NCBI GenBank assembly: GCA_023145835.1 | Contig: JAGLDH010000034.1 | Span: 1-64,000, forward strand | Direction: 5' to 3' | Length of the DNA: 64,000 nt | DNA from: Methylococcales bacterium | Lineage (GTDB): Bacteria > Pseudomonadota > Gammaproteobacteria > Methylococcales > Methylomonadaceae | Shown here: piece by piece, positions 1-64,000 of the stretch | Layout of the letters: each line of letters starts with the position of its first letter | Position numbering within the stretch: position 1 is the first letter of the stretch | Notes under the pieces: generated by a model | Databases searched by the model: none | What the model saw: the letters and a program-made list of their open reading frames with translations, nothing else | Told to the model about the DNA's origin: nothing | Program-made: the position numbers and the translations under genes

Positions 1-387
1 GTTTTCGTGCATTATTATACCAAAAAATACCATATACTTTAATAATATCAATAGGCTGGAGTTTCTGAGTAGACTCTAAATAGTTTTCAGGACTGATTGA
101 TTAAGTTCATATATTATTTTGTAGACTAAATTTGTAATAGAAGTATAGGATATCTATATAAATTGCGAAACTTTGTAACTCATCTATTTCAGTATTTTGG
201 CAACTGTTTGTTGCTCTTCTTGTTGTCTAAATCACCTCTTTACTACAAAAAAAAACTAAATAAAACCGAAAGCTTAGCTGTGCAGAATAGATAGTTTATT
301 ATTCTTAGCTGTTGAATTTGATGAGTACATTAGTCATAATCATCAGCACTCTATTGTCTGCTATTCAACTTTACTTTATTCATAAAT
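1..387. other. Non-coding left edge
   Basis: No credible open reading frame or RNA gene is visible on either strand. The stretch is very AT-rich and carries stops in all frames. Its right end must hold the promoter of the DUF3465 gene that follows, but I cannot mark clear -35/-10 boxes. Confidence 0.5.
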
Positions 388-840
388 ATGAAAAAAATTC
401 TGTTAATCATTATTCTTGCTTCTATTTCAATCTACGAAGCGATTCAAGAACAAAAAAGCAATAACTCTAATAGTGATACTCTCGTTAAAAGTAGTAAGGA
501 ATATGGTAGTCACAGTGATTTACAAACTGCATTTAAAAATAAACGTAGCGATTTTCAGATTCAAGATAGAGGCGTTGTTATAAAAAATCTACCTGATGAC
601 GTTAAAGGATCTAGGCATCAGAAATTTATTTTAAAAAACAAAACAGGGCAAACAGTGTTAGTTGCTCACAATATTGATTTGGCTCCCAGAATTGATGGTT
701 TAAAAAAAGGTGATAGTGTAGAATTTTTTGGGGAGTATGAATGGAACCCAAGAGGTGGCGTTGTGCACTGGACTCATGATGACCCTAGGGGGCATCATGT
801 TGCTGGATGGCTTAAGCATAATAGAAAGACTTATCAATAG
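388..840 (+). CDS. DUF3465 domain exported protein
   Basis: This is a 150-residue protein with an N-terminal hydrophobic segment (residues 4-17) that looks like a signal peptide or anchor without a lipobox. Residues about 50-148 match the DUF3465 pattern as I know it: RGVVIKNLPDD, G-RHQKFIL, VLVAHNIDLAPRI, GEYEWNPRGGVVHWTH and a terminal GWLKHN. The domain has an OB-fold-like organisation, and small periplasmic or extracellular members are common in gammaproteobacteria, often of unknown role. It stands alone, with non-coding DNA on the left and an insertion-element remnant on the right. The function cannot be stated beyond the family. Confidence 0.85.
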   Translation: MKKILLIIILASISIYEAIQEQKSNNSNSDTLVKSSKEYGSHSDLQTAFKNKRSDFQIQDRGVVIKNLPDDVKGSRHQKFILKNKTGQTVLVAHNIDLAPRIDGLKKGDSVEFFGEYEWNPRGGVVHWTHDDPRGHHVAGWLKHNRKTYQ

Positions 841-870
841 TTTATGTTGAAAAGTATTTAATACTAATTA

Positions 871-1366
871 ACCTGAGTTTAGGATAAGAAAAGTTGGCTG
901 TATTATAAAAAAATATGAAAATTATAAACACCAAACATATATTTTTCAAAGACTGTTAACGAATGTGTTTTACCCTTATTTTACGATGAAGATGATTTTT
1001 GTGAAACTATCATTCCTTAGTGGGAAGCAGATCAATTAGAGAGTAGTGAAAAGAAAAGGAGAAAATGTATTGTTTTTGTTCGAGCGAAAGAATCACTTTG
1101 ATTGTTTATTATAGCCAACCCAGCTGTCTCCCTTAAACGATTCTGCGTACCTACTAAAAAAATTGCCAAAGCCCTTAACGATTATGGCTTTATTGAGTTT
1201 TTACCTGATGTTCTAGTTCCTTTAACCGCTTTTAAGCAATCAATGTGTGGCCAGAGCAAGGATCTTGCTTTTTTAGTGGCTTATTCTTATTAAGAAAAAA
1301 CCGGTTCTAAACATTCGAAGAGAATATTTGTTGCCATTGTTATAAATTCTTATTTCCAACTCAGGT
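871..1366 (+). mobile_element. Decayed IS982-like insertion element remnant
   Basis: The segment is bounded by inverted ends ACCTGAGTT (871-879) and AACTCAGGT (1358-1366). Each is flanked by TAATTA (865-870 and 1367-1372), a plausible target duplication. Inside on the plus strand, reading through stops, a left piece gives DDFCETIIP-stop-WEADQLESS-KKRRK, which resembles the N-terminus of IS982-family transposases. A right piece near 1268-1300 gives AFLVAYSY-stop-EKTGSK, resembling the conserved C-terminal A-LIAYT-QEKK motif. At about 0.5 kb it is half the usual length, so the middle is deleted. The open frame 1102-1293 lies inside it and is not a real gene. Family assignment is by recalled motif only. 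Confidence 0.55.
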
Positions 1367-1371
1367 TAATT

Positions 1372-2268
1372 ATGCGCATTATTATTGCCTATATCAGTAT
1401 CATTCTCTTATGGGCGACCACTCCATTGGCAATAAAATGGAGTGGAGAAGGTGCTGGGTTTATTTTTGCTGCGGCTTCACGCATGACATTGGGAACAGTA
1501 TTCATGTTGTTTTTGTTAATTGTTCGGCGCAAACAGTTGCCATCACATAGTAAGGCAAAACGAACCTACTTTGCTGTCGCGATACAAATATATGTTGCGA
1601 TGATGTCTGTTTATTGGGGCGCCCAATTTATTCCCTCTGGATGGGTTTCCGTTATTTTTGGTTTGTCTCCTTTTATAACTGCATTATTTGCTGCTATTTG
1701 GCTAAAAGAAAGGAGTCTTACTTTTGGAAAAATATGCTCTTACTTAATAGGTGTTACTGGTTTAACCATTATGTTTAGCTCTGCATTAGAATTAAATATG
1801 GACGCAGTATACGGAATTATAGCGGTTTTAGTCGCCGTATTTCTACAAACAGGTAGTGCGGTTTGGGTGAAACGAATACATGCAAAACTTCCTGCGGTTA
1901 CTCAGGTAACTGGGGGTTTGTTTTTTGCATTACCCGCATATTTTTTTACTTGGGTAGCATTTGATAATGCTCAATGGCCACAACATCTTTCAATTATCAA
2001 TTTAGCGTCTATTCTTTATTTAGGGTTAGTTGCTACGACGATAGGTTTTGTACTTTATTATTACCTACTTATTCATTTATCAGCTACAAGTGTTGGAATG
2101 ATTCCGCTTATTTCTCCTATTATGGCTCTTTATCTAGGCCACACCATAAATAATGAACCCATTACATCAAAAATATTGGTGGGAACAGTATTGATTCTCT
2201 CAGCTCTTTTTATTCACGAGTTTTTTGATCGGTTTGTTTCAATGGGCTTAAAAAAAAGACGTTTTTAG
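1372..2268 (+). CDS. EamA/DMT-family transporter
   Basis: This 298-residue inner-membrane protein has about ten hydrophobic helices in two EamA halves, the drug/metabolite exporter layout. Typical signatures are ATTPLAIKWS near the N-terminus and LISPIMALYLGHTINNEPI in the second half. The substrate cannot be predicted; relatives export amino acids or metabolites. The ATG overlaps the right flanking repeat of the IS remnant, so the insertion occurred exactly at the start codon and the native promoter and Shine-Dalgarno were probably displaced. No strong ribosome-binding site is visible upstream, so expression may be low or driven from the remnant. Confidence 0.85.
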   Translation: MRIIIAYISIILLWATTPLAIKWSGEGAGFIFAAASRMTLGTVFMLFLLIVRRKQLPSHSKAKRTYFAVAIQIYVAMMSVYWGAQFIPSGWVSVIFGLSPFITALFAAIWLKERSLTFGKICSYLIGVTGLTIMFSSALELNMDAVYGIIAVLVAVFLQTGSAVWVKRIHAKLPAVTQVTGGLFFALPAYFFTWVAFDNAQWPQHLSIINLASILYLGLVATTIGFVLYYYLLIHLSATSVGMIPLISPIMALYLGHTINNEPITSKILVGTVLILSALFIHEFFDRFVSMGLKKRRF

Positions 2269-2370
2269 AATAAATTAATCTAGTACGAAGTATTTCTACG
2301 CACTTTTAAAATGAGTCCTTTATGATTTTCTGCTACTATAAAAATATCAAATTCTATTTTGGTGGAGTAT

Positions 2371-2610
2371 ATGCCTAACTGTACTTTTTGCGGTGCTGAA
2401 GAAGACAAAGCATCTCCTTTATGCCAGTCTTGTGGTGCTCTTAGATACCCTATTGAAAAAAAGTCTTTAAATGTTGTTAGTCGTCGAAAGAAAAAATTAA
2501 AACTTTCAGCATCTCTTGCTGCGGCAATTGTTACACCAGGTTCATTAATTGTTTTGGCTTTAATCGGAGCTAAGCGAATTAAATTAAAAATTAAAAATAG
2601 AAAACTCTAA
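2371..2610 (+). CDS. Small zinc-ribbon membrane peptide
   Basis: A 79-residue protein starting MPNCTFCGAEE. I place the start at 2371 because GGTGGAG lies directly upstream; an in-frame TTG at 2359 is a poorer choice. Four cysteines in two CxxC pairs (CTFC, then CQSC) form a zinc ribbon in residues 3-25. A lysine/arginine-rich linker (SRRKKKLKL) and one hydrophobic helix (about residues 48-68) follow, with a basic tail. The layout suggests a membrane-tethered zinc-ribbon peptide; the role is unknown. It stands alone between the EamA gene and the Lon-like protease. Confidence 0.6.
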   Translation: MPNCTFCGAEEDKASPLCQSCGALRYPIEKKSLNVVSRRKKKLKLSASLAAAIVTPGSLIVLALIGAKRIKLKIKNRKL

Positions 2611-2833
2611 TGGCAATCAGCGTCAATTATTCTTGATAATCAATACAATATCTCGTCACATAAAATTTTATCTAAATTATCGTGTATTAAAAAAGAAGTA
2701 GCATGGTGAAATTGAATAAATAGTTATAAAATAGAAAGAATAAGTAATACTTACGCGATAAATGTTAAGTCATGTTTTTATTGGTTTTTTCGCTAAACGA
2801 AAGTGTACAGTAATAATAATTTTTTCTTAATTC

Positions 2834-5218
2834 ATGATAGAACATTTAAAAATCTCATTAGAATCTTTAAAGCTAAATATAGATTTAGATAGCATAACTA
2901 TTCCTAAAATATCAAGACATCAGAATAATCTATTAGGCCAGGCACGAGCACAATCTGCTTTAGAGTTTGGAGTGGCTATGAAGGCTCCAGGGTATAACAT
3001 TTTTGTTATGGGAGAACCTGGAACGGGGCGATTGTCTATGATTACTAGCCATTTATTACAAGTGGCTGAAAAACAAGATCCACCGCCATCTTATGCTTAT
3101 GTTGATAATTTTGACAATGCACGAGAACCCATTTCAATTCAACTGCCTGCTGGGCAAGCTCAATTGTTCACAAAAGATATAGAACAGCTAATTGATCACT
3201 TGTTGGCAACTTTCCCCGTTGCTTTTGAAAGCCCGGCTTATCAACAAAAGAAAACAACGTTAGATCGTCATTTTAATCAGCAATATAATGCTGCTATTGA
3301 TTTAGTCGATAAAAAAGCTGAGTCAATGGGTGTTGCTTTATATAGAGAAAGCGATACCATTACTTTTTTACCCATTAGAGATAATAAAGCGTTGGATGAG
3401 GATCAGTTTACTTTGTTATCTCAATCAGATAGAGAGGCATTCCATAAGCATACGGAAGAGCTGGAAGCTTATTTAGGTAATGTTTTACTTGATCTTCCTC
3501 AATGGAGAAGAACTCTAGTTGACGACACTAAACAACTGGATGCTGAAATTATCGGTTCAGCTATTGATCCATTATTTAATGAGTTAAATGATAAATATCA
3601 AAATTTAGATGATGTTTTGACCTACCTGATTGAATTAAAAAAGGATGTAGTGGAAACCATTACTGATTTTTTAATTCCATCACGTACACAAGAAATAAAA
3701 GATTATGCGACCAAGCGACTCATATTAACGGAACAATATTTGCCTAATGTTCTAGTTGATGGAAAGGGAGAGTCCGGTGCGCCTGTCATATATGAATCTC
3801 ATCCAACATATCAAAATTTATTTGGACGTATTGAATATATGAGTGATCAAGGTGCTTTGATTACGACTTATCGCCGAATATGTTCTGGCTCATTACATAG
3901 AGCTAATGGCGGATATTTAATTTTAGATGCAGAAAAAATATTGACCTACCCTTTTGTTTGGGAAGGCTTGAAACGTGCTTTAACTATGGGGAAAATAGAA
4001 ATAGAAACACCTTATTCTGAGTTTGGCGTTAATACCATTACGTTGAAGCCAGAAGTGATTCCTTTGAATGTTAAAGTCATATTGGTTGGGCCACGAGATA
4101 TTTACTATTTGCTGGAGGACATGGATAGCGAATTTAATGAAATGTTTCGTGTTCTAGCTGATTTTGATGATTATATTAAGTTAACAGATGACTCAATTGA
4201 ACGGTTTGTTATGTTGATGGTTCAGCAGGCCTTGGATTCAGGTGCTTTACCTTTAGCTAAATGTGCAATAGCTCGATTGATAGAACATAGTTGTCGACTT
4301 TCAGAAAATCAAAATCGTTTATCAGCTAGAATTAATGATTCTTTAGAAATTATTGGTGAAGCAAATTTATTGTGTTCAATAGATGGGGCGACAGAGATTG
4401 ATAAACCTAAAATTGAATTGGCTCTTTCTGCTAAAGAATCCCGTAGTGGACGGATTGCTGAAGAGATTCTAGAAGAAATGATCGCAGGAACAATCCTGAT
4501 TGATACAGAGGGAGAGGCAATAGGAAAAGTAAACGGACTTACCGTTATGGAAATCGGTGGGAGTAGTTTTGGGGCACCTGCTCGGATAACCACAACGGTA
4601 TACCCAGGGTCTCGTGGCATTGTCGATATAGAAAGAGAAGCTGAATTAGGGCAGGCTATTCATTCAAAAGGAGTGATGATTTTAACGGGATATTTGGGGC
4701 ATTGTTATGCTCAAAAATTCCCCTTGGCTATATCAGCCAGTATTGCAATGGAGCAATCTTATGGCTATATCGATGGTGATAGTGCATCATTAGCTGAGTT
4801 ATGTTGTCTTATTTCTGCACTGACTAACATACCAATTAAACAAGGCTTTGCGATAACAGGATCAATCAATCAATACGGTGAGGTTCAAGCGATTGGTGGT
4901 GTAAATGAAAAAATTGAAGGTTTTTTTAAACTATGTAAGGCAAGAGGATTAAATGGCCAGCATGGTGTGATTATTCCAGCTTCAAACAAGAAAAACTTAA
5001 TGCTGAAACAAGAAGTGATTGATGCTGTTGATGATGGAATATTTAGTGTTTATGCCGTTTCAAATGTAGATGAAACAATAGAGTTGTTAATGGGAAAAGT
5101 GGCTGGAAACATGGATAAAGAAGGCGATTATCCAGAAGAAACAATTAACTTTACAGTCGTTTCACGGTTAAAAGAAATTTCTAATTTAACTGCTGAAGAA
5201 AATGAGGACGATGAATAA
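2834..5218 (+). CDS. Lon-family AAA+ protease (LonB/PA1773-like)
   Basis: A 794-residue ATP-dependent serine protease of the group with an AAA_32-type N-terminal half and a Lon (S16) C-terminal proteolytic domain. The P-loop is GEPGTGRLS at residues 60-68, with Arg where Lys is usual in P-loops; this may be normal for the group. The proteolytic dyad is Ser650 (in GDSAS) and Lys693 (in GGVNEKIEGFF), 43 residues apart as in classical Lon. Other landmarks are GEAIGKVNGLTV and RTTTVYPGSRG-like sequence before the catalytic domain. Such proteins degrade cytosolic substrates or aid stress tolerance; the specific substrate is unknown. No obvious Shine-Dalgarno precedes the ATG. The gene converges on the SPOR gene. 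Confidence 0.9.
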   Translation: MIEHLKISLESLKLNIDLDSITIPKISRHQNNLLGQARAQSALEFGVAMKAPGYNIFVMGEPGTGRLSMITSHLLQVAEKQDPPPSYAYVDNFDNAREPISIQLPAGQAQLFTKDIEQLIDHLLATFPVAFESPAYQQKKTTLDRHFNQQYNAAIDLVDKKAESMGVALYRESDTITFLPIRDNKALDEDQFTLLSQSDREAFHKHTEELEAYLGNVLLDLPQWRRTLVDDTKQLDAEIIGSAIDPLFNELNDKYQNLDDVLTYLIELKKDVVETITDFLIPSRTQEIKDYATKRLILTEQYLPNVLVDGKGESGAPVIYESHPTYQNLFGRIEYMSDQGALITTYRRICSGSLHRANGGYLILDAEKILTYPFVWEGLKRALTMGKIEIETPYSEFGVNTITLKPEVIPLNVKVILVGPRDIYYLLEDMDSEFNEMFRVLADFDDYIKLTDDSIERFVMLMVQQALDSGALPLAKCAIARLIEHSCRLSENQNRLSARINDSLEIIGEANLLCSIDGATEIDKPKIELALSAKESRSGRIAEEILEEMIAGTILIDTEGEAIGKVNGLTVMEIGGSSFGAPARITTTVYPGSRGIVDIEREAELGQAIHSKGVMILTGYLGHCYAQKFPLAISASIAMEQSYGYIDGDSASLAELCCLISALTNIPIKQGFAITGSINQYGEVQAIGGVNEKIEGFFKLCKARGLNGQHGVIIPASNKKNLMLKQEVIDAVDDGIFSVYAVSNVDETIELLMGKVAGNMDKEGDYPEETINFTVVSRLKEISNLTAEENEDDE

Positions 5219-5250
5219 TAAGGGCTAGAGAGTTTTTAGCCTTTTATTTC
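5219..5250. terminator. Imperfect hairpin between convergent genes
   Basis: AAGGGCTA and TAGCCTTTT can pair with one bulged G, followed on the plus strand by TTTTATTTC. It sits just after the Lon-like stop and overlaps the 3' end of the SPOR gene, so it may terminate the protease transcript. Short stem; moderate support only. Confidence 0.4.
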
Positions 5251-5823
5251 TGTTACTCTAGAGTCAATATTTTTTTTTCTTAGTTTTTTTCGAATAGCTG
5301 ATACGTCAGATGAGCTGGTATAGGGACCCATTACAACTCTATTCCAAATTATGTTACCGATTATCGCTTTTTCAATTTCTGATTCAATTCCCATGAATGC
5401 CAAGCGAGCTCTTAATTTGTCAGCTTCTGCAAATCCTCTAAAAGAGCCGGCTTGAATAAGATATTTTATTGTTTTACCTTTACTAAATTTCTCTTCTCGG
5501 CTGCGAGTATCAATTTCATGATCAGAAATAATAATTTCTGTTTCAGGAAGGATGGTATAAAAATCAAATATTGGTTCGTTCTGTTCTTCCTGTAATTTTT
5601 TTTCTTGTTTTTCTTTTTGAGAAATGGAAAATTCTTTGTTTTTCTGTGTTTGTTTTATTTCAGAGGATGAGCTACTTAGAAATGTTAGAAATATAGCAAA
5701 CAAGCCAAATAATAGAATGGCCAATACCCATTTCCACCAAGGGACGGTACTCTGTTGGGACTTTGTTTTATGGTGATTATTGGCTCTATGTTTATAATCT
5801 CTGTGTTTATAATCTCGGGCCAT
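5236..5823 (-). CDS. SPOR-domain membrane protein, FtsN-like
   Basis: A 195-residue bitopic protein. A short basic cytoplasmic tail (DYKHRDYKHRANNHHK) is followed by one transmembrane helix (about residues 30-50), a charged coiled linker rich in K, Q and E, and a C-terminal SPOR domain (about residues 119-193) starting YLIQAGSF and ending RVTEI. SPOR domains bind denuded peptidoglycan at division septa. The order argS then an ftsN-like gene is conserved in several gammaproteobacteria, supporting a role as FtsN or a paralogue. Its ATG overlaps the argS stop in a TAATG junction, so the two are translationally coupled. The tail contains an exact tandem DYKHR repeat. Confidence 0.8.
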   Translation of the reverse strand: MARDYKHRDYKHRANNHHKTKSQQSTVPWWKWVLAILLFGLFAIFLTFLSSSSSEIKQTQKNKEFSISQKEKQEKKLQEEQNEPIFDFYTILPETEIIISDHEIDTRSREEKFSKGKTIKYLIQAGSFRGFAEADKLRARLAFMGIESEIEKAIIGNIIWNRVVMGPYTSSSDVSAIRKKLRKKNIDSRVTEIKG

Positions 5824-7583
5824 TACATAGACTCAGGCGTGTTGATATTTAAGAGAGTTAAACCATTTGCGAGTATTTGTTTTGCAGCGCAAATAAGGTT
5901 TAAACGTGCATTTCTAAGTGTAGCATCATCTGTCAGGAATTGGTGCGCATTGTAATAAGTATGAAAATTATTTGCTAATTCACGGAGATAGTGAATTAAT
6001 TGATGTGGCTCATACTGTAATGCAGCTCGTTCCAAGGCTCCTGGATATTTTGATAATGTTGTGATAAGAGCGGTTTCATGATCCTCCGTTAACAAATTTA
6101 GGTTTTCCATACCTAAAAGTAAGTCTCTTTTCCAGCCTTTTTCATCTAATTGGCGTAAAACACTGCATACACGAGCATGAGCATATTGCACATAAAATAC
6201 AGGATTTTCATTCGTTTTTGATGTGGCTAGTTTTAAATCAAAGTCCATGTGTTGCTCTGATTTACGCATAACATAAAAAAAGCGAGCAGCATCCTTACCT
6301 ACTTCGCTGCGTAGCTGGCGTAAGGTAACAAATTCACCTGAACGTGTCGACATAGGTACTTTTTCTTTGCCTCGATAAAGTACTGCAAATTGAACGAGTA
6401 AAACGTTAAGCTTTGAATCATCTGCACCTAAAGCTTGCATAGCAGCTTTTACCCTAGGAATGTATCCATGGTGGTCTGCGCCCCAAATATTTATAATTTG
6501 ATCAAAGCCACGATCAAGTTTATTCATATGATAAGCAATGTCGGAGGCAAAATAGGTTGATTGACCATTGTCTCTAACAACAACACGATCTTTTTCATCA
6601 CCTAATTTACTAGATGAAAACCACGTGGCACCTTCTTTTTGATATAGATAACCTTCTTTATCCAAACGTTTTAGAGCTTCTTTAACTGAGCCATCTTCCA
6701 TAAGAGTGCGTTCAGAAAACCATTCTTGGAAAGTGACGCCAAATTCTTCTAAGTCTTGTTTAATATCACCAAGAATAACAGATAAACCTGCTTGGAAAAT
6801 ATCATGATAAAGTGATGAGCCAAGTAAAGTCTTCGCTCTATCAATCAATGCATCAATATGAATCTCTTTATCACCACCTTGAGGCTCATCATCAGGAATA
6901 TGCTCAATCACTAATTCTGATGGATGGCGGTATTCATTACCAGCTTTTTTATGGATAGAAAAAGCAATCTCACGGATATATTCACCACGGTAGCCATTAC
7001 TTGGAAAAGTGATAAGCTCTCCACACTCTTCTAGATAACGTAGCCAAATACTGGTTGCCAAAATGTCCATTTGGCGCCCAGCATCATTGACATAATATTC
7101 TTTAGATACATTATATCCAATGGCTTGTAGTAAATCAGCAACCGCTGACCCATATGCTGCACCTCGTCCATGGCCAACATGTAAAGGACCAGTAGGATTC
7201 GCCGAAACAAACTCAACCTGAACTTTTTTTCCTGCACCAATATCACTTAGTCCAAATTTATTACCCGCATTATGGATTTGGCCAATAATTTGAAATTGAG
7301 CATCGGCATTAATGAAGAAATTAATAAAACCAGGTCCGGCTATTTCAACTTTAGATACCGTTGAATCTTCAGGTAATGAGGATATTATTTTTTCTGCTAA
7401 TTGTCTGGGGTTAGTCTTAGCTGACTTAGCTAGTATCATTGCCAAGTTAGTAGAGAAATCTCCATGACGAGTATCTTTTGTATGATCGATATTGATTTTT
7501 GGGCTTAGTTCTTGTTCTAGAATCCCTTCTGACTTTAATGCTTCAACAGATTGTTGAAGCAGAGTTACCAATTTTTGTTTCAT
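5823..7583 (-). CDS. argS: Arginyl-tRNA synthetase
   Basis: A 586-residue class I aminoacyl-tRNA synthetase that charges tRNA-Arg in the cytosol. The HIGH-type motif is HVGH (residues 135-138) inside [19 protein letters not shown]. The KMSKS position reads PMSTRSG, a usual ArgRS variation. The N-terminal additional domain carries the [10 protein letters not shown] motif (residues 40-49), and the DALR anticodon-binding domain is at the C-terminus ([16 protein letters not shown] onward). The length fits the bacterial family. It is followed with a one-base overlap by the SPOR gene. Upstream (7584-7736) is short non-coding DNA, presumably the promoter. Confidence 0.97.
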
Positions 7584-7736
7584 TATTTTAATGATGGTTG
7601 GGAGAGAGCTAACCTTATATTATCCCTTAAAAAGATATGTTTAGCCAAGCGCTATGGTTAAAACATAATGTTAAGGTGTATTGTTAGCTTTAATGTATAT
7701 GATGAATATGAACAGTGTATTAATATTGCTTTGAAT

Positions 7737-8144
7737 TTATGAGCTGATTTTTGCCATTTGGGATAAAGAAGTAAAGCATGAAGATTTGATTAAAAACATT
7801 GATTTCTCAAGTCTTACACATTCAAAGAGTAAATCATCAATAGATCCTTGAATTTTCTGATCTTGAATATAATGTAAGCCATATTCAGTCATAGAGTGTT
7901 GGTTTTTAATAACACATAAGACTGAAAATGGAGTTTTAGAATCGGGAAGATACATGGTAATTTTTATAGCACTTGCTGGAAGGTTTTGTAATGGCTCTTT
8001 GAGTTTAATTCTAATTCCTGATCGACTTATATCAATGATTTCGGCTTGAATAGATATATTTTTATTTATTAAAAGTGATGAGCGAATATCAGTTTTTAAA
8101 GTAGAGGGGGATACCCGCAAATCGCTACGTCTTTCTTTTTTCAT
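7737..8144 (-). CDS. PilZ domain protein
   Basis: A 135-residue single-domain protein. It shows the c-di-GMP-binding PilZ signatures: RRSDLR near the N-terminus (RxxxR, residues 5-10) and DISRSGIRI (D-x-S-x-x-G, about residues 58-66). Such proteins are cytosolic c-di-GMP effectors that control motility, pili or exopolysaccharide. A C-terminal extension of about 30 residues is not recognised. It lies between argS and dolP on the same strand but is separated from both by more than 50 bp. A second PilZ protein of different architecture is at 56.2-60.0 kb. Confidence 0.85.
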   Translation of the reverse strand: MKKERRSDLRVSPSTLKTDIRSSLLINKNISIQAEIIDISRSGIRIKLKEPLQNLPASAIKITMYLPDSKTPFSVLCVIKNQHSMTEYGLHYIQDQKIQGSIDDLLFECVRLEKSMFLIKSSCFTSLSQMAKISS

Positions 8145-8201
8145 TAATAATGCGGAATATAATTTCGAAACAACTACCGCAAAAGTATAGCAGTGATTTA
8201 T

Positions 8202-8783
8202 TTATTGTTTGATATATTCAAATATTTTTACAACTTTTTTAACACCTTTTTCTCTTCGAGCTATCTCGGCAGTTATATGTCCTTCTTTGTCATGAACAAG
8301 TCCCATAAGAAAAACGGTACCAGACTCGGTAATTACTTTGATTCGTGTGGCATCAAAGCCAGGTATGCTCTTAACTTTTGTTAAAGCTGTTTTAACTTTT
8401 GTCGTTATTAATGAATCATGAGAACGAGTGGAAAAAGAGGAGGGGTTAGCAATTTGTAATTCATTCTGCACTAGTTTTACACCGGGAATAACCCTAACAA
8501 TTGAAATGATTTTTTTTTGTAATTTTTCAGTTGGAGCTTCTCCGGTGATAAGAGCAATGCCATTATAGGCTGTTATATTATAATGACATCTTTCACGAGT
8601 ATCATTATGTGAATTTAGCTCTATTGATGAAGTTACTTCTATACGTTCATCTTCTGCTAAAGCTTTACTCGTTCGTCTGTCGTGCCATAGAGATAAACCT
8701 GTTACTTCTGCTCCACCAGTTGCTAGAGTGGAGCATCCAGATAGTAAAATCTGAACGACGATAAATGCTAATAGTATTCTCAT
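8202..8783 (-). CDS. dolP: BON-domain outer-membrane lipoprotein DolP
   Basis: A 193-residue lipoprotein. I choose the ATG at 8783 (MRILLAFIVV) rather than an in-frame start at 8822, because it gives a proper signal peptide ending in lipobox LLSGC and avoids overlapping diaA. Two BON domains follow: about residues 60-110 (HYNITAYNGIALITGEAP) and 125-190 (ITTKVKTALTKVKSIPG, then TVFLMGLVHDKEG). DolP (YraP) supports BAM-dependent envelope integrity and sits at anionic phospholipid and division sites. It is the last gene of the lpoA-yraN-diaA-dolP operon, the same order as in E. coli. Confidence 0.9.
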   Translation of the reverse strand: MRILLAFIVVQILLSGCSTLATGGAEVTGLSLWHDRRTSKALAEDERIEVTSSIELNSHNDTRERCHYNITAYNGIALITGEAPTEKLQKKIISIVRVIPGVKLVQNELQIANPSSFSTRSHDSLITTKVKTALTKVKSIPGFDATRIKVITESGTVFLMGLVHDKEGHITAEIARREKGVKKVVKIFEYIKQ

Positions 8784-8796
8784 TGCTTGTGTTGTG

Positions 8797-9760
<964 letters not shown>

Positions 9761-9761
<1 letters not shown>

Positions 9762-11656
9762 TAGTCGAGAAACTGCTGAAAATTAAAACTTTCTGGTTCT
9801 TCAGGCGTAATATTTTGTTCATAAGCAGGTGACAATAATTGAATACCTCCTTTTTCAAATTTTGCACAGACTAGTTGACGGGTAATTCTATTCTCGTGAT
9901 TGAGTGATAATTTTCCTGTAGCACCTTCGTATGGGGTTATACTTATTTGATTAAGACGGCCTATTAAACTTAAGGAATCAATGCCTAATGCCATTAGCCT
10001 TAAGTATTTAATAGGGAAATTTTTCCATATTTCCTGGAGTGATTGTTGGCTTAAGTTGCCTGTATAGGTTTGAGGCGATAACCAAGGAATATCGCAAAAA
10101 ATTACTTTATTTAAATCTCTGTCTAACATGGGGTTGTGGATACCAGAATATAATTGATTAACTGCATAAACAGGTATTTTTGTTGCTCCATAAAATTGTA
10201 ATTGAGGATATATAGATCTAGCTTTTTTGGGGAAAGCAGATAAAAAAATTGCATCAGCATCCTGACGTACCCTAGGTTTATGCTCAATATCTGTTGCTAA
10301 AAAATGTTTAAGTCGTTTATAGCGGTCTTTACTTTCGTTTAGATTGAGCAATTCTTTAATTGAGACTGAAAAATCATTATCTTTTGCATTGTAATATTGA
10401 GATTCAATGACTGTGCCTCCTATTTCTTGCCAATATTCAGTTAAAGAGTCTGCTGCACGATTTCCTTGAGTAGTTTCAGGCGTAATTAATAGTACGTTTT
10501 TATTGCCTTTAATAAAGGCTCTCGTAGCGATTTGTTTAGTTTCATCAATAGGGCTTAGGCCAAACTGAAAAAGATTGTTTTTAAATAAATGAGGAACATG
10601 ATTAAGTGCAAGAACAGGTATGGTTAATTCAGAATCAGCTGCAAGCGTTTTTATATTGTCTTTGCTAAGAGGGCCAATAATTAACTCAGCACCATCTGAA
10701 ATTGCTTGGTGGTATAAATCAGCGGTGTTGTTTATTGAACTATCATAAAATAGAAGTGCGGGTTGAAAACCGGACTGGTTTAGGTTGTAGGCAGCCATAA
10801 AGCCTTCTTTTATTACCCGAGCTGCTAGAGCAAAACGACCTGATTCTGGAAGCAAGAAAGCAATAGAGGAAGGTTGTTTGATAACTACTGGTGATTCTTT
10901 TAGATAAGAATCTAAAAAACCTGAATTAGCTGGGTGATCAGAATATAGTTGTTTCCACTCGATTAAATTTGCTTGTATATTAGAATTATTTTGATGCGAT
11001 TGATCGGCTTTAAATATTCTAGCTAGTGCTATCCAGCCTCTAAAAGTGCCTGATGATGTAGACTCATTTGAAGTGAGTGTTGAAAGAGGAAGTGCATTCA
11101 ATGTGCTAAAAATAACAGTGTTGTTATTTTGGCGTTCTTCATCATTAGAAAGAAGGGGTGATAATTGAGTGCGTGCTTGGGCGCTTGAAAGTTGTTTTCC
11201 TGTTAAAGAATAGGCGAAAGCTAAGGACTGATAATAAGTTATTTTATCTTTATTTTGTAAATTATAAGCCTGAGTGAGTTTTAGGTCACTTAGAGCCTGA
11301 TGTGCATCTCCACGGCTTAAATATATTTGTGCAGAAAATAAATGTAATTTATTGCGCTGCTTACTTGATAGTGATGCAGGCTTAATTCTCGATAAAAGCT
11401 TTTGTGCCGTCTGATTGTCACCGGATTGAATTAAAGCCTCGGCAGCTAAAAAGTTGTATTGCTCTTGTTGCTTTGGTTCTGACAAGGCAAGTGTTTGGAA
11501 TAAATGAGCGGCTTTTTTATGCTGACCACTGCGCATAAATGAACCAGCTTGAGTCGCTTTATGGGCGTTGTTAGATTGTCCTTGAACAGTTTTTGTAGAG
11601 CAGCCAGTCAAGAGTATTAGGCAAAAACTAAGATATAGTAAATAATGATGCTTCAT
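9761..11656 (-). CDS. lpoA: Penicillin-binding protein activator LpoA
   Basis: A 631-residue outer-membrane lipoprotein that activates PBP1a-type peptidoglycan synthases from the outer membrane. I set the start at 11656 (MKHHYLLYLSFCLILL): it gives a classical signal peptide with lipobox LLTGC, whereas the longer open frame to 11734 would run into rsmI. The N-terminal half (about residues 35-250) is TPR-like helical repeats (ALIQSGDNQTAQKLLSRI). The C-terminal half is a periplasmic-binding fold (IAFLLPESGRFALAARVIKEG, then ELIIGPLSKDNI). It is divergent from rsmI with only 37 bp between starts, the E. coli arrangement. It heads the operon with yraN, diaA and dolP. Confidence 0.92.
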
Positions 11657-11693
11657 AAGTGGGCTGATATTTTTAGCATAAGGAAAAGAGTAT

Positions 11694-12545
11694 ATGTGCG
11701 GTAAATTATACGTTGTTGCGACTCCAATAGGCAATTTAGCAGATTTTAGCTATCGAGCCATAGAAACTTTAAAAAATGTCGACTTGATTGCTGCTGAAGA
11801 TACTCGGCACGTAAAAATGTTATTACAGCATTATGCTATTAATAATCAACTGATTTCCTTGCATCAACATAATGAAGAAAAAGTGGCTCCAGGCTTGATT
11901 GATAAAATTAAACAAGGATTGTCCGTTGCTTTGGTTTCAGATGCAGGAACACCGTTGCTAAGTGACCCTGGAATGCCATTAGTTAAATTGGCAAAACAAG
12001 AAGGTGTTGAAGTTTCACCTATTCCAGGTGCTTGTGCATTAATTGCAGCTTTATCAGTATCTGGCTTATCGGTGACTAAATTTGTATTTGAAGGTTTTTT
12101 GCCAAGAACATCCTCTGCGAGGAAGTCTTTTTTCACAACAAAAAAAAATGAGACTTTAACATGGGTATTTTATGAATCTAGTCATAGAATTGTGGCTTCT
12201 CTTGAAGACTTGGCTGAGGTTTTACCTGCAGATAGAAAAATTGTTGTTGCTAGAGAATTAACTAAGATTTATGAAACAGTGGTTAATGATTCTTTAGGAG
12301 CGGTTTTAGAACAAGTAAAAATAGAGCCTAATATGCAGAAAGGGGAATTTGTTGTGCTGGTTGATGGTGCTGTTGTTGAGAAAAAAGCTGATACGATTAC
12401 TGAAGAGCAAGAAAGAGTTCTGTTAATATTATTAAAACAATGTTCAATTAAATCAGCTGTCGGAATGGCTGTAGAAATTACCAAGGCTAGAAAAAAAGTA
12501 CTATACCAAGCTGCCTTGGATTTGAAAAATAAAGAGGCAGAGTAA
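11694..12545 (+). CDS. rsmI: 16S rRNA (cytidine1402-2'-O)-methyltransferase
   Basis: A 283-residue SAM-dependent tetrapyrrole-methylase-fold enzyme that methylates the ribose of C1402 in 16S rRNA. Family signatures are LYVVATPIGNLADFSYRAIE (residues 5-24), AEDTRHVKMLLQHY, LVSDAGTPLLSDPG (about residues 80-93) and PIPGACALIAALS. AAGGAAAAGAG precedes the ATG at a good distance. The C-terminal tail (KSAVGMAVEITKARKKVLYQAAL) is the usual small helical extension. It is transcribed away from lpoA and converges on lplT; a short palindrome AGAAGGTT/AACCTTCT just after the stop could be a weak terminator. Confidence 0.96.
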   Translation: MCGKLYVVATPIGNLADFSYRAIETLKNVDLIAAEDTRHVKMLLQHYAINNQLISLHQHNEEKVAPGLIDKIKQGLSVALVSDAGTPLLSDPGMPLVKLAKQEGVEVSPIPGACALIAALSVSGLSVTKFVFEGFLPRTSSARKSFFTTKKNETLTWVFYESSHRIVASLEDLAEVLPADRKIVVARELTKIYETVVNDSLGAVLEQVKIEPNMQKGEFVVLVDGAVVEKKADTITEEQERVLLILLKQCSIKSAVGMAVEITKARKKVLYQAALDLKNKEAE

Positions 12546-12584
12546 ATAGAGAAGGTTTAACCTTCTTATACTGCCTCAATAAAC

Positions 12585-13739
12585 CTAGTCATTATCAGGT
12601 AAGTGTAGCGAAACAAATAATGTTGCAATAATTACCATAACTCCCAAGGCTAACATTGCACTGACAGGAGAAGCATTAAGAGACGCTGCATAAGTATAAG
12701 AACCTACCGCTATTAGCATTGCAATATTTTGAAAAAATCCCTGCAAGGCAACGGCACTACCACTACCAATACTTTGTTGTCCAAGCTCTTGTAAAGCCGC
12801 ATTAATTGGAACAATAAACATACCACCTGCGGTACCTATAGCAAAAAGAGCTACACGGGCTGGCCAGACTGACTCAGTAAAACTCAATATGATGATGAAA
12901 ATAGCCATTAAATAAGCTGGAATTCTTGCTCTACCTAATAAATGTAGTGGAATTAAATGGGGCACTATCGCAGAGCCTATAATAATTCCGATAGCGAGGA
13001 ACAAAGTAAGTTCTGCAATATCACTAGCATTTTGAGTCATCAATATTAAGGGAGCCCAAGCGATAATAATGACTCGAACGGTTGCTGCTGTTGCCCAAAA
13101 TAAAGAAGCACCCAAAATAGCAAAACGTGAGCGAGGAGTGATGAAAAAAAGACGAATTTGTTGATAAAATTGAATAACTTTAGACGTACTTTCGGCTTGT
13201 TTTTCAATTTTCTTTGGTAAGAATAAAGTGACTGCTGCAGAAATAAAAAATACAACAATAACCCCTATCAATGCCCACTGAATTGAATAGTCAGCAACTT
13301 TTGCACCCATCATCATGCCGAGTATAATAGCTAAAATCGTAGAGCCCTCTATCCAGCTATTAGTTTTAACTAATGAGTCTTGGTCTGCCAATTCAGGTAA
13401 TATTCCATATTTTGCGGGGCTATAGATAGCAGCCCCTGCCCCGACTACGCAATACGCGATCAATGGCTCTATATTTAATAATAATAACCCTGCTCCACAT
13501 GCTTTAATTAAATTGGCAATAATTAATACATTAGCTTTGGCATGGTTATCTGCAAATGCACCTACCCATGGCGCTAAAATAACAAAAGCAATCAAAAATA
13601 CACTTTGTAAAGCAGGGACATACCAGCTGGCTAATTGAGCTGATTGCATGACTAGAGCAATAACAGTAAATAAGATAGCATTATCAGCAAAAGCAGATAA
13701 AAACTGAGCTATTAATAATGGATAGATTTGTTTATTCAT
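12585..13739 (-). CDS. lplT: Lysophospholipid transporter LplT
   Basis: A 384-residue major-facilitator protein with about twelve transmembrane helices. It matches LplT in LIAQFLSAFADNAILF (residues 8-23), the GAGAAIYSPAKYGILPEL stretch (about 97-114) and FIVPINAALQE in the second half. LplT flips lysophospholipids across the inner membrane for re-acylation by Aas. The aas-like gene is directly upstream on the same strand (16 bp gap), which supports both assignments and suggests one operon for phospholipid repair. Confidence 0.92.
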   Translation of the reverse strand: MNKQIYPLLIAQFLSAFADNAILFTVIALVMQSAQLASWYVPALQSVFLIAFVILAPWVGAFADNHAKANVLIIANLIKACGAGLLLLNIEPLIAYCVVGAGAAIYSPAKYGILPELADQDSLVKTNSWIEGSTILAIILGMMMGAKVADYSIQWALIGVIVVFFISAAVTLFLPKKIEKQAESTSKVIQFYQQIRLFFITPRSRFAILGASLFWATAATVRVIIIAWAPLILMTQNASDIAELTLFLAIGIIIGSAIVPHLIPLHLLGRARIPAYLMAIFIIILSFTESVWPARVALFAIGTAGGMFIVPINAALQELGQQSIGSGSAVALQGFFQNIAMLIAVGSYTYAASLNASPVSAMLALGVMVIIATLFVSLHLPDND

Positions 13740-13755
13740 TCCTATAACCTCATGA

Positions 13756-15897
13756 TTAAATTAAACCTTCTGCTAATTTAGTGACCTCAGGATAATTGAT
13801 TTTCCCTGTGGCCATCATAGGAATGAAATCTACTACAAATACCTTTTTTGGTAAGGCGATAGATTGAACACCTTTTGATGATACTTGAAGCTGCTTGGAG
13901 TCTGCCCCTTTTTGAGTCGTTAGTAAAATAACCTGTTCTCCTTTTTTTTCGTCTGGCAAACTTGTTGATGCATGATCTGCATCAGGCCATGCCTTAACCG
14001 CTAATTGTTCAATAGCTGCAAGAGAAATCATTTCTCCGCCGACTTTAGCAAACCGTTTGCTTCGGCCGCGGATGCTGACAAAACCTTCTTCATCAACATT
14101 AACAATGTCCCCTGTGTCATACCAACCGGTACCATAAATTGATTTAGGGGGAACTAATTTTCCTGGGTTGTCTGAAAGGTAATAGCCTTGCATAATATTT
14201 GGGCCGTAAAGGTGTAATTTTCCTGCATCTTTAATTCCTGGGATATCTTCTAATTTGTATTGCATTCTAGGCATTAAACGTCCTACTGTACCTAACTTAA
14301 AATACATTGGCGTGTTGACTGCTGCTACAGGTGAGGTTTCTGTTGCTCCATAGCCTTCTAAAATTCTAATGCCAAATTTTTCAGCCCAAATCTGTCGGGT
14401 GCTATCTTGTAATTTTTCAGCACCTGCGACTACATAACGCATTTTATAAAAGTCATAAGCGTGTGCTTTTTTAGCGTAGGAGGTCAAAAACGTATTAGTA
14501 CCAAACATGATGGTGGCACCAATATCGTAAGCAATTTCAGGAATAACTGTAAAATGAAGTGGGGAGGGATAGAAGAAAGTGGTCATTCCGCTGAGCACTG
14601 GCAACATAGTTCCTGCGGTAAAACCAAAAGAGTGGAACATTGGAAGAAAATTTAACACGACATCTTGTGCATTAAAGTTAATGCGTGATGCTATTTGTTT
14701 ATGATTGGCTAAAATATTAGCATGTGAAAGAACGACTCCTTTTGGTTCTCCCTCAGAACCAGAGGTAAATAGAACAACAGCCGGCATTTCTGGGTTTAAT
14801 TGTTGATGGTTATACCAAAAATCAATAGTTTTGGACTGAATTAAGGCTTTCAGTTTATCCAAACCAGAAATAGAGCTTGCTAAATCTTCCAAATAGACCA
14901 AATTAATTTGTTTTTCCAATGCTTTAGCTTCGTCGGTAAATTTACCCAGTTCAACAAAGCGTCGAGAAGTTAAAACTGTTTTCACTTTAGCTGTTTTACA
15001 TGCTGAAAGCATACCCTTAGAGCCTGTCGAGAAATTTAGCATGGCAGGTACACGATTAAAAAGCTGTAAACCAAGAATAATATTTAATGTTTTTGCTGAG
15101 TTAGGTAAAAAAATACCAACATTCTCTTGTTCTTGAGTGATTTTTTTTAGGACATTTCCAATCGCAATTGACCGTGTAATCAGTGCATTATAAGAAAGAG
15201 GTTTTCTTTCTAAGTCCTCTGCTACAGTGTGCTTGCCGCCATGTATTTTACGTGCATCTAATAGAGCAGAAAAAATGGATTGATGTTGCTGGCCTGTAGT
15301 AAACATCATTTCACTCATAATATCAGCAAGAACATGGCCACAATAATGACGTCTTGCTTTACCCTTTAATTCATCTTTGGCATGAATAGTCGTGTGAGGA
15401 AGAATTTCTATTCTGATTTTAGGGAACCAGCGTAAACGGACAATGTTTTTCAGTCTTGAAAAAGGCGTGTATTCTGCACCACTGATGCGAATAGGGAGTA
15501 TGGCTGCATCTGATTTATCAGCAACCATGCCTGTACCATCATAAATTTTCATTAAAGACCCCGTGACTGTGATCCGTCCCTCAGGGAAAATAACAGTTCT
15601 AGTCTTATGATCTAAGTGGTGAATGAGTGCCTTTAATGACAAAGGCTGGGTGGGATTCATTGGAAATACTTGAGATAGCGAAAGAAAAGGCTTTAACCAC
15701 CAACGCTCGGCAATATCAGTATTGATAGCAAAGGTAATGTTATCAGGTAAAAATACACCTAATAATAGAGGGTCTAAAAAAGAGGTATGATTAGAAACAA
15801 TAAGAACTCTATCACCGGCTTTCTTATAGTTGTCTAGCCCTATTACTTCAACTTTATAAATTAAAGTGAGTAGCCAATGTAAAAATTTTTTTAGCAT
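13756..15897 (-). CDS. aas: Aas-like acyltransferase/acyl-ACP synthetase fusion
   Basis: A 713-residue bifunctional protein. I use the ATG at 15897 (MLKKFLHWLLTLIYKVE), preceded by GGGAGAA; upstream in-frame codons reach 16065 but lack family similarity. The N-terminal PlsC-type acyltransferase domain (about residues 1-210) has SNHTSFLDPLLLG and FPEGRITVTG. The C-terminal AMP-forming synthetase domain has VVLFTSGSEGEPKGVVLSH (about residues 370-388), GYGATETSP and WYDTGDIV. In E. coli, Aas re-acylates 2-acyl-lysophosphatidylethanolamine delivered by LplT. The adjacent lplT gene makes that role likely here. Length is close to E. coli Aas (719). Confidence 0.9.
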   Translation of the reverse strand: MLKKFLHWLLTLIYKVEVIGLDNYKKAGDRVLIVSNHTSFLDPLLLGVFLPDNITFAINTDIAERWWLKPFLSLSQVFPMNPTQPLSLKALIHHLDHKTRTVIFPEGRITVTGSLMKIYDGTGMVADKSDAAILPIRISGAEYTPFSRLKNIVRLRWFPKIRIEILPHTTIHAKDELKGKARRHYCGHVLADIMSEMMFTTGQQHQSIFSALLDARKIHGGKHTVAEDLERKPLSYNALITRSIAIGNVLKKITQEQENVGIFLPNSAKTLNIILGLQLFNRVPAMLNFSTGSKGMLSACKTAKVKTVLTSRRFVELGKFTDEAKALEKQINLVYLEDLASSISGLDKLKALIQSKTIDFWYNHQQLNPEMPAVVLFTSGSEGEPKGVVLSHANILANHKQIASRINFNAQDVVLNFLPMFHSFGFTAGTMLPVLSGMTTFFYPSPLHFTVIPEIAYDIGATIMFGTNTFLTSYAKKAHAYDFYKMRYVVAGAEKLQDSTRQIWAEKFGIRILEGYGATETSPVAAVNTPMYFKLGTVGRLMPRMQYKLEDIPGIKDAGKLHLYGPNIMQGYYLSDNPGKLVPPKSIYGTGWYDTGDIVNVDEEGFVSIRGRSKRFAKVGGEMISLAAIEQLAVKAWPDADHASTSLPDEKKGEQVILLTTQKGADSKQLQVSSKGVQSIALPKKVFVVDFIPMMATGKINYPEVTKLAEGLI

Positions 15898-16166
15898 TAT
15901 TATTCTCCCAATAGGGACTTTGTAGATAGTAAAGAGTGTACTATAAACCTCAATTAAACAATGTTCAATTATTTGGGTGGTTTTTTTTGTTATTTTATGA
16001 ATTAAGCTTTTTCTGTTATGGGTACTTCTATTAATTGTGGATGAGAAAATTGAGAACCAAAACATTCAAGATCGAGGTGTTGTCGCACGTAATAGCAGTT
16101 ATTGCGAAGGGTTTAAACGCAGAGATTGGATATTTTGGACTCAATTATCAATTAATAGAGGTAGCC

Positions 16167-17537
16167 TTATTTTCTTTTCCCCCAAATGTGGGCATTAACA
16201 ATCGATTCTTCTTGTGTGTCTGGCTCTGAATTGTCAACGGATTGCACTTTATTTGTATTCTTTTTTAGCTTATTCTGCTTGTTTTTTGGGCTTGCTTTCT
16301 TTTTAGGTTTTGAGCGAGGCATAGGGGGGGCTACCTCATCGGGCTGAAAGCCTTCAAGCTGCTCTCTTTCTAAGCGTAATGAATTGCGTTTTTCAATGAC
16401 AGTAAAATGATGATATTCATGATGAGCAATAAGTGAAATTGCCTGTCCTGTTTGTCCGGCTCGACCCGTTCGGCCAATTCTATGTACATAGTCGTTGGGT
16501 GAACGAGGTAAGTCATAATTAATGACACAGGCAAGTTGTTCAATATCAATACCTCGAGAAGCAACATCAGTAGCAATTAGGATGCGTGATTTTCCTGATT
16601 TAAAATCTTTTAGTACGGCTGAGCGAGCGGATTGTTCTTTGTTGCCATGCATGGCGAGGGCTTTAATGCCTCTTTTTTCTAGCTTGATAACTAAATTGTC
16701 ACACGTTCGTTTAGCGCTACAAAAAATTAAAACTTGCTTCCAATTATTCTCACTTAATAAATGTGCCAATAAATCATTTTTCTTATTATGGTTGACTGTT
16801 ATAACGCGTTGTTCAATGGGGACTTCTTCAAGAAACTCATCCATGTTTATAACTTCTGGATTGTTCATTTCTTTACGCACTAATAACCTAATGTTGTCTG
16901 GAAAGGTTGCAGTAAACATTAAGTTTTGACGTTTATTAGGTAATAATTTTATGATGCGGTTTATTTCATCCTGAAAATCTCCCTTCATTAGTCGGTCGAC
17001 TTCATCAATGACGAGTGCTTTTATTTGGTTAAATTTAATTGCATTTTGGCTTGCCAGATCAAGCAACCGTCCGGGGGTAGTAACAAGAATGTCGGTTCCA
17101 CTTCTTAATGCCATCATTTGTGGGTTTATTTTCACCCCTCCATATACGCTTAAGCATTTTAATTCAGGTTGAATATTTTCTGACATCTGTTTAAAAACAT
17201 CACAGACTTGTATGGCTAGTTCACGTGTTGGGACAAGGACAAGAACTTGTACGCAGTTATTTCCTGCTCTATCTGTACCATTAAAATGATTGTAAGATTT
17301 GCTTTGCCTGTATATATTTTGAGTGCTTAAATTTTCCAGTAACGGTAATACAAAAGCAGCTGTTTTTCCAGAGCCTGTTTCTGCGCGAGCAAGAACATCC
17401 TTGCCATCCAATATGGTGGGTATGGCTTCAAGTTGTATATCAGTTGGGTGTTCGTAACCAAATTTTTTAATGGCAGCAAGGATGTTAGTAGAAAAAGTAA
17501 ATGATGAAAAATCTGCTTTAGGGAGGGGCTTTGTCAT
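16167..17537 (-). CDS. DEAD-box RNA helicase with DEVD motif
   Basis: A 456-residue superfamily 2 helicase. Visible motifs: Q motif (PTDIQLEAIP, residues 31-40), motif I AETGSGKT (52-59), Ia PTRELA, Ib TPGRLL, motif II DEVD (178-181), motif III TAT within MFTATFPDN, motif V IATDVASRGIDI and motif VI HRIGRTGRAG. Motif II has Val instead of the canonical Ala, and motif III is TAT rather than SAT. The last 70 residues form a lysine-rich tail (PRSKPKKKASPKNKQNKLKK) typical of RhlE/SrmB-type RNA helicases. It probably acts in ribosome assembly or RNA decay. It is a single-gene unit upstream of which lies tRNA-Glu on the same strand. Confidence 0.93.
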   Translation of the reverse strand: MTKPLPKADFSSFTFSTNILAAIKKFGYEHPTDIQLEAIPTILDGKDVLARAETGSGKTAAFVLPLLENLSTQNIYRQSKSYNHFNGTDRAGNNCVQVLVLVPTRELAIQVCDVFKQMSENIQPELKCLSVYGGVKINPQMMALRSGTDILVTTPGRLLDLASQNAIKFNQIKALVIDEVDRLMKGDFQDEINRIIKLLPNKRQNLMFTATFPDNIRLLVRKEMNNPEVINMDEFLEEVPIEQRVITVNHNKKNDLLAHLLSENNWKQVLIFCSAKRTCDNLVIKLEKRGIKALAMHGNKEQSARSAVLKDFKSGKSRILIATDVASRGIDIEQLACVINYDLPRSPNDYVHRIGRTGRAGQTGQAISLIAHHEYHHFTVIEKRNSLRLEREQLEGFQPDEVAPPMPRSKPKKKASPKNKQNKLKKNTNKVQSVDNSEPDTQEESIVNAHIWGKRK

Positions 17538-17877
17538 GTTGTGAAAACAAAAAAAGTGAGAGGCTAAAATACTTCAGGGTATGTATTCGACCAGTTTATC
17601 CTGAATGTTATGGATGATAAATACAGGTTTTTTTTCTACGAATTAAGAAGAGTATAGTCAGATTATAGAAATCTATAACTATTTCTCGATGTAGAGTGAT
17701 GAGCGAAACTTGAATCTAAAATTTAATTGTTAGCTAGTATGAGATGATTTGGCTCAATGATATTTAAGGTATCTCTTTGAGTTAAGTTATGATATTCAGC
17801 TTTAAAATATTGTAACTTTAAGATAAGAATTTACGATGTTTTTAACTTTAAAACAGTAAGATTATCACAATATAGTA
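17538..17877. other. Intergenic DNA between helicase and tRNA-Glu
   Basis: No gene is supportable here. The stretch lies upstream of the helicase and downstream of tRNA-Glu, both on the minus strand, so it should contain the tRNA 3' trailer and the helicase promoter. I see no convincing hairpin followed by a T tract. Confidence 0.4.
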
Positions 17878-17953
17878 TGGCGTCCCCAGGGGGGTTCGAA
17901 CCCCCGTTACCGCCGTGAAAGGGCGGTGTCCTAGGCCTCTAGACGATGGGGAC
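17878..17953 (-). tRNA. tRNA-Glu (UUC)
   Basis: On the minus strand the sequence folds as a cloverleaf: acceptor GTCCCCA/TGGGGAC, anticodon stem CCGCC/GGCGG around loop CTTTCAC with anticodon TTC, T arm with GGTTCGAACC, and an encoded 3' CCA (17878-17880). Anticodon UUC reads GAA/GAG, so this is tRNA-Glu. No other tRNA or rRNA gene is nearby. Confidence 0.97.
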
Positions 17954-18263
17954 TAAGACTATATAGAAGGTCGATGTAAGACCGAACCAACTAATCCGAT
18001 ACATTTTGACGTTGTTTAAGCTTGATGTCAATAATAATTATTAAATTTTTTTAAATGAGTATAAAATTGAATCAGGCAAAATACTTGAATAAAGCTACAT
18101 ATTATCGAAATAGTCTATCTAAATTAGTTGTTTAGGGTGAGTGTAATTTATTAATATTTATTGGGGAATTAAAAATAGCAGTAATAAATTATATGATTTT
18201 CTATTTAGTGGAAACTGACAAAAAAATAGTGGTGACCCTTATACTTCGTTGTCAGCTAGAATA

Positions 18264-18326
18264 GAGTGATTAAGCCGATTAAAATTTAGCAAGCTAAAAT
18301 AATTGGACTTGATCAGAGCTTTCTTA
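18264..18326. repeat. Short deletion derivative of the inverted-repeat element
   Basis: GTGATTAAGCCGATTAAAATTTAGC runs straight into TTTAGCAAGCTAAAATAATTGGACTTGATCAGAG. These match the left and right ends of the 158-bp element at 55.0-55.2 kb, with the middle missing and the join at the shared TTTAGC. It lies four bases after the purD stop and may contribute a 3' hairpin to that transcript. The other DNA between tRNA-Glu and purD (17954-18263) shows nothing identifiable. Confidence 0.6.
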
Positions 18327-18330
18327 AGAA

Positions 18331-19605
18331 TTACCTTATTGCTTTAAATCCAATATCAGTTCTATAAAATGAATTATTCCATTTTATTAGTTCAGTTAAT
18401 TTGTACGCTTTTTTTTGTGCATCGGCAATGTCTTCTCCTAGAGCGCAAGCACAAAGAACACGCCCACCGGATGTGACTATATTTTCTTCTTTCTGGATTG
18501 TTCCTGCATGAAAAACTTTACTATCTGTGGCGTCTTTTGTTGGTAGGCCTGAAATAATATCCCCCTTATTATAAGTATCTGGATAGCCTCCTGCTGCTAA
18601 TACAACACCTAACGCTGGGCGCTCATCCCATTTTGTTTCTATGGTGTTTAGGTTTTGATCTAAAGCTGCTAAACATAAGTCGACTAGATTACTTTGTAGG
18701 CGCATCATAATCGGTTGTGTTTCTGGATCTCCAAAACGGCAGTTGTATTCTAGTACCTTGATTGTCCCACTTTTTCCAATCATTAATCCAGCATATAAAA
18801 AGCCAGTGTATGGGATGCCATCATCCTGCATACCTTTTAACGTTGGGGTTATCACCTCATCCATGACTCTCTGGTGGATTTCTGGCGTTACGATAGGTGC
18901 TGGAGAGTATGCACCCATACCTCCTGTGTTAGGGCCTTTGTCGCCATTATCCCTGGCTTTATGGTCTTGTGAGCTGGCCATAGGTAATGCATTTTTACCA
19001 TCTGCGATAACGATAAAGCTTGCTTCTTCACCTTCTAAAAATTCCTCAATCACCACGCGATGACCTGCATCGCCAAAACTATTGCCGGATAGCATATCTT
19101 CAACAGCATCAATTGCTTGTTGTTCTGTTGAAGCAACTATCACGCCTTTTCCTGCTGCTAGTCCATCTGCTTTAACTACAATAGGAGCACCTTTGGCTTG
19201 GATGTAATCAATAGCAGCTTGGCTTTCTGTAAAAGTTTGGTATTCGGCTGTTGGAATATTATGTCTTGCCATAAAGTCTTTACAGTAAGTTTTAGAGCCT
19301 TCCAATTGCGCTGCTTTTGCCGTCGGGCCAAAACATTTAAAGCCTGCTTCTGTAAACGTATCAACAATACCTGCAACCAAAGGGACTTCGGGGCCTATTA
19401 TTGTTAAATCAATATTTTCTTGTTGGGCAAAGTTAAGTAGACCTGGAATGTCCTCTACAGTAATAGAGACGTTTGTTATTCCCTCTTCTAGCGCTGTTCC
19501 TGCATTACCTGGAGCAACAAAGATGGTTGAAATTTTATTAGATTGTTTTACTTTCCAAGCAAGGGCATGTTCGCGACCACCGCTACCGACGATGAGGATT
19601 TTCAT
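18331..19605 (-). CDS. purD: Phosphoribosylamine-glycine ligase
   Basis: A 424-residue ATP-grasp enzyme for step two of purine synthesis, joining glycine to phosphoribosylamine. Signatures are MKILIVGSGGREHALAWK (residues 1-18), KADGLAAGKGVIVA, EEFLEGEEAS, the GD-GPNTGGMGAYSPAP stretch and NCRFGDPETQPIM. The length is normal. It is downstream of purH on the same strand with a 175-bp gap, a common purHD arrangement, although the gap allows a separate promoter. No PurR-type operator could be recognised. Confidence 0.97.
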   Translation of the reverse strand: MKILIVGSGGREHALAWKVKQSNKISTIFVAPGNAGTALEEGITNVSITVEDIPGLLNFAQQENIDLTIIGPEVPLVAGIVDTFTEAGFKCFGPTAKAAQLEGSKTYCKDFMARHNIPTAEYQTFTESQAAIDYIQAKGAPIVVKADGLAAGKGVIVASTEQQAIDAVEDMLSGNSFGDAGHRVVIEEFLEGEEASFIVIADGKNALPMASSQDHKARDNGDKGPNTGGMGAYSPAPIVTPEIHQRVMDEVITPTLKGMQDDGIPYTGFLYAGLMIGKSGTIKVLEYNCRFGDPETQPIMMRLQSNLVDLCLAALDQNLNTIETKWDERPALGVVLAAGGYPDTYNKGDIISGLPTKDATDSKVFHAGTIQKEENIVTSGGRVLCACALGEDIADAQKKAYKLTELIKWNNSFYRTDIGFKAIR

Positions 19606-19780
19606 TAGGATATCTCTTTGGGTTGAACTGTTGAAGTTAAATTTTGGAATTAGCGTTATGGAATAGATAAGCGATTATACAAATTTAACTTGTAACAAAA
19701 AATGAGATTACAAGTCGAATAAAATACAGATAAAGTAACGCAGACTGTAAGTAAATACGCTCTACTCGTTAATCACTGTT

Positions 19781-21340
19781 TTAGTGTCTAAAGTGACGCA
19801 TACCTGTAAAGACCATTGCTATATCATGCTCATCTGCTGCTTCAATAACTTCATTATCTCGCATTGAACCACCGGGCTGGATAATTGCTGTGATTCCAGC
19901 TTCTGCCGCAGCATCTATACCATCTCTAAAAGGAAAAAATGCATCTGAAGCCATTGAAGAACCAGAAACGATTAACTTTTCGTCAGCGGCCTTAATGCCC
20001 GCAATTTTAGCTGAATAAACTCGACTCATTTGTCCGGCACCAACTCCAATAGTTTGTCCTTTTTTACAGTAGACAATAGCATTTGATTTAACAAATTTAG
20101 CTACTTTCCATGCGAATAACATGTCGGCCATTTGTTGTTCTGTTGGTTGTCGTTTACTGACAACTTTTACGTCTGCTTGGTTAATTTGACCAAAGTCTTT
20201 ATCTTGAACTAACAGACCACCTGCCACACGTTTAAAATCAAACTCAGGTTTGGCTTCATTTAACCATTCTCCACATTCTAGTACACGGACATTCTTTTTT
20301 TCTGTTAATACACTTTTTGCTGAAGAACTAATAACTGGGGCAATAATAACCTCAACAAATTGGCGTTTAATAATCTCTTCTGCTGTTTTTTGATCCAACT
20401 GTTGATTAAAAGCAATAATGCCACCAAATGCAGAGGTCGGGTCAGTTGCATAAGCTAAATCATAAGCTGTTAATATATCTTCTGCCTGTGCGACACCACA
20501 AGGGTTGGCATGTTTTACAATAACGCATGTTGGTTGATCGTTAAAAGATTTAACGCATTCTAAAGCGGCATCTGCATCTGCAATATTATTATAAGATAAC
20601 TCTTTACCTTGTATTTGTGTTGCCGCGGCAATAGTACCAGAAGCTGGTTTTTTCTCTGTGTAAAAAGCTGCATTTTGGTGAGGGTTCTCGCCATACCGCA
20701 TTGCTTGAGTATGGTGAAATTGTAAATTAAGTGTCTCTGGAAATTGAACCTTGTTGACGGCACCAAGGTAAGCTGAGATGGCAGTATCATACTTAGCTGT
20801 ATGTTCAAAACTTTTGAGAGCCAGATTAAAACGGTTTTGTTGAGAAATACTTGCGTTATTGTTTTTTAACTCATCAATAATAGAAATGTAGTCTTCAGGG
20901 TCAACAACAACAGAGACATCTTTATGATTTTTTGCTGCCGCTCGAATCATAGTTGGACCACCAATATCAATATTTTCAATAGCAGTTTCTAAATCACAAT
21001 CTGGGTTTGCAACTGTTTGCTCAAAGGGATAGAGATTGACTACTACTAAGTCAATCGGGTTAATGCCATTCGCTGCCATCACTTTATCATCAGTGCCTCG
21101 GCGACCTAAAATTCCACCATGTACTTTTGGGTGTAATGTTTTTACACGGCCATCCATCATTTCAGGAAATCCTGTGTAATCAGAGACTTCTGTAACTTGT
21201 ACATTGTTTTCTGCAAGTAATTTGGCAGTACCGCCTGTTGATAATATTTCTATACCCAGTTGATCTAGTTCTTGGCAAAATTCAAGAATTCCTGTTTTAT
21301 CCGAGACACTAATCAGTGCACGAGCAATTTTTTTGTTCAT
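19781..21340 (-). CDS. purH: Bifunctional AICAR transformylase/IMP cyclohydrolase
   Basis: A 519-residue enzyme for the last two purine steps, AICAR formylation and IMP ring closure. The N-terminal MGS-like cyclohydrolase domain begins [15 protein letters not shown] (residues 6-20) and has [12 protein letters not shown], and [12 protein letters not shown]. The C-terminal formyltransferase part contains LRYGENPHQ-like [15 protein letters not shown] (about residue 214), VVKHANPCG-like [11 protein letters not shown] and the end MRHFRH. Length and ends match the family. It is placed between fis and purD. Confidence 0.97.
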
Positions 21341-21388
21341 ATGTTTTTGAAAAATATATTTGTGCTAAGAAGGTCGAGCTAAATAAAT

Positions 21389-21697
21389 TTAGGATAAGTT
21401 GTACTGCTCAACTTTTTTTCGTAAAGTACTACGGCTTAATCCGAGTACTTTAGAAGCTTTAGTTTGGTTTTGACCGCAATATTCTAATGCGGCCTCTATG
21501 AGAGGTTTTTCTACTTCACTAATGACCATTGCATGCAATCCACTGGTATCATGTCCATTAAGTTGAGAAAAATAATGTTTTACTGCTTCTTTGACGTGTG
21601 CAGATAAAGGGATTGGCGCTATTTTTATATTCTCAAGACTGATCACTTTAGTGTTTTGTAGCTTTACATTCATATTGTCTAATCGTTTTTTAAACAA
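21389..21697 (-). CDS. fis: Nucleoid-associated factor Fis
   Basis: A small DNA-bending regulator. The C-terminal helix-turn-helix is unmistakable: CGQNQTKASKVLGLSRSTLRKKVEQY. Two starts are possible: TTG at 21697 (102 residues, MFKKRLDN, reminiscent of the E. coli start MFEQRVN) and ATG at 21673 (94 residues). Neither has a strong Shine-Dalgarno. Fis controls rRNA promoters, recombination and global topology. It directly follows dusB, as in E. coli, where dusB translation regulates fis expression. The gap to the dusB stop is under 45 bp. Confidence 0.92.
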   Translation of the reverse strand: MFKKRLDNMNVKLQNTKVISLENIKIAPIPLSAHVKEAVKHYFSQLNGHDTSGLHAMVISEVEKPLIEAALEYCGQNQTKASKVLGLSRSTLRKKVEQYNLS

Positions 21698-21715
21698 GTT
21701 TAATCTTTTGAGATC

Positions 21716-22684
21716 TCAATCAAGATCGGAGAATACGGAATTAACCATGGCTCTTTGTAAAGATGGTTCTTGTATATTAAAAATTTCTTTTTTACAAGAA
21801 GAGGGGATGGATCCTATGTTATCAAAATACCATCCGATGTGTTTACGAGCTATTCTAACACCGCTATTGTTTCCATAAAAGCTATATAAAGATTCTAGAT
21901 GATTATTAATAATCATCTGGCTCTCTTTAATTGATTGTTTTTTAAGTGGTTTTTTGCTATTAAGATGGTGCAATATTTCCTTAAATATCCAAGGGTTCCC
22001 TTGAGAAGCTCGCCCTATCATGATTGCGTCAGCACCTGTGAATTTCAGAACTTCTTTTGCTTTTTTAGCATGAGTAATGTCACCATTAGCAATAATAGGA
22101 AGGCTGGTGCTTAGCTTAACTTTTTTAATCGTATTGTATTCTGCCTCTCCTGTAAATTTACAAGCTCTAGTACGCCCGTGAATAGTGAGAGCAGAAACCC
22201 CAGCTTGTTCTGCAATTTTTGCAATGTTAACAGCATTTTTATTGTCTTTATCCCACCCCGTTCTGATTTTAAGTGTAACAGGAATCGTAACGGCGTTAAC
22301 GACAGCATCTAAAATTTTTTTTACTAATAACTCATTTTTGAGTAAAGCAGAACCTGCTGCGACTGAACATACTTTTTTTGCAGGACACCCCATGTTAATG
22401 TCAATGATTTGTGCACCGCGTTGTTGGTTTAACAACGCAGCATTAGCCATTTGTTGAGGATCGGTTCCTAAGATTTGTATCGAACGAAGTCCTGACTCTC
22501 CTGTGTAATCAGTCTTTAATAGAGTTCTTTTATGTGTTTGTAAAGCAGGGTTTGAAGCAACCATTTCTGATACAGCAAGTCCTGCACCAAATTGGCGGCA
22601 TAACTCTCGAAAAGGTCGGTCTGTAATTCCGGCCATAGGAGCAAGAATTAAATTGTTTTTTAGCTGATAAGAACCTATTTGCAT
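21716..22684 (-). CDS. dusB: tRNA-dihydrouridine synthase B
   Basis: A 322-residue flavoprotein that reduces uridines in the tRNA D-loop. The FMN barrel begins LAPMAGITDRPFRELC (residues 14-29). The catalytic cysteine is in NMGCPAKKVC (about residues 97-106), and TIHGRTRACKFTGEA and GDITHAKKAKEVL are further family signatures, as is GADAIMIGRASQGNPWIF. The order dusB-fis is conserved. Just upstream lies a 125-bp inverted-repeat element, so the dusB promoter may lie within or beyond it. Confidence 0.96.
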   Translation of the reverse strand: MQIGSYQLKNNLILAPMAGITDRPFRELCRQFGAGLAVSEMVASNPALQTHKRTLLKTDYTGESGLRSIQILGTDPQQMANAALLNQQRGAQIIDINMGCPAKKVCSVAAGSALLKNELLVKKILDAVVNAVTIPVTLKIRTGWDKDNKNAVNIAKIAEQAGVSALTIHGRTRACKFTGEAEYNTIKKVKLSTSLPIIANGDITHAKKAKEVLKFTGADAIMIGRASQGNPWIFKEILHHLNSKKPLKKQSIKESQMIINNHLESLYSFYGNNSGVRIARKHIGWYFDNIGSIPSSCKKEIFNIQEPSLQRAMVNSVFSDLD

Positions 22685-22718
22685 AGTTTTAACGTGATAA
22701 ATAAGTCGGGAAAAGAGC

Positions 22719-22843
22719 TTAGGACTGAGAATTTTATAAAACCCGAAACTGACTTGTCTTTTTGTCCAGTTTCTATTTTTACGCCTTGAAACTGAACAAA
22801 AATCCTATACCAGTTTCGGGTTTTATTTCATCCTCAGTCCTTA
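22719..22843. repeat. Nested inverted-repeat element
   Basis: TAGGACTGAGAATTTTATAA with AACCCGAAACTGA at the left is repeated inverted at the right as CAGTTTCGGGTTTTATTTCA and CCTCAGTCCTTA. Inside, GAAACTG and CAGTTTC occur twice each, so either two small hairpins or one long one can form. It lies between the membrane-protein gene stop and the dusB start, both on the minus strand. It may act as a terminator (CAGTTTCGGGTTTTAT) or be a MITE. I saw no second copy in the window. Confidence 0.65.
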
Positions 22844-22876
22844 GGGTGATTATTTAAACTCTTTGCCCTCATGCAT

Positions 22877-23422
22877 TTAGTCTGACTTTAAATCCTTGTC
22901 ATGTTCATCTGTAAAGATGGGATTAACTCTGTCATCGTCATGAAGTTTTTCCGAATCATCAGGATAAATATGCCAGAAAGATTTATCAATTGAACCATTT
23001 TTATAATCTTCTTTCTTTCCGTGAGTGAAAGGACACCACCAGTTTTCAACAACTTTTACTAAGTAAGAGTGCCATTCAAAAAGAGCCACACTATAAGGAC
23101 AATACCAAGTACAGTTAAGAATCCAATAAAGCTTTGATTGAGCCAGGCTTAATTTGAATGAGCCATCCATAGTAATTTGATTTTTCATAGAATAGCGGTG
23201 GCTGGCTCTTTCAGGAAGATAATGACTCCATTTGTTTACATTTTTAGCTCCACATAGTATTAAACTGTAATAAGTCCAATAGGCACTTAGAACAATAAAT
23301 GGAAAAGTTATGATGGGTAAATAAATAAGTATTAGGCCTATTGCTCTGGATAAAACGGATACATTTTTATAATTTTTACCGATTATTACTCTATCGGCGG
23401 GGCATTGTTCACAAGCTTTCAT
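22877..23422 (-). CDS. Cysteine/tryptophan-rich membrane protein, unknown
   Basis: A 181-residue protein not recognised by name. It begins MKACEQCPADRVIIGKNYKN, with a CxxC pair at residues 4-7, then two hydrophobic helices (about residues 25-62), and a region with several Cys and Trp (LNCTWYCPYS, ENWWCPFTHGKKEDY), and ends in an acidic, Asp-rich tail. Its start overlaps the stop of the upstream metal-binding peptide gene by 14 bases, so the two are translationally coupled. The CxxC head, the inner-membrane segment and the partner suggest metal or thiol chemistry at the membrane, but this is inference from context only. Confidence 0.75.
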   Translation of the reverse strand: MKACEQCPADRVIIGKNYKNVSVLSRAIGLILIYLPIITFPFIVLSAYWTYYSLILCGAKNVNKWSHYLPERASHRYSMKNQITMDGSFKLSLAQSKLYWILNCTWYCPYSVALFEWHSYLVKVVENWWCPFTHGKKEDYKNGSIDKSFWHIYPDDSEKLHDDDRVNPIFTDEHDKDLKSD

Positions 23423-23588
23423 TGGTACTCTCGTTTGTAGTGGGTGGTAAAATGTTTTCGTTAAATAATTGAAATATACTTAAACAACCTTGACAGCAAA
23501 ATTTTTTTGTTCCTTCATTAGAATTTAGGGTAAACCCATTTATCTTGACGGGTAAGCTGCACAATGAACATGTTATATCAGTTGTCAT
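23409..23588 (-). CDS. Stand-alone cation-ATPase metal-binding domain peptide
   Basis: A 59-residue protein (MTTDITCSLCSLPVKINGF at the start) found by reading the minus strand after rlmI. The pattern C-x2-C-x-LPV followed by FCCQGCLSIFQLF is that of the putative metal-binding domain at the N-terminus of copper P-type ATPases such as CcoI/FixI. Here the domain is free, with no ATPase attached. It starts 8 bp after the rlmI stop and its TGA lies 14 bases inside the next gene. A copper or other soft-metal binding role is likely from the family; a delivery or sensing role with the downstream membrane protein is inference. Confidence 0.75.
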   Translation of the reverse strand: MTTDITCSLCSLPVKINGFTLNSNEGTKKFCCQGCLSIFQLFNENILPPTTNESTNESL

Positions 23589-23595
23589 TTGTAAA

Positions 23596-24792
23596 TTATA
23601 AGCTGCTAGAAACGGAACAGAAATAAGTTTTTAAATATTCTGTTTCGGGTATTGATGGATGAATAGGATGGTCTGGCCCTTGACTGCCTGACTCAATAAA
23701 CACTAAGTGGCGGTCTATATGGCGTCCAGAGGAACGTAATATTTCATGTAAATTTGATTTTGTTAAATGATGAGAGCATGAGGCCGAGACTAAAATACCA
23801 TTTTTATTTAAAACTTGTAGAGCTAAGTGATTGAGCCGACGATAAGCTTCATAACCTGCTTTAAAATCTTTTTTTCTTTTTACCAGTGCCGGAGGGTCAA
23901 GTACGACGATATCATAGCGTTCATTGTTTTCGCGTGCTTTTTTTAGGAAATCGAAAACATCAGCACGGACAAAATTCATTTTATCTTGTACATTATTTAG
24001 CTTGGCACTTTTTTGAGCTAGCACTAATGCACTTTCTGAGCTATCGACACAAGTGACCTCTGATGCTCCCGATAATGCTGCTGGGATCCCCCATGCACCA
24101 GAATAAGAGAATAAGTCTAGAACGCGCTGATTTTTAGCAATTTTTGCCATTTTAGCGCGACTATAGCGATGATCATAAAACCAGCCTGTTTTTTGTCCAT
24201 CTACAACATCAATATTAAACAGAGTGTTATTTTCTTCAATAACAAGGGTTTCAGGCAGTGTTCCGTAGATGACTTCTGATTCCTGAGTTAATTCCTCTAA
24301 TTGTCTTTGGCTATTGTCATTTTTTAAAATAATAGCGTCTGGTGAAAAAAGTTCAACTAGTGTTGTGATTAGAATTTCTTTTTGTTTTTCTATGCCTGCA
24401 GTTGTGATTTGAACAGATAGAACAGAGCCAAATCTATCAATAACTAAGCCTGGTAAACCATCACTTTCACCAAATATTAACCGATAGAAAGGTTTGTCAA
24501 ATAATTTGTTGCGTAATGCAAGCGCATTACTCAGTCTATTTTTGAAGAAATTGCCCCCCATTTTTATAGAAGGTTTTCTTGATATAAGTCGTGCACAAAT
24601 AAGTGTATTAGGGTTTATGTAAGCACTACCAAGTGGTTTGCCTGTATTGTCTTTAATAACAACCATGTCCCCAGGAGAAAACTGATTTAAAGGTGTACGT
24701 TTAGTATCTACTTCATTACTAAAAACCCATAAATGTCCTTTTCGTAATCGTTTATCTTCATTTTTTTTTAAATAGATTTCAGGATGTGCCAT
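23596..24792 (-). CDS. rlmI: 23S rRNA (cytosine1962-C5)-methyltransferase RlmI
   Basis: A 398-residue class I SAM-dependent methyltransferase close in length to E. coli RlmI (396). The N-terminal PUA domain includes KGHLWVFSNEVD (residues 19-30). The methyltransferase core has VLDLFSYSGAWGIPAALSGA (about residues 224-243), and the motif IV region YDIVVLDPPALVKRKKDF with the C5-MTase-type catalytic cysteine in SASCSHHL (about residue 342). It sits 10 bp after the DUF3426 gene and 8 bp before the metal-binding peptide gene, as part of the prmA operon. Confidence 0.93.
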   Translation of the reverse strand: MAHPEIYLKKNEDKRLRKGHLWVFSNEVDTKRTPLNQFSPGDMVVIKDNTGKPLGSAYINPNTLICARLISRKPSIKMGGNFFKNRLSNALALRNKLFDKPFYRLIFGESDGLPGLVIDRFGSVLSVQITTAGIEKQKEILITTLVELFSPDAIILKNDNSQRQLEELTQESEVIYGTLPETLVIEENNTLFNIDVVDGQKTGWFYDHRYSRAKMAKIAKNQRVLDLFSYSGAWGIPAALSGASEVTCVDSSESALVLAQKSAKLNNVQDKMNFVRADVFDFLKKARENNERYDIVVLDPPALVKRKKDFKAGYEAYRRLNHLALQVLNKNGILVSASCSHHLTKSNLHEILRSSGRHIDRHLVFIESGSQGPDHPIHPSIPETEYLKTYFCSVSSSL

Positions 24793-24802
24793 TACACCAA
24801 TT

Positions 24803-25447
24803 TTAAATTAATTCGAAACGAAAGCCAGCAACTTTTTCTGAGGGTACTGCAACAATAATTTTTATTTCTGTCATCATGCCGGGCTTAATTTCAGTGATAT
24901 TGTTTATTACGTAGTCTTTAGGATGAAATATTCTTTCAGCAAAAGTTTCTCCTACATAATTCATCAAGGCTAATTTTGTTGAAGGCTGGTTTTGCGAAAA
25001 ATCAGCTTGGTTGATAAGTGAGGCATTTAAAACATAGGTACCATTATCAGCGGGATCAAAAGAAACCTTTAGAACCTTAAATTCTTCGGAATTTTTATAA
25101 GGAGCTAATGGATAGTTAAGGATAGAACAAACTTTTTGTAGTACGGGTCTTATTGTTTTGTTATGTGCTATCGTTTCACCCTTAAAAAAATAAATCTGAA
25201 GTAAAAGAATAAGAGTAAAAAGACCCGCTCCGTACTTCCAAAACTCTGAAAGAGAGTCGGTCGGACTATCTAGTTCTGAATCAGATGAACTTTCTGAATT
25301 TTTTTTAAATAGACCTTTTTCGCTTAAGTGGTCATTGGGGTCAAAAGTGATATAACACCTATTACAAAGAAACTCGCCTTTTGATAGCAGTAGCTTTTTC
25401 TCAGTAATGGGGTGCTTTTTGAAGCAAGATGGGCATTCTGTATGCAT
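24803..25447 (-). CDS. Zinc-ribbon, DUF3426 membrane protein
   Basis: A 214-residue protein with an N-terminal zinc ribbon of two CxxC pairs (CPSC at residues 5-8, CNRC at 28-31). A serine/aspartate-rich linker, one transmembrane helix (about residues 72-88) and a periplasmic DUF3426-like domain (about residues 100-212) follow. This MJ0042-type zinc-ribbon plus DUF3426 architecture is common next to prmA in proteobacteria. The function is unknown. It begins 3 bp after the prmA stop, so the two are co-translated. Confidence 0.85.
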   Translation of the reverse strand: MHTECPSCFKKHPITEKKLLLSKGEFLCNRCYITFDPNDHLSEKGLFKKNSESSSDSELDSPTDSLSEFWKYGAGLFTLILLLQIYFFKGETIAHNKTIRPVLQKVCSILNYPLAPYKNSEEFKVLKVSFDPADNGTYVLNASLINQADFSQNQPSTKLALMNYVGETFAERIFHPKDYVINNITEIKPGMMTEIKIIVAVPSEKVAGFRFELI

Positions 25448-25450
25448 GAT

Positions 25451-26335
25451 TTAGTTATTTTTTAATCCATCTAATCTGCACCATTCCTCTTGACTTATTG
25501 GTGATTTGATTTTGATGTTAAATTTTGTGTAGGCATCTATGACAAGGTTTGCTTGTTCATTTAATATGCCCGATAAAACCAATTGTCCTTGTGGTTTTAG
25601 TAATGCTGAAATTGGTTCAGACAACTCGCAAAGAGGCTTGGCTAAAATATTGGCAAGAACAATGTCAGCTTCAAAAGAGGAAAATTGCTCAGGTAAATAA
25701 TTTTTTATTTTATCCTGAACCTTGTTTTTCTCTGCATTGGCTTGAGTTGTAATGATTGCTTGAGGGTCAATATCAATAGCATGGACTTCTTTTGCTCCTA
25801 GTAAAACAGCTGCAATAGCAAGAATACCTGAACCACACCCATAGTCAATCACAATTTTGTTAGAAATGTCATGGGAAGATAGCCATTCTAAGCAAAGTGC
25901 AGTTGTTGGATGTGTTCCTGTTCCAAATGCCAAGCCTGGGTCTAATGTCATGCAAACACAGTTTTGTTCTTTTTTTTCTTGTCCAGTAGGGCAAACCCAA
26001 AGGCGGTTACCGAATTTCATTGGATGATAATGTTCCATCCATGAGCGTTCCCATGCCTGGTCTTGTATTATTTCTTCAAACCAGCTGTTTAAGGTTAATT
26101 CTTTAAACTGTGAAAATAAGAGTGTTTTTACTAATTCAGGCTCTGCTTCTATTTCAAAAAGAGCGATTACTTTAGTTGAGATCCATATTTCTGTTTCCCC
26201 AAGTGCAGGTTCATAAACAGGGTGATCTTCAGCATCCATATATGTGACAGATACCGCTCCCAGTTCACTAAAAAAATCGGAGACTTTTGTCGCTGTATTT
26301 TTATTAGTAATTACTGAAAGTTGATGCCAAGTCAT
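25451..26335 (-). CDS. prmA: Ribosomal protein L11 methyltransferase
   Basis: A 294-residue enzyme that trimethylates ribosomal protein L11. The SAM site is VIDYGCGSGILAIAAVLLGA (about residues 158-177), the preceding LDPGLAFGTGTHPTTALCLEWL is a PrmA hallmark, and the post-II motif VLANILAKPL contains the NI-L signature. The N-terminal substrate-recognition domain begins MTWHQLSVIT. It is the first gene of the minus-strand operon prmA-DUF3426-rlmI-metal peptide-membrane protein and follows the accC terminator. Confidence 0.97.
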   Translation of the reverse strand: MTWHQLSVITNKNTATKVSDFFSELGAVSVTYMDAEDHPVYEPALGETEIWISTKVIALFEIEAEPELVKTLLFSQFKELTLNSWFEEIIQDQAWERSWMEHYHPMKFGNRLWVCPTGQEKKEQNCVCMTLDPGLAFGTGTHPTTALCLEWLSSHDISNKIVIDYGCGSGILAIAAVLLGAKEVHAIDIDPQAIITTQANAEKNKVQDKIKNYLPEQFSSFEADIVLANILAKPLCELSEPISALLKPQGQLVLSGILNEQANLVIDAYTKFNIKIKSPISQEEWCRLDGLKNN

Positions 26336-26435
26336 TATATTATTTTCAAGTTGGCCACGCTTTTGGCCATAAGAGGTGTACTGAAAACTAAATAGAAATC
26401 ATTATTTAGATCACATTTATAGGGTTTAGAGCGAA

Positions 26436-26475
26436 AAACCAGTATTAATTGAACGCTTTCAATTAATACTGGTTT
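26436..26475 (-). terminator. Rho-independent terminator after accC
   Basis: An 18-bp perfect stem (AAACCAGTATTAATTGAA paired with TTCAATTAATACTGGTTT) with a 4-base loop. On the minus strand the stem ends in a T run (GGTTTTTCGC), and it lies 20 bp beyond the accC stop. It should end the aroQ-accB-accC transcript before the prmA promoter. Confidence 0.85.
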
Positions 26476-26494
26476 CCTGTCTATTATGCTAAAT

Positions 26495-27835
26495 TTAAAT
26501 TCCCAATTTTTTTTCTAGGTAATGTATATTTTGACTGCCTGATGCAAAAGCATTGTCAGCCATAATATCCATTTGTAATGGAATATTGGTTTTAATGCCA
26601 TCTATGATCATTTCATGTAGAGCAGTTTGCATTCTAGCAATAGCACTTTTTCTATCATCACCATGGGCAATTAATTTTCCAATCATTGAATCATAATAAG
26701 GAGGAACTTTATAGCCATTGTATATATGTGTTTCACAGCGTATCCCTGGGCCTCCAGGCATGTGGAATTGTTCAATTGTGCCTGGGCAAGGCATAAATGT
26801 TTTAGGGTCTTCGGCGTTTAAACGGCATTCAATTGCATGGCCAGTAAACGTGACTTGGTCTTGAGATAGTGATAAAGGTTCTCCAGCTGCAATGCGGAGC
26901 TGTTCTTTAACGATATCAACACCGGTAATCATTTCTGTAACAGGATGTTCAACTTGAACACGAGTATTCATTTCTATAAAATAAAACTCATCTTTTTCAA
27001 ATAAAAATTCAAATGTACCTGCTCCTAAATAGCCTATATCTTTGCAGGCTTTAGTACATAAATCCCCCATTTCTGACCTTAGTTCATCGCTGATACCTGG
27101 TGCAGGAGCTTCTTCTACTACTTTTTGATGTCGACGCTGCATTGAGCAGTCTCTTTCGCCAAGATGAATGGCATTACCGTGAGAATCGGCTAAAACTTGA
27201 AATTCAATATGCCGAGGATCTTCCAAGAATTTTTCCATATACAGCGTGTCATTACCAAAGGCAGCTGCAGCTTCTGCTTTTGTTAATGAGATAGCGCTTA
27301 ATAAAGCCGCTTCTGTATGCACAACACGCATGCCTCGTCCGCCACCGCCGCCAGAGGCTTTGACAATAATAGGGTAACCAATTTCCTGAGCCATTTTCAT
27401 ATTGGCATTGTTGTCGGTTGTTATTGGTTCACCATTTCCTGGTACACAGGGTATTCCTGCAGCAAGCATAGCTTTCTTGGCGGATATTTTATCGCCCATT
27501 AAGCGGATAGTTTCGGCTTTGGGACCAATAAATGTAAAGCCACTAAGACTTACTTTTTCTGAAAAATCAGCATTTTCTGATAAAAACCCATAACCAGGAT
27601 GAATGGCAACAGCGTCAGTAACTTCTGCAGCACTAATGATTGCAGGAATATTTAAATAACTTTCAGCTGAAGATGCGGGACCGATACAAACAGCCTCGTC
27701 AGCAAGACGAACATGTTTTAAGTCACGGTCAGCATCAGAATGTACGGCAACAGTTTTTATGCCTAATTCGCGACATGCACGAAGAATACGTAAAGCGATT
27801 TCGCCACGATTAGCGATTACAATTTTATCGAACAT
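26495..27835 (-). CDS. accC: Acetyl-CoA carboxylase biotin carboxylase subunit
   Basis: A 446-residue ATP-grasp enzyme that carboxylates the biotin of AccB in the first step of fatty acid synthesis. It begins [20 protein letters not shown]. The glycine-rich ATP lid is [14 protein letters not shown] (about residues 159-172), followed by [15 protein letters not shown] and the catalytic [16 protein letters not shown] (about residues 285-300). Length is as in E. coli (449). It follows accB with a 17-bp gap and ends at a strong terminator. Confidence 0.98.
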
Positions 27836-27852
27836 ATGTTTACCTAATTGAG

Positions 27853-28314
27853 TTATTCAATGATGAATAGAGGTTGGTCATATTCGACAGGTTGTGCATT
27901 TTCAACCAAAATTTGTTTGATTGTTCCACTTCTATCAGCTTCAATTTGGTTGAGAATTTTCATTGCCTCAATAATACAAAGTGTTTCGCCTTCAGTCACT
28001 GACTGGCCAACTTCAACAAATGGATTGGCTGCGCTAGGTGATGCAGAACGATAGAACGTTCCGACCATTGGTGATTTTACAGCATGGCCTGATATCACTT
28101 CTTCAGCAGGATTTTGTGTTGTACTTGAAGAAGGAGTTGCCGTTGGCTGTGTAAGCGTAGTGACTACTGGTGCAGCAGCCATAGCGACTGGAGCTGGTAA
28201 AGATGAAGAATAACGACTAATGCGTACAGACTCTTCACCTTCACTAATTTCAATTTCTGCAATGTCAGATTCTTCGATGATTTCAATTAGTTTTTTTATT
28301 TTTCTTAAATCCAT
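27853..28314 (-). CDS. accB: Acetyl-CoA carboxylase biotin carboxyl carrier protein
   Basis: A 153-residue carrier. The biotinylated lysine is K119 in [12 protein letters not shown], inside the biotinyl/lipoyl domain (about residues 77-153) with the usual thumb sequence [20 protein letters not shown]. An Ala/Pro/Thr-rich flexible linker (about residues 38-72) joins it to the N-terminal region [18 protein letters not shown]. It is placed 3 bp after aroQ and before accC, the conserved gammaproteobacterial order. Confidence 0.98.
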
Positions 28315-28317
28315 TAT

Positions 28318-28764
28318 TTAATTTCTCTCTGATAATATCTGGTGAGCGGCTTGTAAAGCCAGATCATACCCGCTTGCCCCTAAACCACAAATAACGCCTA
28401 CGGCAATATCTGAAAAATAGGAATGGGCTCTAAAACTTTCGCGTGAATGAATGTTGGATAAATGAACTTCTATAAAAGGTATATTTGTGGCAAGTAGTGC
28501 ATCACGAATAGAAACACTAGTATGCGTAAAAGCGGCAGGGTTAATGATAATAAAATCAACCTTGTTTTGAAAAGCATGGTGAATTGTTTCAACAATTTCA
28601 TGCTCAGCATTTGATTGATAAAAATTAAGAATATGGCCTAATTTTTCAGCCTTTGTTAAGGCTGTCGCTTTAATGTCTTCTAGCGTCTTATTGCCATAAT
28701 GTCCCGGCTCTCTAATACCTAATAAGTTTAAGTTTGGGCCATTCAGTATGGAAATTGTCGCCAT
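28318..28764 (-). CDS. aroQ: Type II 3-dehydroquinate dehydratase
   Basis: A 148-residue shikimate-pathway enzyme converting 3-dehydroquinate to 3-dehydroshikimate. Signatures are [19 protein letters not shown] (residues 6-24), with the catalytic tyrosine in [25 protein letters not shown] (about residues 74-91), and [17 protein letters not shown] with the catalytic histidine. It is the first clear gene of the aroQ-accB-accC operon, downstream of the arfA-like gene on the same strand. Confidence 0.97.
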
Positions 28765-28812
28765 GAAGGTGTTTTTCTCTATAGTATTTTGATTCTAGTA
28801 ATTCTGCCTAAA

Positions 28813-29106
28813 TTAAATGCTTTTGTCCAGAAATATGTCGTTTTTAAGTAAGATAGCGACAAAACAAGTGTTTTTTGTGTAATTTATTGACTTTTTGATA
28901 ACAGACGTTTCTATTAACAAGGAGCCTTTTCCAATATTACTGAACAGTAATATTGGAAAAGGCTCCTTGTTTTTATGTTTAGCATTACGTTGATATTTTG
29001 TTTTATCTTTAAAAATTTGGGTTTTATTAAATTTGGCGGCAAACTTTGCCACTAGATTTCTGGACGAACAAACACTAACTTGTGTTGCTGTTTTTCTCTT
29101 TTTCAT
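28813..29106 (-). CDS. arfA: ArfA-like ribosome rescue factor with internal hairpin
   Basis: A small basic protein preceded by a good Shine-Dalgarno (AAGGAG, seven bases before the ATG). Residues 33-48, KDKTKYQRNAKHKNKE, align without gaps to the basic tail of E. coli ArfA, KGKGSYMRKGKHGNRG, sharing 7 of 16 positions; this tail enters the empty mRNA channel. Directly after it, codons 46-64 are a 27-bp perfect hairpin with its loop at codon 55, and no stop precedes it. In E. coli arfA a coding-region hairpin at the same relative place is cut by RNase III or terminates transcription, so the mRNA lacks a stop and tmRNA destroys the product unless trans-translation fails. Residues 65-97 are probably rarely made. 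Alternative: another short basic gammaproteobacterial family (the RNLVAKFAAKFNK part is not ArfA-typical). Confidence 0.6.
   Translation of the reverse strand: MKKRKTATQVSVCSSRNLVAKFAAKFNKTQIFKDKTKYQRNAKHKNKEPFPILLFSNIGKGSLLIETSVIKKSINYTKNTCFVAILLKNDIFLDKSI
28916..28971. terminator. 27-bp perfect hairpin inside the arfA-like coding region
   Basis: AACAAGGAGCCTTTTCCAAT with ATTACTG at 28916-28942 is the exact complement of 28945-28971, with a two-base centre. On the plus strand it is followed by TTTT; on the minus strand, the coding direction, the T run is poor (TTGTTAATAG). The long perfect duplex is therefore more like an RNase III substrate than a plain terminator for the gene that encodes it. 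Confidence 0.8.
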
Positions 29107-29175
29107 ACTGACTCCTTAAGTAAAAGTTGATTAATCACCATATACCATTAATATAGGCTGTTATTTGAACATAGA

Positions 29176-31050
29176 TTGCCAGTGAATTTCCAGAAAAAAT
29201 TTAACGTTATTGTAGTTGGCGGAGGTCATGCCGGTACTGAAGCTGCATTAGCAGCAGCCCGTTGCGGTGCCGAAACTTTATTGCTGACCCAAAATATTGA
29301 TACGCTAGGGCAAATGAGCTGTAACCCCGCCATTGGTGGTATTGGTAAAGGGCATTTAGTTAAAGAAATTGATGCTTTGGGGGGCGCGATGGCTCTGGCT
29401 GCTGATAAGGCGGGTATTCAATTCCGTACTTTAAACGCGAGTAAAGGGCCTGCTGTTCGTGCAACACGTGCTCAAGCAGATCGTAGCTTATATAAGCAAG
29501 CAATCAAGAGCATTCTTGAAAATCAAGAAAAACTTACTTTATTTCAACAAACTGTTGTCGATTTTATTGTTGAGGGAGATAGAGTTGTTGGCGTCAAGAC
29601 TCAAATGGGATTAGATTTCTCAGCTCAGGCAATTGTCTTAACTACGGGTACTTTTTTAGATGGGCGGATCCATATTGGATTAGAAAACTATAGTGGAGGA
29701 CGTGCTAGTGATTCAGCATCGATCGCTTTAGCTAATCGCTTACGCGAATTACCATTTCGAGTTGATAGACTGAAAACGGGGACGCCACCTCGAATTGATG
29801 GGCGAAGTATTAATTTTGACAAGCTTGAAGTTCAGCATGGTGATGATATTTTACCCATATTTTCATTTATGGGGTCTCGTGAACAACATCCTCGTCAAAT
29901 CCCTTGCTACATCACCCGAACGAACAGCAGAACACATGAGATTATTCGGTCTGGCATGAATCGTTCGCCTATGTATACGGGGGTTATTGATGGCGTTGGC
30001 CCGCGTTATTGTCCATCAATTGAAGATAAGGTTGTTCGTTTTGCAGATAGAGACTCTCATCAGATATTTGTTGAGCCTGAGGGGCTGGAAACGCATGAAA
30101 TATATCCTAACGGTATTTCAACCAGTCTGCCTTTTGATATTCAATGTCAATTAGTTCAGTCTATGCTTGGATTTGAAAATGCCGTTATCATAAGGCCTGG
30201 TTATGCGATTGAATATGATTACTTTAACCCAATTGATTTAAAATCTTCCTTAGAAACAAAATATATGGATGGATTGTTTTTTGCCGGACAAATTAATGGT
30301 ACTACAGGGTATGAAGAAGCTGCAGCTCAAGGTTTAATTGCTGGTTTGAATGCTGCACGATTAACTCAAGATTTAGAAAGTTGGTGTCCTGAACGGGATG
30401 AAGCCTATATAGGCGTAATGATTGATGATTTGATTACTCGTGGTACGCAAGAACCTTATAGAATGTTTACGAGTCGTGCAGAATATCGATTATTGCTAAG
30501 AGAAGATAACGCTGATTTGCGATTAACTGAAAAAGGAAAAGAACTTGGGTTGGTTGATGACTCTCGTTGGCAAATATTTGAGGAAAAAAGAGAATCTATT
30601 GTTCAATTACAAAATGATTTAGGGAAACAATGGGTTAGATCTGGCACGGATAAAGCTCAACAAGCTGAACGATTGTGGGGTAAAGAATTAAAAAAAGAAG
30701 CAAGTATGATGTCTCTGCTCCGTAGACCCGAAGTGGATGTTATTAACTTGCTTGATTTTGCTGGAAAAGATAATGTAGATGAGCAGGTAGGGGAGCAAGT
30801 GGCAATACAAGCAAAATATGCTGGTTACATTGATAGGCAACAAACTGAAATAAACAGAACTAAGCGGTATAATCATTTGAAACTGCCTGTCGGTGAGGAT
30901 TACAGTAAGGTTTCTGGTTTATCTAATGAAGTCAGTGAAAAACTAAAAATACAAAAGCCGGAAACATTAGGTCAGGCGTCTAGAATACCCGGTATAACCC
31001 CTGCAGCAATCTCTTTGCTCCTTGTTCACCTTAAAAAGAAATCAGCTTAA
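29176..31050 (+). CDS. mnmG: tRNA uridine-5-carboxymethylaminomethyl modification enzyme MnmG
   Basis: A 624-residue FAD protein that, with MnmE, installs cmnm5 on the wobble uridine of several tRNAs. FAD site [19 protein letters not shown] (about residues 13-31), then [18 protein letters not shown] (about 48-65), and [14 protein letters not shown] and [14 protein letters not shown] further on. The open frame starts at a TTG (29176), with GTG at 29182 as alternative; no ATG fits and no strong Shine-Dalgarno is seen. It heads mnmG-rsmG-parA-parB, a block often near oriC. The usual upstream neighbours mnmE and yidC are absent. Confidence 0.97.
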
Positions 31051-31679
31051 TGGAAAAATGTCGAACGATAATGCAGCAAGGGTTGCAGGAATTGAATATA
31101 GAGGCTGATGAAAAAAAGATAGAATTATTGTTGGCATTTATTAAGCTTATTGAAAAATGGAATAAGGCATATAATTTAACAGCTGTTCGTAATCGAGAAG
31201 ATATGGTTCGATTACATATACTTGATAGTTTGGCGATTCTTCCCTTTGTAAAAGGAGATCGAATAGCCGATATAGGGACAGGAGCAGGTTTGCCAGGTAT
31301 TCCTTTAGCTGTTTTTTTACCGAATGTTAAGTTTACTTTGGTTGATTCTAATTCAAAAAAAACTCGGTTTGTACAGCAAGCCATATTAGAATTAAAATTA
31401 GATAATGTTTCGGTTATGCATAATCGAGTAGAAAAGATACACGTTGATGCGCCCTTTTCTTCCGTTATAATGCGTGCGTTTTCTAATTTGCAAGAAATTA
31501 TTGCTTTAACTCGTCATTTAATAAGTAACCAAGGTATTGTATTGGCAATGAAAGGTCAAAAACCAACTGAAGAACTCACCAGCTTTTCTGAGCAGTATAC
31601 TATTATCCCAATAATAGTCCCGGGTGTTGAGGCTGAAAGATGCTTAATCCGTATAGAAGGAATCATTCAAAATGGGTAA
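31050..31679 (+). CDS. rsmG: 16S rRNA (guanine527-N7)-methyltransferase
   Basis: A 209-residue SAM-dependent methyltransferase that modifies G527 of 16S rRNA. SAM motif IADIGTGAGLPGIPLAVFLP (about residues 71-90), preceded by NLTAVRNREDMVRLHILDSL (about 43-62). Its ATG overlaps the mnmG stop (TAATG), and its own end overlaps the parA start by eight bases, indicating a tightly coupled operon. Confidence 0.97.
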   Translation: MEKCRTIMQQGLQELNIEADEKKIELLLAFIKLIEKWNKAYNLTAVRNREDMVRLHILDSLAILPFVKGDRIADIGTGAGLPGIPLAVFLPNVKFTLVDSNSKKTRFVQQAILELKLDNVSVMHNRVEKIHVDAPFSSVIMRAFSNLQEIIALTRHLISNQGIVLAMKGQKPTEELTSFSEQYTIIPIIVPGVEAERCLIRIEGIIQNG

Positions 31680-32442
31680 AGTCATTGCGGTAAGTAATCA
31701 AAAAGGTGGTGTAGGAAAAACGACCACAAGTGTCAATCTTGCTGCTGCGCTAGCAGCGACTAATCGACGAATACTACTTATTGATTTAGACCCACAGGGT
31801 AATGCAGCAATGGGCTGTGGTATAGATAAAGATAAAGTTATCTATTCTACTTGTGAATTATTATTAGAAGAGGTTCCTGTTTCTGAAATTCTTATTCACA
31901 GTAAAGAACTAAAGCTAGATGTCATTCCTGGAAATACAGACTTAACAGCTGCGGAAGTTCAATTGATGGAAATAAAAAATAAAGAGAGAAGGCTTTCTGA
32001 TGCTCTGTTAAAAGTTAAAAATGAATACGACTATATTTTGATTGATTGTCCTCCTTCATTGAATATGCTGACGATTAATGCAATGGTTGCAGCAAATAGC
32101 ATATTAATCCCAATGCAATGTGAATATTATGCTTTGGAAGGTTTGTCTGATTTGATGGATACAATGAAAAATATTCGTGACAGGCTTAATCCAACATTGC
32201 ACCTTGAAGGTATACTAAGAACCATGGTTGATAATAGAAGTAGACTAACTAAGGATGTTTCTGATCAATTAGTTGAGTATTTTGGAGACAGAGTTTTTAG
32301 AAGTTTTATTCCTCGTAATATTCGATTGGCTGAAGCACCAAGTCATGGTCTTCCTGTTATGTTTTACGACAAAAGTTCTCGAGGAGCGATTGCTTATATT
32401 GCATTAGCTGGTGAAATGATTAGAAAAGAAGAGAAGAAATAG
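31672..32442 (+). CDS. parA: Chromosome partitioning ATPase ParA (Soj)
   Basis: A 256-residue Walker-type ATPase that moves ParB-parS complexes on the nucleoid. The deviant Walker A is KGGVGKTTTSVNLAAALA (residues 11-28), followed by LLIDLDPQGNAAMGCG (Walker A') and YILIDCPPSLNMLT (Walker B region). Length matches chromosomal ParA/Soj of gammaproteobacteria. It is directly followed by parB with no spacer. Confidence 0.97.
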   Translation: MGKVIAVSNQKGGVGKTTTSVNLAAALAATNRRILLIDLDPQGNAAMGCGIDKDKVIYSTCELLLEEVPVSEILIHSKELKLDVIPGNTDLTAAEVQLMEIKNKERRLSDALLKVKNEYDYILIDCPPSLNMLTINAMVAANSILIPMQCEYYALEGLSDLMDTMKNIRDRLNPTLHLEGILRTMVDNRSRLTKDVSDQLVEYFGDRVFRSFIPRNIRLAEAPSHGLPVMFYDKSSRGAIAYIALAGEMIRKEEKK

Positions 32443-33297
32443 ATGGCTGTAAAAAAAAGAGGGTTAGGGCGTGGATTAAATGCTTTGTTAGGTGATGTAA
32501 GTCCAGCAGAACCAAAAACAACAACAAATCAAGATCTAAATACATTACCTATAGAGTTTTTGCAGCGGGGGAAATATCAGCCACGAAAAGATATGGATCC
32601 TGAAACACTCAGGGAGTTGGCTGATTCAATAAAAGCACAAGGTATTATTCAACCAATTATTGTACGCTCCATTGCTAATGATAAGTATGAGATTATCGCT
32701 GGTGAGCGTCGTTGGAGAGCGGCTCAATTAGCAGCATTACAAGAGGTTCCTGTTGTTATCAGAGAAATTGATGACAAGACAGCAATGGCTGTCGCACTTA
32801 TCGAAAATATTCAACGAGAAGATTTAAACTCTTTAGAGGAGTCGGAGGCTTTAAAAAGATTGGTTGAAGAGTTTGATATGACCCATCAGCAAGTTGCTGA
32901 TGCTGTTGGAAAATCTAGAGCTACGGTTTCTAATTTGTTACGTTTGCTTGATTTGCATAGTGATGTAAAACACCTTTTAGGTAAAGGACTTATAGAAATG
33001 GGGCATGCAAGAGCACTATTGTCTTTAGAGGATGAAAAACAAGTAGAAATAGCCAATAAAATTGTTGCTCAAGGGTTAACTGTACGAGCCGTTGAAAAAA
33101 TAATAAAAGGGCTGAGTGATGAAAAAAAAGTTGTTCAAAAGAAACAAGATACTGATACGTTAAGACTACAAGAGGAATTAACAGAAAAGATTGGCGCTAA
33201 AGTGACTATTAATCATCAACAAACAGGTAAAGGAAAGTTGGTTTTTAGTTACACTAGTCTTGAAGAGTTGGAAGGGATTATTAGTAGAATAAATTAA
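32443..33297 (+). CDS. parB: Chromosome partitioning protein ParB (Spo0J)
   Basis: A 284-residue CTPase/DNA clamp protein that loads at parS sites. N-terminal RGLGRGLNALLGD is the ParA-stimulating peptide (residues 5-17), the CTP-binding ParB/Srx domain has GERRWRAAQLA (about residues 87-97) and ENIQREDLNSLEE (about 126-138), and the helix-turn-helix is THQQVADAVGKSRATVSNLLRLL. A C-terminal dimerisation domain follows. I did not find a 16-bp parS palindrome (TGTTTCACGTGAAACA) in the window. Confidence 0.97.
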   Translation: MAVKKRGLGRGLNALLGDVSPAEPKTTTNQDLNTLPIEFLQRGKYQPRKDMDPETLRELADSIKAQGIIQPIIVRSIANDKYEIIAGERRWRAAQLAALQEVPVVIREIDDKTAMAVALIENIQREDLNSLEESEALKRLVEEFDMTHQQVADAVGKSRATVSNLLRLLDLHSDVKHLLGKGLIEMGHARALLSLEDEKQVEIANKIVAQGLTVRAVEKIIKGLSDEKKVVQKKQDTDTLRLQEELTEKIGAKVTINHQQTGKGKLVFSYTSLEELEGIISRIN

Positions 33298-33384
33298 AAG
33301 GTCTTATAAACTATTAAATTTGTAATGCTGTTGATCTCTTTTTTTTATTAGTTCTGTTTATTGGTGAGTATTAGATTCATATTA

Positions 33385-33418
33385 CGATTATCAGTTCTAT
33401 AGAAAAAACTGATAATCG
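33385..33418. other. Hairpin between convergent parB and lipoprotein genes
   Basis: CGATTATCAGTT and AACTGATAATCG form a 12-bp perfect stem with a 10-base loop. It is followed on the plus strand by a run of A rather than T, so it is not a canonical terminator in either direction, but it may protect or separate the convergent 3' ends. Confidence 0.45.
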
Positions 33419-33429
33419 AAAAAAAAATC

Positions 33430-33900
33430 TTATTCTTCTTTAGGAGATTCTTTCTGAGGAGTCTCTTTTATAGGTTTTTTTTCAATAGCCTTGAGTTCTT
33501 CTTTTTCCTGGCTATCTTCTGATTCCACAATAATAGAAGCAATGCAATTCATAACACTTTCCGTATAATTACTGTGTGCAGATGCTAATTCAGCAGGTGA
33601 ACCAAAAGTTGAGCGTAGTTCTTCAAGCATACTCTGTTTATCTTCTGCTGTACTCATTGATAACATTTTGGTGTAGTTTTGGTAGGAAGTTAATCTAGCT
33701 GGATCTAAAGGAAATGCCCCAGGCATACCATTTGATGACAGTTCGACTACGCACTTTGTCATATATTCGGGGTCTATATTGTAATCTTTAAGATCTTTTT
33801 CAGTTTTCATTTGTTCTAATACGGCATCTGTATATTTTTGCTTATCAGCGCAGGCTGTCAAAAAAAGAGTTGACGCACAAATTAATAATATTTTTTTCAT
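33430..33900 (-). CDS. Small exported lipoprotein, unknown
   Basis: A 156-residue protein with a signal peptide and lipobox LTAC (MKKILLICASTLFLTAC), so a predicted lipoprotein. The mature part is mainly helical. It has two further cysteines (in TKCVVEL and NCIASII), which could form a disulfide, and its C-terminal 30 residues are lysine/glutamate/proline-rich (KKPIKETPQKESPKEE). No family is recognised. It is the last gene of a minus-strand run after plsC (12-bp gap) and converges on parB. Confidence 0.75.
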   Translation of the reverse strand: MKKILLICASTLFLTACADKQKYTDAVLEQMKTEKDLKDYNIDPEYMTKCVVELSSNGMPGAFPLDPARLTSYQNYTKMLSMSTAEDKQSMLEELRSTFGSPAELASAHSNYTESVMNCIASIIVESEDSQEKEELKAIEKKPIKETPQKESPKEE

Positions 33901-33912
33901 GATGTTTGTTGC

Positions 33913-34674
33913 TTATTGTAAATGAGTAATTGATATTTCTTCCATTGCTTGAGTAATCCATGCTTCAGCTTCTGAATTAATTTCTTTTGATTTTTTATCT
34001 GTTGATTCTATAGCAGGCCCTATTTTGACTGTTATAGTTCCTGGGTATTTTAAAAAACTATATCGGGGCCAAAATTCACCAGCATTATGAGCTAATGGAA
34101 TAACTGGGTAGCCTGATTTATGAGCCAACATAGCTCCACCACCACTAAATTTTTTAGTTTCACTAGGAGCAGTCCGGGTCCCTTCTGGGAAAATGATGAC
34201 AACTAACCCTTCATCTAATCGTTTAATCCCTTGTTCTATTAATGTGCGTAAAGCTTCTTTTGGATTGCCTCTGTTTATTGCGATGGGTTTTAATGTGGCT
34301 AAAATCCATCCTCCGATAGGAATCCAGGTCAAAGACTCTTTTAATACAGTTGTTTGCATGGGTAGAAATAAGCGCAATGCTAATGTTTCCCAAGCTGACT
34401 GATGCTTACTAAGAACGATAAATGACTGGTCTTTAGGGAGGTTTTCTAGCCCTTCTACTTTATATGTTAAGCTACAGGCGACTTTTGCAACCCACATAAT
34501 AGAAGCAACCCACATTACGGATGCAGTATACCGAAATGAAAAAGGGAAAATTATCATCAAGAGAATAAGGGGGCCAAATAATAGTAAGGATACAATGACA
34601 TAAAGAAACAAAAGGCTAGAGCCTACATACATCTTAAATATGTTCTTATGTGATGATGAATTTTGCTGCTTCAT
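33913..34674 (-). CDS. plsC: 1-acyl-glycerol-3-phosphate acyltransferase
   Basis: A 253-residue PlsC-superfamily membrane acyltransferase making phosphatidic acid. After an N-terminal hydrophobic hairpin (about residues 16-60), motif I is SKHQSAWETLALR (H-x4-E in place of H-x4-D, seen in a recognised subgroup), motif III is IIFPEGTRTAPSE and motif IV is VIPLAHNAG. The open frame overlaps gmhB by 29 bases; an internal ATG at 34632 would remove the overlap, so the start is uncertain. The operon context gmhB-plsC after glyS is common in gammaproteobacteria. Confidence 0.88.
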   Translation of the reverse strand: MKQQNSSSHKNIFKMYVGSSLLFLYVIVSLLLFGPLILLMIIFPFSFRYTASVMWVASIMWVAKVACSLTYKVEGLENLPKDQSFIVLSKHQSAWETLALRLFLPMQTTVLKESLTWIPIGGWILATLKPIAINRGNPKEALRTLIEQGIKRLDEGLVVIIFPEGTRTAPSETKKFSGGGAMLAHKSGYPVIPLAHNAGEFWPRYSFLKYPGTITVKIGPAIESTDKKSKEINSEAEAWITQAMEEISITHLQ

Positions 34675-35182
34675 AAAGATTTTTAAAAATAGGAGATGAA
34701 ATTTCGGGGTTATTTATCAATGTTTTCTCCCCTTTGCCAGTTTTAACAAGAATAAATTTTGCGCCTGCTGCTTCAGCTGCTTGAAGATCTGCTAATTTAT
34801 CTCCTATAAAAAACAAATCACTCAATGACCTGTTGTTTTCTGTTGAAAAACGTTTTAGCAAGCCGGGGTTAGGCTTACGACATGAGCAGTTGTCATCTTG
34901 AGTATGCGGGCAATAATAAATTGCATCGATTTTTCCTCCTTTCTCATTCACTAATTGAACCATTTTTTGATGAATTTTAGATAATGTTGCTTCACCATAA
35001 AATCCTCGTCCAAGGCCTGACTGGTTGGTAATGACAATGACTTTGTAATTATTCTTATTAAATAATGCGATAGCTTCAAGGCTACCTGGAATAGGATGCC
35101 ATTCTTCTGGTGATTTAATGTAATCATCGGAATCTACATTAATAACACCATCGCGGTCTAATAAAACGTATGCTTGTGTCAT
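34646..35182 (-). CDS. gmhB: D-glycero-beta-D-manno-heptose-1,7-bisphosphate phosphatase
   Basis: A 178-residue HAD phosphatase for LPS heptose synthesis. Nucleophile motif LLDRDGVINVDSDDYI (residues 7-22), motif II VITNQSGLGRGFYG, the zinc-binding loop CPHTQDDNCSCRKP (about residues 92-105) that distinguishes GmhB, and FIGDKLADLQAA. Its ATG overlaps the glyS stop by four bases (ATGA), so it is coupled to glyS. It implies that the cell makes heptose-containing LPS. Confidence 0.95.
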   Translation of the reverse strand: MTQAYVLLDRDGVINVDSDDYIKSPEEWHPIPGSLEAIALFNKNNYKVIVITNQSGLGRGFYGEATLSKIHQKMVQLVNEKGGKIDAIYYCPHTQDDNCSCRKPNPGLLKRFSTENNRSLSDLFFIGDKLADLQAAEAAGAKFILVKTGKGEKTLINNPEISSPIFKNLYEAAKFIIT

Positions 35183-37248
35183 ACTTGTAATTTTGAGATG
35201 TCGGCAATTTTAAGAAATTGCTCAGACAGCATGGATAATAAAGCTAAACGACTGGCACGTAACGTTAAGTCATCAGTATTTACCATAACATTATCAAAAA
35301 AAGCATCCACATCATTTTGTAGCTGTGCAAGACGAGTCAAAGTTGCTTGATAGTTTTTTTGTTCTAATAAAGGTTGAATGTCTTTTGCTGAATTATTGGC
35401 TGCTATTTGTAAGTTTTTTTCCTCGGCTTCAATCAAACCTGTTATAGAATCTGCTGGTTTAGTATTCGATTTTTTTAAAATATTGATAATACGCTTGTTG
35501 GCAGCAGCTAAACTTTCTGCTTCAGGTAATTGTCTGAATGTTTTAACAGCTTGTAACCTTTGCATAAAATCCAGTGGCCTTGTCGGTTTTACTTGGCTAA
35601 CTGCATCAAATTCATCTGCTTTGTAGCCTTGATCTTGGCTATAACCTTTTAATCGCTCAAACACAAAATCTGCAACAAGTTGTTGCGTTTTTTCTTGATC
35701 AAATTTATGGTTAAATTGAGATAAGCTAAGGTTGATAAGTACAACAATATCTAAATCTAATTTTTTTTCAATGATTATTCTGAGAGAACCTAGTGTTGCT
35801 CTTCTTAGTGCATAAGGGTCTTTATCTCCAGTAGGAATAAGGCCTGCACTAAAAATGCCGCATAAAGTATCAATTTTTTCTGCGAGAGAAAGGACTTGTC
35901 CTGTCGAACTTGAAGGGGTTGGGCTTCCCGATTGTTTAGGAAAATATTGCTCTTCAATGGCAACGGCAACTTCCTTGGGTTCATTATCTGCTAGAGCATA
36001 ATATCGTCCCATAATACCTTGTAAGCTGGCAAATTCACCGACCATATCTGTCATTAGATCAGTTTTTGCTAAATAGGCCGCTCGTTTAGCTAAAGCAACA
36101 TCTGTATTTAGTTGCTTAGCAAGGTATTCAGCTAGTTTTTCTACACGCTTAGTTTTATCAGATAAAGTGCCTAATGTTTTTTGAAAAACAATGGTTTCTA
36201 AACTACTAACACGATCCTCTAATGACTGTTTTCTATCTTGGTGCCAGAAAAACTCAGCATCAGCGAGACGAGGCATAATAACACGCTCGTTACCCTCCTG
36301 GATTGATTGAGGGCGGCTACTTTCAATATTACTAAAGGTAATGAAATGTGGAAGTAGATTCCCCTTAGTATCTTTTATAGGAAAATATTTTTGATTGATT
36401 TGCATTGTGGTAATTAAAACCTCTATCGGCAAATCAAGAAAACGGGTATCAAAATTACCTAGTACAGGGACGGGCCATTCGTTTAGAGCCGTAATCTCTT
36501 CGAGCAAATCATCTTCAATATAGGCAACACCATTCACTGTTTTTGCAGCCGCATTTGCGCTATCTTGAATAATTGATTGACGATCAGAAAAATCAGCAAT
36601 CACTTTGCCTTGTTGATTTAAGGTATCTAAATAGCCATCAGAACTTTCGACTGTTATTTGTTGGGGTGAATGGAAGCGATGTCCTTGTGATTGGTTGCTT
36701 GTCTTTAAACCAAGAATTTCAGTTTCTATTACGTCACAGCCAAAAAGCAAAACACACCAATGAACAGGCCTGACAAATTCAGTATTATAACTGCCCCATC
36801 GCATTCTTTTTGCAATAGGAAGTAAATGGATGCTTTTGCGAATAATGTCAGGCATTAATTGTTCAGTTGATTTGCCTTTTACTTCCTGTTTAAATGCAAG
36901 CCATTCACCTTTATCTGTTTTTAGTCTGTCTAATTTATCTACGGTTGTTCCACAGCCAGTCGCAAAACCAACAGCAGCTCTACTGGGTGTCCCGTCATCG
37001 GCAAAAGCAGCTTTGATAGCAGGCCCTCTTTTTTCAACCAATTTGTCAGATTGAGTAGTAGATAAGCCTTTAATAATGACAGCTAATCGTCTGGGAGTTG
37101 CATAAGCGTTTGCGGATAAATAATCTAATTCAGACTCTTTTAATCCAATTTCTATATGATTTAATAAGGCATTGCTTAGTTTTAATAATGATTTTGGCGG
37201 TAACTCTTCACAGCCTAATTCAAACAATAAATCTTTAGATTGTGACAT
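35179..37248 (-). CDS. glyS: Glycyl-tRNA synthetase beta subunit
   Basis: A 689-residue beta chain of the alpha2beta2 glycyl-tRNA synthetase, which contributes tRNA binding. It begins with LLFELGCEELPPKSL (residues 8-22). Other family features are NAYATPRRLAV, KRMRWGSYNTEFVRPVHW (about residues 149-166), and the HD-like stretch AAYLAKTDLMTDMVGEF. Length matches E. coli GlyS (689). It follows glyQ with a 2-bp gap and overlaps gmhB by four bases. Confidence 0.97.
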   Translation of the reverse strand: MSQSKDLLFELGCEELPPKSLLKLSNALLNHIEIGLKESELDYLSANAYATPRRLAVIIKGLSTTQSDKLVEKRGPAIKAAFADDGTPSRAAVGFATGCGTTVDKLDRLKTDKGEWLAFKQEVKGKSTEQLMPDIIRKSIHLLPIAKRMRWGSYNTEFVRPVHWCVLLFGCDVIETEILGLKTSNQSQGHRFHSPQQITVESSDGYLDTLNQQGKVIADFSDRQSIIQDSANAAAKTVNGVAYIEDDLLEEITALNEWPVPVLGNFDTRFLDLPIEVLITTMQINQKYFPIKDTKGNLLPHFITFSNIESSRPQSIQEGNERVIMPRLADAEFFWHQDRKQSLEDRVSSLETIVFQKTLGTLSDKTKRVEKLAEYLAKQLNTDVALAKRAAYLAKTDLMTDMVGEFASLQGIMGRYYALADNEPKEVAVAIEEQYFPKQSGSPTPSSSTGQVLSLAEKIDTLCGIFSAGLIPTGDKDPYALRRATLGSLRIIIEKKLDLDIVVLINLSLSQFNHKFDQEKTQQLVADFVFERLKGYSQDQGYKADEFDAVSQVKPTRPLDFMQRLQAVKTFRQLPEAESLAAANKRIINILKKSNTKPADSITGLIEAEEKNLQIAANNSAKDIQPLLEQKNYQATLTRLAQLQNDVDAFFDNVMVNTDDLTLRASRLALLSMLSEQFLKIADISKLQV

Positions 37249-37250
37249 AG

Positions 37251-38168
37251 TTATTCTCCCTGCTCTTTGATTAGCATTGGAAAGCCCAGTGATTCCCTGC
37301 GTTGATAATAAGCTTCTGCAACAGATTTAGATAAGTTTCTAACACGCAAAATATAGCGTTGCCTTTCTGTTACAGAGATTGCATGTCGTGCATCAAGTAA
37401 ATTAAATGTATGAGATGCTTTTAAAACCATTTCATAAGCGGGTAAAGGCAAGTTGGCTTTAATTAATTTTTGACACTCTTTTTCATAAGTATCAAAACAA
37501 GTGAAAAGAAAATCGACATTAGCATGGTCAAAGTTATACTCTGACATTTCAACTTCATTTTGGTGAAATACGTCACCATAAGTAACGACACCTTGAGGGG
37601 TATTTGTCCAGACTAAATCATAGATACTCTTTACACCTTGAATATACATAGCTATACGTTCAAGTCCATAAGTTAGTTCACCACTGACTGGTTTACACTC
37701 TAGTCCGCCGACTTGTTGAAAATAGGTGAATTGTGAAACTTCCATCCCATTTAGCCAGACTTCCCAGCCAAGTCCCCAAGCGCCTAAAGTAGGTGACTCC
37801 CAGTTGTCTTCAACAAAGCGAACGTCGTGTTCTAGCAAGTCTAGGCCTAAGTGACGTAATGAATCTAGGTAGAGACCCTGAATATTATCGGGTGATGGTT
37901 TTAAAATAACTTGATATTGATAATAATGCTGTAGACGCATTGGGTTTTCGCCAAAACGGCCATCAGTAGGTCTTCTAGAGGGTTGTACGTAAGCCGCATT
38001 CCAAGGTTCTGGGCCTATTGCGCGTAAAAAAGTGGCTGGATGAAATGTCCCTGCGCCCACTTCTTGGTCTAAAGGTTGCAATAAAATACAGCCTTGATCA
38101 GACCAGTATTGCTGTAAGGCCGAGATAAGACCTTGGAAAGTTGATAAATCGTTGTTTGTGCTTGACAC
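37251..38168 (-). CDS. glyQ: Glycyl-tRNA synthetase alpha subunit
   Basis: A 305-residue class II catalytic subunit that activates glycine. Signatures are [17 protein letters not shown] (residues 10-26), [39 protein letters not shown] (about residues 60-78) and [20 protein letters not shown]. Length is as in E. coli (303). It starts the run glyQ-glyS-gmhB-plsC-lipoprotein on the minus strand. Confidence 0.97.
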
Positions 38169-38294
38169 GGCTGCTATTGTTCAGACAATAAAAATGCACA
38201 ATTATAGCCTAAAAATAAGTCTGAGGCATCAGTCGAACTAATCCATTTAAAGCAAAAGGATTATGTTTTAAAATAATTCGTCTTTTGGAAGTAA

Positions 38295-38546
38295 CTAGCT
38301 TGAAATTTCGTTTTCACCTAAAGGGACATCTAAAGGAAGTTCTTCGGTAGCAATTGGTTTGCCGGGTTCAAACAACTTTTCCAGTTCTGGATCGGGATAT
38401 AGCAACTCAAATAAAAAAATTGGGATTAATAAAAGAATCATTATTCCTATTGGGTTAAAGCCGGGGTTTGCCATATCGGCTAACCAAAAAGCACCTAGGC
38501 TCCCCATAATCAGAGTTTTTGAGCTTGGACGTTTTATTTTTTTCAT
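38295..38546 (-). CDS. Small predicted membrane protein, unknown
   Basis: An 83-residue protein (MKKIKRPSSKTLIMGSLGAFW at its head) with a basic N-terminus, one or two hydrophobic segments (about residues 11-25 and 30-48) and an acidic, proline-containing tail (YPDPELEKLFEPGKPI). No family is recognised. It is isolated between glyQ and the long repeat-rich intergenic DNA, so it is the last gene before the accessory region. The composition looks coding, but confidence is limited by its size. Confidence 0.5.
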   Translation of the reverse strand: MKKIKRPSSKTLIMGSLGAFWLADMANPGFNPIGIMILLLIPIFLFELLYPDPELEKLFEPGKPIATEELPLDVPLGENEISS

Positions 38547-38855
38547 ATTCAGGTTGGCGGCTGAGTGAAAAAAAACTTAAATTAAAATCTAAAGGATAAG
38601 GGTTTTTAAAAGGGTATAGGTTTGAAGCTTGTTTTTCAGTTTAAGGCGTCATTCTATCTTGAAATATCTAGCTCGTAGACAATATTTCATTAATCTGTAA
38701 CTGTTTTTCTTCTGTTATTAATAGTAAAGCTCCGCAATTAATGGGGTATTTAGGCGTTACCGCCTAGCGTTAATTTCTACTTTTTTATTCAATGTGAGGC
38801 TGATTTCGTTGTATTTATTTTGTCAGTACTGCGTCTAATTATCATATCCAATTAT

Positions 38856-38955
38856 GGAACCTTTGATTAAGTCTTAAAATAACGATTTAATAGAATATAA
38901 CCTGTTGAATTAATTGAGCATGAGTTTTTATGAGTCAATTTTTTAGAGGTTTCTT
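38856..38955 (+). repeat. MITE-like element, copy A
   Basis: About 100 bp with inverted ends GGAACCTTTGATTAAG (38856-38871) and TTAGAGGTTTCTT (38943-38955). The inside is shared with the 39.85 kb copy, including TAAGTCTTAAAATAACGATT and TGTTGAATTAATTG, in the same orientation. No coding capacity. Confidence 0.75.
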
Positions 38956-39195
38956 ATGAAAAGGGTGCATTTTCTCCTTATTCAATGACAGGTTTGTCTT
39001 TTTTTTCTTTGTAATAAAAAAAACTTATATATATCGTTTGGTTACGGCGAGCGGCTGAAAATAAGGGGGGGTAGCTTATTAGGAATTGTTTGGGATTTTA
39101 GTGGTTATTCGAAATAGCAATAAATAACTTGAATTGTTTCAAATAATCTGATAATTTTAAGCCATCACATTATCTCATTTTATGTGAAATAAATA

Positions 39196-39211
39196 TGTGA
39201 AGTTTGTCACA
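39196..39211. promoter_or_regulatory. CRP/Vfr-type operator
   Basis: TGTGAAGTTTGTCACA is a perfect TGTGA-N6-TCACA palindrome in an A/T-rich setting, the consensus core of CRP/Vfr-type regulators. A consensus -10 box, TATAAT, lies at 39238-39243 downstream on the plus strand, placing the site near -46 of a predicted start, close to class II spacing. The downstream genes are the fragment at 39437, the SRPBCC pseudogene and the cytochrome row. Confidence 0.6.
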
Positions 39212-39237
39212 AAATTTGATTATTTTTTCTGAATCTT

Positions 39238-39278
39238 TATAATAACACCACCTCGAGTGTGGAATTATTTTGGTGTTA
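39238..39278 (+). promoter_or_regulatory. Putative -10 box and following inverted repeat
   Basis: TATAAT (39238-39243) is followed by an 8-bp inverted pair, TAACACCA (39243-39250) and TGGTGTTA (39271-39278). The repeat would lie at the very start of the transcript and could be an operator or a 5' hairpin. This is sequence reading only. Confidence 0.35.
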
Positions 39279-39436
39279 ACAATTTTTCTGTTAGATACCA
39301 ATTTATTACAAAATGAAAAAAGAAAAAAGGATCTATTACTATTGCCTTAATATCAGAGACAGACACGTCGATTATCATTTCCTCATAATGATCTAGAGTA
39401 TCGATAATCTATATATAAATACATTTCAGGGATCAT

Positions 39437-39643
39437 GTGCAGGCTGTTGTATTAACAAAAGTTATTTTTTCAATGGAGGGTAACTTAGGAAATGTACATG
39501 CTGTTATTGATGTTTCGCATTCAGATAACGCTTCTTTTATGTTAGAGGAAATGTATTCGCTTGGAACAACAGGGAATACAGACAAAAAGTTTAAAGGCAA
39601 TGAGGTAAAGCGGATTGACATGGTATTTAGATTGGCAGCTTAA
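39437..39643 (+). pseudogene. Short orphan coding fragment, unknown
   Basis: A GTG-started frame of 68 codons. The part from about residue 13, EGNLGNVHAVIDVSHSDNAS and onward to KGNEVKRIDMVFRLAA, has a protein-like, non-random composition. There is no signal peptide and no recognised family; it looks like the 3' remainder of a larger gene or a small cytosolic protein. AGGGA lies upstream at a usable distance. It is the first coding-like stretch after the CRP-type site and lies between the two MITE copies. Confidence 0.35.
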
Positions 39644-39853
39644 TCAAGATGTTAGGCTGTGTTGGCGATTATGTGCAAGGAATAAACTGCTAATTGCCCT
39701 GTATTAACCATCGTTTATGAACCTTACGAAAATGCACAAAGAAATTAAGGAGAGTATAAAAATTACAAGAGATTTTTGCTTGTTTTTAACAACAGACTAG
39801 TGGTCTTAGGCTTAATGACATCAGTATTAATGAAGAAATTGAAGTTATTCCTA

Positions 39854-39954
39854 GGGAACCTCTGGTTAAGTCTTAAAATAACGATTTAACTAAAGATAAC
39901 TTGTTGAATTAATTGGGTATTAATTTTATGGAATCAACTTGTTCAGAGGTTCCT
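39854..39954 (+). repeat. MITE-like element, copy B
   Basis: About 101 bp with inverted ends GGGAACCTCTGGTTAAGT (39854-39871) and ACTTGTTCAGAGGTTCCT (39937-39954). The core matches the 38.9 kb copy. It interrupts a frame that begins ATGACATCAGTATTAATGAA at 39818, and the terminal bases match those of the 55 kb element. Confidence 0.8.
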
Positions 39955-40102
39955 TAGAGGATTACAAGCTTACGATTTTTATTAATACATCACAGAACAT
40001 AAGGAGGGTATGGGGTTTACTTTGAAATAGATTGCTAACACTACAAGAAATGAATAAATAAGGTTAATTAACCTCAAAAAAAACAATAAAGAGATTATAT
40101 TT

Positions 40103-40387
40103 ATGGCCAAACCACCAATAAAAACTACGGTACTTCTCTGTTTAGAAGAGACATTTCAACAATTAAGTGATCATGCAAATTTTGATGAAGTGGTTTTAAT
40201 CACTTAAGGTCAAGATGAGCCAAACGGATTAGGTGCTATACGAAAAGAAAAATTTAAAAGTAATTTATTTACTGAACAAAAAATTACTTGGGATATTTCT
40301 CTTAAATGTCCTCTTTGGGCAATGGAGAAAATAGTTGCCCATTTTGTATATAGAACTATGGAAATAGATATTTCAGAAAGTTTATAA
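40103..40387 (+). pseudogene. SRPBCC-family pseudogene (in-frame stop)
   Basis: Reading from ATG 40103 gives 34 residues, including TFQQLSDHANFDEVVLIT, then TAA at 40205-40207. The same frame then continues for 59 codons as GQDEPNGLGAIRKEKF and KITWDISLKCPL before its stop at 40387. The LSDHANFDE and GQDEPNGLGAIRK parts match the start and the conserved GxNGVGAVR turn of SRPBCC/polyketide-cyclase-like lipid-binding proteins. The family is normally about 140 residues, so the C-terminal helix is also lost. It ends 26 bp before the cytochrome gene, with which it was probably co-transcribed. Confidence 0.6.
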
Positions 40388-40413
40388 AAAACTCAATAAA
40401 GGATGAAAAACTA

Positions 40414-42429
40414 ATGAACACAAGTAGAAAAATATCGGTTGTAGCAGTGCTAGCCTTTATAGCCACAAGTGCTAATTTACTTGATAATGAACAATTGATT
40501 TCAGAAAAGGAATCGGTCAAAGTTGTAGGGAAATTAGATCCAGGCAATTTACTTCAAAGTTATAATCGTTGGAAAAAAGATTATGAAAAAGGGCAGACTG
40601 TAATAAAAGGGCCTTCGATTGGCCTCACTTGGAACAAAGGATTGTCTTCAGAATATTCTAAAGCGCAAGGACTTGCGAATATAAATATTGAAACGGGAGT
40701 GGTAACCGTTGAAATTAAAGGTAATATTGATAAAGCTATTTCTGAAGTTTGGTTAGTAGAGAATATTGATAAACAGGGAAATACCATTCAACCAGATGCT
40801 AATGATAAAATAATACGTCTTGGAAGCCTTGTTTCGAAAGATAATAGTGCCAGTTTAAGTGCCCAACTAAATCCAATGGAGCTAAAGAATTTAGACGTAG
40901 ATTGGGTTGTGGTTACACGTAAGGATAACTCTCCTATTGATGGTGGCGTTCTTTATGGGTCAACTTCATTATTTCAGAAAATTTATCATTACCCTCAGCG
41001 CTTTTTATCTGCTAATTCTAAAAACAAAACAAGACTACCTTCATTAGTATCACCCGCTTTAGCGGATGGTATTTTTCCAGAGAAATGGTTTCCAAGTGCT
41101 AGCTTAGTAAATGAAGGACGAAACATATTTTTTAAGACGACCTTTGAAGGAAATGGCCGTACTTGTGGTACATGTCATCCAGAAAAAAATAATTATACTT
41201 TAGACCCTAAATTTATTGCGAAATTACCTAAGAACGATCCTTTGTTTGTCGCAGAAAGACCAGAACCCAACCCATTAGCCAAAGGTTTTGAAAACCCAAA
41301 ATTGATGAGACGAGCAGGTCTTATTATGGAGAATACAAATGGTTTTGGTAACTTAGAAACTAACTATACTATGCGAGCTGTTTCTCATGTTTTAGGAGTA
41401 AAAACATCAGTATCTCCTCCCTCTTTAGCGGGTAATGATGGAACTGTAGGTGGAAAATTTGCTCCTGAACACCGGACCGGATGGTCTGGAGATGGATCGC
41501 CAGTAGGAATAGTAGGCAATTTACATGTCCGTGGAACTATACGTGATTTTACAGTAGGTGCTATTCGTCAGCATATGCCTAAAACATTAGCTCGTACCCC
41601 AGGTGTCGATTTTAGACTTCCTACGGAACATGAGTTAAATGCGCTTGAGGCATATATGCTGTCTCTTGGTAGACAGAAAGAATTTGATGACTTTACACAA
41701 ATAACAATGTCTGATGAACGTGCTGATCGAGGAAGATTAAACTATATGGGAGAAAATGTTGATGGCGATGTAAATTGTAATGCATGTCATTTTAATGGTG
41801 GAGCTAACACTAACCCTGATTTTAATTTCCCTATTCTGATGACGCCTCCAAGTCATGAGTTTAGTAATCGATCTTTTTCACCACGTGTTGAAGAATTGAT
41901 TGACCAACTGCCCGATTTGATTGATTTTGCTAACAATCCAAAAGATGATGGTTTTGGTTCAGGTACTAATTTATTTAATGTTCAAACTGTTATTGAGGCA
42001 GCAGATACAGGGCCATTCTTTCATGCACATCAAATTGATACAGTAGAAGCGATGGTGGCATTTTATTCATCTAAGCGCACTCTAAAGAATGGAGAGGTAT
42101 TGCCGCCTATCATTGGGTTAAATGGAGCACAAGTTGCTAATATTGGTGCTTTTTTAAGGGTGTTAAATGCAGATGAAAACAGCCGGTCCGCTATTCAATT
42201 AATTGATCAGGCCTCTGATTTTTCGCGTAGGAAAGAAATTAGAACTAATCTGAGCATTGCTCGTTCTGAAATAACTGATGCAATACAGGTTTTAGAAGGT
42301 GCTAACTTACATTTTGATGATGCTTTACCTTTGCTTAGGTTAGCTCGCCATCAAATAAGACATGCTAAGTCAGCATATAGAGCCGTAAGTAAATTAAAAA
42401 AGGCGCGAAGAATGATGATAAAAAGATAA
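40414..42429 (+). CDS. Dihaem cytochrome c, MauG/CcpA-like
   Basis: A 671-residue exported protein. A short N-terminal hydrophobic stretch (about residues 6-20) acts as a signal or anchor. Residues about 55-230 are an unrecognised beta-rich domain. Two haem c motifs follow, CGTCH (251-255) and CNACH (455-459), in a dihaem cytochrome c peroxidase/MauG-like framework with SPPSLAGNDGTVGGKF and LPTEHELNALEAYMLSLGR. The last 85 residues are a helical basic tail (SKLKKARRMMIKR). Family members reduce peroxides or oxidise protein side chains in the periplasm; the substrate here is unknown. AAAGGA precedes the ATG. It is the first intact gene of the accessory row. Confidence 0.85.
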   Translation: MNTSRKISVVAVLAFIATSANLLDNEQLISEKESVKVVGKLDPGNLLQSYNRWKKDYEKGQTVIKGPSIGLTWNKGLSSEYSKAQGLANINIETGVVTVEIKGNIDKAISEVWLVENIDKQGNTIQPDANDKIIRLGSLVSKDNSASLSAQLNPMELKNLDVDWVVVTRKDNSPIDGGVLYGSTSLFQKIYHYPQRFLSANSKNKTRLPSLVSPALADGIFPEKWFPSASLVNEGRNIFFKTTFEGNGRTCGTCHPEKNNYTLDPKFIAKLPKNDPLFVAERPEPNPLAKGFENPKLMRRAGLIMENTNGFGNLETNYTMRAVSHVLGVKTSVSPPSLAGNDGTVGGKFAPEHRTGWSGDGSPVGIVGNLHVRGTIRDFTVGAIRQHMPKTLARTPGVDFRLPTEHELNALEAYMLSLGRQKEFDDFTQITMSDERADRGRLNYMGENVDGDVNCNACHFNGGANTNPDFNFPILMTPPSHEFSNRSFSPRVEELIDQLPDLIDFANNPKDDGFGSGTNLFNVQTVIEAADTGPFFHAHQIDTVEAMVAFYSSKRTLKNGEVLPPIIGLNGAQVANIGAFLRVLNADENSRSAIQLIDQASDFSRRKEIRTNLSIARSEITDAIQVLEGANLHFDDALPLLRLARHQIRHAKSAYRAVSKLKKARRMMIKR

Positions 42430-42551
42430 AATTTATTATTAAGGTGTTTTATATTTTATTTTGAATTAAAGTAGTTTCACGGAATAAATGGAATAAGGGT
42501 ATTCTGGTTATTTTGGGGAACTATTTTTTTATTCGTATTTGGGAAGTTATC

Positions 42552-43241
42552 ATGAAAATAAAAAGAAACATTATAATAAGTATTATTCTTTTATGGTTTG
42601 GGTTTGCTCAATTTTCTTGGGCAGAAATTTCTTTAACAGAGCTGTATGGTGTACGTGACATTAGTTTGTTGGAAGAGTTAATTGAAAAAGAATCTTCAGC
42701 AGCGGATACACCTGAAAAAAAGAAACGATTAGCTATTGCTTGGCATAACTTAGCAATTGAAGAGCAATCGGGGGCAGCAGAAAAAGCATTCGCTATTTTA
42801 AAACCTTTAAAAAAGGAGTTACCAAAGGATTATGAAGTTTTAGGATACCTAGGAAGTGCTCTAACAATGGTAGGAAGAGATTCATGGAACCCTTTAACTA
42901 AAATGAGTAATGTTAATAAAGGCATTGCTAAAATAGATAAAGCAATCATAAAAGATAAAGATAACATTATTTGTCGTCTTATTAGAATTTACACCTCATT
43001 TTCTTTACCTAGCTTTTTTGGTAGGGAAGAAAAGATAAAACCAGATCTAGATTATATATTAGATTTGACCCTTCGAACAGAAACCACAAAAGAGACTCAA
43101 AGTGAAATTAATTACTTAATGGGGTTACTTTTAGTTAAAGAAGATAAAGAAAAAGAAGCTAAAGTTTTTTTGGCAAAATCAATTCAATTTGACCCAGGAA
43201 GTTTATGGGCAAAAAAATCTGAGAAAATCCTTGATGATTAA
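42552..43241 (+). CDS. Periplasmic TPR-like protein, unknown
   Basis: A 229-residue exported protein. I choose ATG 42552 (MKIKRNIIISIILLWFGFAQ) because it gives a clean signal peptide with a predicted cut after SWA; an in-frame start at 42513 would put a long tail before it. The mature part holds helical tetratricopeptide-like repeats (RLAIAWHNLAIEEQSGAAEK, then NYLMGLLLVKEDKEKEAKVFLAKS). No catalytic motif is visible. It lies 122 bp after the cytochrome gene on the same strand and may be a scaffold or partner of the row. Confidence 0.7.
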   Translation: MKIKRNIIISIILLWFGFAQFSWAEISLTELYGVRDISLLEELIEKESSAADTPEKKKRLAIAWHNLAIEEQSGAAEKAFAILKPLKKELPKDYEVLGYLGSALTMVGRDSWNPLTKMSNVNKGIAKIDKAIIKDKDNIICRLIRIYTSFSLPSFFGREEKIKPDLDYILDLTLRTETTKETQSEINYLMGLLLVKEDKEKEAKVFLAKSIQFDPGSLWAKKSEKILDD

Positions 43242-43500
43242 GTTTGAACAAGTTGTTTAACATTTTTGCTAAGGAAAACAGAGGGTAAATGCTTTAAAGG
43301 GGTTAAGCATAGAAATAAATGAAGATTGGTTTATCGCTAAATAAGGGGTTTTAAGGAGTGATGAATCAACTTTGATTATAGATTTAGATGAAAAAAATTA
43401 GTAATGAATACGAAATTAGTTTTGTTTTTTCAACTCATGCCTCCTAAATAACGCCTTATGCCAAATACAAATATACAAAGAAGGACGAGGTATTAACACA

Positions 43501-44724
43501 ATGAGAACACTGAGATTGGCCTTTCGTAATATTATGCGAAATAAACGTCGTACATTCCTGACTCTATCTGCGATTATTTCTGGAGTATGTAGTATTGTTA
43601 TTTTAGGAGGGTTTATTGAGTTTACTTTTCAAGCTTTACGAGAGCAAACGATTAGAACTCAATTAGGGCATATTCAGATATATCAAGAAGGCTATATCGA
43701 ACATGGCGTTGCTGACCCTGCAAAATATTTAATTAAATCTCCCGAAAAAATAGAAACTATTTTAAAAGAAATCCCTGAAGTAGAATCAATAACTCGACGT
43801 CTTACATTATCAGGTCTAATTAGCACAGGAAATAAAACCATGAGTGCTAAAGTTACCGGAGTTATTCCAGAATTAGAAGAAGAGTTTTCTTCCTTTGAAA
43901 CAATTTTAGATGGACAACAACTAGATGAAAGCACTCCAAATGGCGGTGTTATTGGTAAGGAATTAGCTAAGGCTTTAAATGCTAAAATTGGTGATTATTT
44001 AATGATAATGACGAATACTCTTGATGGGGCGATTAATGTTGTAGAGTTTGAATTAGTTGGGATCGCACAAACTGGGTCTCAAGAATATGATAGTGTTTTC
44101 GTTAAATTACCTCTGTCTGTTGTTCAGAAAGCGTTAGAAACACAGGCTGTGGAAAAGGTTTTGATTCTTTTGGACGAGACAGAAAATGTCAATAGTGTTC
44201 TTGCTAGATTACCCAAGGAATTAAACAAAACTAATTCACTATTAGAATATAGGAGTTGGTCAGATATGGCGTTTTTTTATCATAAAGTCGTTGCCCTGTA
44301 CCAAAGTTTATTCAATGTAATTAAAGCTATTATTGCCGTTATTGTGCTTTTTAGTATCATCAACACCATGACCATGGCTGTTTTTGAGAGAACTCGTGAA
44401 ATAGGAACTTTACGTGCTATAGGAACATCTCGTGGAGGTATTATGAAGTTGTTTATCCTAGAAGGATTGTTGCTTGGTATTATTGGAGGCTTCTTTGGCC
44501 TTATTTTTGGTATTAGTATTGCGACAGCAATTAATTTTTCCGGTGGGATTGATATCCCTCCTCCTCCAGGAATGTCAAGAGGTTATGTTTCATTTATCTT
44601 AATTGTTCCCTCAGTATTGCAATATGCATTTTTATTAACAGTGATTGTTTCTGTTTTATCTAGTATATTGCCTGCATGGAAAGCTAGTCGCATTAAAATT
44701 GTTGAAGCATTAGCTTTTATTTAA
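43501..44724 (+). CDS. FtsX/MacB-type ABC transporter permease
   Basis: A 407-residue inner-membrane permease of the MacB/LolCE type. It has an N-terminal helix after a basic RNIMRNKRRT start, a periplasmic MacB core domain (about residues 45-255), and three C-terminal helices with the FtsX signature INTMTMAVFERTREIGTLRA (about residues 281-300) and the final ILPAWKASRIKIVEAL. Such proteins need an ATPase (LolD/MacB type); no ATPase gene is adjacent, nor a LolA-like carrier. The ATPase must be encoded elsewhere, or the transporter is a relic. The 259 bp before it hold no other gene. Confidence 0.9.
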   Translation: MRTLRLAFRNIMRNKRRTFLTLSAIISGVCSIVILGGFIEFTFQALREQTIRTQLGHIQIYQEGYIEHGVADPAKYLIKSPEKIETILKEIPEVESITRRLTLSGLISTGNKTMSAKVTGVIPELEEEFSSFETILDGQQLDESTPNGGVIGKELAKALNAKIGDYLMIMTNTLDGAINVVEFELVGIAQTGSQEYDSVFVKLPLSVVQKALETQAVEKVLILLDETENVNSVLARLPKELNKTNSLLEYRSWSDMAFFYHKVVALYQSLFNVIKAIIAVIVLFSIINTMTMAVFERTREIGTLRAIGTSRGGIMKLFILEGLLLGIIGGFFGLIFGISIATAINFSGGIDIPPPPGMSRGYVSFILIVPSVLQYAFLLTVIVSVLSSILPAWKASRIKIVEALAFI

Positions 44725-44800
44725 ATAATTTAATATTTGGTATTCTCAAGGTGATACGATTTAAACGTAAAAACAGCCCCTTCTTTTCAGGATATAAGGG

Positions 44801-46207
44801 ATGAATAACAGTAATCAATATTCAAAAATATTGTTATGTACTTTATTATTTTTATTCTTAGTGAGTTCTGTGAATGCTAGAATCCAAGATTGGCCTCGAG
44901 CTGGACAGATAAGATACAGGCCCTCATATCAGTTACATAATCGAGATATTAGTCAGCCAAAGGATAGGGTAAAGAAAGATCAAGCTCCTATTGAAAAAAA
45001 AGAAGAAAGTATTGCTCATGAAAAGGAAGATGAGTCTTTTCTATTCTCTCAACTGTATCATGATTGGTTAAAATCAGGAGAAATCAGTTTTCGACCTTCA
45101 TATCAGATCAGTAATAATCCCATTACTGACCCGACCGGAGAGGTTTTTGGTAGCACTGAATCTCATGGACGTTTATATGGACTCTTTAAACTGGAAAAAA
45201 GTATTTCTGATTTTCGTATTATCTCCCAAATACGTCCTCGTCTGGATTATGTCGGTAATGAAATGAAATTTAATACGGGTGTTGATGAGCTTTACGCTGA
45301 TTACGCTATAACCCCTGCAACTTTTATTGGAATAGGGAAACGAAATATTTTTTCTGGAGTAGGATTAGGAACGAATTTTACTGATTATTTTGGTGAAAAT
45401 AAGGAAGTTGACTTGACTTTAGATGAAGCATCTAGAAGAGACCAGCGAAAGGGAGATTATATGCTGAGTTTTGATTGGTTTTTTGATGCTGCAAGTTTTA
45501 GTATGCATTTTGCTCCTAGAATGGGGTCGATACAAAAAAAACAAACTCGGTTGTTGTTAAATTATAATTATTTTTTTACGGATTGGAATAGCGATATTAG
45601 TAGTTATTTTTTTATTGGAGAGCGACCTGGGGTCGGTTTTAATTTTTCTAAAAGCATGAATGATAACTGGATTTTATATTCAGAATTATCATTTCGAGAT
45701 GGACGCGATAAGCTGTATACAAATGCTCTTAAAAGTAATAAAGATGTCTATAGTGATGGGCTTATTGGATCTAATTACGCATTTGATAATGGGTTAAATG
45801 TTTATTTTGAGTACTGGCGTAATAGCAGTGGTTATAGACAAAAAGAATGGCGTCATTTTCTTAATGAAACGCAAGTAGGAATAGATCACTTTAGAATACC
45901 TAATGATTTATTAGGGCTTCCTTTATTAGGACGAATAAATGGGGGACTCAGGCCACGACTATTACGAAAAAACTATTTATTTAGTCGCTTAAGTTATAGT
46001 GTTGATCAAATCGCTGACCTATCTTTAGTCTATGTATACAATATAGATGATAGTAGTCAATTTCTCCGTGCTTTAATAGAAAGGGAGTTTTCGGGTAAAT
46101 ATAGTGCAGGGTTTCAAATAGAACAGTTTATTGGGCATGATGATGAAGAATTTGGAATGCGTCCAGCATCAACAAACTTTACTTTATACCTTAAAACATT
46201 TTTTTAA
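44801..46207 (+). CDS. Outer-membrane beta-barrel protein, unknown
   Basis: A 468-residue protein with a signal peptide (hydrophobic residues 9-24, cut near VNA). The mature start carries a motif, DWPRAGQIRYRPSYQ (residues 30-44), that is repeated as DWLKSGEISFRPSYQ (88-102) with a charged Lys/Glu linker between. The rest has alternating aromatic beta-strand pattern with strands such as WFFDAASFSMHFAPRM, and it ends in Phe (LYLKTFF), typical of BAM-assembled barrels. No family name is recognised. It lies 76 bp after the permease gene, so export of a substrate through inner and outer membranes is a reasonable inference. Confidence 0.75.
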   Translation: MNNSNQYSKILLCTLLFLFLVSSVNARIQDWPRAGQIRYRPSYQLHNRDISQPKDRVKKDQAPIEKKEESIAHEKEDESFLFSQLYHDWLKSGEISFRPSYQISNNPITDPTGEVFGSTESHGRLYGLFKLEKSISDFRIISQIRPRLDYVGNEMKFNTGVDELYADYAITPATFIGIGKRNIFSGVGLGTNFTDYFGENKEVDLTLDEASRRDQRKGDYMLSFDWFFDAASFSMHFAPRMGSIQKKQTRLLLNYNYFFTDWNSDISSYFFIGERPGVGFNFSKSMNDNWILYSELSFRDGRDKLYTNALKSNKDVYSDGLIGSNYAFDNGLNVYFEYWRNSSGYRQKEWRHFLNETQVGIDHFRIPNDLLGLPLLGRINGGLRPRLLRKNYLFSRLSYSVDQIADLSLVYVYNIDDSSQFLRALIEREFSGKYSAGFQIEQFIGHDDEEFGMRPASTNFTLYLKTFF

Positions 46208-46385
46208 AATCTAGATATATTTAATAATAAAAATAAGACACTATCTAAATTTATTTTATAGAAAAGGTATGTGATTTTAAGCCATGTTTTCTCAACGCTC
46301 TGTTATATCAAAGCGTATGGATATTAAAATAATATACTTATTAGAGGTGTCACCAACATTGAACATTTAATGGTAGCAAGGTCTT

Positions 46386-47624
46386 ATGTGGAATAGTAAG
46401 CATTATTTACTGATAATTATTTTATTCGTGAATAGCTCATTATGTTTTTCTTCGAAAGGAACCATTTTTGAAGAAGCAAATCGAGCTTATGATAATAAAA
46501 ATTATAAAAAAGCCTTAGATTTGTATGACATCGTTATTCTTGAAGATCCTAATAATCTTGATGCTGTTTACTGGGCAGCTATCGCAGCAGAAGCTGAAAA
46601 AAAATTCGATAAAAGAATAAAGTACTTAACTATCTTAAAACAGATAGACCCTAAGGGAATTATGCCTAGGGCTATGCTTATTCATTCATATCAAGAACTT
46701 GGCGAAATTCAGAAAGGTAATAAAGAGCATAATGAGATTGTTAAACTGTGGCAAAGCTTAAAAAACTCAGATTTTAAGGATGTAAAAGGATATAAGCGGG
46801 ATGTTTTTGATGTAAATGGATACCAAATAGATACTATTGAGTACTTTGAGTTACAAAATAGGTTCCCAATACGCTATCGTTTTACACCTCATATTGAAAA
46901 GCAAAAACTACCCTTTATTATATTATTAAATAGATTTGATGATTTTGATAATAAAGGATTATATCATTTGGATGTTTTTGATGGTATTCAACGGCATAGA
47001 CATAAAACCTTTAAGAAGGAACCTTCATATAATGAAGTAAGAGAATTAGTTTATAGCTTAATCGAGTCAGGGAATTTAAAAAAAGGAGCGAAAAGTAGCT
47101 ATCCATTTGAAGTGAAATTGAAGCCGTGGATTGATGAAAACTATATAGAAGCATTTGACCAAAGTACTGACAGATATCTTCTAGAGCAAGTTGTTTTACC
47201 TAAAATGTTTTTTCAAAACCCTAAAGTTTTCTTCGACTCATTTAATGAAAATAGAGAACAATTTATAAAATCTATTTTATATGATATTCATAAAAGAGTT
47301 GAAAAAAATAATCAAGCAATTAAAAGTGAAAATATTTTTTATTCAAAAATTGAAAATATTGAAAGCAAAATAGGTTTAATTAAACTACCTGCTCCTAAAG
47401 AAGCTTCTGATAGTTATTATATTGCAATATTCAGCAGTAAAAATGATCCTCAAATTAATAGGTATTTTGCTTTAAAAAAACTAGGGCGATCCTCAAGAAA
47501 GAATTTCTTAACAGAAATAACGCCTGATAGAGTTATTAGTTATGATTTTTTTGTAGAAGATTCTAGTAAAAATAGTTTTTTCAAAATGATCTTGAAATTA
47601 ACGGGTACAGAAAAAAAACTGTAA
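46386..47624 (+). CDS. TPR-containing exported protein, unknown
   Basis: A 412-residue protein with a signal peptide (hydrophobic residues 7-20, cut near LCFSS). Residues about 27-120 are TPR-like (AYDNKNYKKALDLYDIVILE, NLDAVYWAAIAAEAEKKFDK). The remainder (about 150-410) is mixed alpha/beta, rich in Phe, Lys and Tyr, and has no recognised motif. It is the last gene of the accessory row and converges on nadE with about 22 bp between stops. It might be an accessory subunit of the export machinery, but this is context only. Confidence 0.65.
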   Translation: MWNSKHYLLIIILFVNSSLCFSSKGTIFEEANRAYDNKNYKKALDLYDIVILEDPNNLDAVYWAAIAAEAEKKFDKRIKYLTILKQIDPKGIMPRAMLIHSYQELGEIQKGNKEHNEIVKLWQSLKNSDFKDVKGYKRDVFDVNGYQIDTIEYFELQNRFPIRYRFTPHIEKQKLPFIILLNRFDDFDNKGLYHLDVFDGIQRHRHKTFKKEPSYNEVRELVYSLIESGNLKKGAKSSYPFEVKLKPWIDENYIEAFDQSTDRYLLEQVVLPKMFFQNPKVFFDSFNENREQFIKSILYDIHKRVEKNNQAIKSENIFYSKIENIESKIGLIKLPAPKEASDSYYIAIFSSKNDPQINRYFALKKLGRSSRKNFLTEITPDRVISYDFFVEDSSKNSFFKMILKLTGTEKKL

Positions 47625-47646
47625 GGTTAAGTTCTTTTTTACTAGC

Positions 47647-49263
47647 TTATTTATTGATAGTCCCCTTATATCCAGAGGTAATGGGATAACGACGGTCTCT
47701 GCCAAAAGCCCTAGAGGTTATTTTAATACCAGGAGGAGCTTGTCTACGTTTATATTCATTTCTATCGACTAGAGAAATAGCTCTATTGATATCTTTTAAT
47801 TGATAACCAGCAGCAAGAATATCTTCAGCTGATTTATCTTGTTCGATATACATTTCTAAAATAGGGTCTAAAACTGAATAGGCAGGCAAAGAATCTTCAT
47901 CGACTTGGTCGGGTGCTAATTCTGCCGAAGGGGGACGAGTGATAACTCGCTCTGGAATAACGGGGGAAAGTGTATTTCGATATTCGGCTAACTGATAGAC
48001 TAGCAATTTAGGCACATCCTTTATAGGGGCAAACCCACCCGCCATATCACCGTATAAGGTGGCATAACCCACACTCATTTCACTTTTATTTCCCGTGGTG
48101 AGTAATAATTTTCCTTGTTTATTAGACATTGCCATCAGTAAAACGCCTCGGCAACGCGCTTGTATGTTTTCTTCTGTGGTATCTCTTTGAGTTCCTGCAA
48201 ATACGTCACTTAACATACCTGTAAATGCGTTGACAGCGGGTTCTATTGCGATAGTGTGATGTTTTATCCCTAAGGCTTCTGCTTCTAGAATGGCATCTTC
48301 ATTACTCATGTTTTGAGTATATTTTGATGGCATTAATACAGCTTCTACGTGGCCTGCACCTAAGGCATCAACAGCAATAGCCAAAACTAGAGCTGAATCT
48401 ATCCCTCCAGACAAGCCTAAAAGAGCACCTTTAAATCCATTTTTAAAGACATAATCTTTGACCCCTAAAACCAATGCTTTGTATTCACTGGAAATTTCAT
48501 TATATAAAGGAGAGCAGGTGCTTGTTTCTGGAAGGCTATTAACGAAATTTACAACGGAGACTTGTTCTTCAAATTCTTTTGCTCTAAATACAACTTTACC
48601 TTTTGGGTCAACAACAAACGAAGCGCCATCAAAAACAAGTTCATCTTGTCCTCCAATCGCATTTACATAGACTAATGGAATGTTTGCTTCTTTAGCTTGC
48701 TGACAAACAATATCTTCTCGTTGATGAATTTTACCCGCATCAAAAGGTGATGCATTTAAAGTAACAATTAGATCAGCGCCTACGTATTGATTTTTTTCTA
48801 TGAGTCCTTTTTGCCAAATATCTTCACATATTGTGATTGCAATGGATGTGTCATTAATGGTAAATAAACAGGTTTTTTTTGATGATTTAAAATAGCGCTG
48901 CTCATCAAAAACACCAAAGTTAGGGAGTACGTTTTTTCTATATTGAGTTAGTATTTTTCCATTTCTTAAAACCGCGGCACTGTTATATAAGTTATCTCCA
49001 TCTAACTCTGGAAAGCCAATAATAATGTTTATACCTTGTATGGCATGAGCTATATCTATGACTGCTTGATTTGCATGTTTGATAAAGTCTGGACGCAAAA
49101 GTAAGTCTTCTGGTGGGTAGCCCGTTATGGTTAGTTCAGGGAAGATAACGAGATCAGCTTTTAATTCATCACGTGCATGTTCAGCTGTTTGAATAATTTT
49201 TTGTTGATTGGCATTGATCCCGCCAACCAGAAGATTGATTTGTGCTAAGGCTATTTTTAACAT
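47647..49263 (-). CDS. nadE: Glutamine-dependent NAD+ synthetase
   Basis: A 538-residue fusion of a nitrilase-type glutaminase and an NAD synthetase, the last step of NAD synthesis. The glutaminase triad is visible as the Glu in FPELTITGYPPEDLLL (about residue 42), the Lys in YRKNVLPNFGVFDE and the Cys in ITICEDIWQ (about residue 148). The ammonia-dependent synthetase P-loop is LGLSGGIDSALVLA (about residues 282-295), with TGNKSEMSVGYATLYGD later. Length is typical of this two-domain form. It follows sucD on the same strand with a 100-bp gap holding a long hairpin. Confidence 0.97.
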   Translation of the reverse strand: MLKIALAQINLLVGGINANQQKIIQTAEHARDELKADLVIFPELTITGYPPEDLLLRPDFIKHANQAVIDIAHAIQGINIIIGFPELDGDNLYNSAAVLRNGKILTQYRKNVLPNFGVFDEQRYFKSSKKTCLFTINDTSIAITICEDIWQKGLIEKNQYVGADLIVTLNASPFDAGKIHQREDIVCQQAKEANIPLVYVNAIGGQDELVFDGASFVVDPKGKVVFRAKEFEEQVSVVNFVNSLPETSTCSPLYNEISSEYKALVLGVKDYVFKNGFKGALLGLSGGIDSALVLAIAVDALGAGHVEAVLMPSKYTQNMSNEDAILEAEALGIKHHTIAIEPAVNAFTGMLSDVFAGTQRDTTEENIQARCRGVLLMAMSNKQGKLLLTTGNKSEMSVGYATLYGDMAGGFAPIKDVPKLLVYQLAEYRNTLSPVIPERVITRPPSAELAPDQVDEDSLPAYSVLDPILEMYIEQDKSAEDILAAGYQLKDINRAISLVDRNEYKRRQAPPGIKITSRAFGRDRRYPITSGYKGTINK

Positions 49264-49313
49264 TCTTAGGTTTTTTGAGAAACGATAAGGTCATTCAGCT
49301 ATACATTGATTGG

Positions 49314-49355
49314 TTAGGTAAGCTTATTGAGGCAGAGCCTGATAAGTTTACCTAA
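49314..49355. other. Hairpin between sucD and nadE
   Basis: TTAGGTAAGCTTAT and ATAAGTTTACCTAA pair with one to two mismatches, and an inner AGGC-AGA-GCCT adds a second stem. It lies just beyond the sucD stop on the minus strand. There is no T run, so terminator function is uncertain. Confidence 0.45.
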
Positions 49356-49363
49356 GGAACAAT

Positions 49364-50230
49364 TTATAAACAGGCTTTTATGGCTGAACCCATTTCTGTG
49401 GGAGAATCAACTACGGTGGCTCCCGCAGCTTTCAGAGCGGCAACTTTTCCTTCTGCTGTACCTTTGCCTCCGGTAACAATGGCACCTGCATGTCCCATTC
49501 TTTTTCCTGGGGGAGCTGTTCTACCCGTTATATATCCTACAACAGGTTTAGTAACATGTCCTTTAATGTAATCAGCAGCTTCTTCCTCTTCTTCTCCGCC
49601 AATTTCACCGACCATAATAATACCTTTAGTCTGATCATCTTCTTGAAAAAGACTCAGTACATCAGTGAAAGTCATGCCATGAATAGGGTCTCCACCTATT
49701 CCAACACAGGTACTTTGTCCCAGACCTTCATGGGTTGTTTGGTGAACAGCTTCGTACGTTAAAGTTCCTGACCGGGAAACAACACCGATGGAGCCTGGCA
49801 AATGAATATTTCCAGGCATGATACCAATTTTACATTCTCCCGGAGTAATGACACCGGGACAATTAGGACCGACCAATAAAGCATCGGTTCCAGCCATAGC
49901 AGCCTTAACTTTTAGCATTTGCAAAACAGGAATCCCTTCAGTGATACAAATAATCAAGCCAATACCCGCATCAACTGCTTCTAATATGGCATCTGCTGCA
50001 TAAAAGGGTGGCACATAAATCATGCTTGCTGTGGTACCTGTTTCTTTTACTGCTTGTTCGACTGTATTAAAGACAGGTAAACCTAAATGTGTTTGACCTC
50101 CTCTACCTGGAGTCACTCCTCCAACTAATTGTGTTCCATAAGCTAATGCTTGTTCAGAATGGAATGAGCCTTGCCTTCCAGTAAATCCCTGACAAATTAG
50201 TTTAGTTTGCTTATTGATTAAAATACTCAT
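49364..50230 (-). CDS. sucD: Succinate-CoA ligase alpha subunit
   Basis: A 288-residue TCA-cycle enzyme subunit that carries the phosphohistidine. CoA-binding [18 protein letters not shown] (residues 15-32), [17 protein letters not shown], and the active-site histidine in [10 protein letters not shown] (about residues 246-255). Its ATG overlaps the sucC stop by four bases. Malate-CoA ligase (MtkB) of the serine cycle is homologous; the sequence reads more like SucD but I cannot exclude it. Confidence 0.93.
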
Positions 50231-51396
50231 GCTGTCCCCTTAGCTAACGCAACGACTTGTTCGGCAGCACTGGCTAAATTATCAGCAGCAACTAATCCTA
50301 AATTTGAATTTTTCAATAAATTCCTACCTTGTTCTGCATTTGTTCCTTCCAGCCTAACAACAACAGGAATGGTGACATGCACTTCCTTTACTGCGGTTAA
50401 AATGCCATTAGCAATAACATCACAGTGCACGATACCCCCAAAAATGTTAACCAGAACAGCTTTTACATTATTGTCAGATAATATTAACTTGAATGCCTCA
50501 CATACTTTTTCTGAGGTTGTACCCCCTCCTACATCAAGAAAATTAGCTGGGGAGCCTCCTTTTAGTTTAACTAAATCCATTGTCGCCATGGCTAAACCTG
50601 CTCCATTTACCATGCAACCGATAGAACCATCTAATGTAATGTAATTAAGGTCAAATTGTAGTGCCTTGTTTTCTTTTTCATCTTCTTGCCCTTCATCTCT
50701 GTACTCCAGAATATCGGGGTGGAGTGCAGTTGCATTGTCGTCAAAATTTATTTTGGCATCTAAAGCCAGAATTTCACCATCGTCTGTTTCAACTAATGGA
50801 TTGATTTCTATCTGACTGGCATCTTTTTCTAATAATAATTGATACATACCTTGCATGATTTTTTCAATATCCCTGACTTGGGAGCCTTGTAAAGATAAAT
50901 CAAAAGCGACTTGTCTGCATTGGTAAGACTGTAACCCTGCTGCTGGATCTATCAGTAAGGTCACTATTTTTTCAGGTGTTTCGTCTGCAACGGTTTCAAT
51001 ATCCATTCCGCCGGCAATAGAAGAAACAAACATGACGCGTTCACTTGCTCTATCGACCAGAATACTTAGATAAAACTCTCGTTTGATAGGATAAGTTTTT
51101 TCTATTAATACTGATTCTATCGGTAACCCTTCACTACCTGTTTGTTTAGTCACCAATCGATTCCCTAACATTTCAGTTGTAAATTGTTTAACTTCGTCTG
51201 TATTTTTAGCGACTTTTACCCCACCTACTTTACCGCGTCCCCCTGCATGTACTTGAGCTTTGACTACCCATGCATCGGCCAATACTTCTTGAGTTGCCTG
51301 AATTGCTTCTGAAACGGTTGTTGCCTTTTTTCCTTGTGGAACAGGAATACCAAATGTCTGAAACAAGTGTTTAGCCTGATATTCGTGAATATTCAT
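50227..51396 (-). CDS. sucC: Succinate-CoA ligase beta subunit
   Basis: A 389-residue ATP-grasp subunit starting [20 protein letters not shown]. Further landmarks are [20 protein letters not shown] (about residues 44-63), [39 protein letters not shown] (about 260-279) and [17 protein letters not shown]. It forms a two-gene operon with sucD. Other TCA or 2-oxoglutarate dehydrogenase genes are not adjacent, unlike the enterobacterial sucABCD order. A malate-CoA ligase (MtkA) reading is possible but less likely. Confidence 0.93.
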
Positions 51397-51491
51397 TTTT
51401 TCTCCAACTGCCCTGAAATAAACTATAACTGCTATGCTGAGTATAGTTACTAAGTTATTGTTTTTATATTCTACATAAAACTTCTTGCCTT

Positions 51492-53129
51492 ATGGCTCTA
51501 AATCAACCAAAAACCATTTCACCTTGCTTATTTTCTAAAGGTTATAACATACCTGTTGAACAAGCTTGGTCGTTATTAAAAGTATTCTTTATTTATCGTT
51601 TTATCATTGCATCTTTTTTTGTCATTATTCTTTACAGTCACTTTGATTTTTCGTCGCTTAAAAACCAAGATACTCAACTGTTTTATTTTACCAGTCAAAG
51701 TTATCTGATTTTCTCCATACTTTCAGGTGTTTGTGTTTTTAAACGATTGTTTGGATATACATCTCAAGCTCAAATTGCAATTTTTAGTGATATTATTTTT
51801 ATCACTCTATTGATGCATGCGAGTGGTGGGATTAATAGTGGAATAGGTGTTCTACTAGTCATATCAATTGCTTCTGGTGGTTTACTTATTGGTGGGTATT
51901 GTGCCATTTTTTTTGCTGCGCTTGCCAGCATCTTTATAATCGCACAGCAGATATACACGCATCAAGCTGGCTCTATGGGTGTAACCTCATTTACCTATGC
52001 GGGTATGTTAGGCGCTTCTTTTTTTACCATTGCTTATTTGTCATATGTTTTAGCTAAGCGAACTGAACAATCCGATATTTTGGCATCGCAACATCAGCAA
52101 ACTATTTCTAACCTTGAAGAGCTTAACCAATATATTATCCAGCATTTACAATCAGGGATTATTATTAGTACAACTGATGAAAAAATAAAAATGTGTAATG
52201 AAGCATCATTAAGTATATGTAATAAATCAGATAATGTCAGACAGGTTAACATGCTATCTGATATTTCAAAGCAATTAAGTGATCATTTTCAGCATTGGAT
52301 TAAAGACAGTAGTCAAAATGTTGCATTAATAAAAATGTCCAATCAAAGTGAGATTCATAGTCGGTTTTCCTTACTTAAAACGCGTTTAGAAACTTTTCAT
52401 ATGATTATTCTGGAAGATATATCGCTATATAATCAAAGATTACAACAAAATAAACTAGCTTCACTAGGTTGTCTTACAGCCAGTATTGCTCATGAAATAC
52501 GTAACCCTTTAGGTGCTATTAGTCATGCTGGGCAGTTGCTATCGGAAGCACCAAATCTCACATCACAAGACCAACGTCTGACAGAAATTATTCAGGAACA
52601 TTGTCAACGAGTGAATAAAATTATTGAAGATATACTTCAATTATCACGTAGAGAGCCCTCGAAAAGAACAAAAATTAATCTTAATAAATGGATTAGGACT
52701 TATCTACATAATTTTATACAAGCATGTGATTGTGGGTCAAATCGGTTTGAAATTAAATCTAACTTGAGTGATATTTGGGCTCATATAGATGAAGGGCATT
52801 TAAAACAAATTTTAGATAACCTCTGTTCCAATGCTTTAAAGTACGGAAATTCAAAAGAAAAAAAAATAATTCTTGAAATTTTGGTACTAGAAAAATCACC
52901 CTGTATTCGAGTAATAGATAATGGAAAAGAAGTTGAGCCAGAAATATCAAAACATTTTTTTGAACCTTTTTTTACCACATCGCCTACAGGGACAGGTTTG
53001 GGGTTGTATATTTCTAAAGAGTTGGCAGAACTTAATCAAGCTAAATTAAGCTATGCTTTAGTTTATAGCAATAAAAGCTGTTTTACACTTTGTATGCCCA
53101 GTGTAGATAACTCTAAAATAGAAATATGA
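51492..53129 (+). CDS. pilS: Sensor histidine kinase PilS
   Basis: A 545-residue sensor kinase controlling type IV pilin expression. Six or so transmembrane helices fill residues about 28-195, then comes a PAS-like region (about 205-320). The kinase core has the phosphoacceptor SIAHEIRNPLGAISHAG (H box, about residues 332-348), the N box LDNLCSNALKYGN, and the G box TGTGLGLYISKELAEL. The many-helix N-terminus and the overlapping pilR gene (four bases) identify it as PilS. Here the pair lies apart from the pilin genes. Confidence 0.92.
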   Translation: MALNQPKTISPCLFSKGYNIPVEQAWSLLKVFFIYRFIIASFFVIILYSHFDFSSLKNQDTQLFYFTSQSYLIFSILSGVCVFKRLFGYTSQAQIAIFSDIIFITLLMHASGGINSGIGVLLVISIASGGLLIGGYCAIFFAALASIFIIAQQIYTHQAGSMGVTSFTYAGMLGASFFTIAYLSYVLAKRTEQSDILASQHQQTISNLEELNQYIIQHLQSGIIISTTDEKIKMCNEASLSICNKSDNVRQVNMLSDISKQLSDHFQHWIKDSSQNVALIKMSNQSEIHSRFSLLKTRLETFHMIILEDISLYNQRLQQNKLASLGCLTASIAHEIRNPLGAISHAGQLLSEAPNLTSQDQRLTEIIQEHCQRVNKIIEDILQLSRREPSKRTKINLNKWIRTYLHNFIQACDCGSNRFEIKSNLSDIWAHIDEGHLKQILDNLCSNALKYGNSKEKKIILEILVLEKSPCIRVIDNGKEVEPEISKHFFEPFFTTSPTGTGLGLYISKELAELNQAKLSYALVYSNKSCFTLCMPSVDNSKIEI

Positions 53130-54466
53130 ATAATCCGTTAACACTTATCATAGATGACGAACCAGATATTCGAGAATTGGTAGAAATTACTTTAAACAGA
53201 ATGGATATTCAAACACTATGTGCTGAAAATATAGAAAAAGCAAAAGCTCTTTTAGCCCAACATAAGTTTGACCTTTGTTTAACAGATATGAAATTACCCG
53301 ATGGTAATGGCCTGGATTTAGTTGATTATATTCAAAAAAGTTCTGTTCCTATGCCTGTGGCAGTTATTACTGCACATGGAAATATGGATATAGCCATTAA
53401 GGCCATGAAAAAAGGAGCTTTTGATTTTTTATCAAAACCTGTTGATTTAACGGTATTAAGACAGCTAGTCAAAAATGCCCTTAAACTTTCTGAGCAGGCT
53501 CATGCTAAAAAAGACCGAAGAACACGACATATACTGTTGGGAGACTCCCAAGTCATGCGAGGTATTCGTACTAAAATTGATAAGTTAGCCCGTAGCCAAG
53601 CACCTATATATATTAGTGGTGAGTCAGGCTCGGGGAAAGAATTAGTTGCTAGATTAATTCATCAACAAGGCCCCAGAGAAGAAGCCGCTTTTATTGCTGT
53701 TAACTGTGGTGCTATTCCACATGAACTGATGGAAAGTGAGTTTTTTGGACATAAAAAAGGTAGCTTTACGGGGGCGACAACAGATAAAATCGGTTTATTT
53801 AAAGCCGCAGATGGGGGGACTTTATTTTTAGATGAAGTCGCTGACTTGCCTTTACCATTACAAGTAAAATTACTGAGAGCCATTCAAGAAAAAAAAGTTC
53901 GTCCCATTGGAGAACAACAAGAAATACCTATTAATGTTCGTCTATTAAGTGCAACCCATAAAAACCTAAATGCAATGGTAGAAGACGGAAGCTTTAGACA
54001 GGATTTATATTACCGCATTAATGTTATTGAATTAATTACGCCTCCTTTACGAGCTAGAGAGAGTGATATTCCAGAGTTAGCGAATCATTTACTAATAAAA
54101 TTAGCTTCAGATAACCAACAATCACAACCATTACTTTCCACAGAGGCTATTAATGCACTAAAACAATATCACTTTCCTGGAAATGTACGTGAACTTGAAA
54201 ATATATTAGAGCGAGCACTTGCTTTGTATGATGGAGATGTTATTGGTCTTGATGATTTAAATCTCCCTATTAGTACAGAGCTTCCTAAAGCAGAACAGTT
54301 TGACCCGTCTGAATCATCGTTAGAGGATTATTTGGAAGCTATTGAGAAAAAGGCGCTTAGCCGTGCATTAGAAGAAAATCGATGGAATAAGACTGAAACA
54401 GCAAAACATTTGGGGTTGACGTTTAGATCTTTACGGTATCGGTTGAAGAAATTGGGATTGGATTAA
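53126..54466 (+). CDS. pilR: Sigma-54-dependent response regulator PilR
   Basis: A 446-residue NtrC-class activator. Receiver domain (residues about 4-118) with IDDEPDIRELVEITL and the phosphorylatable Asp in CLTDMKLPDGNG. AAA+ domain (about 140-375) with Walker A GESGSGKELVARLIH, the sigma-54 contact loop GSFTGATTD and Walker B LFLDEVADLPL. Fis-type helix-turn-helix at the end (WNKTETAKHLGLTFRSLRYRLK). PilR switches on pilA with RpoN. It is coupled to pilS by a four-base overlap. Confidence 0.95.
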   Translation: MNNPLTLIIDDEPDIRELVEITLNRMDIQTLCAENIEKAKALLAQHKFDLCLTDMKLPDGNGLDLVDYIQKSSVPMPVAVITAHGNMDIAIKAMKKGAFDFLSKPVDLTVLRQLVKNALKLSEQAHAKKDRRTRHILLGDSQVMRGIRTKIDKLARSQAPIYISGESGSGKELVARLIHQQGPREEAAFIAVNCGAIPHELMESEFFGHKKGSFTGATTDKIGLFKAADGGTLFLDEVADLPLPLQVKLLRAIQEKKVRPIGEQQEIPINVRLLSATHKNLNAMVEDGSFRQDLYYRINVIELITPPLRARESDIPELANHLLIKLASDNQQSQPLLSTEAINALKQYHFPGNVRELENILERALALYDGDVIGLDDLNLPISTELPKAEQFDPSESSLEDYLEAIEKKALSRALEENRWNKTETAKHLGLTFRSLRYRLKKLGLD

Positions 54467-54467
54467 C

Positions 54468-54497
54468 AAGTAGAGCGGACTAAAGTCCGCTCTACTT
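54468..54497 (+). terminator. Hairpin after pilR
   Basis: AAGTAGAGCGGAC pairs perfectly with GTCCGCTCTACTT across a TAAA loop, a 13-bp stem starting two bases after the pilR stop. The following TTCAGAC is a poor T run, but the stem is GC-rich and the location fits a terminator of the pilSR operon. Confidence 0.65.
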
Positions 54498-54543
54498 TCA
54501 GACAGGTGTGTGAAGTTGTATCGTTTTTACTTTGTTAGTCAAT

Positions 54544-54981
54544 TTACTCAGTCTGATCTTTTTTGATGTTTTTAATACGCTTGTTTTTAGAGCGAGCCCT
54601 ACGGGATGAATCCCTAAAATACAAACCTAGCTGTCCAGTTTCGAGATCACTATTTGCATAAGAAACTGATGAACCACTGCCTGTCCAATGTCCTTCCAAG
54701 GTAAGGCCATAAGTCTGATTATTTTCAAATATAAGGATTTTTACTGATTGATGAACGCTATCATAGTATAAAATTCCTTGTCCTGTGGGAGTGCGCGGGG
54801 AGTCTGCAGGATAAAAATCTACATTGTAACTTTCATGGTTGGCAAAGCTACCAAGATAGTGGCCTACATGGTAAACATCGTTATCTGAATCTATGAGATA
54901 AAATTCTGCAGCCAGTGCACTGGGTAAACAGGTGAACATCCAAATTAAAAATGCGCAACTATAATACGTTATTTTTTTCAT
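54544..54981 (-). CDS. Exported protein, unknown
   Basis: A 145-residue protein with a signal peptide (MKKITYYSCAFLIWMFTCLP, cut near ALA-AEF). The mature part is short and beta-rich (DVYHVGHYLGSFANHESYNV, QTYGLTLEGHWTGSGSSVSY) and ends in a very basic tail (RRARSKNKRIKNIKK). No family is recognised. It converges on pilR and is preceded, in its own direction, by a short spacer and the 55.0 kb repeat element. Confidence 0.65.
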   Translation of the reverse strand: MKKITYYSCAFLIWMFTCLPSALAAEFYLIDSDNDVYHVGHYLGSFANHESYNVDFYPADSPRTPTGQGILYYDSVHQSVKILIFENNQTYGLTLEGHWTGSGSSVSYANSDLETGQLGLYFRDSSRRARSKNKRIKNIKKDQTE

Positions 54982-55044
54982 AATAATCTCTCTTTTTATT
55001 AAACAATTAAGCTGTTTGTTAATACTATAATCTATGTTTAGTTG

Positions 55045-55202
55045 AGGAACCTCTGATTAAGTTGATTAGAATTTAGCGCAGAAAAAACGGTCGCTATTTT
55101 TCACGAAGTGAGACGTAATAGTCACTCTATTGCACCGATCTTCGTGGAAAATATCGGCCGTTTTAGCAAGCTAAAAATAATTAGACTTGATCAGAGGTTC
55201 CT
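55045..55202. repeat. Inverted-repeat (MITE-like) element, 158 bp
   Basis: The ends are AGGAACCTCTGATTAAGT (55045-55062) and ACTTGATCAGAGGTTCCT (55185-55202), inverted with a single mismatch. The interior is also palindromic: AAAACGGTCGCTATTTTTCA and CACGAAG on the left answer CTTCGTGGAAAATATCGGCC and GTTTT on the right, so the whole can fold into one long hairpin. No coding capacity. TTTAGT occurs close to both ends and may be a remnant of target duplication. The ends are shared with copies at 38.9, 39.9 and 18.3 kb. Confidence 0.85.
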
Positions 55203-55211
55203 TTAGTGGGC

Positions 55212-55790
55212 TTACCTCTTAGATCCTTTGCCTGAATAATGTCTGTTGCTCTGAGAGGAAACGTTATTATTAGGTTTTCTATGCTTAGATCTAATAGATG
55301 ATGCCGGCTGTTGAGGCGCTGAATTGTTCATGTTTTCAGTATTATCAAAAGAAGGAGTATCTGCCTGCCTTCTGTTTACCATTGGTTTTTGTGATTTATT
55401 ATTTTGTTTTCTGAATGAATTAAATGGGCTAGGATTTAAAGTGTTGTTTGGAACAAATTTTTTTGCTTTATTATGTTGACGATTATTCCTATTTTGCCTG
55501 ATTAGATCCTGTTTTCTATGTTTATTTGGTCTTAGACCATTATTGTATCTATTATGAGGTTTTGCGTGTTTATTGGGGCGTGTGTACTGTCTTTGATAAG
55601 AATCATAACGATGATCATGTGATGGAGATTCTATATAGACATCGCGATCATAATAAACGGGATAAGCAGAGCGCGAACTATACCCGCCGCCGGTATAGCC
55701 ATATCTATTAGAATAGTGGCGCGGATGGGGAGCGCAACCACTCACTATAAGAAAAAAAAGAGGAATTGTTATTTTTACTAGAGTATTCAT
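55212..55790 (-). CDS. Basic, Asn/Arg-rich lipoprotein, unknown
   Basis: A 192-residue predicted lipoprotein (signal peptide, lipobox VSGC, then APHPRHYSNRYGYTGGGYSS). The mature chain is low-complexity and strongly basic, dominated by Asn, Arg, Lys, His, Ser and Gln, with Tyr/Gly-rich segments at the start. Such composition implies disorder and binding to anionic polymers such as LPS, nucleic acid or exopolysaccharide. No family is recognised. It ends only 10 bp from the 158-bp repeat element. Confidence 0.65.
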   Translation of the reverse strand: MNTLVKITIPLFFLIVSGCAPHPRHYSNRYGYTGGGYSSRSAYPVYYDRDVYIESPSHDHRYDSYQRQYTRPNKHAKPHNRYNNGLRPNKHRKQDLIRQNRNNRQHNKAKKFVPNNTLNPSPFNSFRKQNNKSQKPMVNRRQADTPSFDNTENMNNSAPQQPASSIRSKHRKPNNNVSSQSNRHYSGKGSKR

Positions 55791-56212
55791 ATTTTAATCT
55801 CCTGTATTTATCAACAATAATAAGCAACGGGTCTGAATGACATCTGAATGATAAAAAGTGGTGTTTATACACTGTATTACCCCTATTTTATCGTTACTTA
55901 TTTTGTCTATAAGGTGAAATTAAGACTTTATATTCTTATAAAGAGTTCATTTTTTTATCTGTACTCAGTAAGTACAAGGATAATTAAATTGGTGAATTTA
56001 AAATGTAAGCCATAGAGTTTTCATAAGAAAAAAGGTTAAAACACAAGCGTTTTTGGTACTTTATTAACTAAGAATTTATACGTTTAAAGGGGCTTAAATA
56101 GAATTAGCAGTATTTTTGTAATGTGATTTTGCCTATTTGTACTTTTCAAACTATGCTTCATTACAGAAAGCTAAAATAAATGCAACCTAACTTAATTCTT
56201 TTTTGTTCTTAT
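55791..56212. other. Intergenic DNA upstream of the PilZ-DUF1631 gene
   Basis: No gene or RNA is supportable. The two flanking genes are divergent, so both promoters should lie here. I see AT-rich sequence with no obvious operator; a possible upstream in-frame start at 56180 is not favoured. Confidence 0.4.
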
Positions 56213-59200
56213 ATGTCTAATTCAAAGCGTCGTCGATATACACGTTACGAAATAAATTTGGACGCTATATTAATAGCTAATAATGCCAATTTTATTCCTT
56301 GTGTGATTCGTGATTTTTGTTCTGGTGGCATGTTTATAGAACTTGTACAAAGTAATAGTGTTCAAGCCTTAAAACAAGGCCAAAAGGTACACGTTCAATT
56401 TGGTGTGGGTATAGGTTTTGAAGAGAAAAAATTTAGTTTAAATGCGCAAATCATGCACATCAAGTCTATTGGTTTAGGTGTTGCATTTGAAGAAAGCATG
56501 GAAGAAGCTTTTAATGTTCTAAAAAAACAAGTTCAACGTAATGTCGGATTATCATCTACCAATAAATGGGATACACCAGAAAACCTAGAAAAACAAGAAA
56601 GGTTAGAAGCGGATCTCACTTCTTTAATGCAAGAAGAACTTCCTATTATTCTTAAACAATTTTATCAGCATGTTAATTTCAAATTAACAGAAACATCGGA
56701 ACAAGCAGGGAGTTATCAATATCAAGTTATTTTAACTGAAGCAAAGACTAACTTAAAAATTAGTAAAGATGCTGTGTATGAAAAATTTTGTAGCATTTCT
56801 GGGAAAGATTCTAATATATTATCTGTGTCTCATTTCGATGAAATTGACGAGACCCAGGAACAATCTGGCCTTTCTTTGATTGAAAAAAATGATTTTGAAG
56901 ATTGGTTAGATTTTTCAACTATTATTAGAAGCTTAGATGCGTCGTATGAAACAGAGTTAAAATCGCTTCAAGATAAGATGGCGTATATTCTGGATATTGA
57001 TAAAAGTTTATTATTTAATCCACTTAGTCCAGAAAAGCTATGCGATCGATTTCGTGATACGGTCGCTACGATAGAAGAAAATGATCAGACTAGACGTTGT
57101 TTGTATATTTTATTTGAAGAAACGCTGAGAAATTATCTGAATAAGCTGTATGGGAGGATGGATGTCATATTGCTTGCTCATGGAGCACCGGAAAAAGTGG
57201 AGGGGAAGTCTCGAGATTTTAAAAAAATTAATCCCGGTACAAAGTCCATAACAGATTATCATTCTTCTAAACCTGAAGATGCTTCAATTATTCAAAAAAC
57301 TGAGGAAGTTAACGTTGTTAATCCTGATCCTGTTAAGGAAGGTGAGCTGCTTCCCACAGTACAACCACAGATTTCTGAACATGAAAGTCATCAAATTGTT
57401 AATGTAGCAAGTAACTTAATAGGGTTATTAAATGAGCAGAGATCCTCATCTCCGCATCAAGCTCAAATAGAAACGGCTGTTGAAACACCTCAAGAAGTAT
57501 ATTCTACGAAGGAAATAAATGCAGCTTTAACATATTTACAACAGCATGCTGTTCAAAGTGGAATACAACAGTCATTTCCTAATAATCTGCAAAAAGAGTT
57601 GCAGAGCGCCTTATCTCATTCTTCCAGCTTACAAAAACAGTTATCTAATTCAGATAAATTAAGTCTTGATGTTTACGAGTCGCTATTTGATATTTTATTT
57701 AATGATCAGATGGTAACGGAGCAAAGCTTATCCTATTTAAGGAGTATTCAAATTCCTATTATGGCTCAAGCTTTGCAAGATAATAGTTTCCTGGAGTCAG
57801 AAGATAATCCTATTCGAAATATAGTGAATCATCTGTTTTGGTTAGGAGCTATTATCAAGAATGATTCAACAGAAAAAAGTGACCAGATTAAACAAACGCT
57901 TGATCATTTGATGAGCAAAATCAGTGATGAAAGTTTGGCTAATCCAGTTGTTTTTAGCTCAGTTGAACAAAAACTTGAAGAAATCACTGAATCTGTTAAC
58001 AAGTCTGTTGCCAGTAATATTAAACGTATTACTGAAGTATATGAGGGCAAGCAAAAATTAGGGAAAGCGCGAGAATTTGTTCAAAAAGAAATTAACCATC
58101 TTTTTTCAGGAAAACAAACACCTCATATTATTATTACTTTGTTAGATGCTGGCTGGCAACATCTACTGGTTATAGATAAATTACACGAAGACAAAAATGC
58201 TTTTCAAAATCATCTCGGTATTATTAATAGTCTATTTAACTGGGTAACAAAAAGTAAAAAACCTAGGTTAGAGGTATCGACAAATGTACTGGATTTTGTT
58301 AACACGCAGTTACAGAATGTCTGCACGAATACTTTTTTACATAAAAAAATTCTGAAAGATTTAAATGATATACTTTTAATGAATAAACTTTTGCCTAATT
58401 CTGATGCCATGAAAATGGTGTTATTTGAAATAGATAGCAATACTCGCGATGTAAAACAAGAAACACCCTACTTTGATGAAGTTAATCGTTTAAAAGTAGG
58501 TGAATGGCTCATGTTTTTAATGGATAAAGAGTTTGAGGCATTAAAACTAGTTTGGGTTAGTGAAAATCATAAACTTTTTGTTTTTGTCGATCAACGTGGT
58601 GTAAACAAGCTAGAGATGGAGTGTGATAAATTAGCTGGGCTGATCAGAAAAGGCATTGCTAATAAAATTGAAAGTTTAGACGTGCCCATTATGGATCGGG
58701 CGACTAATATGATGTTGCAAAAGCTGCAACAAAAATTTATTTATAATGCGACTCGTGACTTAGTCACTGATGTCTATAACCGAAAAGAGTTTTTTAAACA
58801 ATTAAAGTTAAAACTGACGAGCCTGGAGAAGGCAAAATACCTTCTATGTAATATTGAAGTTCAGGACTTTAGAATTATAACTAATGCGTGCGGACTGTCC
58901 GGTGGCGATGCATTGTTAAAGCAAATCGCTAATATATTAAAAAGGCTTTTACGAAAAGAGGATATTTTTGCTCGATTAGATGATAAAACGTTTTCTGTTT
59001 TGTTAAAAAATTGTAATGCAGAGGTTGTAAAAAGAATTCAAACAGAATTGATTTGTAATGAATTTAGCTGGGAAGATAAAAGCTATGCTATTGCTGTAGG
59101 GATGGGTGTTGTGCCTTTGTTTTCAGGTAATAGTTATGAAGTCAATAGTGTTTTGCAAAAAGCAGATTCTGCAACTCTAGTTGCAATAAATACAGGACGC

Positions 59201-60007
59201 AACCGTATACGAGTTTATAAAGATGATGATGAATCGTTGAAATCTCAATATAACGCACATGAATGGGTAGGACGAATTAATAAAGTTTTTTCAGAAAAAC
59301 GCCTGTTTTTACGCTGCCAAAAAATTGCAGCAATAAGCCCAGAAAAAGATAGCCATACCCACTACGAAATTCTTCTGGGTATCACCGATGAGAAAGGAAA
59401 TACTATTGCTCCTGATGATTTTATTCCTGCAGTTGAGCGTTGTCAGCGTATGTCAGAAGTCGATCAATGGGTGGTGCTTAATGTATTTGACTGGATAGAA
59501 AAACATCAAGAAGCCTTTAAAGAGTTAGATGGGTTTTCTATCAATCTATCGGGTGAATCGATGAATAGTGAAGATTTTTTAGCGTTCCTTAATGATACAT
59601 TGTCTTCAAGCTCTGTTCCTCTTGATAAAATTACTTTTGAAATTACAGAAACTGTTGCCGCGGATAGTTTTGAGTTTGTTCAAACATTTATTAAAAAAAT
59701 TAAACGTTTCAAATGTAAGTTTTCTTTAGATGATTTTGGGTCAGGTTATTCATCTTATTCATATTTAAAAAGTCTAGATGTGGACTATCTTAAAATTGAC
59801 GGTATTTTTGTTAAAGATATTGTTAATAACTCAACAGATGTGGCAATTGTAAAGTCAATGAATGAAATTGGCCATTCTTTAAATATGAAAACAATAGCTG
59901 AATATGTTGAAAATGATGAAATTCATGAGATGCTTAAAGAAATTGGTGTCGACTATGCTCAAGGTTTTGGGGTTGAAAAACCTAAACGGATTACTGAGTT
60001 AGCTTGA
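56213..60007 (+). CDS. PilZ-DUF1631-GGDEF-EAL c-di-GMP protein
   Basis: A 1264-residue protein starting at [13 protein letters not shown] (an ATG 33 bases further upstream is in frame but less likely). N-terminal PilZ domain (about residues 1-105) with RRRYTRYE and [11 protein letters not shown] large DUF1631 helical region (about 120-830) follows. The GGDEF-fold domain (about 850-1000) has a degenerate active loop, RLDDKTF, instead of GGDEF. The C-terminal EAL domain (about 1010-1260) keeps [36 protein letters not shown] and AQGFGVEKP, so phosphodiesterase activity is plausible. It probably senses c-di-GMP and hydrolyses it. The gene overlaps the convergent cobQ by nine bases. Confidence 0.92.
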
Positions 60008-61492
60008 TTTATTATAAAATAATCTCAGTGTTTCTTGCAGTAAATTAAAATCAAAATTCCCTTCTAAGGTATCAGTTAATAAATTAATCCCAGCTTCTCT
60101 TTCTTGGTCTAAATTTATTGCTTGCTGGGTATGACATCCTGCCCAATTTAATATAGCCTGACAGGCTTGTGGCTTATCAAAAACGCCATGTAAATACGTT
60201 CCCATTATCAATTTATCATCAGAGTATGCTCCTTCTGGTTTATTATTCAAAAACATGACAGGGTTTTTTAATGATTGTCCTTGTGTTATTCCTGCATGTA
60301 TTTCATATCCGGCTACGGGAATTTCAATATTTGATGATAGATAACCGGTTACTTTATTAAGATGTTTTTCTTTGTTCAGTATCGTTTCAATCTCTAGAAG
60401 TTTTAGGCCAACACTGGAGCCAGACCGACCTTCTATACCTTCAGGGTCATGAATAGCTTTCCCTAACATTTGATAACCACCACACAAACCTATTAATCGA
60501 CCACCATAACGTAAATGTTTGTTGATAACTTCATTCCAACCGGTCTCTATAAGCCACTGTAAATCATCTCTTACTGATTTACTTCCTGGTAGAATAATTA
60601 AGTCAGCTGCTTCATAATCTGAAGGAGATTTTACAAACTGAACTGTCACGTCTGGATGTAAAAGTAATGGGTCAAAATCGGTATGGTTGCTAATTCTGGG
60701 GAAAAGAAGAACAGCAATTTTAAATTTATCCCGTGTTTTGTTTTTGTACTTATCGATTGCAACAGCATCTTCAGCATCTAGATAAAAGTGGTGCAAATAA
60801 GGGAGTACAGCTAATACAGGTTTTCCTGTCCGTTGTACTAACCAATCAATACCCGGTTGTAGCAGAGCGATATCGCCTCGAAAACGGTTAATGACAAAAC
60901 CTATTATTCTTTTTTGTTCTGTTTCTGATAGCAATTCAAGAGTGCCTACAATATGTGCAAAAACGCCACCTTTATCTATATCCGCAATTAAAATAACAGG
61001 ACAATCGACTACTTCAGCAAAGCCCATATTAGCAATGTCACCTTCGCGTAAATTTATTTCTGCTGGGCTACCTGCTCCTTCCACGATAATCATTTTGTAT
61101 TCTTCGGTGAGCCGAGCATACGAATCTAAAACAGCTTGCATCGCTATTTTTTTATAATGATGATATTTCTTGGCGGAAAGGTTTTCTGTTGCTCTACCAT
61201 GAATAATGATTTGAGCTGTTTTATCTGAATTTGGTTTTAAAAGCACTGGATTCATATCTGTATGCGGATCTAAACAACAAGCTGCTGCTTGAACTGCTTG
61301 GGCTCTCCCAATTTCTCCACCATCTACAGTAACAGCACTATTTAAGGCCATGTTTTGTGGTTTGAAAGGGGCAACCTTGATTCCTCGTCTATGGTAATAA
61401 CGACATAAAGCAGTGACCAGCGTACTTTTTCCAGCATCGGATGTTGTACCTTGAACCATTAAAGTTTGAATGTTATTTATTGTTGGGTGCAT
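59999..61492 (-). CDS. cobQ: Cobyric acid synthase CobQ (CbiP)
   Basis: A 497-residue ATP- and glutamine-dependent amidase that adds four amides to adenosylcobyrinic acid. N-terminal dethiobiotin-synthetase-like domain with [20 protein letters not shown] (P-loop, residues 12-31) and [14 protein letters not shown]-terminal glutaminase with the Cys in [13 protein letters not shown] (about residue 338) and the His in TYLHGVFD. Length is normal. No other cobalamin gene is in the window, and neither start candidate has a clear Shine-Dalgarno. I see no cobalamin riboswitch box upstream. Confidence 0.95.
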
Positions 61493-61842
61493 TTTTTGGG
61501 AAAGAGACAGGAGTTGTCAATGAGTAAAAATAAGGAGGCATAATTTGCTATTTCGCAATATTATAAGCGCAGAGTTGGTGGTGATTAAGATATTTTTAAT
61601 AGGTTTTATTCTTAGGGTAAAGCCTATTTGTTTGTTTTTAAAATGGAATTTAAAAGTGTTGAAAAGTCTCAATTAAAATATTGTTTTTTTTTAATACGAT
61701 AGCATTATAATCAGATTAATATTTTTCTGTGCTTTGTTTATTTTGATGAATAGAGCGAAGTATACTTTAAAGGACTTGCCTTGTTGATTAACGGAGTGTG
61801 TGAAGAGCCACCAATTGTTTTTTCAAGAAACATGAGCGTTGC
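61493..61842. other. Intergenic DNA between divergent cobQ and SBP genes
   Basis: No open reading frame or RNA gene stands out. It must contain both promoters. AT-rich throughout, with short A/T runs and no clear inverted repeat. Confidence 0.4.
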
Positions 61843-62832
61843 ATGCTTAATTCTTCAATAAAGAAACTTTATATCCTTTTTTCTATAGGAATAATTGGTT
61901 TAATAGGTTTTTTAGCTTTATTTAATAGCTCATCGACTAAACTATCCCTTCGTGTTGGAATTAGCCAGTGGCCTGGATACGAGACACTTTTTTTAGCACG
62001 TAGTCTTGGACACATAGATAGTTCTTCTATCAAACTGGTTGAATTGCCCTCAGCAACTGAGGTTATACAAGCTCTTAGATCTGGTTCACTAGAAGTAGCG
62101 ACTTTAACTTTGGGTGAAACATTAAGCCTACTTGCAATAGGAATTGATCTTACTGTTGTGGCTGTCATGGATATTTCTTTAGATGCTGATACAAAGATGA
62201 CACAACCTGTATTTAATTCTTTGTATCGTCTTGAAGGAAAGCGTATTAGTCTTGAAACTACCACTGCAGGAGGTATTGTTCGTAGTAGTGAGCATGAACA
62301 GGTGAGCATAAAGCCGACTGTTGTTGCAGATGATCCTTTAACTATAAATGAGCAGACACAATCTATTGCTTCAAAAAAAAATGATGCAGTTGTCACTTTT
62401 AAATCGATTAAAGCACACTTTCTTTCTCCAGGAGTCGTGCCTTTGTTTGACAATAGCTCAAATCCAGGGCGAATTATTAATGTTTTAGTCGTCAGGTCTT
62501 CTACCCTGAAAACTGATACCTCTACTATTTGTTCACTGGTAGCTGCACAGTTTCAGGCGCTTACATATTTTCAAAATTATCCTCGTGAAGCTATTCAACT
62601 GATGGCGCCTAGGCTTCAAATTCTTCCTAGAAACCTTCTACAAAGTTATCTTGGACTTTCTCTTCCTGATATTGTTACAAATAGAAAAATATTGCGTAAA
62701 TCAGATGATAGCTTACATATTTCTGCCAAGAAATTAGCTGATTTTATGTTCAAAAAACGTCTTATAAACGATGTGCCTAATTTAACACATCTGATTGATA
62801 GTCGATGCATTGATGGGAAAAACCTTGAATAA
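61843..62832 (+). CDS. Periplasmic substrate-binding protein, SsuA/NMT1-like
   Basis: A 329-residue protein with an N-terminal hydrophobic segment (about residues 8-28) acting as signal or anchor. It is followed by LRVGISQWPGYETLFLAR (about residues 36-53) and EVIQALRSGSLEVATLTLGE, the pattern of the nitrate/sulfonate/taurine (NMT1/SsuA) binding-protein family. No ABC permease or ATPase lies next to it. Instead, its 3' end overlaps a HAMP-PAS sensor gene by 20 bases, suggesting a ligand-sensing rather than uptake role. The ligand is unknown. Confidence 0.8.
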   Translation: MLNSSIKKLYILFSIGIIGLIGFLALFNSSSTKLSLRVGISQWPGYETLFLARSLGHIDSSSIKLVELPSATEVIQALRSGSLEVATLTLGETLSLLAIGIDLTVVAVMDISLDADTKMTQPVFNSLYRLEGKRISLETTTAGGIVRSSEHEQVSIKPTVVADDPLTINEQTQSIASKKNDAVVTFKSIKAHFLSPGVVPLFDNSSNPGRIINVLVVRSSTLKTDTSTICSLVAAQFQALTYFQNYPREAIQLMAPRLQILPRNLLQSYLGLSLPDIVTNRKILRKSDDSLHISAKKLADFMFKKRLINDVPNLTHLIDSRCIDGKNLE

Positions 62833-64000
62833 TTTAAAGGACTTATCCCTAAAAATATTTCTGCCTCTTGCTGTTCTGGTAATATTTTTATTTATGTTCA
62901 TTTCTGTCATGACGTATCAATATTACGCACAAATTTCTAATTTAGAACAAACAAGTTTAATAAAGGTTAAACAACATTTAGCTGTATTACAGGGTGAATT
63001 AGAAGAAGAATTTAGTGAATATAATAACTATAAGCATGGAGAGCGTGCTGTGTCAGCCTTTGGATTGATGCATGAAACTCGGTCCTTGACGGTGCTTGAT
63101 GAAAATAACCGTATACTCTTGGCAACAAAGTATCACTGGAAAAGACAGCTAGCTGAAGAGGTTATTTCTGGTTTTGATGTCCATATTAATAATAAGATTA
63201 AAATAAAACAGCTACCGCTAATTTTCCTGGCTCAGGATCACATGAGTGTTAAAGCGTACTACCCATTAAAGCTTGCTTATAATTCAGGACAATTACAGAT
63301 ACCTTCAATGGGTACCCTCTTTTTTGATTATGATTTAAGTATGGCTCGTATGCAAATTTGCAACAGGATAATCATAGAAAGTATTATTTTTGCAATAGTA
63401 GGATTGTTGTTTATGGGGGTATTAATTTCCTTGCTAAATGCATTGGTTGGTCGGCCTATAAAACATATGTCTGATGTAATGACTAGGCTTACTAATGGTG
63501 AATTAGGTGTTCAAGTAAATGAACAAGGACAAGGAGAGTTGGCACTGTTAGGAACAGTGTTTAACAAAATGAGCACACAGATTGAAGAAAATATAACAAA
63601 ACTTCGACGTAGTGAACGAAACCTTTCTGTCACACTAGATTCCATAGGTGATGCTGTGATTGTGACGAATGCAGCAGGTGAAATTATTCGTATGAATTCT
63701 ATTTCAGCTTCATTGACAGGTTGGACAGTAGAAGGTGCGATCGGTCAGCCTTTAGGAAAGGTATTTAATATTATTGATTTGGCAACTCGCGAGCCTGCTG
63801 ACGATCCAGTAGGAAAGGTACTTCGTACACGAAATATAGTTGAGATTTCTAACCATACAGCGCTTATTTCGAATGATGGATCAGAGTATCAAATTGCAGA
63901 TAGTGCAGCCCCTATTATTGGTAAAACTGGGAAAATTAGCGGTGTGATTTTAGTTTTCCGGGATGTGACTGAAGAATATACTTTACAGTCAGCACTGCGT
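62813..64000 (+). CDS. Membrane HAMP-PAS sensor, truncated by window end
   Basis: A partial gene of at least 396 codons. The likely ATG at 62813 gives MGKTLNNLKDLSLKIFLPLA. The layout is a transmembrane helix (about residues 15-35), a periplasmic region, a second helix (about 183-210), then HAMP (GRPIKHMSDVMTRLTNGELG) and a PAS domain (VTLDSIGDAVIVTNAAGEII, then GVILVFRDVTEEYTLQSALR). The output domain is beyond the window; PAS of this type is usually followed by GGDEF/EAL or a histidine kinase. It overlaps the SBP gene by 20 bases, so the two are co-translated. Confidence 0.8.
   Translation, partial: MGKTLNNLKDLSLKIFLPLAVLVIFLFMFISVMTYQYYAQISNLEQTSLIKVKQHLAVLQGELEEEFSEYNNYKHGERAVSAFGLMHETRSLTVLDENNRILLATKYHWKRQLAEEVISGFDVHINNKIKIKQLPLIFLAQDHMSVKAYYPLKLAYNSGQLQIPSMGTLFFDYDLSMARMQICNRIIIESIIFAIVGLLFMGVLISLLNALVGRPIKHMSDVMTRLTNGELGVQVNEQGQGELALLGTVFNKMSTQIEENITKLRRSERNLSVTLDSIGDAVIVTNAAGEIIRMNSISASLTGWTVEGAIGQPLGKVFNIIDLATREPADDPVGKVLRTRNIVEISNHTALISNDGSEYQIADSAAPIIGKTGKISGVILVFRDVTEEYTLQSALR

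Follow-up and report, generated by a model that had tools for sequence, protein, structure and literature searches.

In Escherichia coli, the arfA message carries a stem-loop at nt 146-206 that RNase III cuts at positions 165 and 189 (PMC10070815), and the arfA product is kept low by trans-translation (PMC8012679). The tail of ArfA is the part that binds the ribosome channel, and ArfA residues 15-31 contact RF2 (PMC6299226, PMC8012679). In Bacillus subtilis, brfA has an intrinsic terminator with a T-stretch inside its frame, BrfA (YqkK) is made from non-stop mRNA under negative control by trans-translation, and its authors call it evolutionarily distinct from ArfA (PMC6881298). Francisella, a gammaproteobacterium without ArfA, has ArfT, a 40-aa rescue factor whose C-terminal stretch is basic and in whose gene neither a terminator nor an RNase III site precedes the stop codon; ArfB (YaeJ), a further backup rescue factor, has its own hydrolase domain (PMC6299226). 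A survey published in 2024 covered 15,259 genomes and had tmRNA, SmpB, ArfA and ArfB among its targets; the parts examined make no mention of DUF7230 (PMC11633108). DUF7230 (PF23876) is a Pfam family without an assigned function. A full-text search of open-licence papers found none mentioning 'DUF7230', the titles and opening lines of abstracts in the open-licence rescue-factor literature do not name it, and in one methanotroph paper ribosome rescue appears in the reference list only (PMC7154130).

We analysed a DUF7230 gene in a 64,000-nt stretch of DNA from a Methylococcales bacterium (the window, meaning the whole stretch). We propose, with a probability of roughly 0.8, that the DUF7230 protein of methanotrophs is a diverged ArfA-type protein, a tmRNA-backup rescue factor made from a non-stop mRNA. 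The ArfA-type reading draws on the order of hairpin and stop codon, the covariation of the stem, the likeness to arfA loci, the controls on window genes, the occurrence of DUF7230 against that of ArfA (172/201 versus 0/201 genomes), the sequences that bridge the two families, the hairpins in other lineages, and the precedents of arfA and brfA. The features of the locus are collected in Table 1.

Table 1. Features of the focal locus, in window positions.
Feature	Position	Strand	Evidence
DUF7230 reading frame, 97 codons	28813..29106	(-)	PF23876 at E 1.1e-17, residues 16-52
Shine-Dalgarno AAGGAG, 5 nt before ATG	29112..29117	(-)	read from sequence
Conserved core, codons 17-48 (NxVAKxAxxFNK...DKTKYxRxxKHKxxE)	28963..29058	(-)	two alignments
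ArfA-like basic tail, codons 33-48	28963..29010	(-)	hhalign, 15 columns, 51% probability
Coding-region hairpin, predicted RNase III substrate; cutting would remove the stop codon	28916..28971	(-)	inverted repeat and fold
mnmG (gidA), conserved divergent neighbour	29176..31050	(+)	154/169 loci, divergent from DUF7230 in 154/154
Next gene downstream, same strand, presumably aroQ	28318..28764	(-)	at this genome's locus only, 1/169

The sequence-only reading had described a 97-codon frame with a Shine-Dalgarno sequence, an ArfA-like tail at codons 33-48 and a 27-nt perfect hairpin beginning at codon 46 with no stop codon ahead of it, and these points were confirmed. The frame starts with ATG, its first stop is codon 98, and codons 33-48 encode KDKTKYQRNAKHKNKE. 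By Pfam's own threshold the focal protein is a DUF7230 member (64.2 bits, cut-off 27); the Pfam search gave no match to PF03889 (ArfA), the NCBIfam search gave no match, and a PDB sequence search found no relative of solved structure. The AlphaFold2 model of the focal protein is of low confidence (mean pLDDT 65.9) and contains helices at residues 18-29 and 40-43. A 13-bp inverted repeat (92%) at 28822-28834 and 29056-29068, near the end and the start of the frame, possibly arose by chance.

The hairpin consists of two 27-nt arms (28916-28942 and 28945-28971) that are 100% complementary with 2 nt between them. The inverted repeat begins at nt 136 of the frame, and its loop lies at nt 163-164 (codon 55). 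Folded as RNA, the repeat gives 26 bp and a 4-nt loop (-40.4 kcal/mol). No other perfect inverted repeat in the window with a loop of at most 10 nt is as long, the next elsewhere having 18 bp, and the longest perfect inverted repeats of five base-shuffled windows reach 9-11 bp. When the 28 codons around the hairpin were recoded synonymously, 0/200 versions reached the observed value (-41.4, against a mean of -14.6 and an sd of 4.9). A search of the window with 18 nt of the arm, allowing up to 3 mismatches, returned the two arms and nothing else. The arm is thus not a repeat dispersed there, and a dispersed palindrome was rejected as an explanation on this ground. The longest perfect inverted repeat outside the focal region, with 18 bp and a 4-nt loop, lies at 26436-26475 between two genes that we take to be prmA and accC.

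We then searched each orthologue for its strongest hairpin 3' of the conserved core and recorded where the stop codon falls relative to it. The hairpin scored is the best in a 195-nt stretch, and because some hairpin is always found in such a stretch, only strength, position and order carry weight. The scan took up 87 family loci, of which five were not parsed by the motif and one (L080) is cut by a contig end; the duplicates L021, L022, L035 and L050 were excluded, and the eight loci from other families (L023-L030) were assessed separately. The stop codon never lies before or within the 5' arm in any of the 81 orthologues; it follows the hairpin in 69, falls in the 3' arm in 9 and falls in the loop in 3. 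Their hairpins have 18-32 pairs with a median of -33.6 kcal/mol (range -49.7 to -19.5), and the 5' arm ends at a median codon of 53.7, with a 10-90% range of 52.0-54.3 and a full range of 46.7-62. The five loci missed by the motif agree with this order (4/4 by scan, L086 by eye), as do all 80 loci of a partly overlapping named set, with the stop after the hairpin in 67, in the 3' arm in 12 and in the loop in 1. Among the named loci, 39/80 are new relative to the first 81 and none is one of the five motif-missed loci; 3/80 have hairpins weaker than -20, the weakest being -14.8. The named relatives, which are the best 80 of 127 places, bear names such as Methylomonas, Methylobacter, Methylotuvimicrobium, Methylovulum, Crenothrix, Methylococcales bacterium and methanotrophic symbionts. 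Many of the family loci are top-scoring matches and do not form a random sample. Orthologues with a conserved stop codon ahead of the hairpin, looked for because the sequence-only reading had named them as evidence against itself, were found in none of these sets. The hairpin-before-stop arrangement of methanotroph DUF7230 is strongly supported.

As a control, we scored stretches centred on the stop codon in 47 window genes. Four of these genes have a hairpin of at least the strength of -19.5 around the stop, and the stop comes first in 4/4; the best, mostly weak, hairpins of all 47 genes show no preferred order (14 lie before the stop, 13 lie after it and 20 span it). Two observations on single features of the orthologues were made alongside. 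The genome G312 carries two DUF7230 genes (L077 and L078), both with a coding-region hairpin, and the stop lies in the 3' arm of one and in the loop of the other. A C-terminal Ala, considered with a degron in mind, ends 15/81 full-length orthologues, a raw count from which we draw no claim.

The stem shows signs of selection at the RNA level. The covariation set was selected for a common hairpin centre (54/81 orthologues, 42 after thinning), and over its 22 pairs 91% of cells hold standard pairs. Shifting the register by -1 to -4 lowers this figure to 34-51%, and none of 1000 shuffles exceeds 71%. Selection for a common centre works in favour of the percentage paired; it does not favour the two-sided changes, which occur in 21/22 stem pairs of the 42-sequence subset. 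For each of the arms GAGCCTTTTCC (L001), GAGGCTTCTCC (L064) and GAGGCTAGTCC (L041), the opposite arm is its complement. Synonymous recoding of 70 orthologues, with 11/81 skipped for their short frames, gave a median z of -3.7 (range -8.7 to -1.5), and only 35/70 beat all 200 recoded versions, a proportion that counts against the ArfA-type reading.

A hairpin at this place might instead serve as an ordinary (bidirectional) terminator or as an RNA-level regulator of the neighbouring genes, with the frame running through it by accident. The short T-run that follows the stem on the + strand (GTTTTTATG) and the start of the next (-) strand gene 48 bp past the focal stop codon would both suit such a role. 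On the coding strand, however, the stem is followed by AATAGAAACG, without the U-run of a BrfA-type terminator, and T-runs of at least 5 near the stem end occur in only 7/81 orthologues. The narrow placement of the 5' arm end (codon 52-54.3 in the middle 80% of orthologues), with no earlier stop in 81/81, also argues against an accidental frame, as do the strong hairpins of other window genes, which come after the stop in 4/4. Moreover, the gene that we take to be aroQ lies downstream in 1/169 loci, and the hairpin is kept regardless. We regard a terminator or regulator of this kind as very unlikely.

The lack of a coding-strand U-run and the T-runs in only 7/81 orthologues favour cleavage over termination, and judged from the sequence RNase III cleavage looks likelier than termination at the focal hairpin. 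If the cut distances of E. coli are transferred from the hairpin centre, the 5' cut would fall at about nt 152 and leave about 50 codons; roughly the first 50 codons are thus predicted to remain in the shortened focal mRNA. BrfA resembles the focal gene in the structure within its coding region, and differs from it in the terminator with a T-stretch, which the focal coding strand lacks. ArfT resembles DUF7230 in its small size, its basic C-terminal stretch and its origin in a gammaproteobacterium without ArfA, but it is unlike the focal gene in its length of 40 aa and in having neither kind of site before its stop codon. Both likenesses are by description.

DUF7230 was found in 172/201 genomes of the window's bacterial family (E <= 0.001), in 171 of them over the curated cut-off. 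A draw from that family under identical settings gave ArfA in 0/201 genomes. Across the class, DUF7230 occurs in 10/274 genomes and ArfA in 3/274; a draw over the phylum gave DUF7230 in 3/398 genomes, the window's own included. In the orders of G151 and G268, PF23876 is present in 2/17 and 2/2 genomes, with no new member added. The gene neighbourhood was compared over 169 loci, some from genomes present twice and some cut by contig ends. Since mnmG is divergent in all 154 loci that have it, the DUF7230 gene is inherited in place. The genes at 29176-33297 are presumably mnmG, rsmG, parA and parB in that order, an order often seen near bacterial replication origins.

The occurrence and placement of the gene also bear on whether the frame is translated at all, or whether the hairpin is a structured RNA or a mobile palindrome. 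The ORF is small, and the codons 3' of the hairpin vary freely among orthologues, as an untranslated frame would allow. Against this stand the conservation of the protein in 172/201 genomes with a curated Pfam model, the Shine-Dalgarno sequence, the fixed place divergent from mnmG in 154/169 loci, and the window's lack of a second copy of the arm. An untranslated frame is therefore, in our estimate, extremely improbable.

We next compared DUF7230 with ArfA. Like ArfA (PF03889), DUF7230 is a small basic protein with a tail of the form K-x-K-x-x-Y-x-R-K-x-K-H, and its gene likewise has a strong in-frame hairpin; in 26/31 ArfA loci the stop falls in the loop or further downstream. By the same scanner, 15 of these 31 loci have their stop after the hairpin, 8 have it in the 3' arm, 3 in the loop and 5 in the 5' arm; one of 32 loci (L062) was unmatched by the motif, and the scan started from the KGKG motif, not after the NPVAK core. 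One ArfA locus (L109) matches the focal gene in the start of its 5' arm, at codon 46.0. The 5' arms of ArfA loci end at codon 40-74 with a median of 63, later and more variable than those of DUF7230, so the near-constant codon 54 is no ArfA trait.

At the level of the protein, the direct comparison is confined to the tail. Membership in ArfA by HMM was rejected, as PF03889 matches neither the focal protein, nor any of 25 DUF7230 members (0/25, E up to 1), nor anything in the focal genome. The KGKG columns are invariant in 22 ArfA rows and absent from 25 DUF7230 rows, which counts against the ArfA-type reading. When the 25 DUF7230 sequences were aligned with the 22 ArfA sequences by hhalign, only the tail aligned, at 51% probability, and in direct comparison the N-terminal half of the focal protein is unlike that of ArfA. 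The ArfA HMM scored 0/25 DUF7230 members above all shuffles and 11/25 above the 99th percentile; conversely, the DUF7230 HMM scored 7/22 ArfA members above all shuffles and 10 above the 99th percentile. N-terminal parts alone score no better than shuffles, and whole-length homology is unsupported by direct comparison. Seven of the 25 DUF7230 members also have a weak DUF6291 match (best E 4.1e-4).

An ArfA-like stretch is present in three PF23876 members that belong to other lineages, L219, L218 and L030, and these act as bridges; in L219 the stretch reads NPIAKSLRSPHLRLQVVKNKK, compared with NALKALVTSPLFRxRVEKxKK in ArfA. Pfam puts these sequences in DUF7230 and none of them in ArfA, L030 being borderline (26.7 bits, cut-off 27). 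Scored with the ArfA HMM, all three exceed every one of about 3000 shuffles of their own sequence, L219 by a clear margin (15.2 bits, the best shuffle having 9.1) and the others narrowly. Scored with the DUF7230 HMM, L219 again exceeds every shuffle, while 4 shuffles reach the score of L218 and 26 that of L030. Taken jointly, the three bridges, which were picked after inspection, align with DUF7230 at 90% and with the N-terminal half of ArfA at 85% in local mode, and at 49% and 36% in global mode. Because the bridges were picked after inspection, this comparison of sequences makes common descent of DUF7230 and ArfA plausible and does not prove it.

The sequence-only reading had proposed a family search against ArfA and had named a hit to an unrelated small protein as evidence against itself. 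The search did not return PF03889; it returned DUF7230, which has no assigned function, and three members of DUF7230 bridge to ArfA. The further claim, that the same tmRNA-backup circuit operates here in a divergent sequence, is supported, having survived both of the refuting conditions set for it, but the gene is not an arfA by Pfam, and the termination that had been considered along with RNase III cleavage looks less likely than the latter. Besides the missing KGKG stretch, several results weigh against the ArfA-type reading: the lack of a Pfam match to ArfA, a direct comparison that reaches the tail only, the lower values of the bridges in global mode, the 5' arm ends that differ from those of ArfA loci, the low confidence of the predicted structure, and the PF23876 members of other families that have no strong hairpin ahead of the stop.

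The non-stop hairpin circuit could also be real while the protein is some other small ribosome- or RNA-binding protein made only when trans-translation fails, such as a hibernation or stress factor that recruits no release factor. The confinement of the ArfA likeness to the tail in direct comparison is compatible with this, and ArfB is already available as an alternative backup. Arguing the other way, the tail corresponds to the channel-binding part of ArfA and ArfA residues 15-31 make the RF2 contacts (PMC6299226, PMC8012679), the bridges extend the ArfA likeness into the RF2-contacting half, and the genomes of the family have DUF7230 in 172/201 and ArfA in 0/201. We consider a protein of this other kind unlikely, and the ArfA-type reading remains the preferred one.

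The cellular setting was examined in the genomes themselves. A tmRNA was found over the Rfam threshold in 18/21 genomes searched, and none was over it in three assemblies of the genus, G000 (the window's own), G004 and G006; the result for the window's own assembly counts against the ArfA-type reading. The window's genome is an assembly of 245 contigs with 95.6% completeness, so an assembly gap could account for the missing tmRNA, as could a real loss. The focal genome has three release-factor-like genes, two of which are fragments best matched by RF1 and RF2 (NCBIfam) and the third is ArfB over the cut-off (NF006718, E 8.5e-55). This separate ArfB gene also counts against the proposed role, a backup being already present, and the DUF7230 gene would then be one of two backups. 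ArfB has a hydrolase domain of its own (PMC6299226), unlike the 55-residue DUF7230 product, in which Pfam finds no such domain.

Under the ArfA-type reading, a nuclease, probably RNase III, would cleave the DUF7230 mRNA inside the hairpin of 26-27 bp whose start is at codon 46. The remaining message would lack a stop codon, and its product of about 50-55 residues would retain the basic tail. tmRNA-SmpB would normally free the ribosomes at the cut end and tag the DUF7230 product for degradation, and with trans-translation absent or saturated the untagged protein would accumulate. On stalled ribosomes, whose mRNA channel is empty, its basic tail would then enter that channel, and the protein would free these ribosomes by recruiting a release factor (probably RF2). 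The focal gene is probably on only when the main ribosome-rescue system fails. We infer the truncation, the nuclease, the mRNA end, the control by tmRNA, the ribosome binding, the release factor and the rescue activity of DUF7230. Read in this way, a family so far without an assigned function gains a testable one, and a probable backup of trans-translation can be named for methanotrophs, a family with ArfA in 0/201 genomes. Position-fixed, covarying hairpins ahead of the stop codon can also flag rescue factors that escape sequence searches for ArfA, a point of relevance to the number of such factors still to be discovered.

We also examined ten PF23876 members outside the methanotroph family, eight from the class draw and two from the phylum draw. 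A hairpin before the stop, with other hairpin sequences, is present in 5/10 of them (L023 and L024, both with the stop in the 3' arm, L027, L028, and L219 by eye), and terminator-like T-runs occur at L027, L028 and L219. The other five have no strong hairpin before the stop; the hairpins of L025, L026 and L218 are weak (-8 to -20), and the 5' arm contains the stop at L029 and L030. As 5/10 lack the order, DUF7230 as defined by Pfam is not uniformly of the hairpin-before-stop type. Tentatively, and with somewhat less than even confidence, we suggest that DUF7230 and ArfA are two branches of an older superfamily of RF-recruiting rescue factors that is wider in Pseudomonadota than ArfA alone suggests. 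Its hairpin switch would have been kept or re-invented with unrelated sequences, of the RNase III type in methanotrophs and of the terminator type elsewhere, and members without a hairpin may be rescue factors with constitutive expression. Two of the hairpin-poor members were looked at individually. In L025 (1501-1581), which has no strong hairpin, the stop precedes the best one, and L026 (212-292), also without a strong hairpin, has an acidic C-terminus; both may be constitutive or functionally different relatives.

Follow-up and report, generated by a model that had tools for sequence, protein, structure and literature searches.

One probable half of a split, partly duplicated TPR/LolD-like ATPase/FtsX/LolA-like/barrel export operon in a Methylococcales genome

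The window analyzed here, a 64,000-nucleotide stretch of one contig of a Methylococcales bacterium, probably carries one half of a split and partly duplicated export operon that encodes a TPR protein, a LolD-like ATPase, an FtsX-type permease, a LolA-like protein, and an outer membrane barrel; its two loci would together make up one working system. The window half keeps the gene order of the conserved module, with the ATPase gene dead and the LolA-like gene lost. The other half, on contig C95 of the same assembly, has intact genes for the ATPase, FtsX, and the LolA-like protein and lies beside a gene for a 2,529-residue polyketide synthase (PKS).

The row in the window comprises five intact open reading frames on the plus strand, at the positions given in the earlier note. 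They encode a di-haem cytochrome (40414 to 42429), the short TPR-solenoid protein TPR1 with a hydrophobic N terminus (42552 to 43241), an FtsX/MacB-type ABC permease (43501 to 44724), an outer membrane β-barrel (44801 to 46207), and a second TPR protein, TPR2 (46386 to 47624). The TPR1 frame, which ends at 43241, could start at either 42513 or 42552.

In other genomes, the module has the order TPR, LolD-type ATPase, FtsX, LolA-like protein, barrel. Among 15 loci with an FtsX protein at least 40% identical, the ATPase gene is present in all 15 and the TPR1 gene, the first of the module, in 13, and genes for the LolA-like protein and the barrel follow FtsX in all 12 loci whose contig continues far enough; the cytochrome and TPR2 are found in none of the 15. 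The module usually adjoins synthase genes of the FAS, PKS, or FeeM type, in Thiotrichales, roseobacters, and methanotrophs, and it is also present on a plasmid of two probiotic Escherichia coli strains. The earlier note had proposed that the whole row might form a single transenvelope export system with redox processing. Its genes are real and share one strand, and export fits TPR1, FtsX, and the barrel, which are co-conserved elsewhere in a module that also includes an ATPase and a LolA-like carrier; it does not fit the cytochrome and the 412-residue TPR2, which do not belong with the others at any module locus. By gene neighborhood, then, the row is evidently real but not a single system.

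Directly upstream of the permease gene lies a decayed gene for a LolD-type ABC ATPase (43234 to 43503, plus strand), with both ends recognizable, a net internal deletion of about 396 bp, and several in-frame stops. Two blocks align to the intact ATPase gene of C95 (E values of 9e-23 and 5e-15) with 65 to 73% DNA identity, and they read in frame MIKFEQVV*HFC*GKQRVNALKGLSIEINEDWFIA and EYEISFVFSTHAS*ITPYAKYKYTKKDEVLTQ. A blastn comparison of the entire window with C95 matched positions 43231 to 43316 and 43379 to 44746, separated by a gap of roughly 396 bp. The permease had been taken for an orphan; it looks like one because its own ATPase gene is this pseudogene. Both the dead ATPase gene and the sister half-operon next to the PKS gene had gone unnoticed in the earlier reading.

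The loss of the LolA-like gene left a junction at positions 44722 to 44854 (plus strand), where the spacer, the ribosome-binding region, and the start are similar to the corresponding parts of the C95 LolA-like gene. The alignment to the FtsX-LolA region of C95 covers 154 bp, including the end of FtsX, with 68% identity (E value of 9e-16). FtsX and the barrel gene lie 77 bp apart, and this spacer and the start align with the FtsX-LolA region. By this comparison, the LolA-like gene is gone from the window copy.

On C95, the LolA-like protein matches the LolA_like family (Pfam ID PF17131) with an E value of 6e-34. Genome searches found a full LolA-like gene only on this contig and TPR1 and the barrel, each as a sole copy, only in the window, so that the two halves complement each other, with the qualification that C95 ends close to the ATPase and PKS genes and further TPR or barrel copies could lie in an assembly gap. 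The source is a 245-contig assembly, the only one from which the ATPase loss is known, and C95 could be mis-binned; the GC content of C95 and the window is 0.356 and 0.357, respectively, and their tetranucleotide frequencies correlate with an r of 0.984. A search of this genome for a FeeM-type synthase gave a subthreshold match only, and an Rfam search of C95 yielded no matches.

The assignment of the window permease as a MacB/LolCE-type protein is secure, with matches to the Pfam MacB_PCD and FtsX families at E values of about 1e-19. It is the sister of the C95 copy, with 80% amino acid identity, and its 1,221-bp gene contains no stop or frameshift. The two FtsX genes differ mostly at third codon positions (74/39/170 differences at positions 1, 2, and 3), and the dN of 0.135 and dS of 1.17 give a dN/dS ratio of about 0.12, a pairwise value, with dS near saturation, that cannot separate present from recent selection. 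Conserved residues are changed at 13 of 268 positions in the window FtsX versus 18 of 273 in the C95 FtsX. This pattern shows what looks like purifying selection on the window FtsX, which seems to be maintained.

These observations bear on a simpler reading, namely, that the window holds a duplicate in the course of decay, in which FtsX, TPR1, and the barrel are intact only for lack of time and from which nothing is exported. The stops and large deletion in the ATPase remnant and the loss of the LolA-like gene agree with such decay, as do two copies of a mobile-like element and broken frames just upstream, which mark an eroding region. However, the remnant has had time to diverge to 65 to 73% DNA identity, yet the adjacent FtsX gene is unbroken, with predominantly third-position differences and fewer amino acid changes than the C95 copy. 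Moreover, the barrel gene has kept an open frame and a signal-like start through the deletion of the LolA-like gene, and neither it nor TPR1 has a second copy that was found. We consider plain decay a somewhat unlikely explanation.

If the split operon works as one system, its permease would have to be energized in trans, either by the ATPase of C95 or by another one of the LolD type. Since FtsX is intact without its own ATPase and the sister ATPase is encoded elsewhere in the genome, the window permease may run on the latter. The region around ERTREIGTLRAIG is identical in the window and C95 permeases; this cytoplasmic region is presumably where such permeases meet their ATPase. By analogy with LolCDE-LolA, the ATPase and permease would take an amphiphilic product of the synthases out of the inner membrane's outer leaflet and load it onto the LolA-like carrier. 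At the outer membrane, the barrel would accept this product or pass it on, and TPR1 would be a putative periplasmic scaffold. The product carried to the outer membrane would be lipid-like. A possible precedent for the borrowed ATPase is Anabaena HgdBC, which likewise lacks an ATPase of its own and which DevA has been proposed to serve (PMC6161253).

The barrel itself is secure as an outer membrane porin-like protein, in agreement with the earlier note. Its structure model (pLDDT of 75) has an AlgE/OprD-type fold (Z score of 22.5, root mean square deviation of 3.3, 299 residues) with an extended N terminus that repeats the first-strand motif. In sequence, however, it differs from AlgE and OprD (7 to 14% identity); it matches no Pfam or NCBIfam family, and a sequence search of the PDB found nothing credible. 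As AlgE and OprD tie as fold matches, with Z scores of about 22 over approximately 300 residues for both, no functional assignment follows.

The module resembles LolCDE-LolA in combining a LolD-type ATPase, an FtsX-type permease, and a carrier with the LolA fold, and it would share the logic of inner membrane extraction and periplasmic carriage. It differs in having a single permease gene instead of LolC and LolE, its own outer membrane barrel and TPR protein, and the linkage to synthases. Unlike in MacAB-TolC, where MacB is a single chain, the ATPase and permease are encoded by separate genes on C95 and at the related loci, with no MacB-type fusion. Neither in the row nor in the module was a MacA-type adaptor recognized. 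It is nevertheless conceivable that the genes serve Lol lipoprotein sorting or MacAB-type efflux, unrelated to any synthase, and that the PKS and FAS linkage is incidental. The best NCBIfam matches are indeed LolC/E for the window permease and LolD for the C95 ATPase, and the examined flanks of three relatives (L039, L051, and L052) showed no gene for a synthase. However, all Lol and MacB models score far below their curated cutoffs (141 of 362 bits for LolC/E, 240 of 308 bits for LolD, and 64 of 966 bits), the neighbors of the module, in unrelated lineages as well as on the E. coli plasmid, are KS/AT/ACP/FeeM, type I PKS, or NRPS-like genes, and the row has no recognized MacA or TolC gene. 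This alternative therefore appears distinctly unlikely.

A further comparison is with DevBCA-HgdD (TolC), the heterocyst glycolipid exporter, which has an FtsX/MacB-type permease and a DevA-like ATPase and exports a synthase-made lipid. The C95 ATPase is below the DevA family cutoff (208 versus 296 bits), and the module has a LolA-like carrier and a porin-like barrel in place of a membrane fusion protein and TolC. Aryl polyene gene clusters contain FAS-like synthase genes and an MMPL-type exporter with a LolA-like protein, and their product is located in the envelope. This resemblance is a lead only; in contrast to these clusters, the module has a permease of the ABC/FtsX type as well as a large barrel.

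Tentatively, and with the odds somewhat against it, the module may represent an undescribed class of exporters that moves between distant bacteria together with its synthase genes. Such an exporter would combine a LolD/FtsX pump with a LolA-like carrier, a TPR protein in the periplasm, and a dedicated porin-like barrel, and it would bring a variety of synthase-made lipids to the outer membrane or the cell surface. In this methanotroph, it would operate from two separate half-operons, and the permease that has lost its ATPase would use that of the sister copy. No description of a LolA/FtsX/barrel module linked with synthases of polyketides or N-acyl amino acids was found in the literature searched, which is no proof of novelty. 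Little is known of how bacteria carry unusual lipids and polyketides through the periplasm. The module is compact and accompanies very different synthases, and with its copy on the E. coli plasmid, the question can be tested in a convenient host. In addition, the window offers a natural experiment, with a permease that is intact without its own ATPase and a sister copy that still has one.

The 671-residue cytochrome is related to MauG, as previously noted, and to MbnH: it has two CXXCH motifs (CGTCH and CNACH), in which both the Cys and His residues are invariant in an alignment of 9 sequences, and profile matches to 6e1c (E value of 2e-8) and MauG (E value of 1e-4). It is below the cutoff of the Pfam CCP_MauG family (12.8 versus 25.6 bits), which its relatives also match weakly, and, unlike MauG and MbnH, it is much longer, with an additional N-terminal domain of about 200 residues. 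Both the cytochrome and TPR2 were considered as module components and rejected. The former belongs to a stand-alone family, whose members in other Methylococcales share no neighbors and are absent from every module locus examined, so that redox processing as part of the system is not supported; the latter has only generic TPR matches elsewhere and accompanies no module locus. By these comparisons, the cytochrome and TPR2 appear to be unrelated neighbors and bystanders. It is accordingly very improbable that a new role, independent of an ATPase or powered in another way, has been taken on by the permease, TPR1, and the barrel, for example, in a complex with the cytochrome and TPR2 as proposed earlier: the genes are indeed closely spaced on a single strand, but neither the cytochrome nor TPR2 ever accompanies the module, the cytochrome relatives share no neighbors, and the expected ATPase contact region is identical to that of C95.

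The row is bordered by glyS/glyQ on one side and the NAD+ synthetase gene with sucD/sucC on the other, all on the minus strand. Since glyQ was not found next to nadE in relatives, within the available glyQ flanks, the bordering genes, previously described as conserved on both sides, are apparently not a conserved frame. Promoter and terminator scans yielded no more hits than they did with shuffled sequence and thus do not define a transcription unit. Neither of the two upstream fragments matches any Pfam family, which leaves their earlier descriptions unconfirmed: the "coding fragment" (39437 to 39643, plus strand) is an open frame with no assignable family, outside the export module, and the "SRPBCC pseudogene" (40103 to 40387, plus strand) is a reading frame interrupted by a stop at about 40205 to 40207. 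The same region contains two copies of a miniature inverted-repeat transposable element (MITE)-like element (38853 to 38956 and 39850 to 39960, both plus strand), which are 81% identical and fold as inverted repeats; a DNA search found this element at 36 places in the genome.

The site holds an unusually arranged ABC exporter of a known type, in a copy that is split and has half decayed. All five intact frames listed in the earlier note are in place on the forward strand: a cytochrome (40414-42429), a tetratricopeptide-repeat protein, TPR1 (42552-43241), a MacB_PCD/FtsX permease (43501-44724), a barrel (44801-46207), and a second repeat protein, TPR2 (46386-47624). The row is bordered by glyS/glyQ and by an NAD+ synthetase gene with sucD/sucC. 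Its contig belongs to a 3.92-Mb assembly in 245 contigs that encodes, outside the window, a particulate methane monooxygenase subunit, and the source organism is therefore a methanotroph. Neither upstream “fragment” matched any Pfam family, leaving the SRPBCC label given to one of them unconfirmed. The broken frames are flanked by two copies (38853-38956 and 39850-39960) of a MITE-like inverted-repeat element of ~105 bp, found in about 36 places across the genome.

The permease had been described as an orphan because the dead gene next to it was missed. A remnant of a LolD-type ATPase gene lies at 43234-43503, between TPR1 and FtsX, and both its ends align with an intact gene of the same genome (E values of 9e-23 and 5e-15). 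The frame is still readable at the 5' end (MIKFEQVV*HFC*GKQRVNALKGLSIEINEDWFIA; intact counterpart, MIKVEQVVKHYYLGKRKVPALRGVSLEIGDSQFVA) and at the 3' end (EYEISFVFSTHAS*ITPYAKYKYTKKDEVLTQ; intact counterpart, ..TSFLFSTHDPKIAPYADCIHTLKDGLLIK), and a net deletion of about 396 bp has removed the middle of the gene, including most nucleotide-binding motifs. The TPR1 stop even now overlaps the former ATPase start (ATGATTAA), an arrangement that resembles a tight operon.

A single close paralogue of the window FtsX (80% identity) is encoded elsewhere in the genome, on another contig (C95), where the gene order is ATPase, FtsX, a LolA_like protein (PF17131; E value of 6e-34), and a 2,529-residue polyketide synthase (PKS) with KS, AT, ACP, KR, and DH domains, a phosphopantetheinyl-transferase-like region, and a 4HBT thioesterase. 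The two permeases are sisters in the tree (support, 0.93). Mis-binning of C95 is possible but is not suggested by its base composition, which equals that of the window (GC, 0.356 versus 0.357; tetranucleotide r, 0.984). TPR1 is absent from C95, whose upstream end lies 391 bp from the ATPase; a transposase-like remnant was read by eye near its other end.

In relatives, a LolA-like gene separates FtsX from the barrel; in the window, just 77 bp does. The end of FtsX, this spacer, the ribosome-binding region, and the barrel start align with the C95 FtsX-LolA junction (154 bp, 68%; E value of 9e-16), so that a deletion most likely joined the barrel to the start region left by the lost LolA-like gene, at a point that cannot be placed exactly. 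The barrel has an extended N terminus that repeats the first-strand motif (DWPRAGQIRYRPSYQ / DWLKSGEISFRPSYQ; 44850-45120), a repeat not seen among the aligned relatives; residues 20 to 76 are predicted with low confidence.

The window FtsX shows the mark of selection. It has no stop or frameshift, and its comparison with the C95 copy gives a dN of 0.135 and a dS of 1.17, the two copies differing at 74 first, 39 second, and 170 third codon positions; DNA identity in the adjacent ATPase remnant is down to 65 to 73%. Where C95 and two related loci (L039 and L041) agree, 13 of 268 residues are changed in the window FtsX; the matching test of the C95 copy gives 18 of 273. Because TPR1 and the barrel were found in the genome only in the window, one copy each, and a full LolA-like gene only on C95 (besides a 25% relative), the two halves make up one full module set. 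The segment around ERTREIGTLRAIG, which, judging by MacB/LolCDE structures, would face the ATPase, is identical in both permeases. The window FtsX may be served by an ATPase in trans. A published parallel for such sharing is Anabaena HgdBC, which lacks its own ATPase and which, its authors suggest, is served by DevA of the DevBCA glycolipid exporter (PMC6161253).

An FtsX-seeded scan of 84,980 species genomes yielded 25 loci, and gene content was counted in the 15 with FtsX identity of at least 40%, which are partly non-independent (L042, L045, L048, and L050 are close to one another). The ATPase is present in all 15, a TPR1 relative upstream in 13, and the LolA-like gene and barrel downstream in all 12 whose contig continues; neither the cytochrome nor TPR2 occurs in any of the 15. 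Type I PKS genes adjoin the module in L040 and L041; genes for KR, a GcvT-like protein, a FeeM-like N-acyl amino acid synthase, KS, AT, KS, FabZ, and PPTase do so in L046, L047, L050, L054, and others; and other KS/KR, PKS, or NRPS-like genes (the last by eye) adjoin distant methanotroph versions (L026, L027, L121, L123, and L124). No such synthase genes were seen beside the module in L039, L051, and L052. Within the methanotroph family, only this genome and one other of 237 carry the close form (identity of 70% or more), a patchy distribution such as horizontal transfer would give.

L026 (G003:C130), from the same genus as the window, has a distant version of the ATPase-FtsX-LolA-barrel set next to genes for an AT, an HMG-synthase-like protein, and two enoyl-CoA-hydratase-like proteins, resembling trans-AT PKS clusters (by eye, except for the AT match). 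FeeM-type clusters of roseobacters and relatives, such as L046 (Phaeobacter sp. MAG) and L054 (Pelagimonas), consistently include a GcvT-like gene and encode a TPR-like protein of 262 aa.

The full TPR-ATPase-FtsX-LolA-barrel module is also found in 2 of 5,426 complete Escherichia coli genomes, those of strains G8 and G6/7, which are both contained in the probiotic Symbioflor 2 (PMC4358396). It is carried on a 99.8-kb plasmid within a FAS/FeeM-type cluster with FeeM, KS, ACP, and FabZ genes (L110/L111; NZ_CP060058.1, 11.9 to 23.1 kb); a search of one literature library found no work on this cluster.

The data show which genes are present and which have decayed, the sister copy, the conservation of gene order, the linkage with synthases, and selection on FtsX; beyond these, a transport route can be proposed in which the ATPase and permease would pull an amphiphilic product out of the inner membrane, the LolA-like carrier would transfer it, the barrel would receive it or pass it on, and TPR1 would serve as a scaffold. 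Since the synthases differ, the putative product may differ from host to host. Modeled with 12 relatives, the barrel is an outer-membrane barrel (pLDDT, 75) as similar to AlgE as to OprD-type porins (Z about 22 for both), which identifies a fold and does not assign a function; TPR1 is modeled as a TPR solenoid (pLDDT, 87) whose closest structural match is 2pl2. The module as a whole merits study, and the interest of the window copy lies chiefly in an ATPase loss that has occurred naturally.

The earlier observation is confirmed in part, and the proposal of transenvelope export with redox processing is supported in part: TPR1, FtsX, and the barrel are conserved elsewhere with an ATPase and a LolA-like carrier. 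The cytochrome and TPR2 are bystanders. TPR2 gave only generic TPR matches elsewhere, and no result links it to the module. Nor does any result link the cytochrome, which has a profile link to MauG/MbnH and whose family, present in 10 of 60 related genomes, has no shared neighbors among the loci compared. Its N-terminal domain of ~200 aa matches no Pfam family and is kept across Methylococcales relatives (alignment A2).
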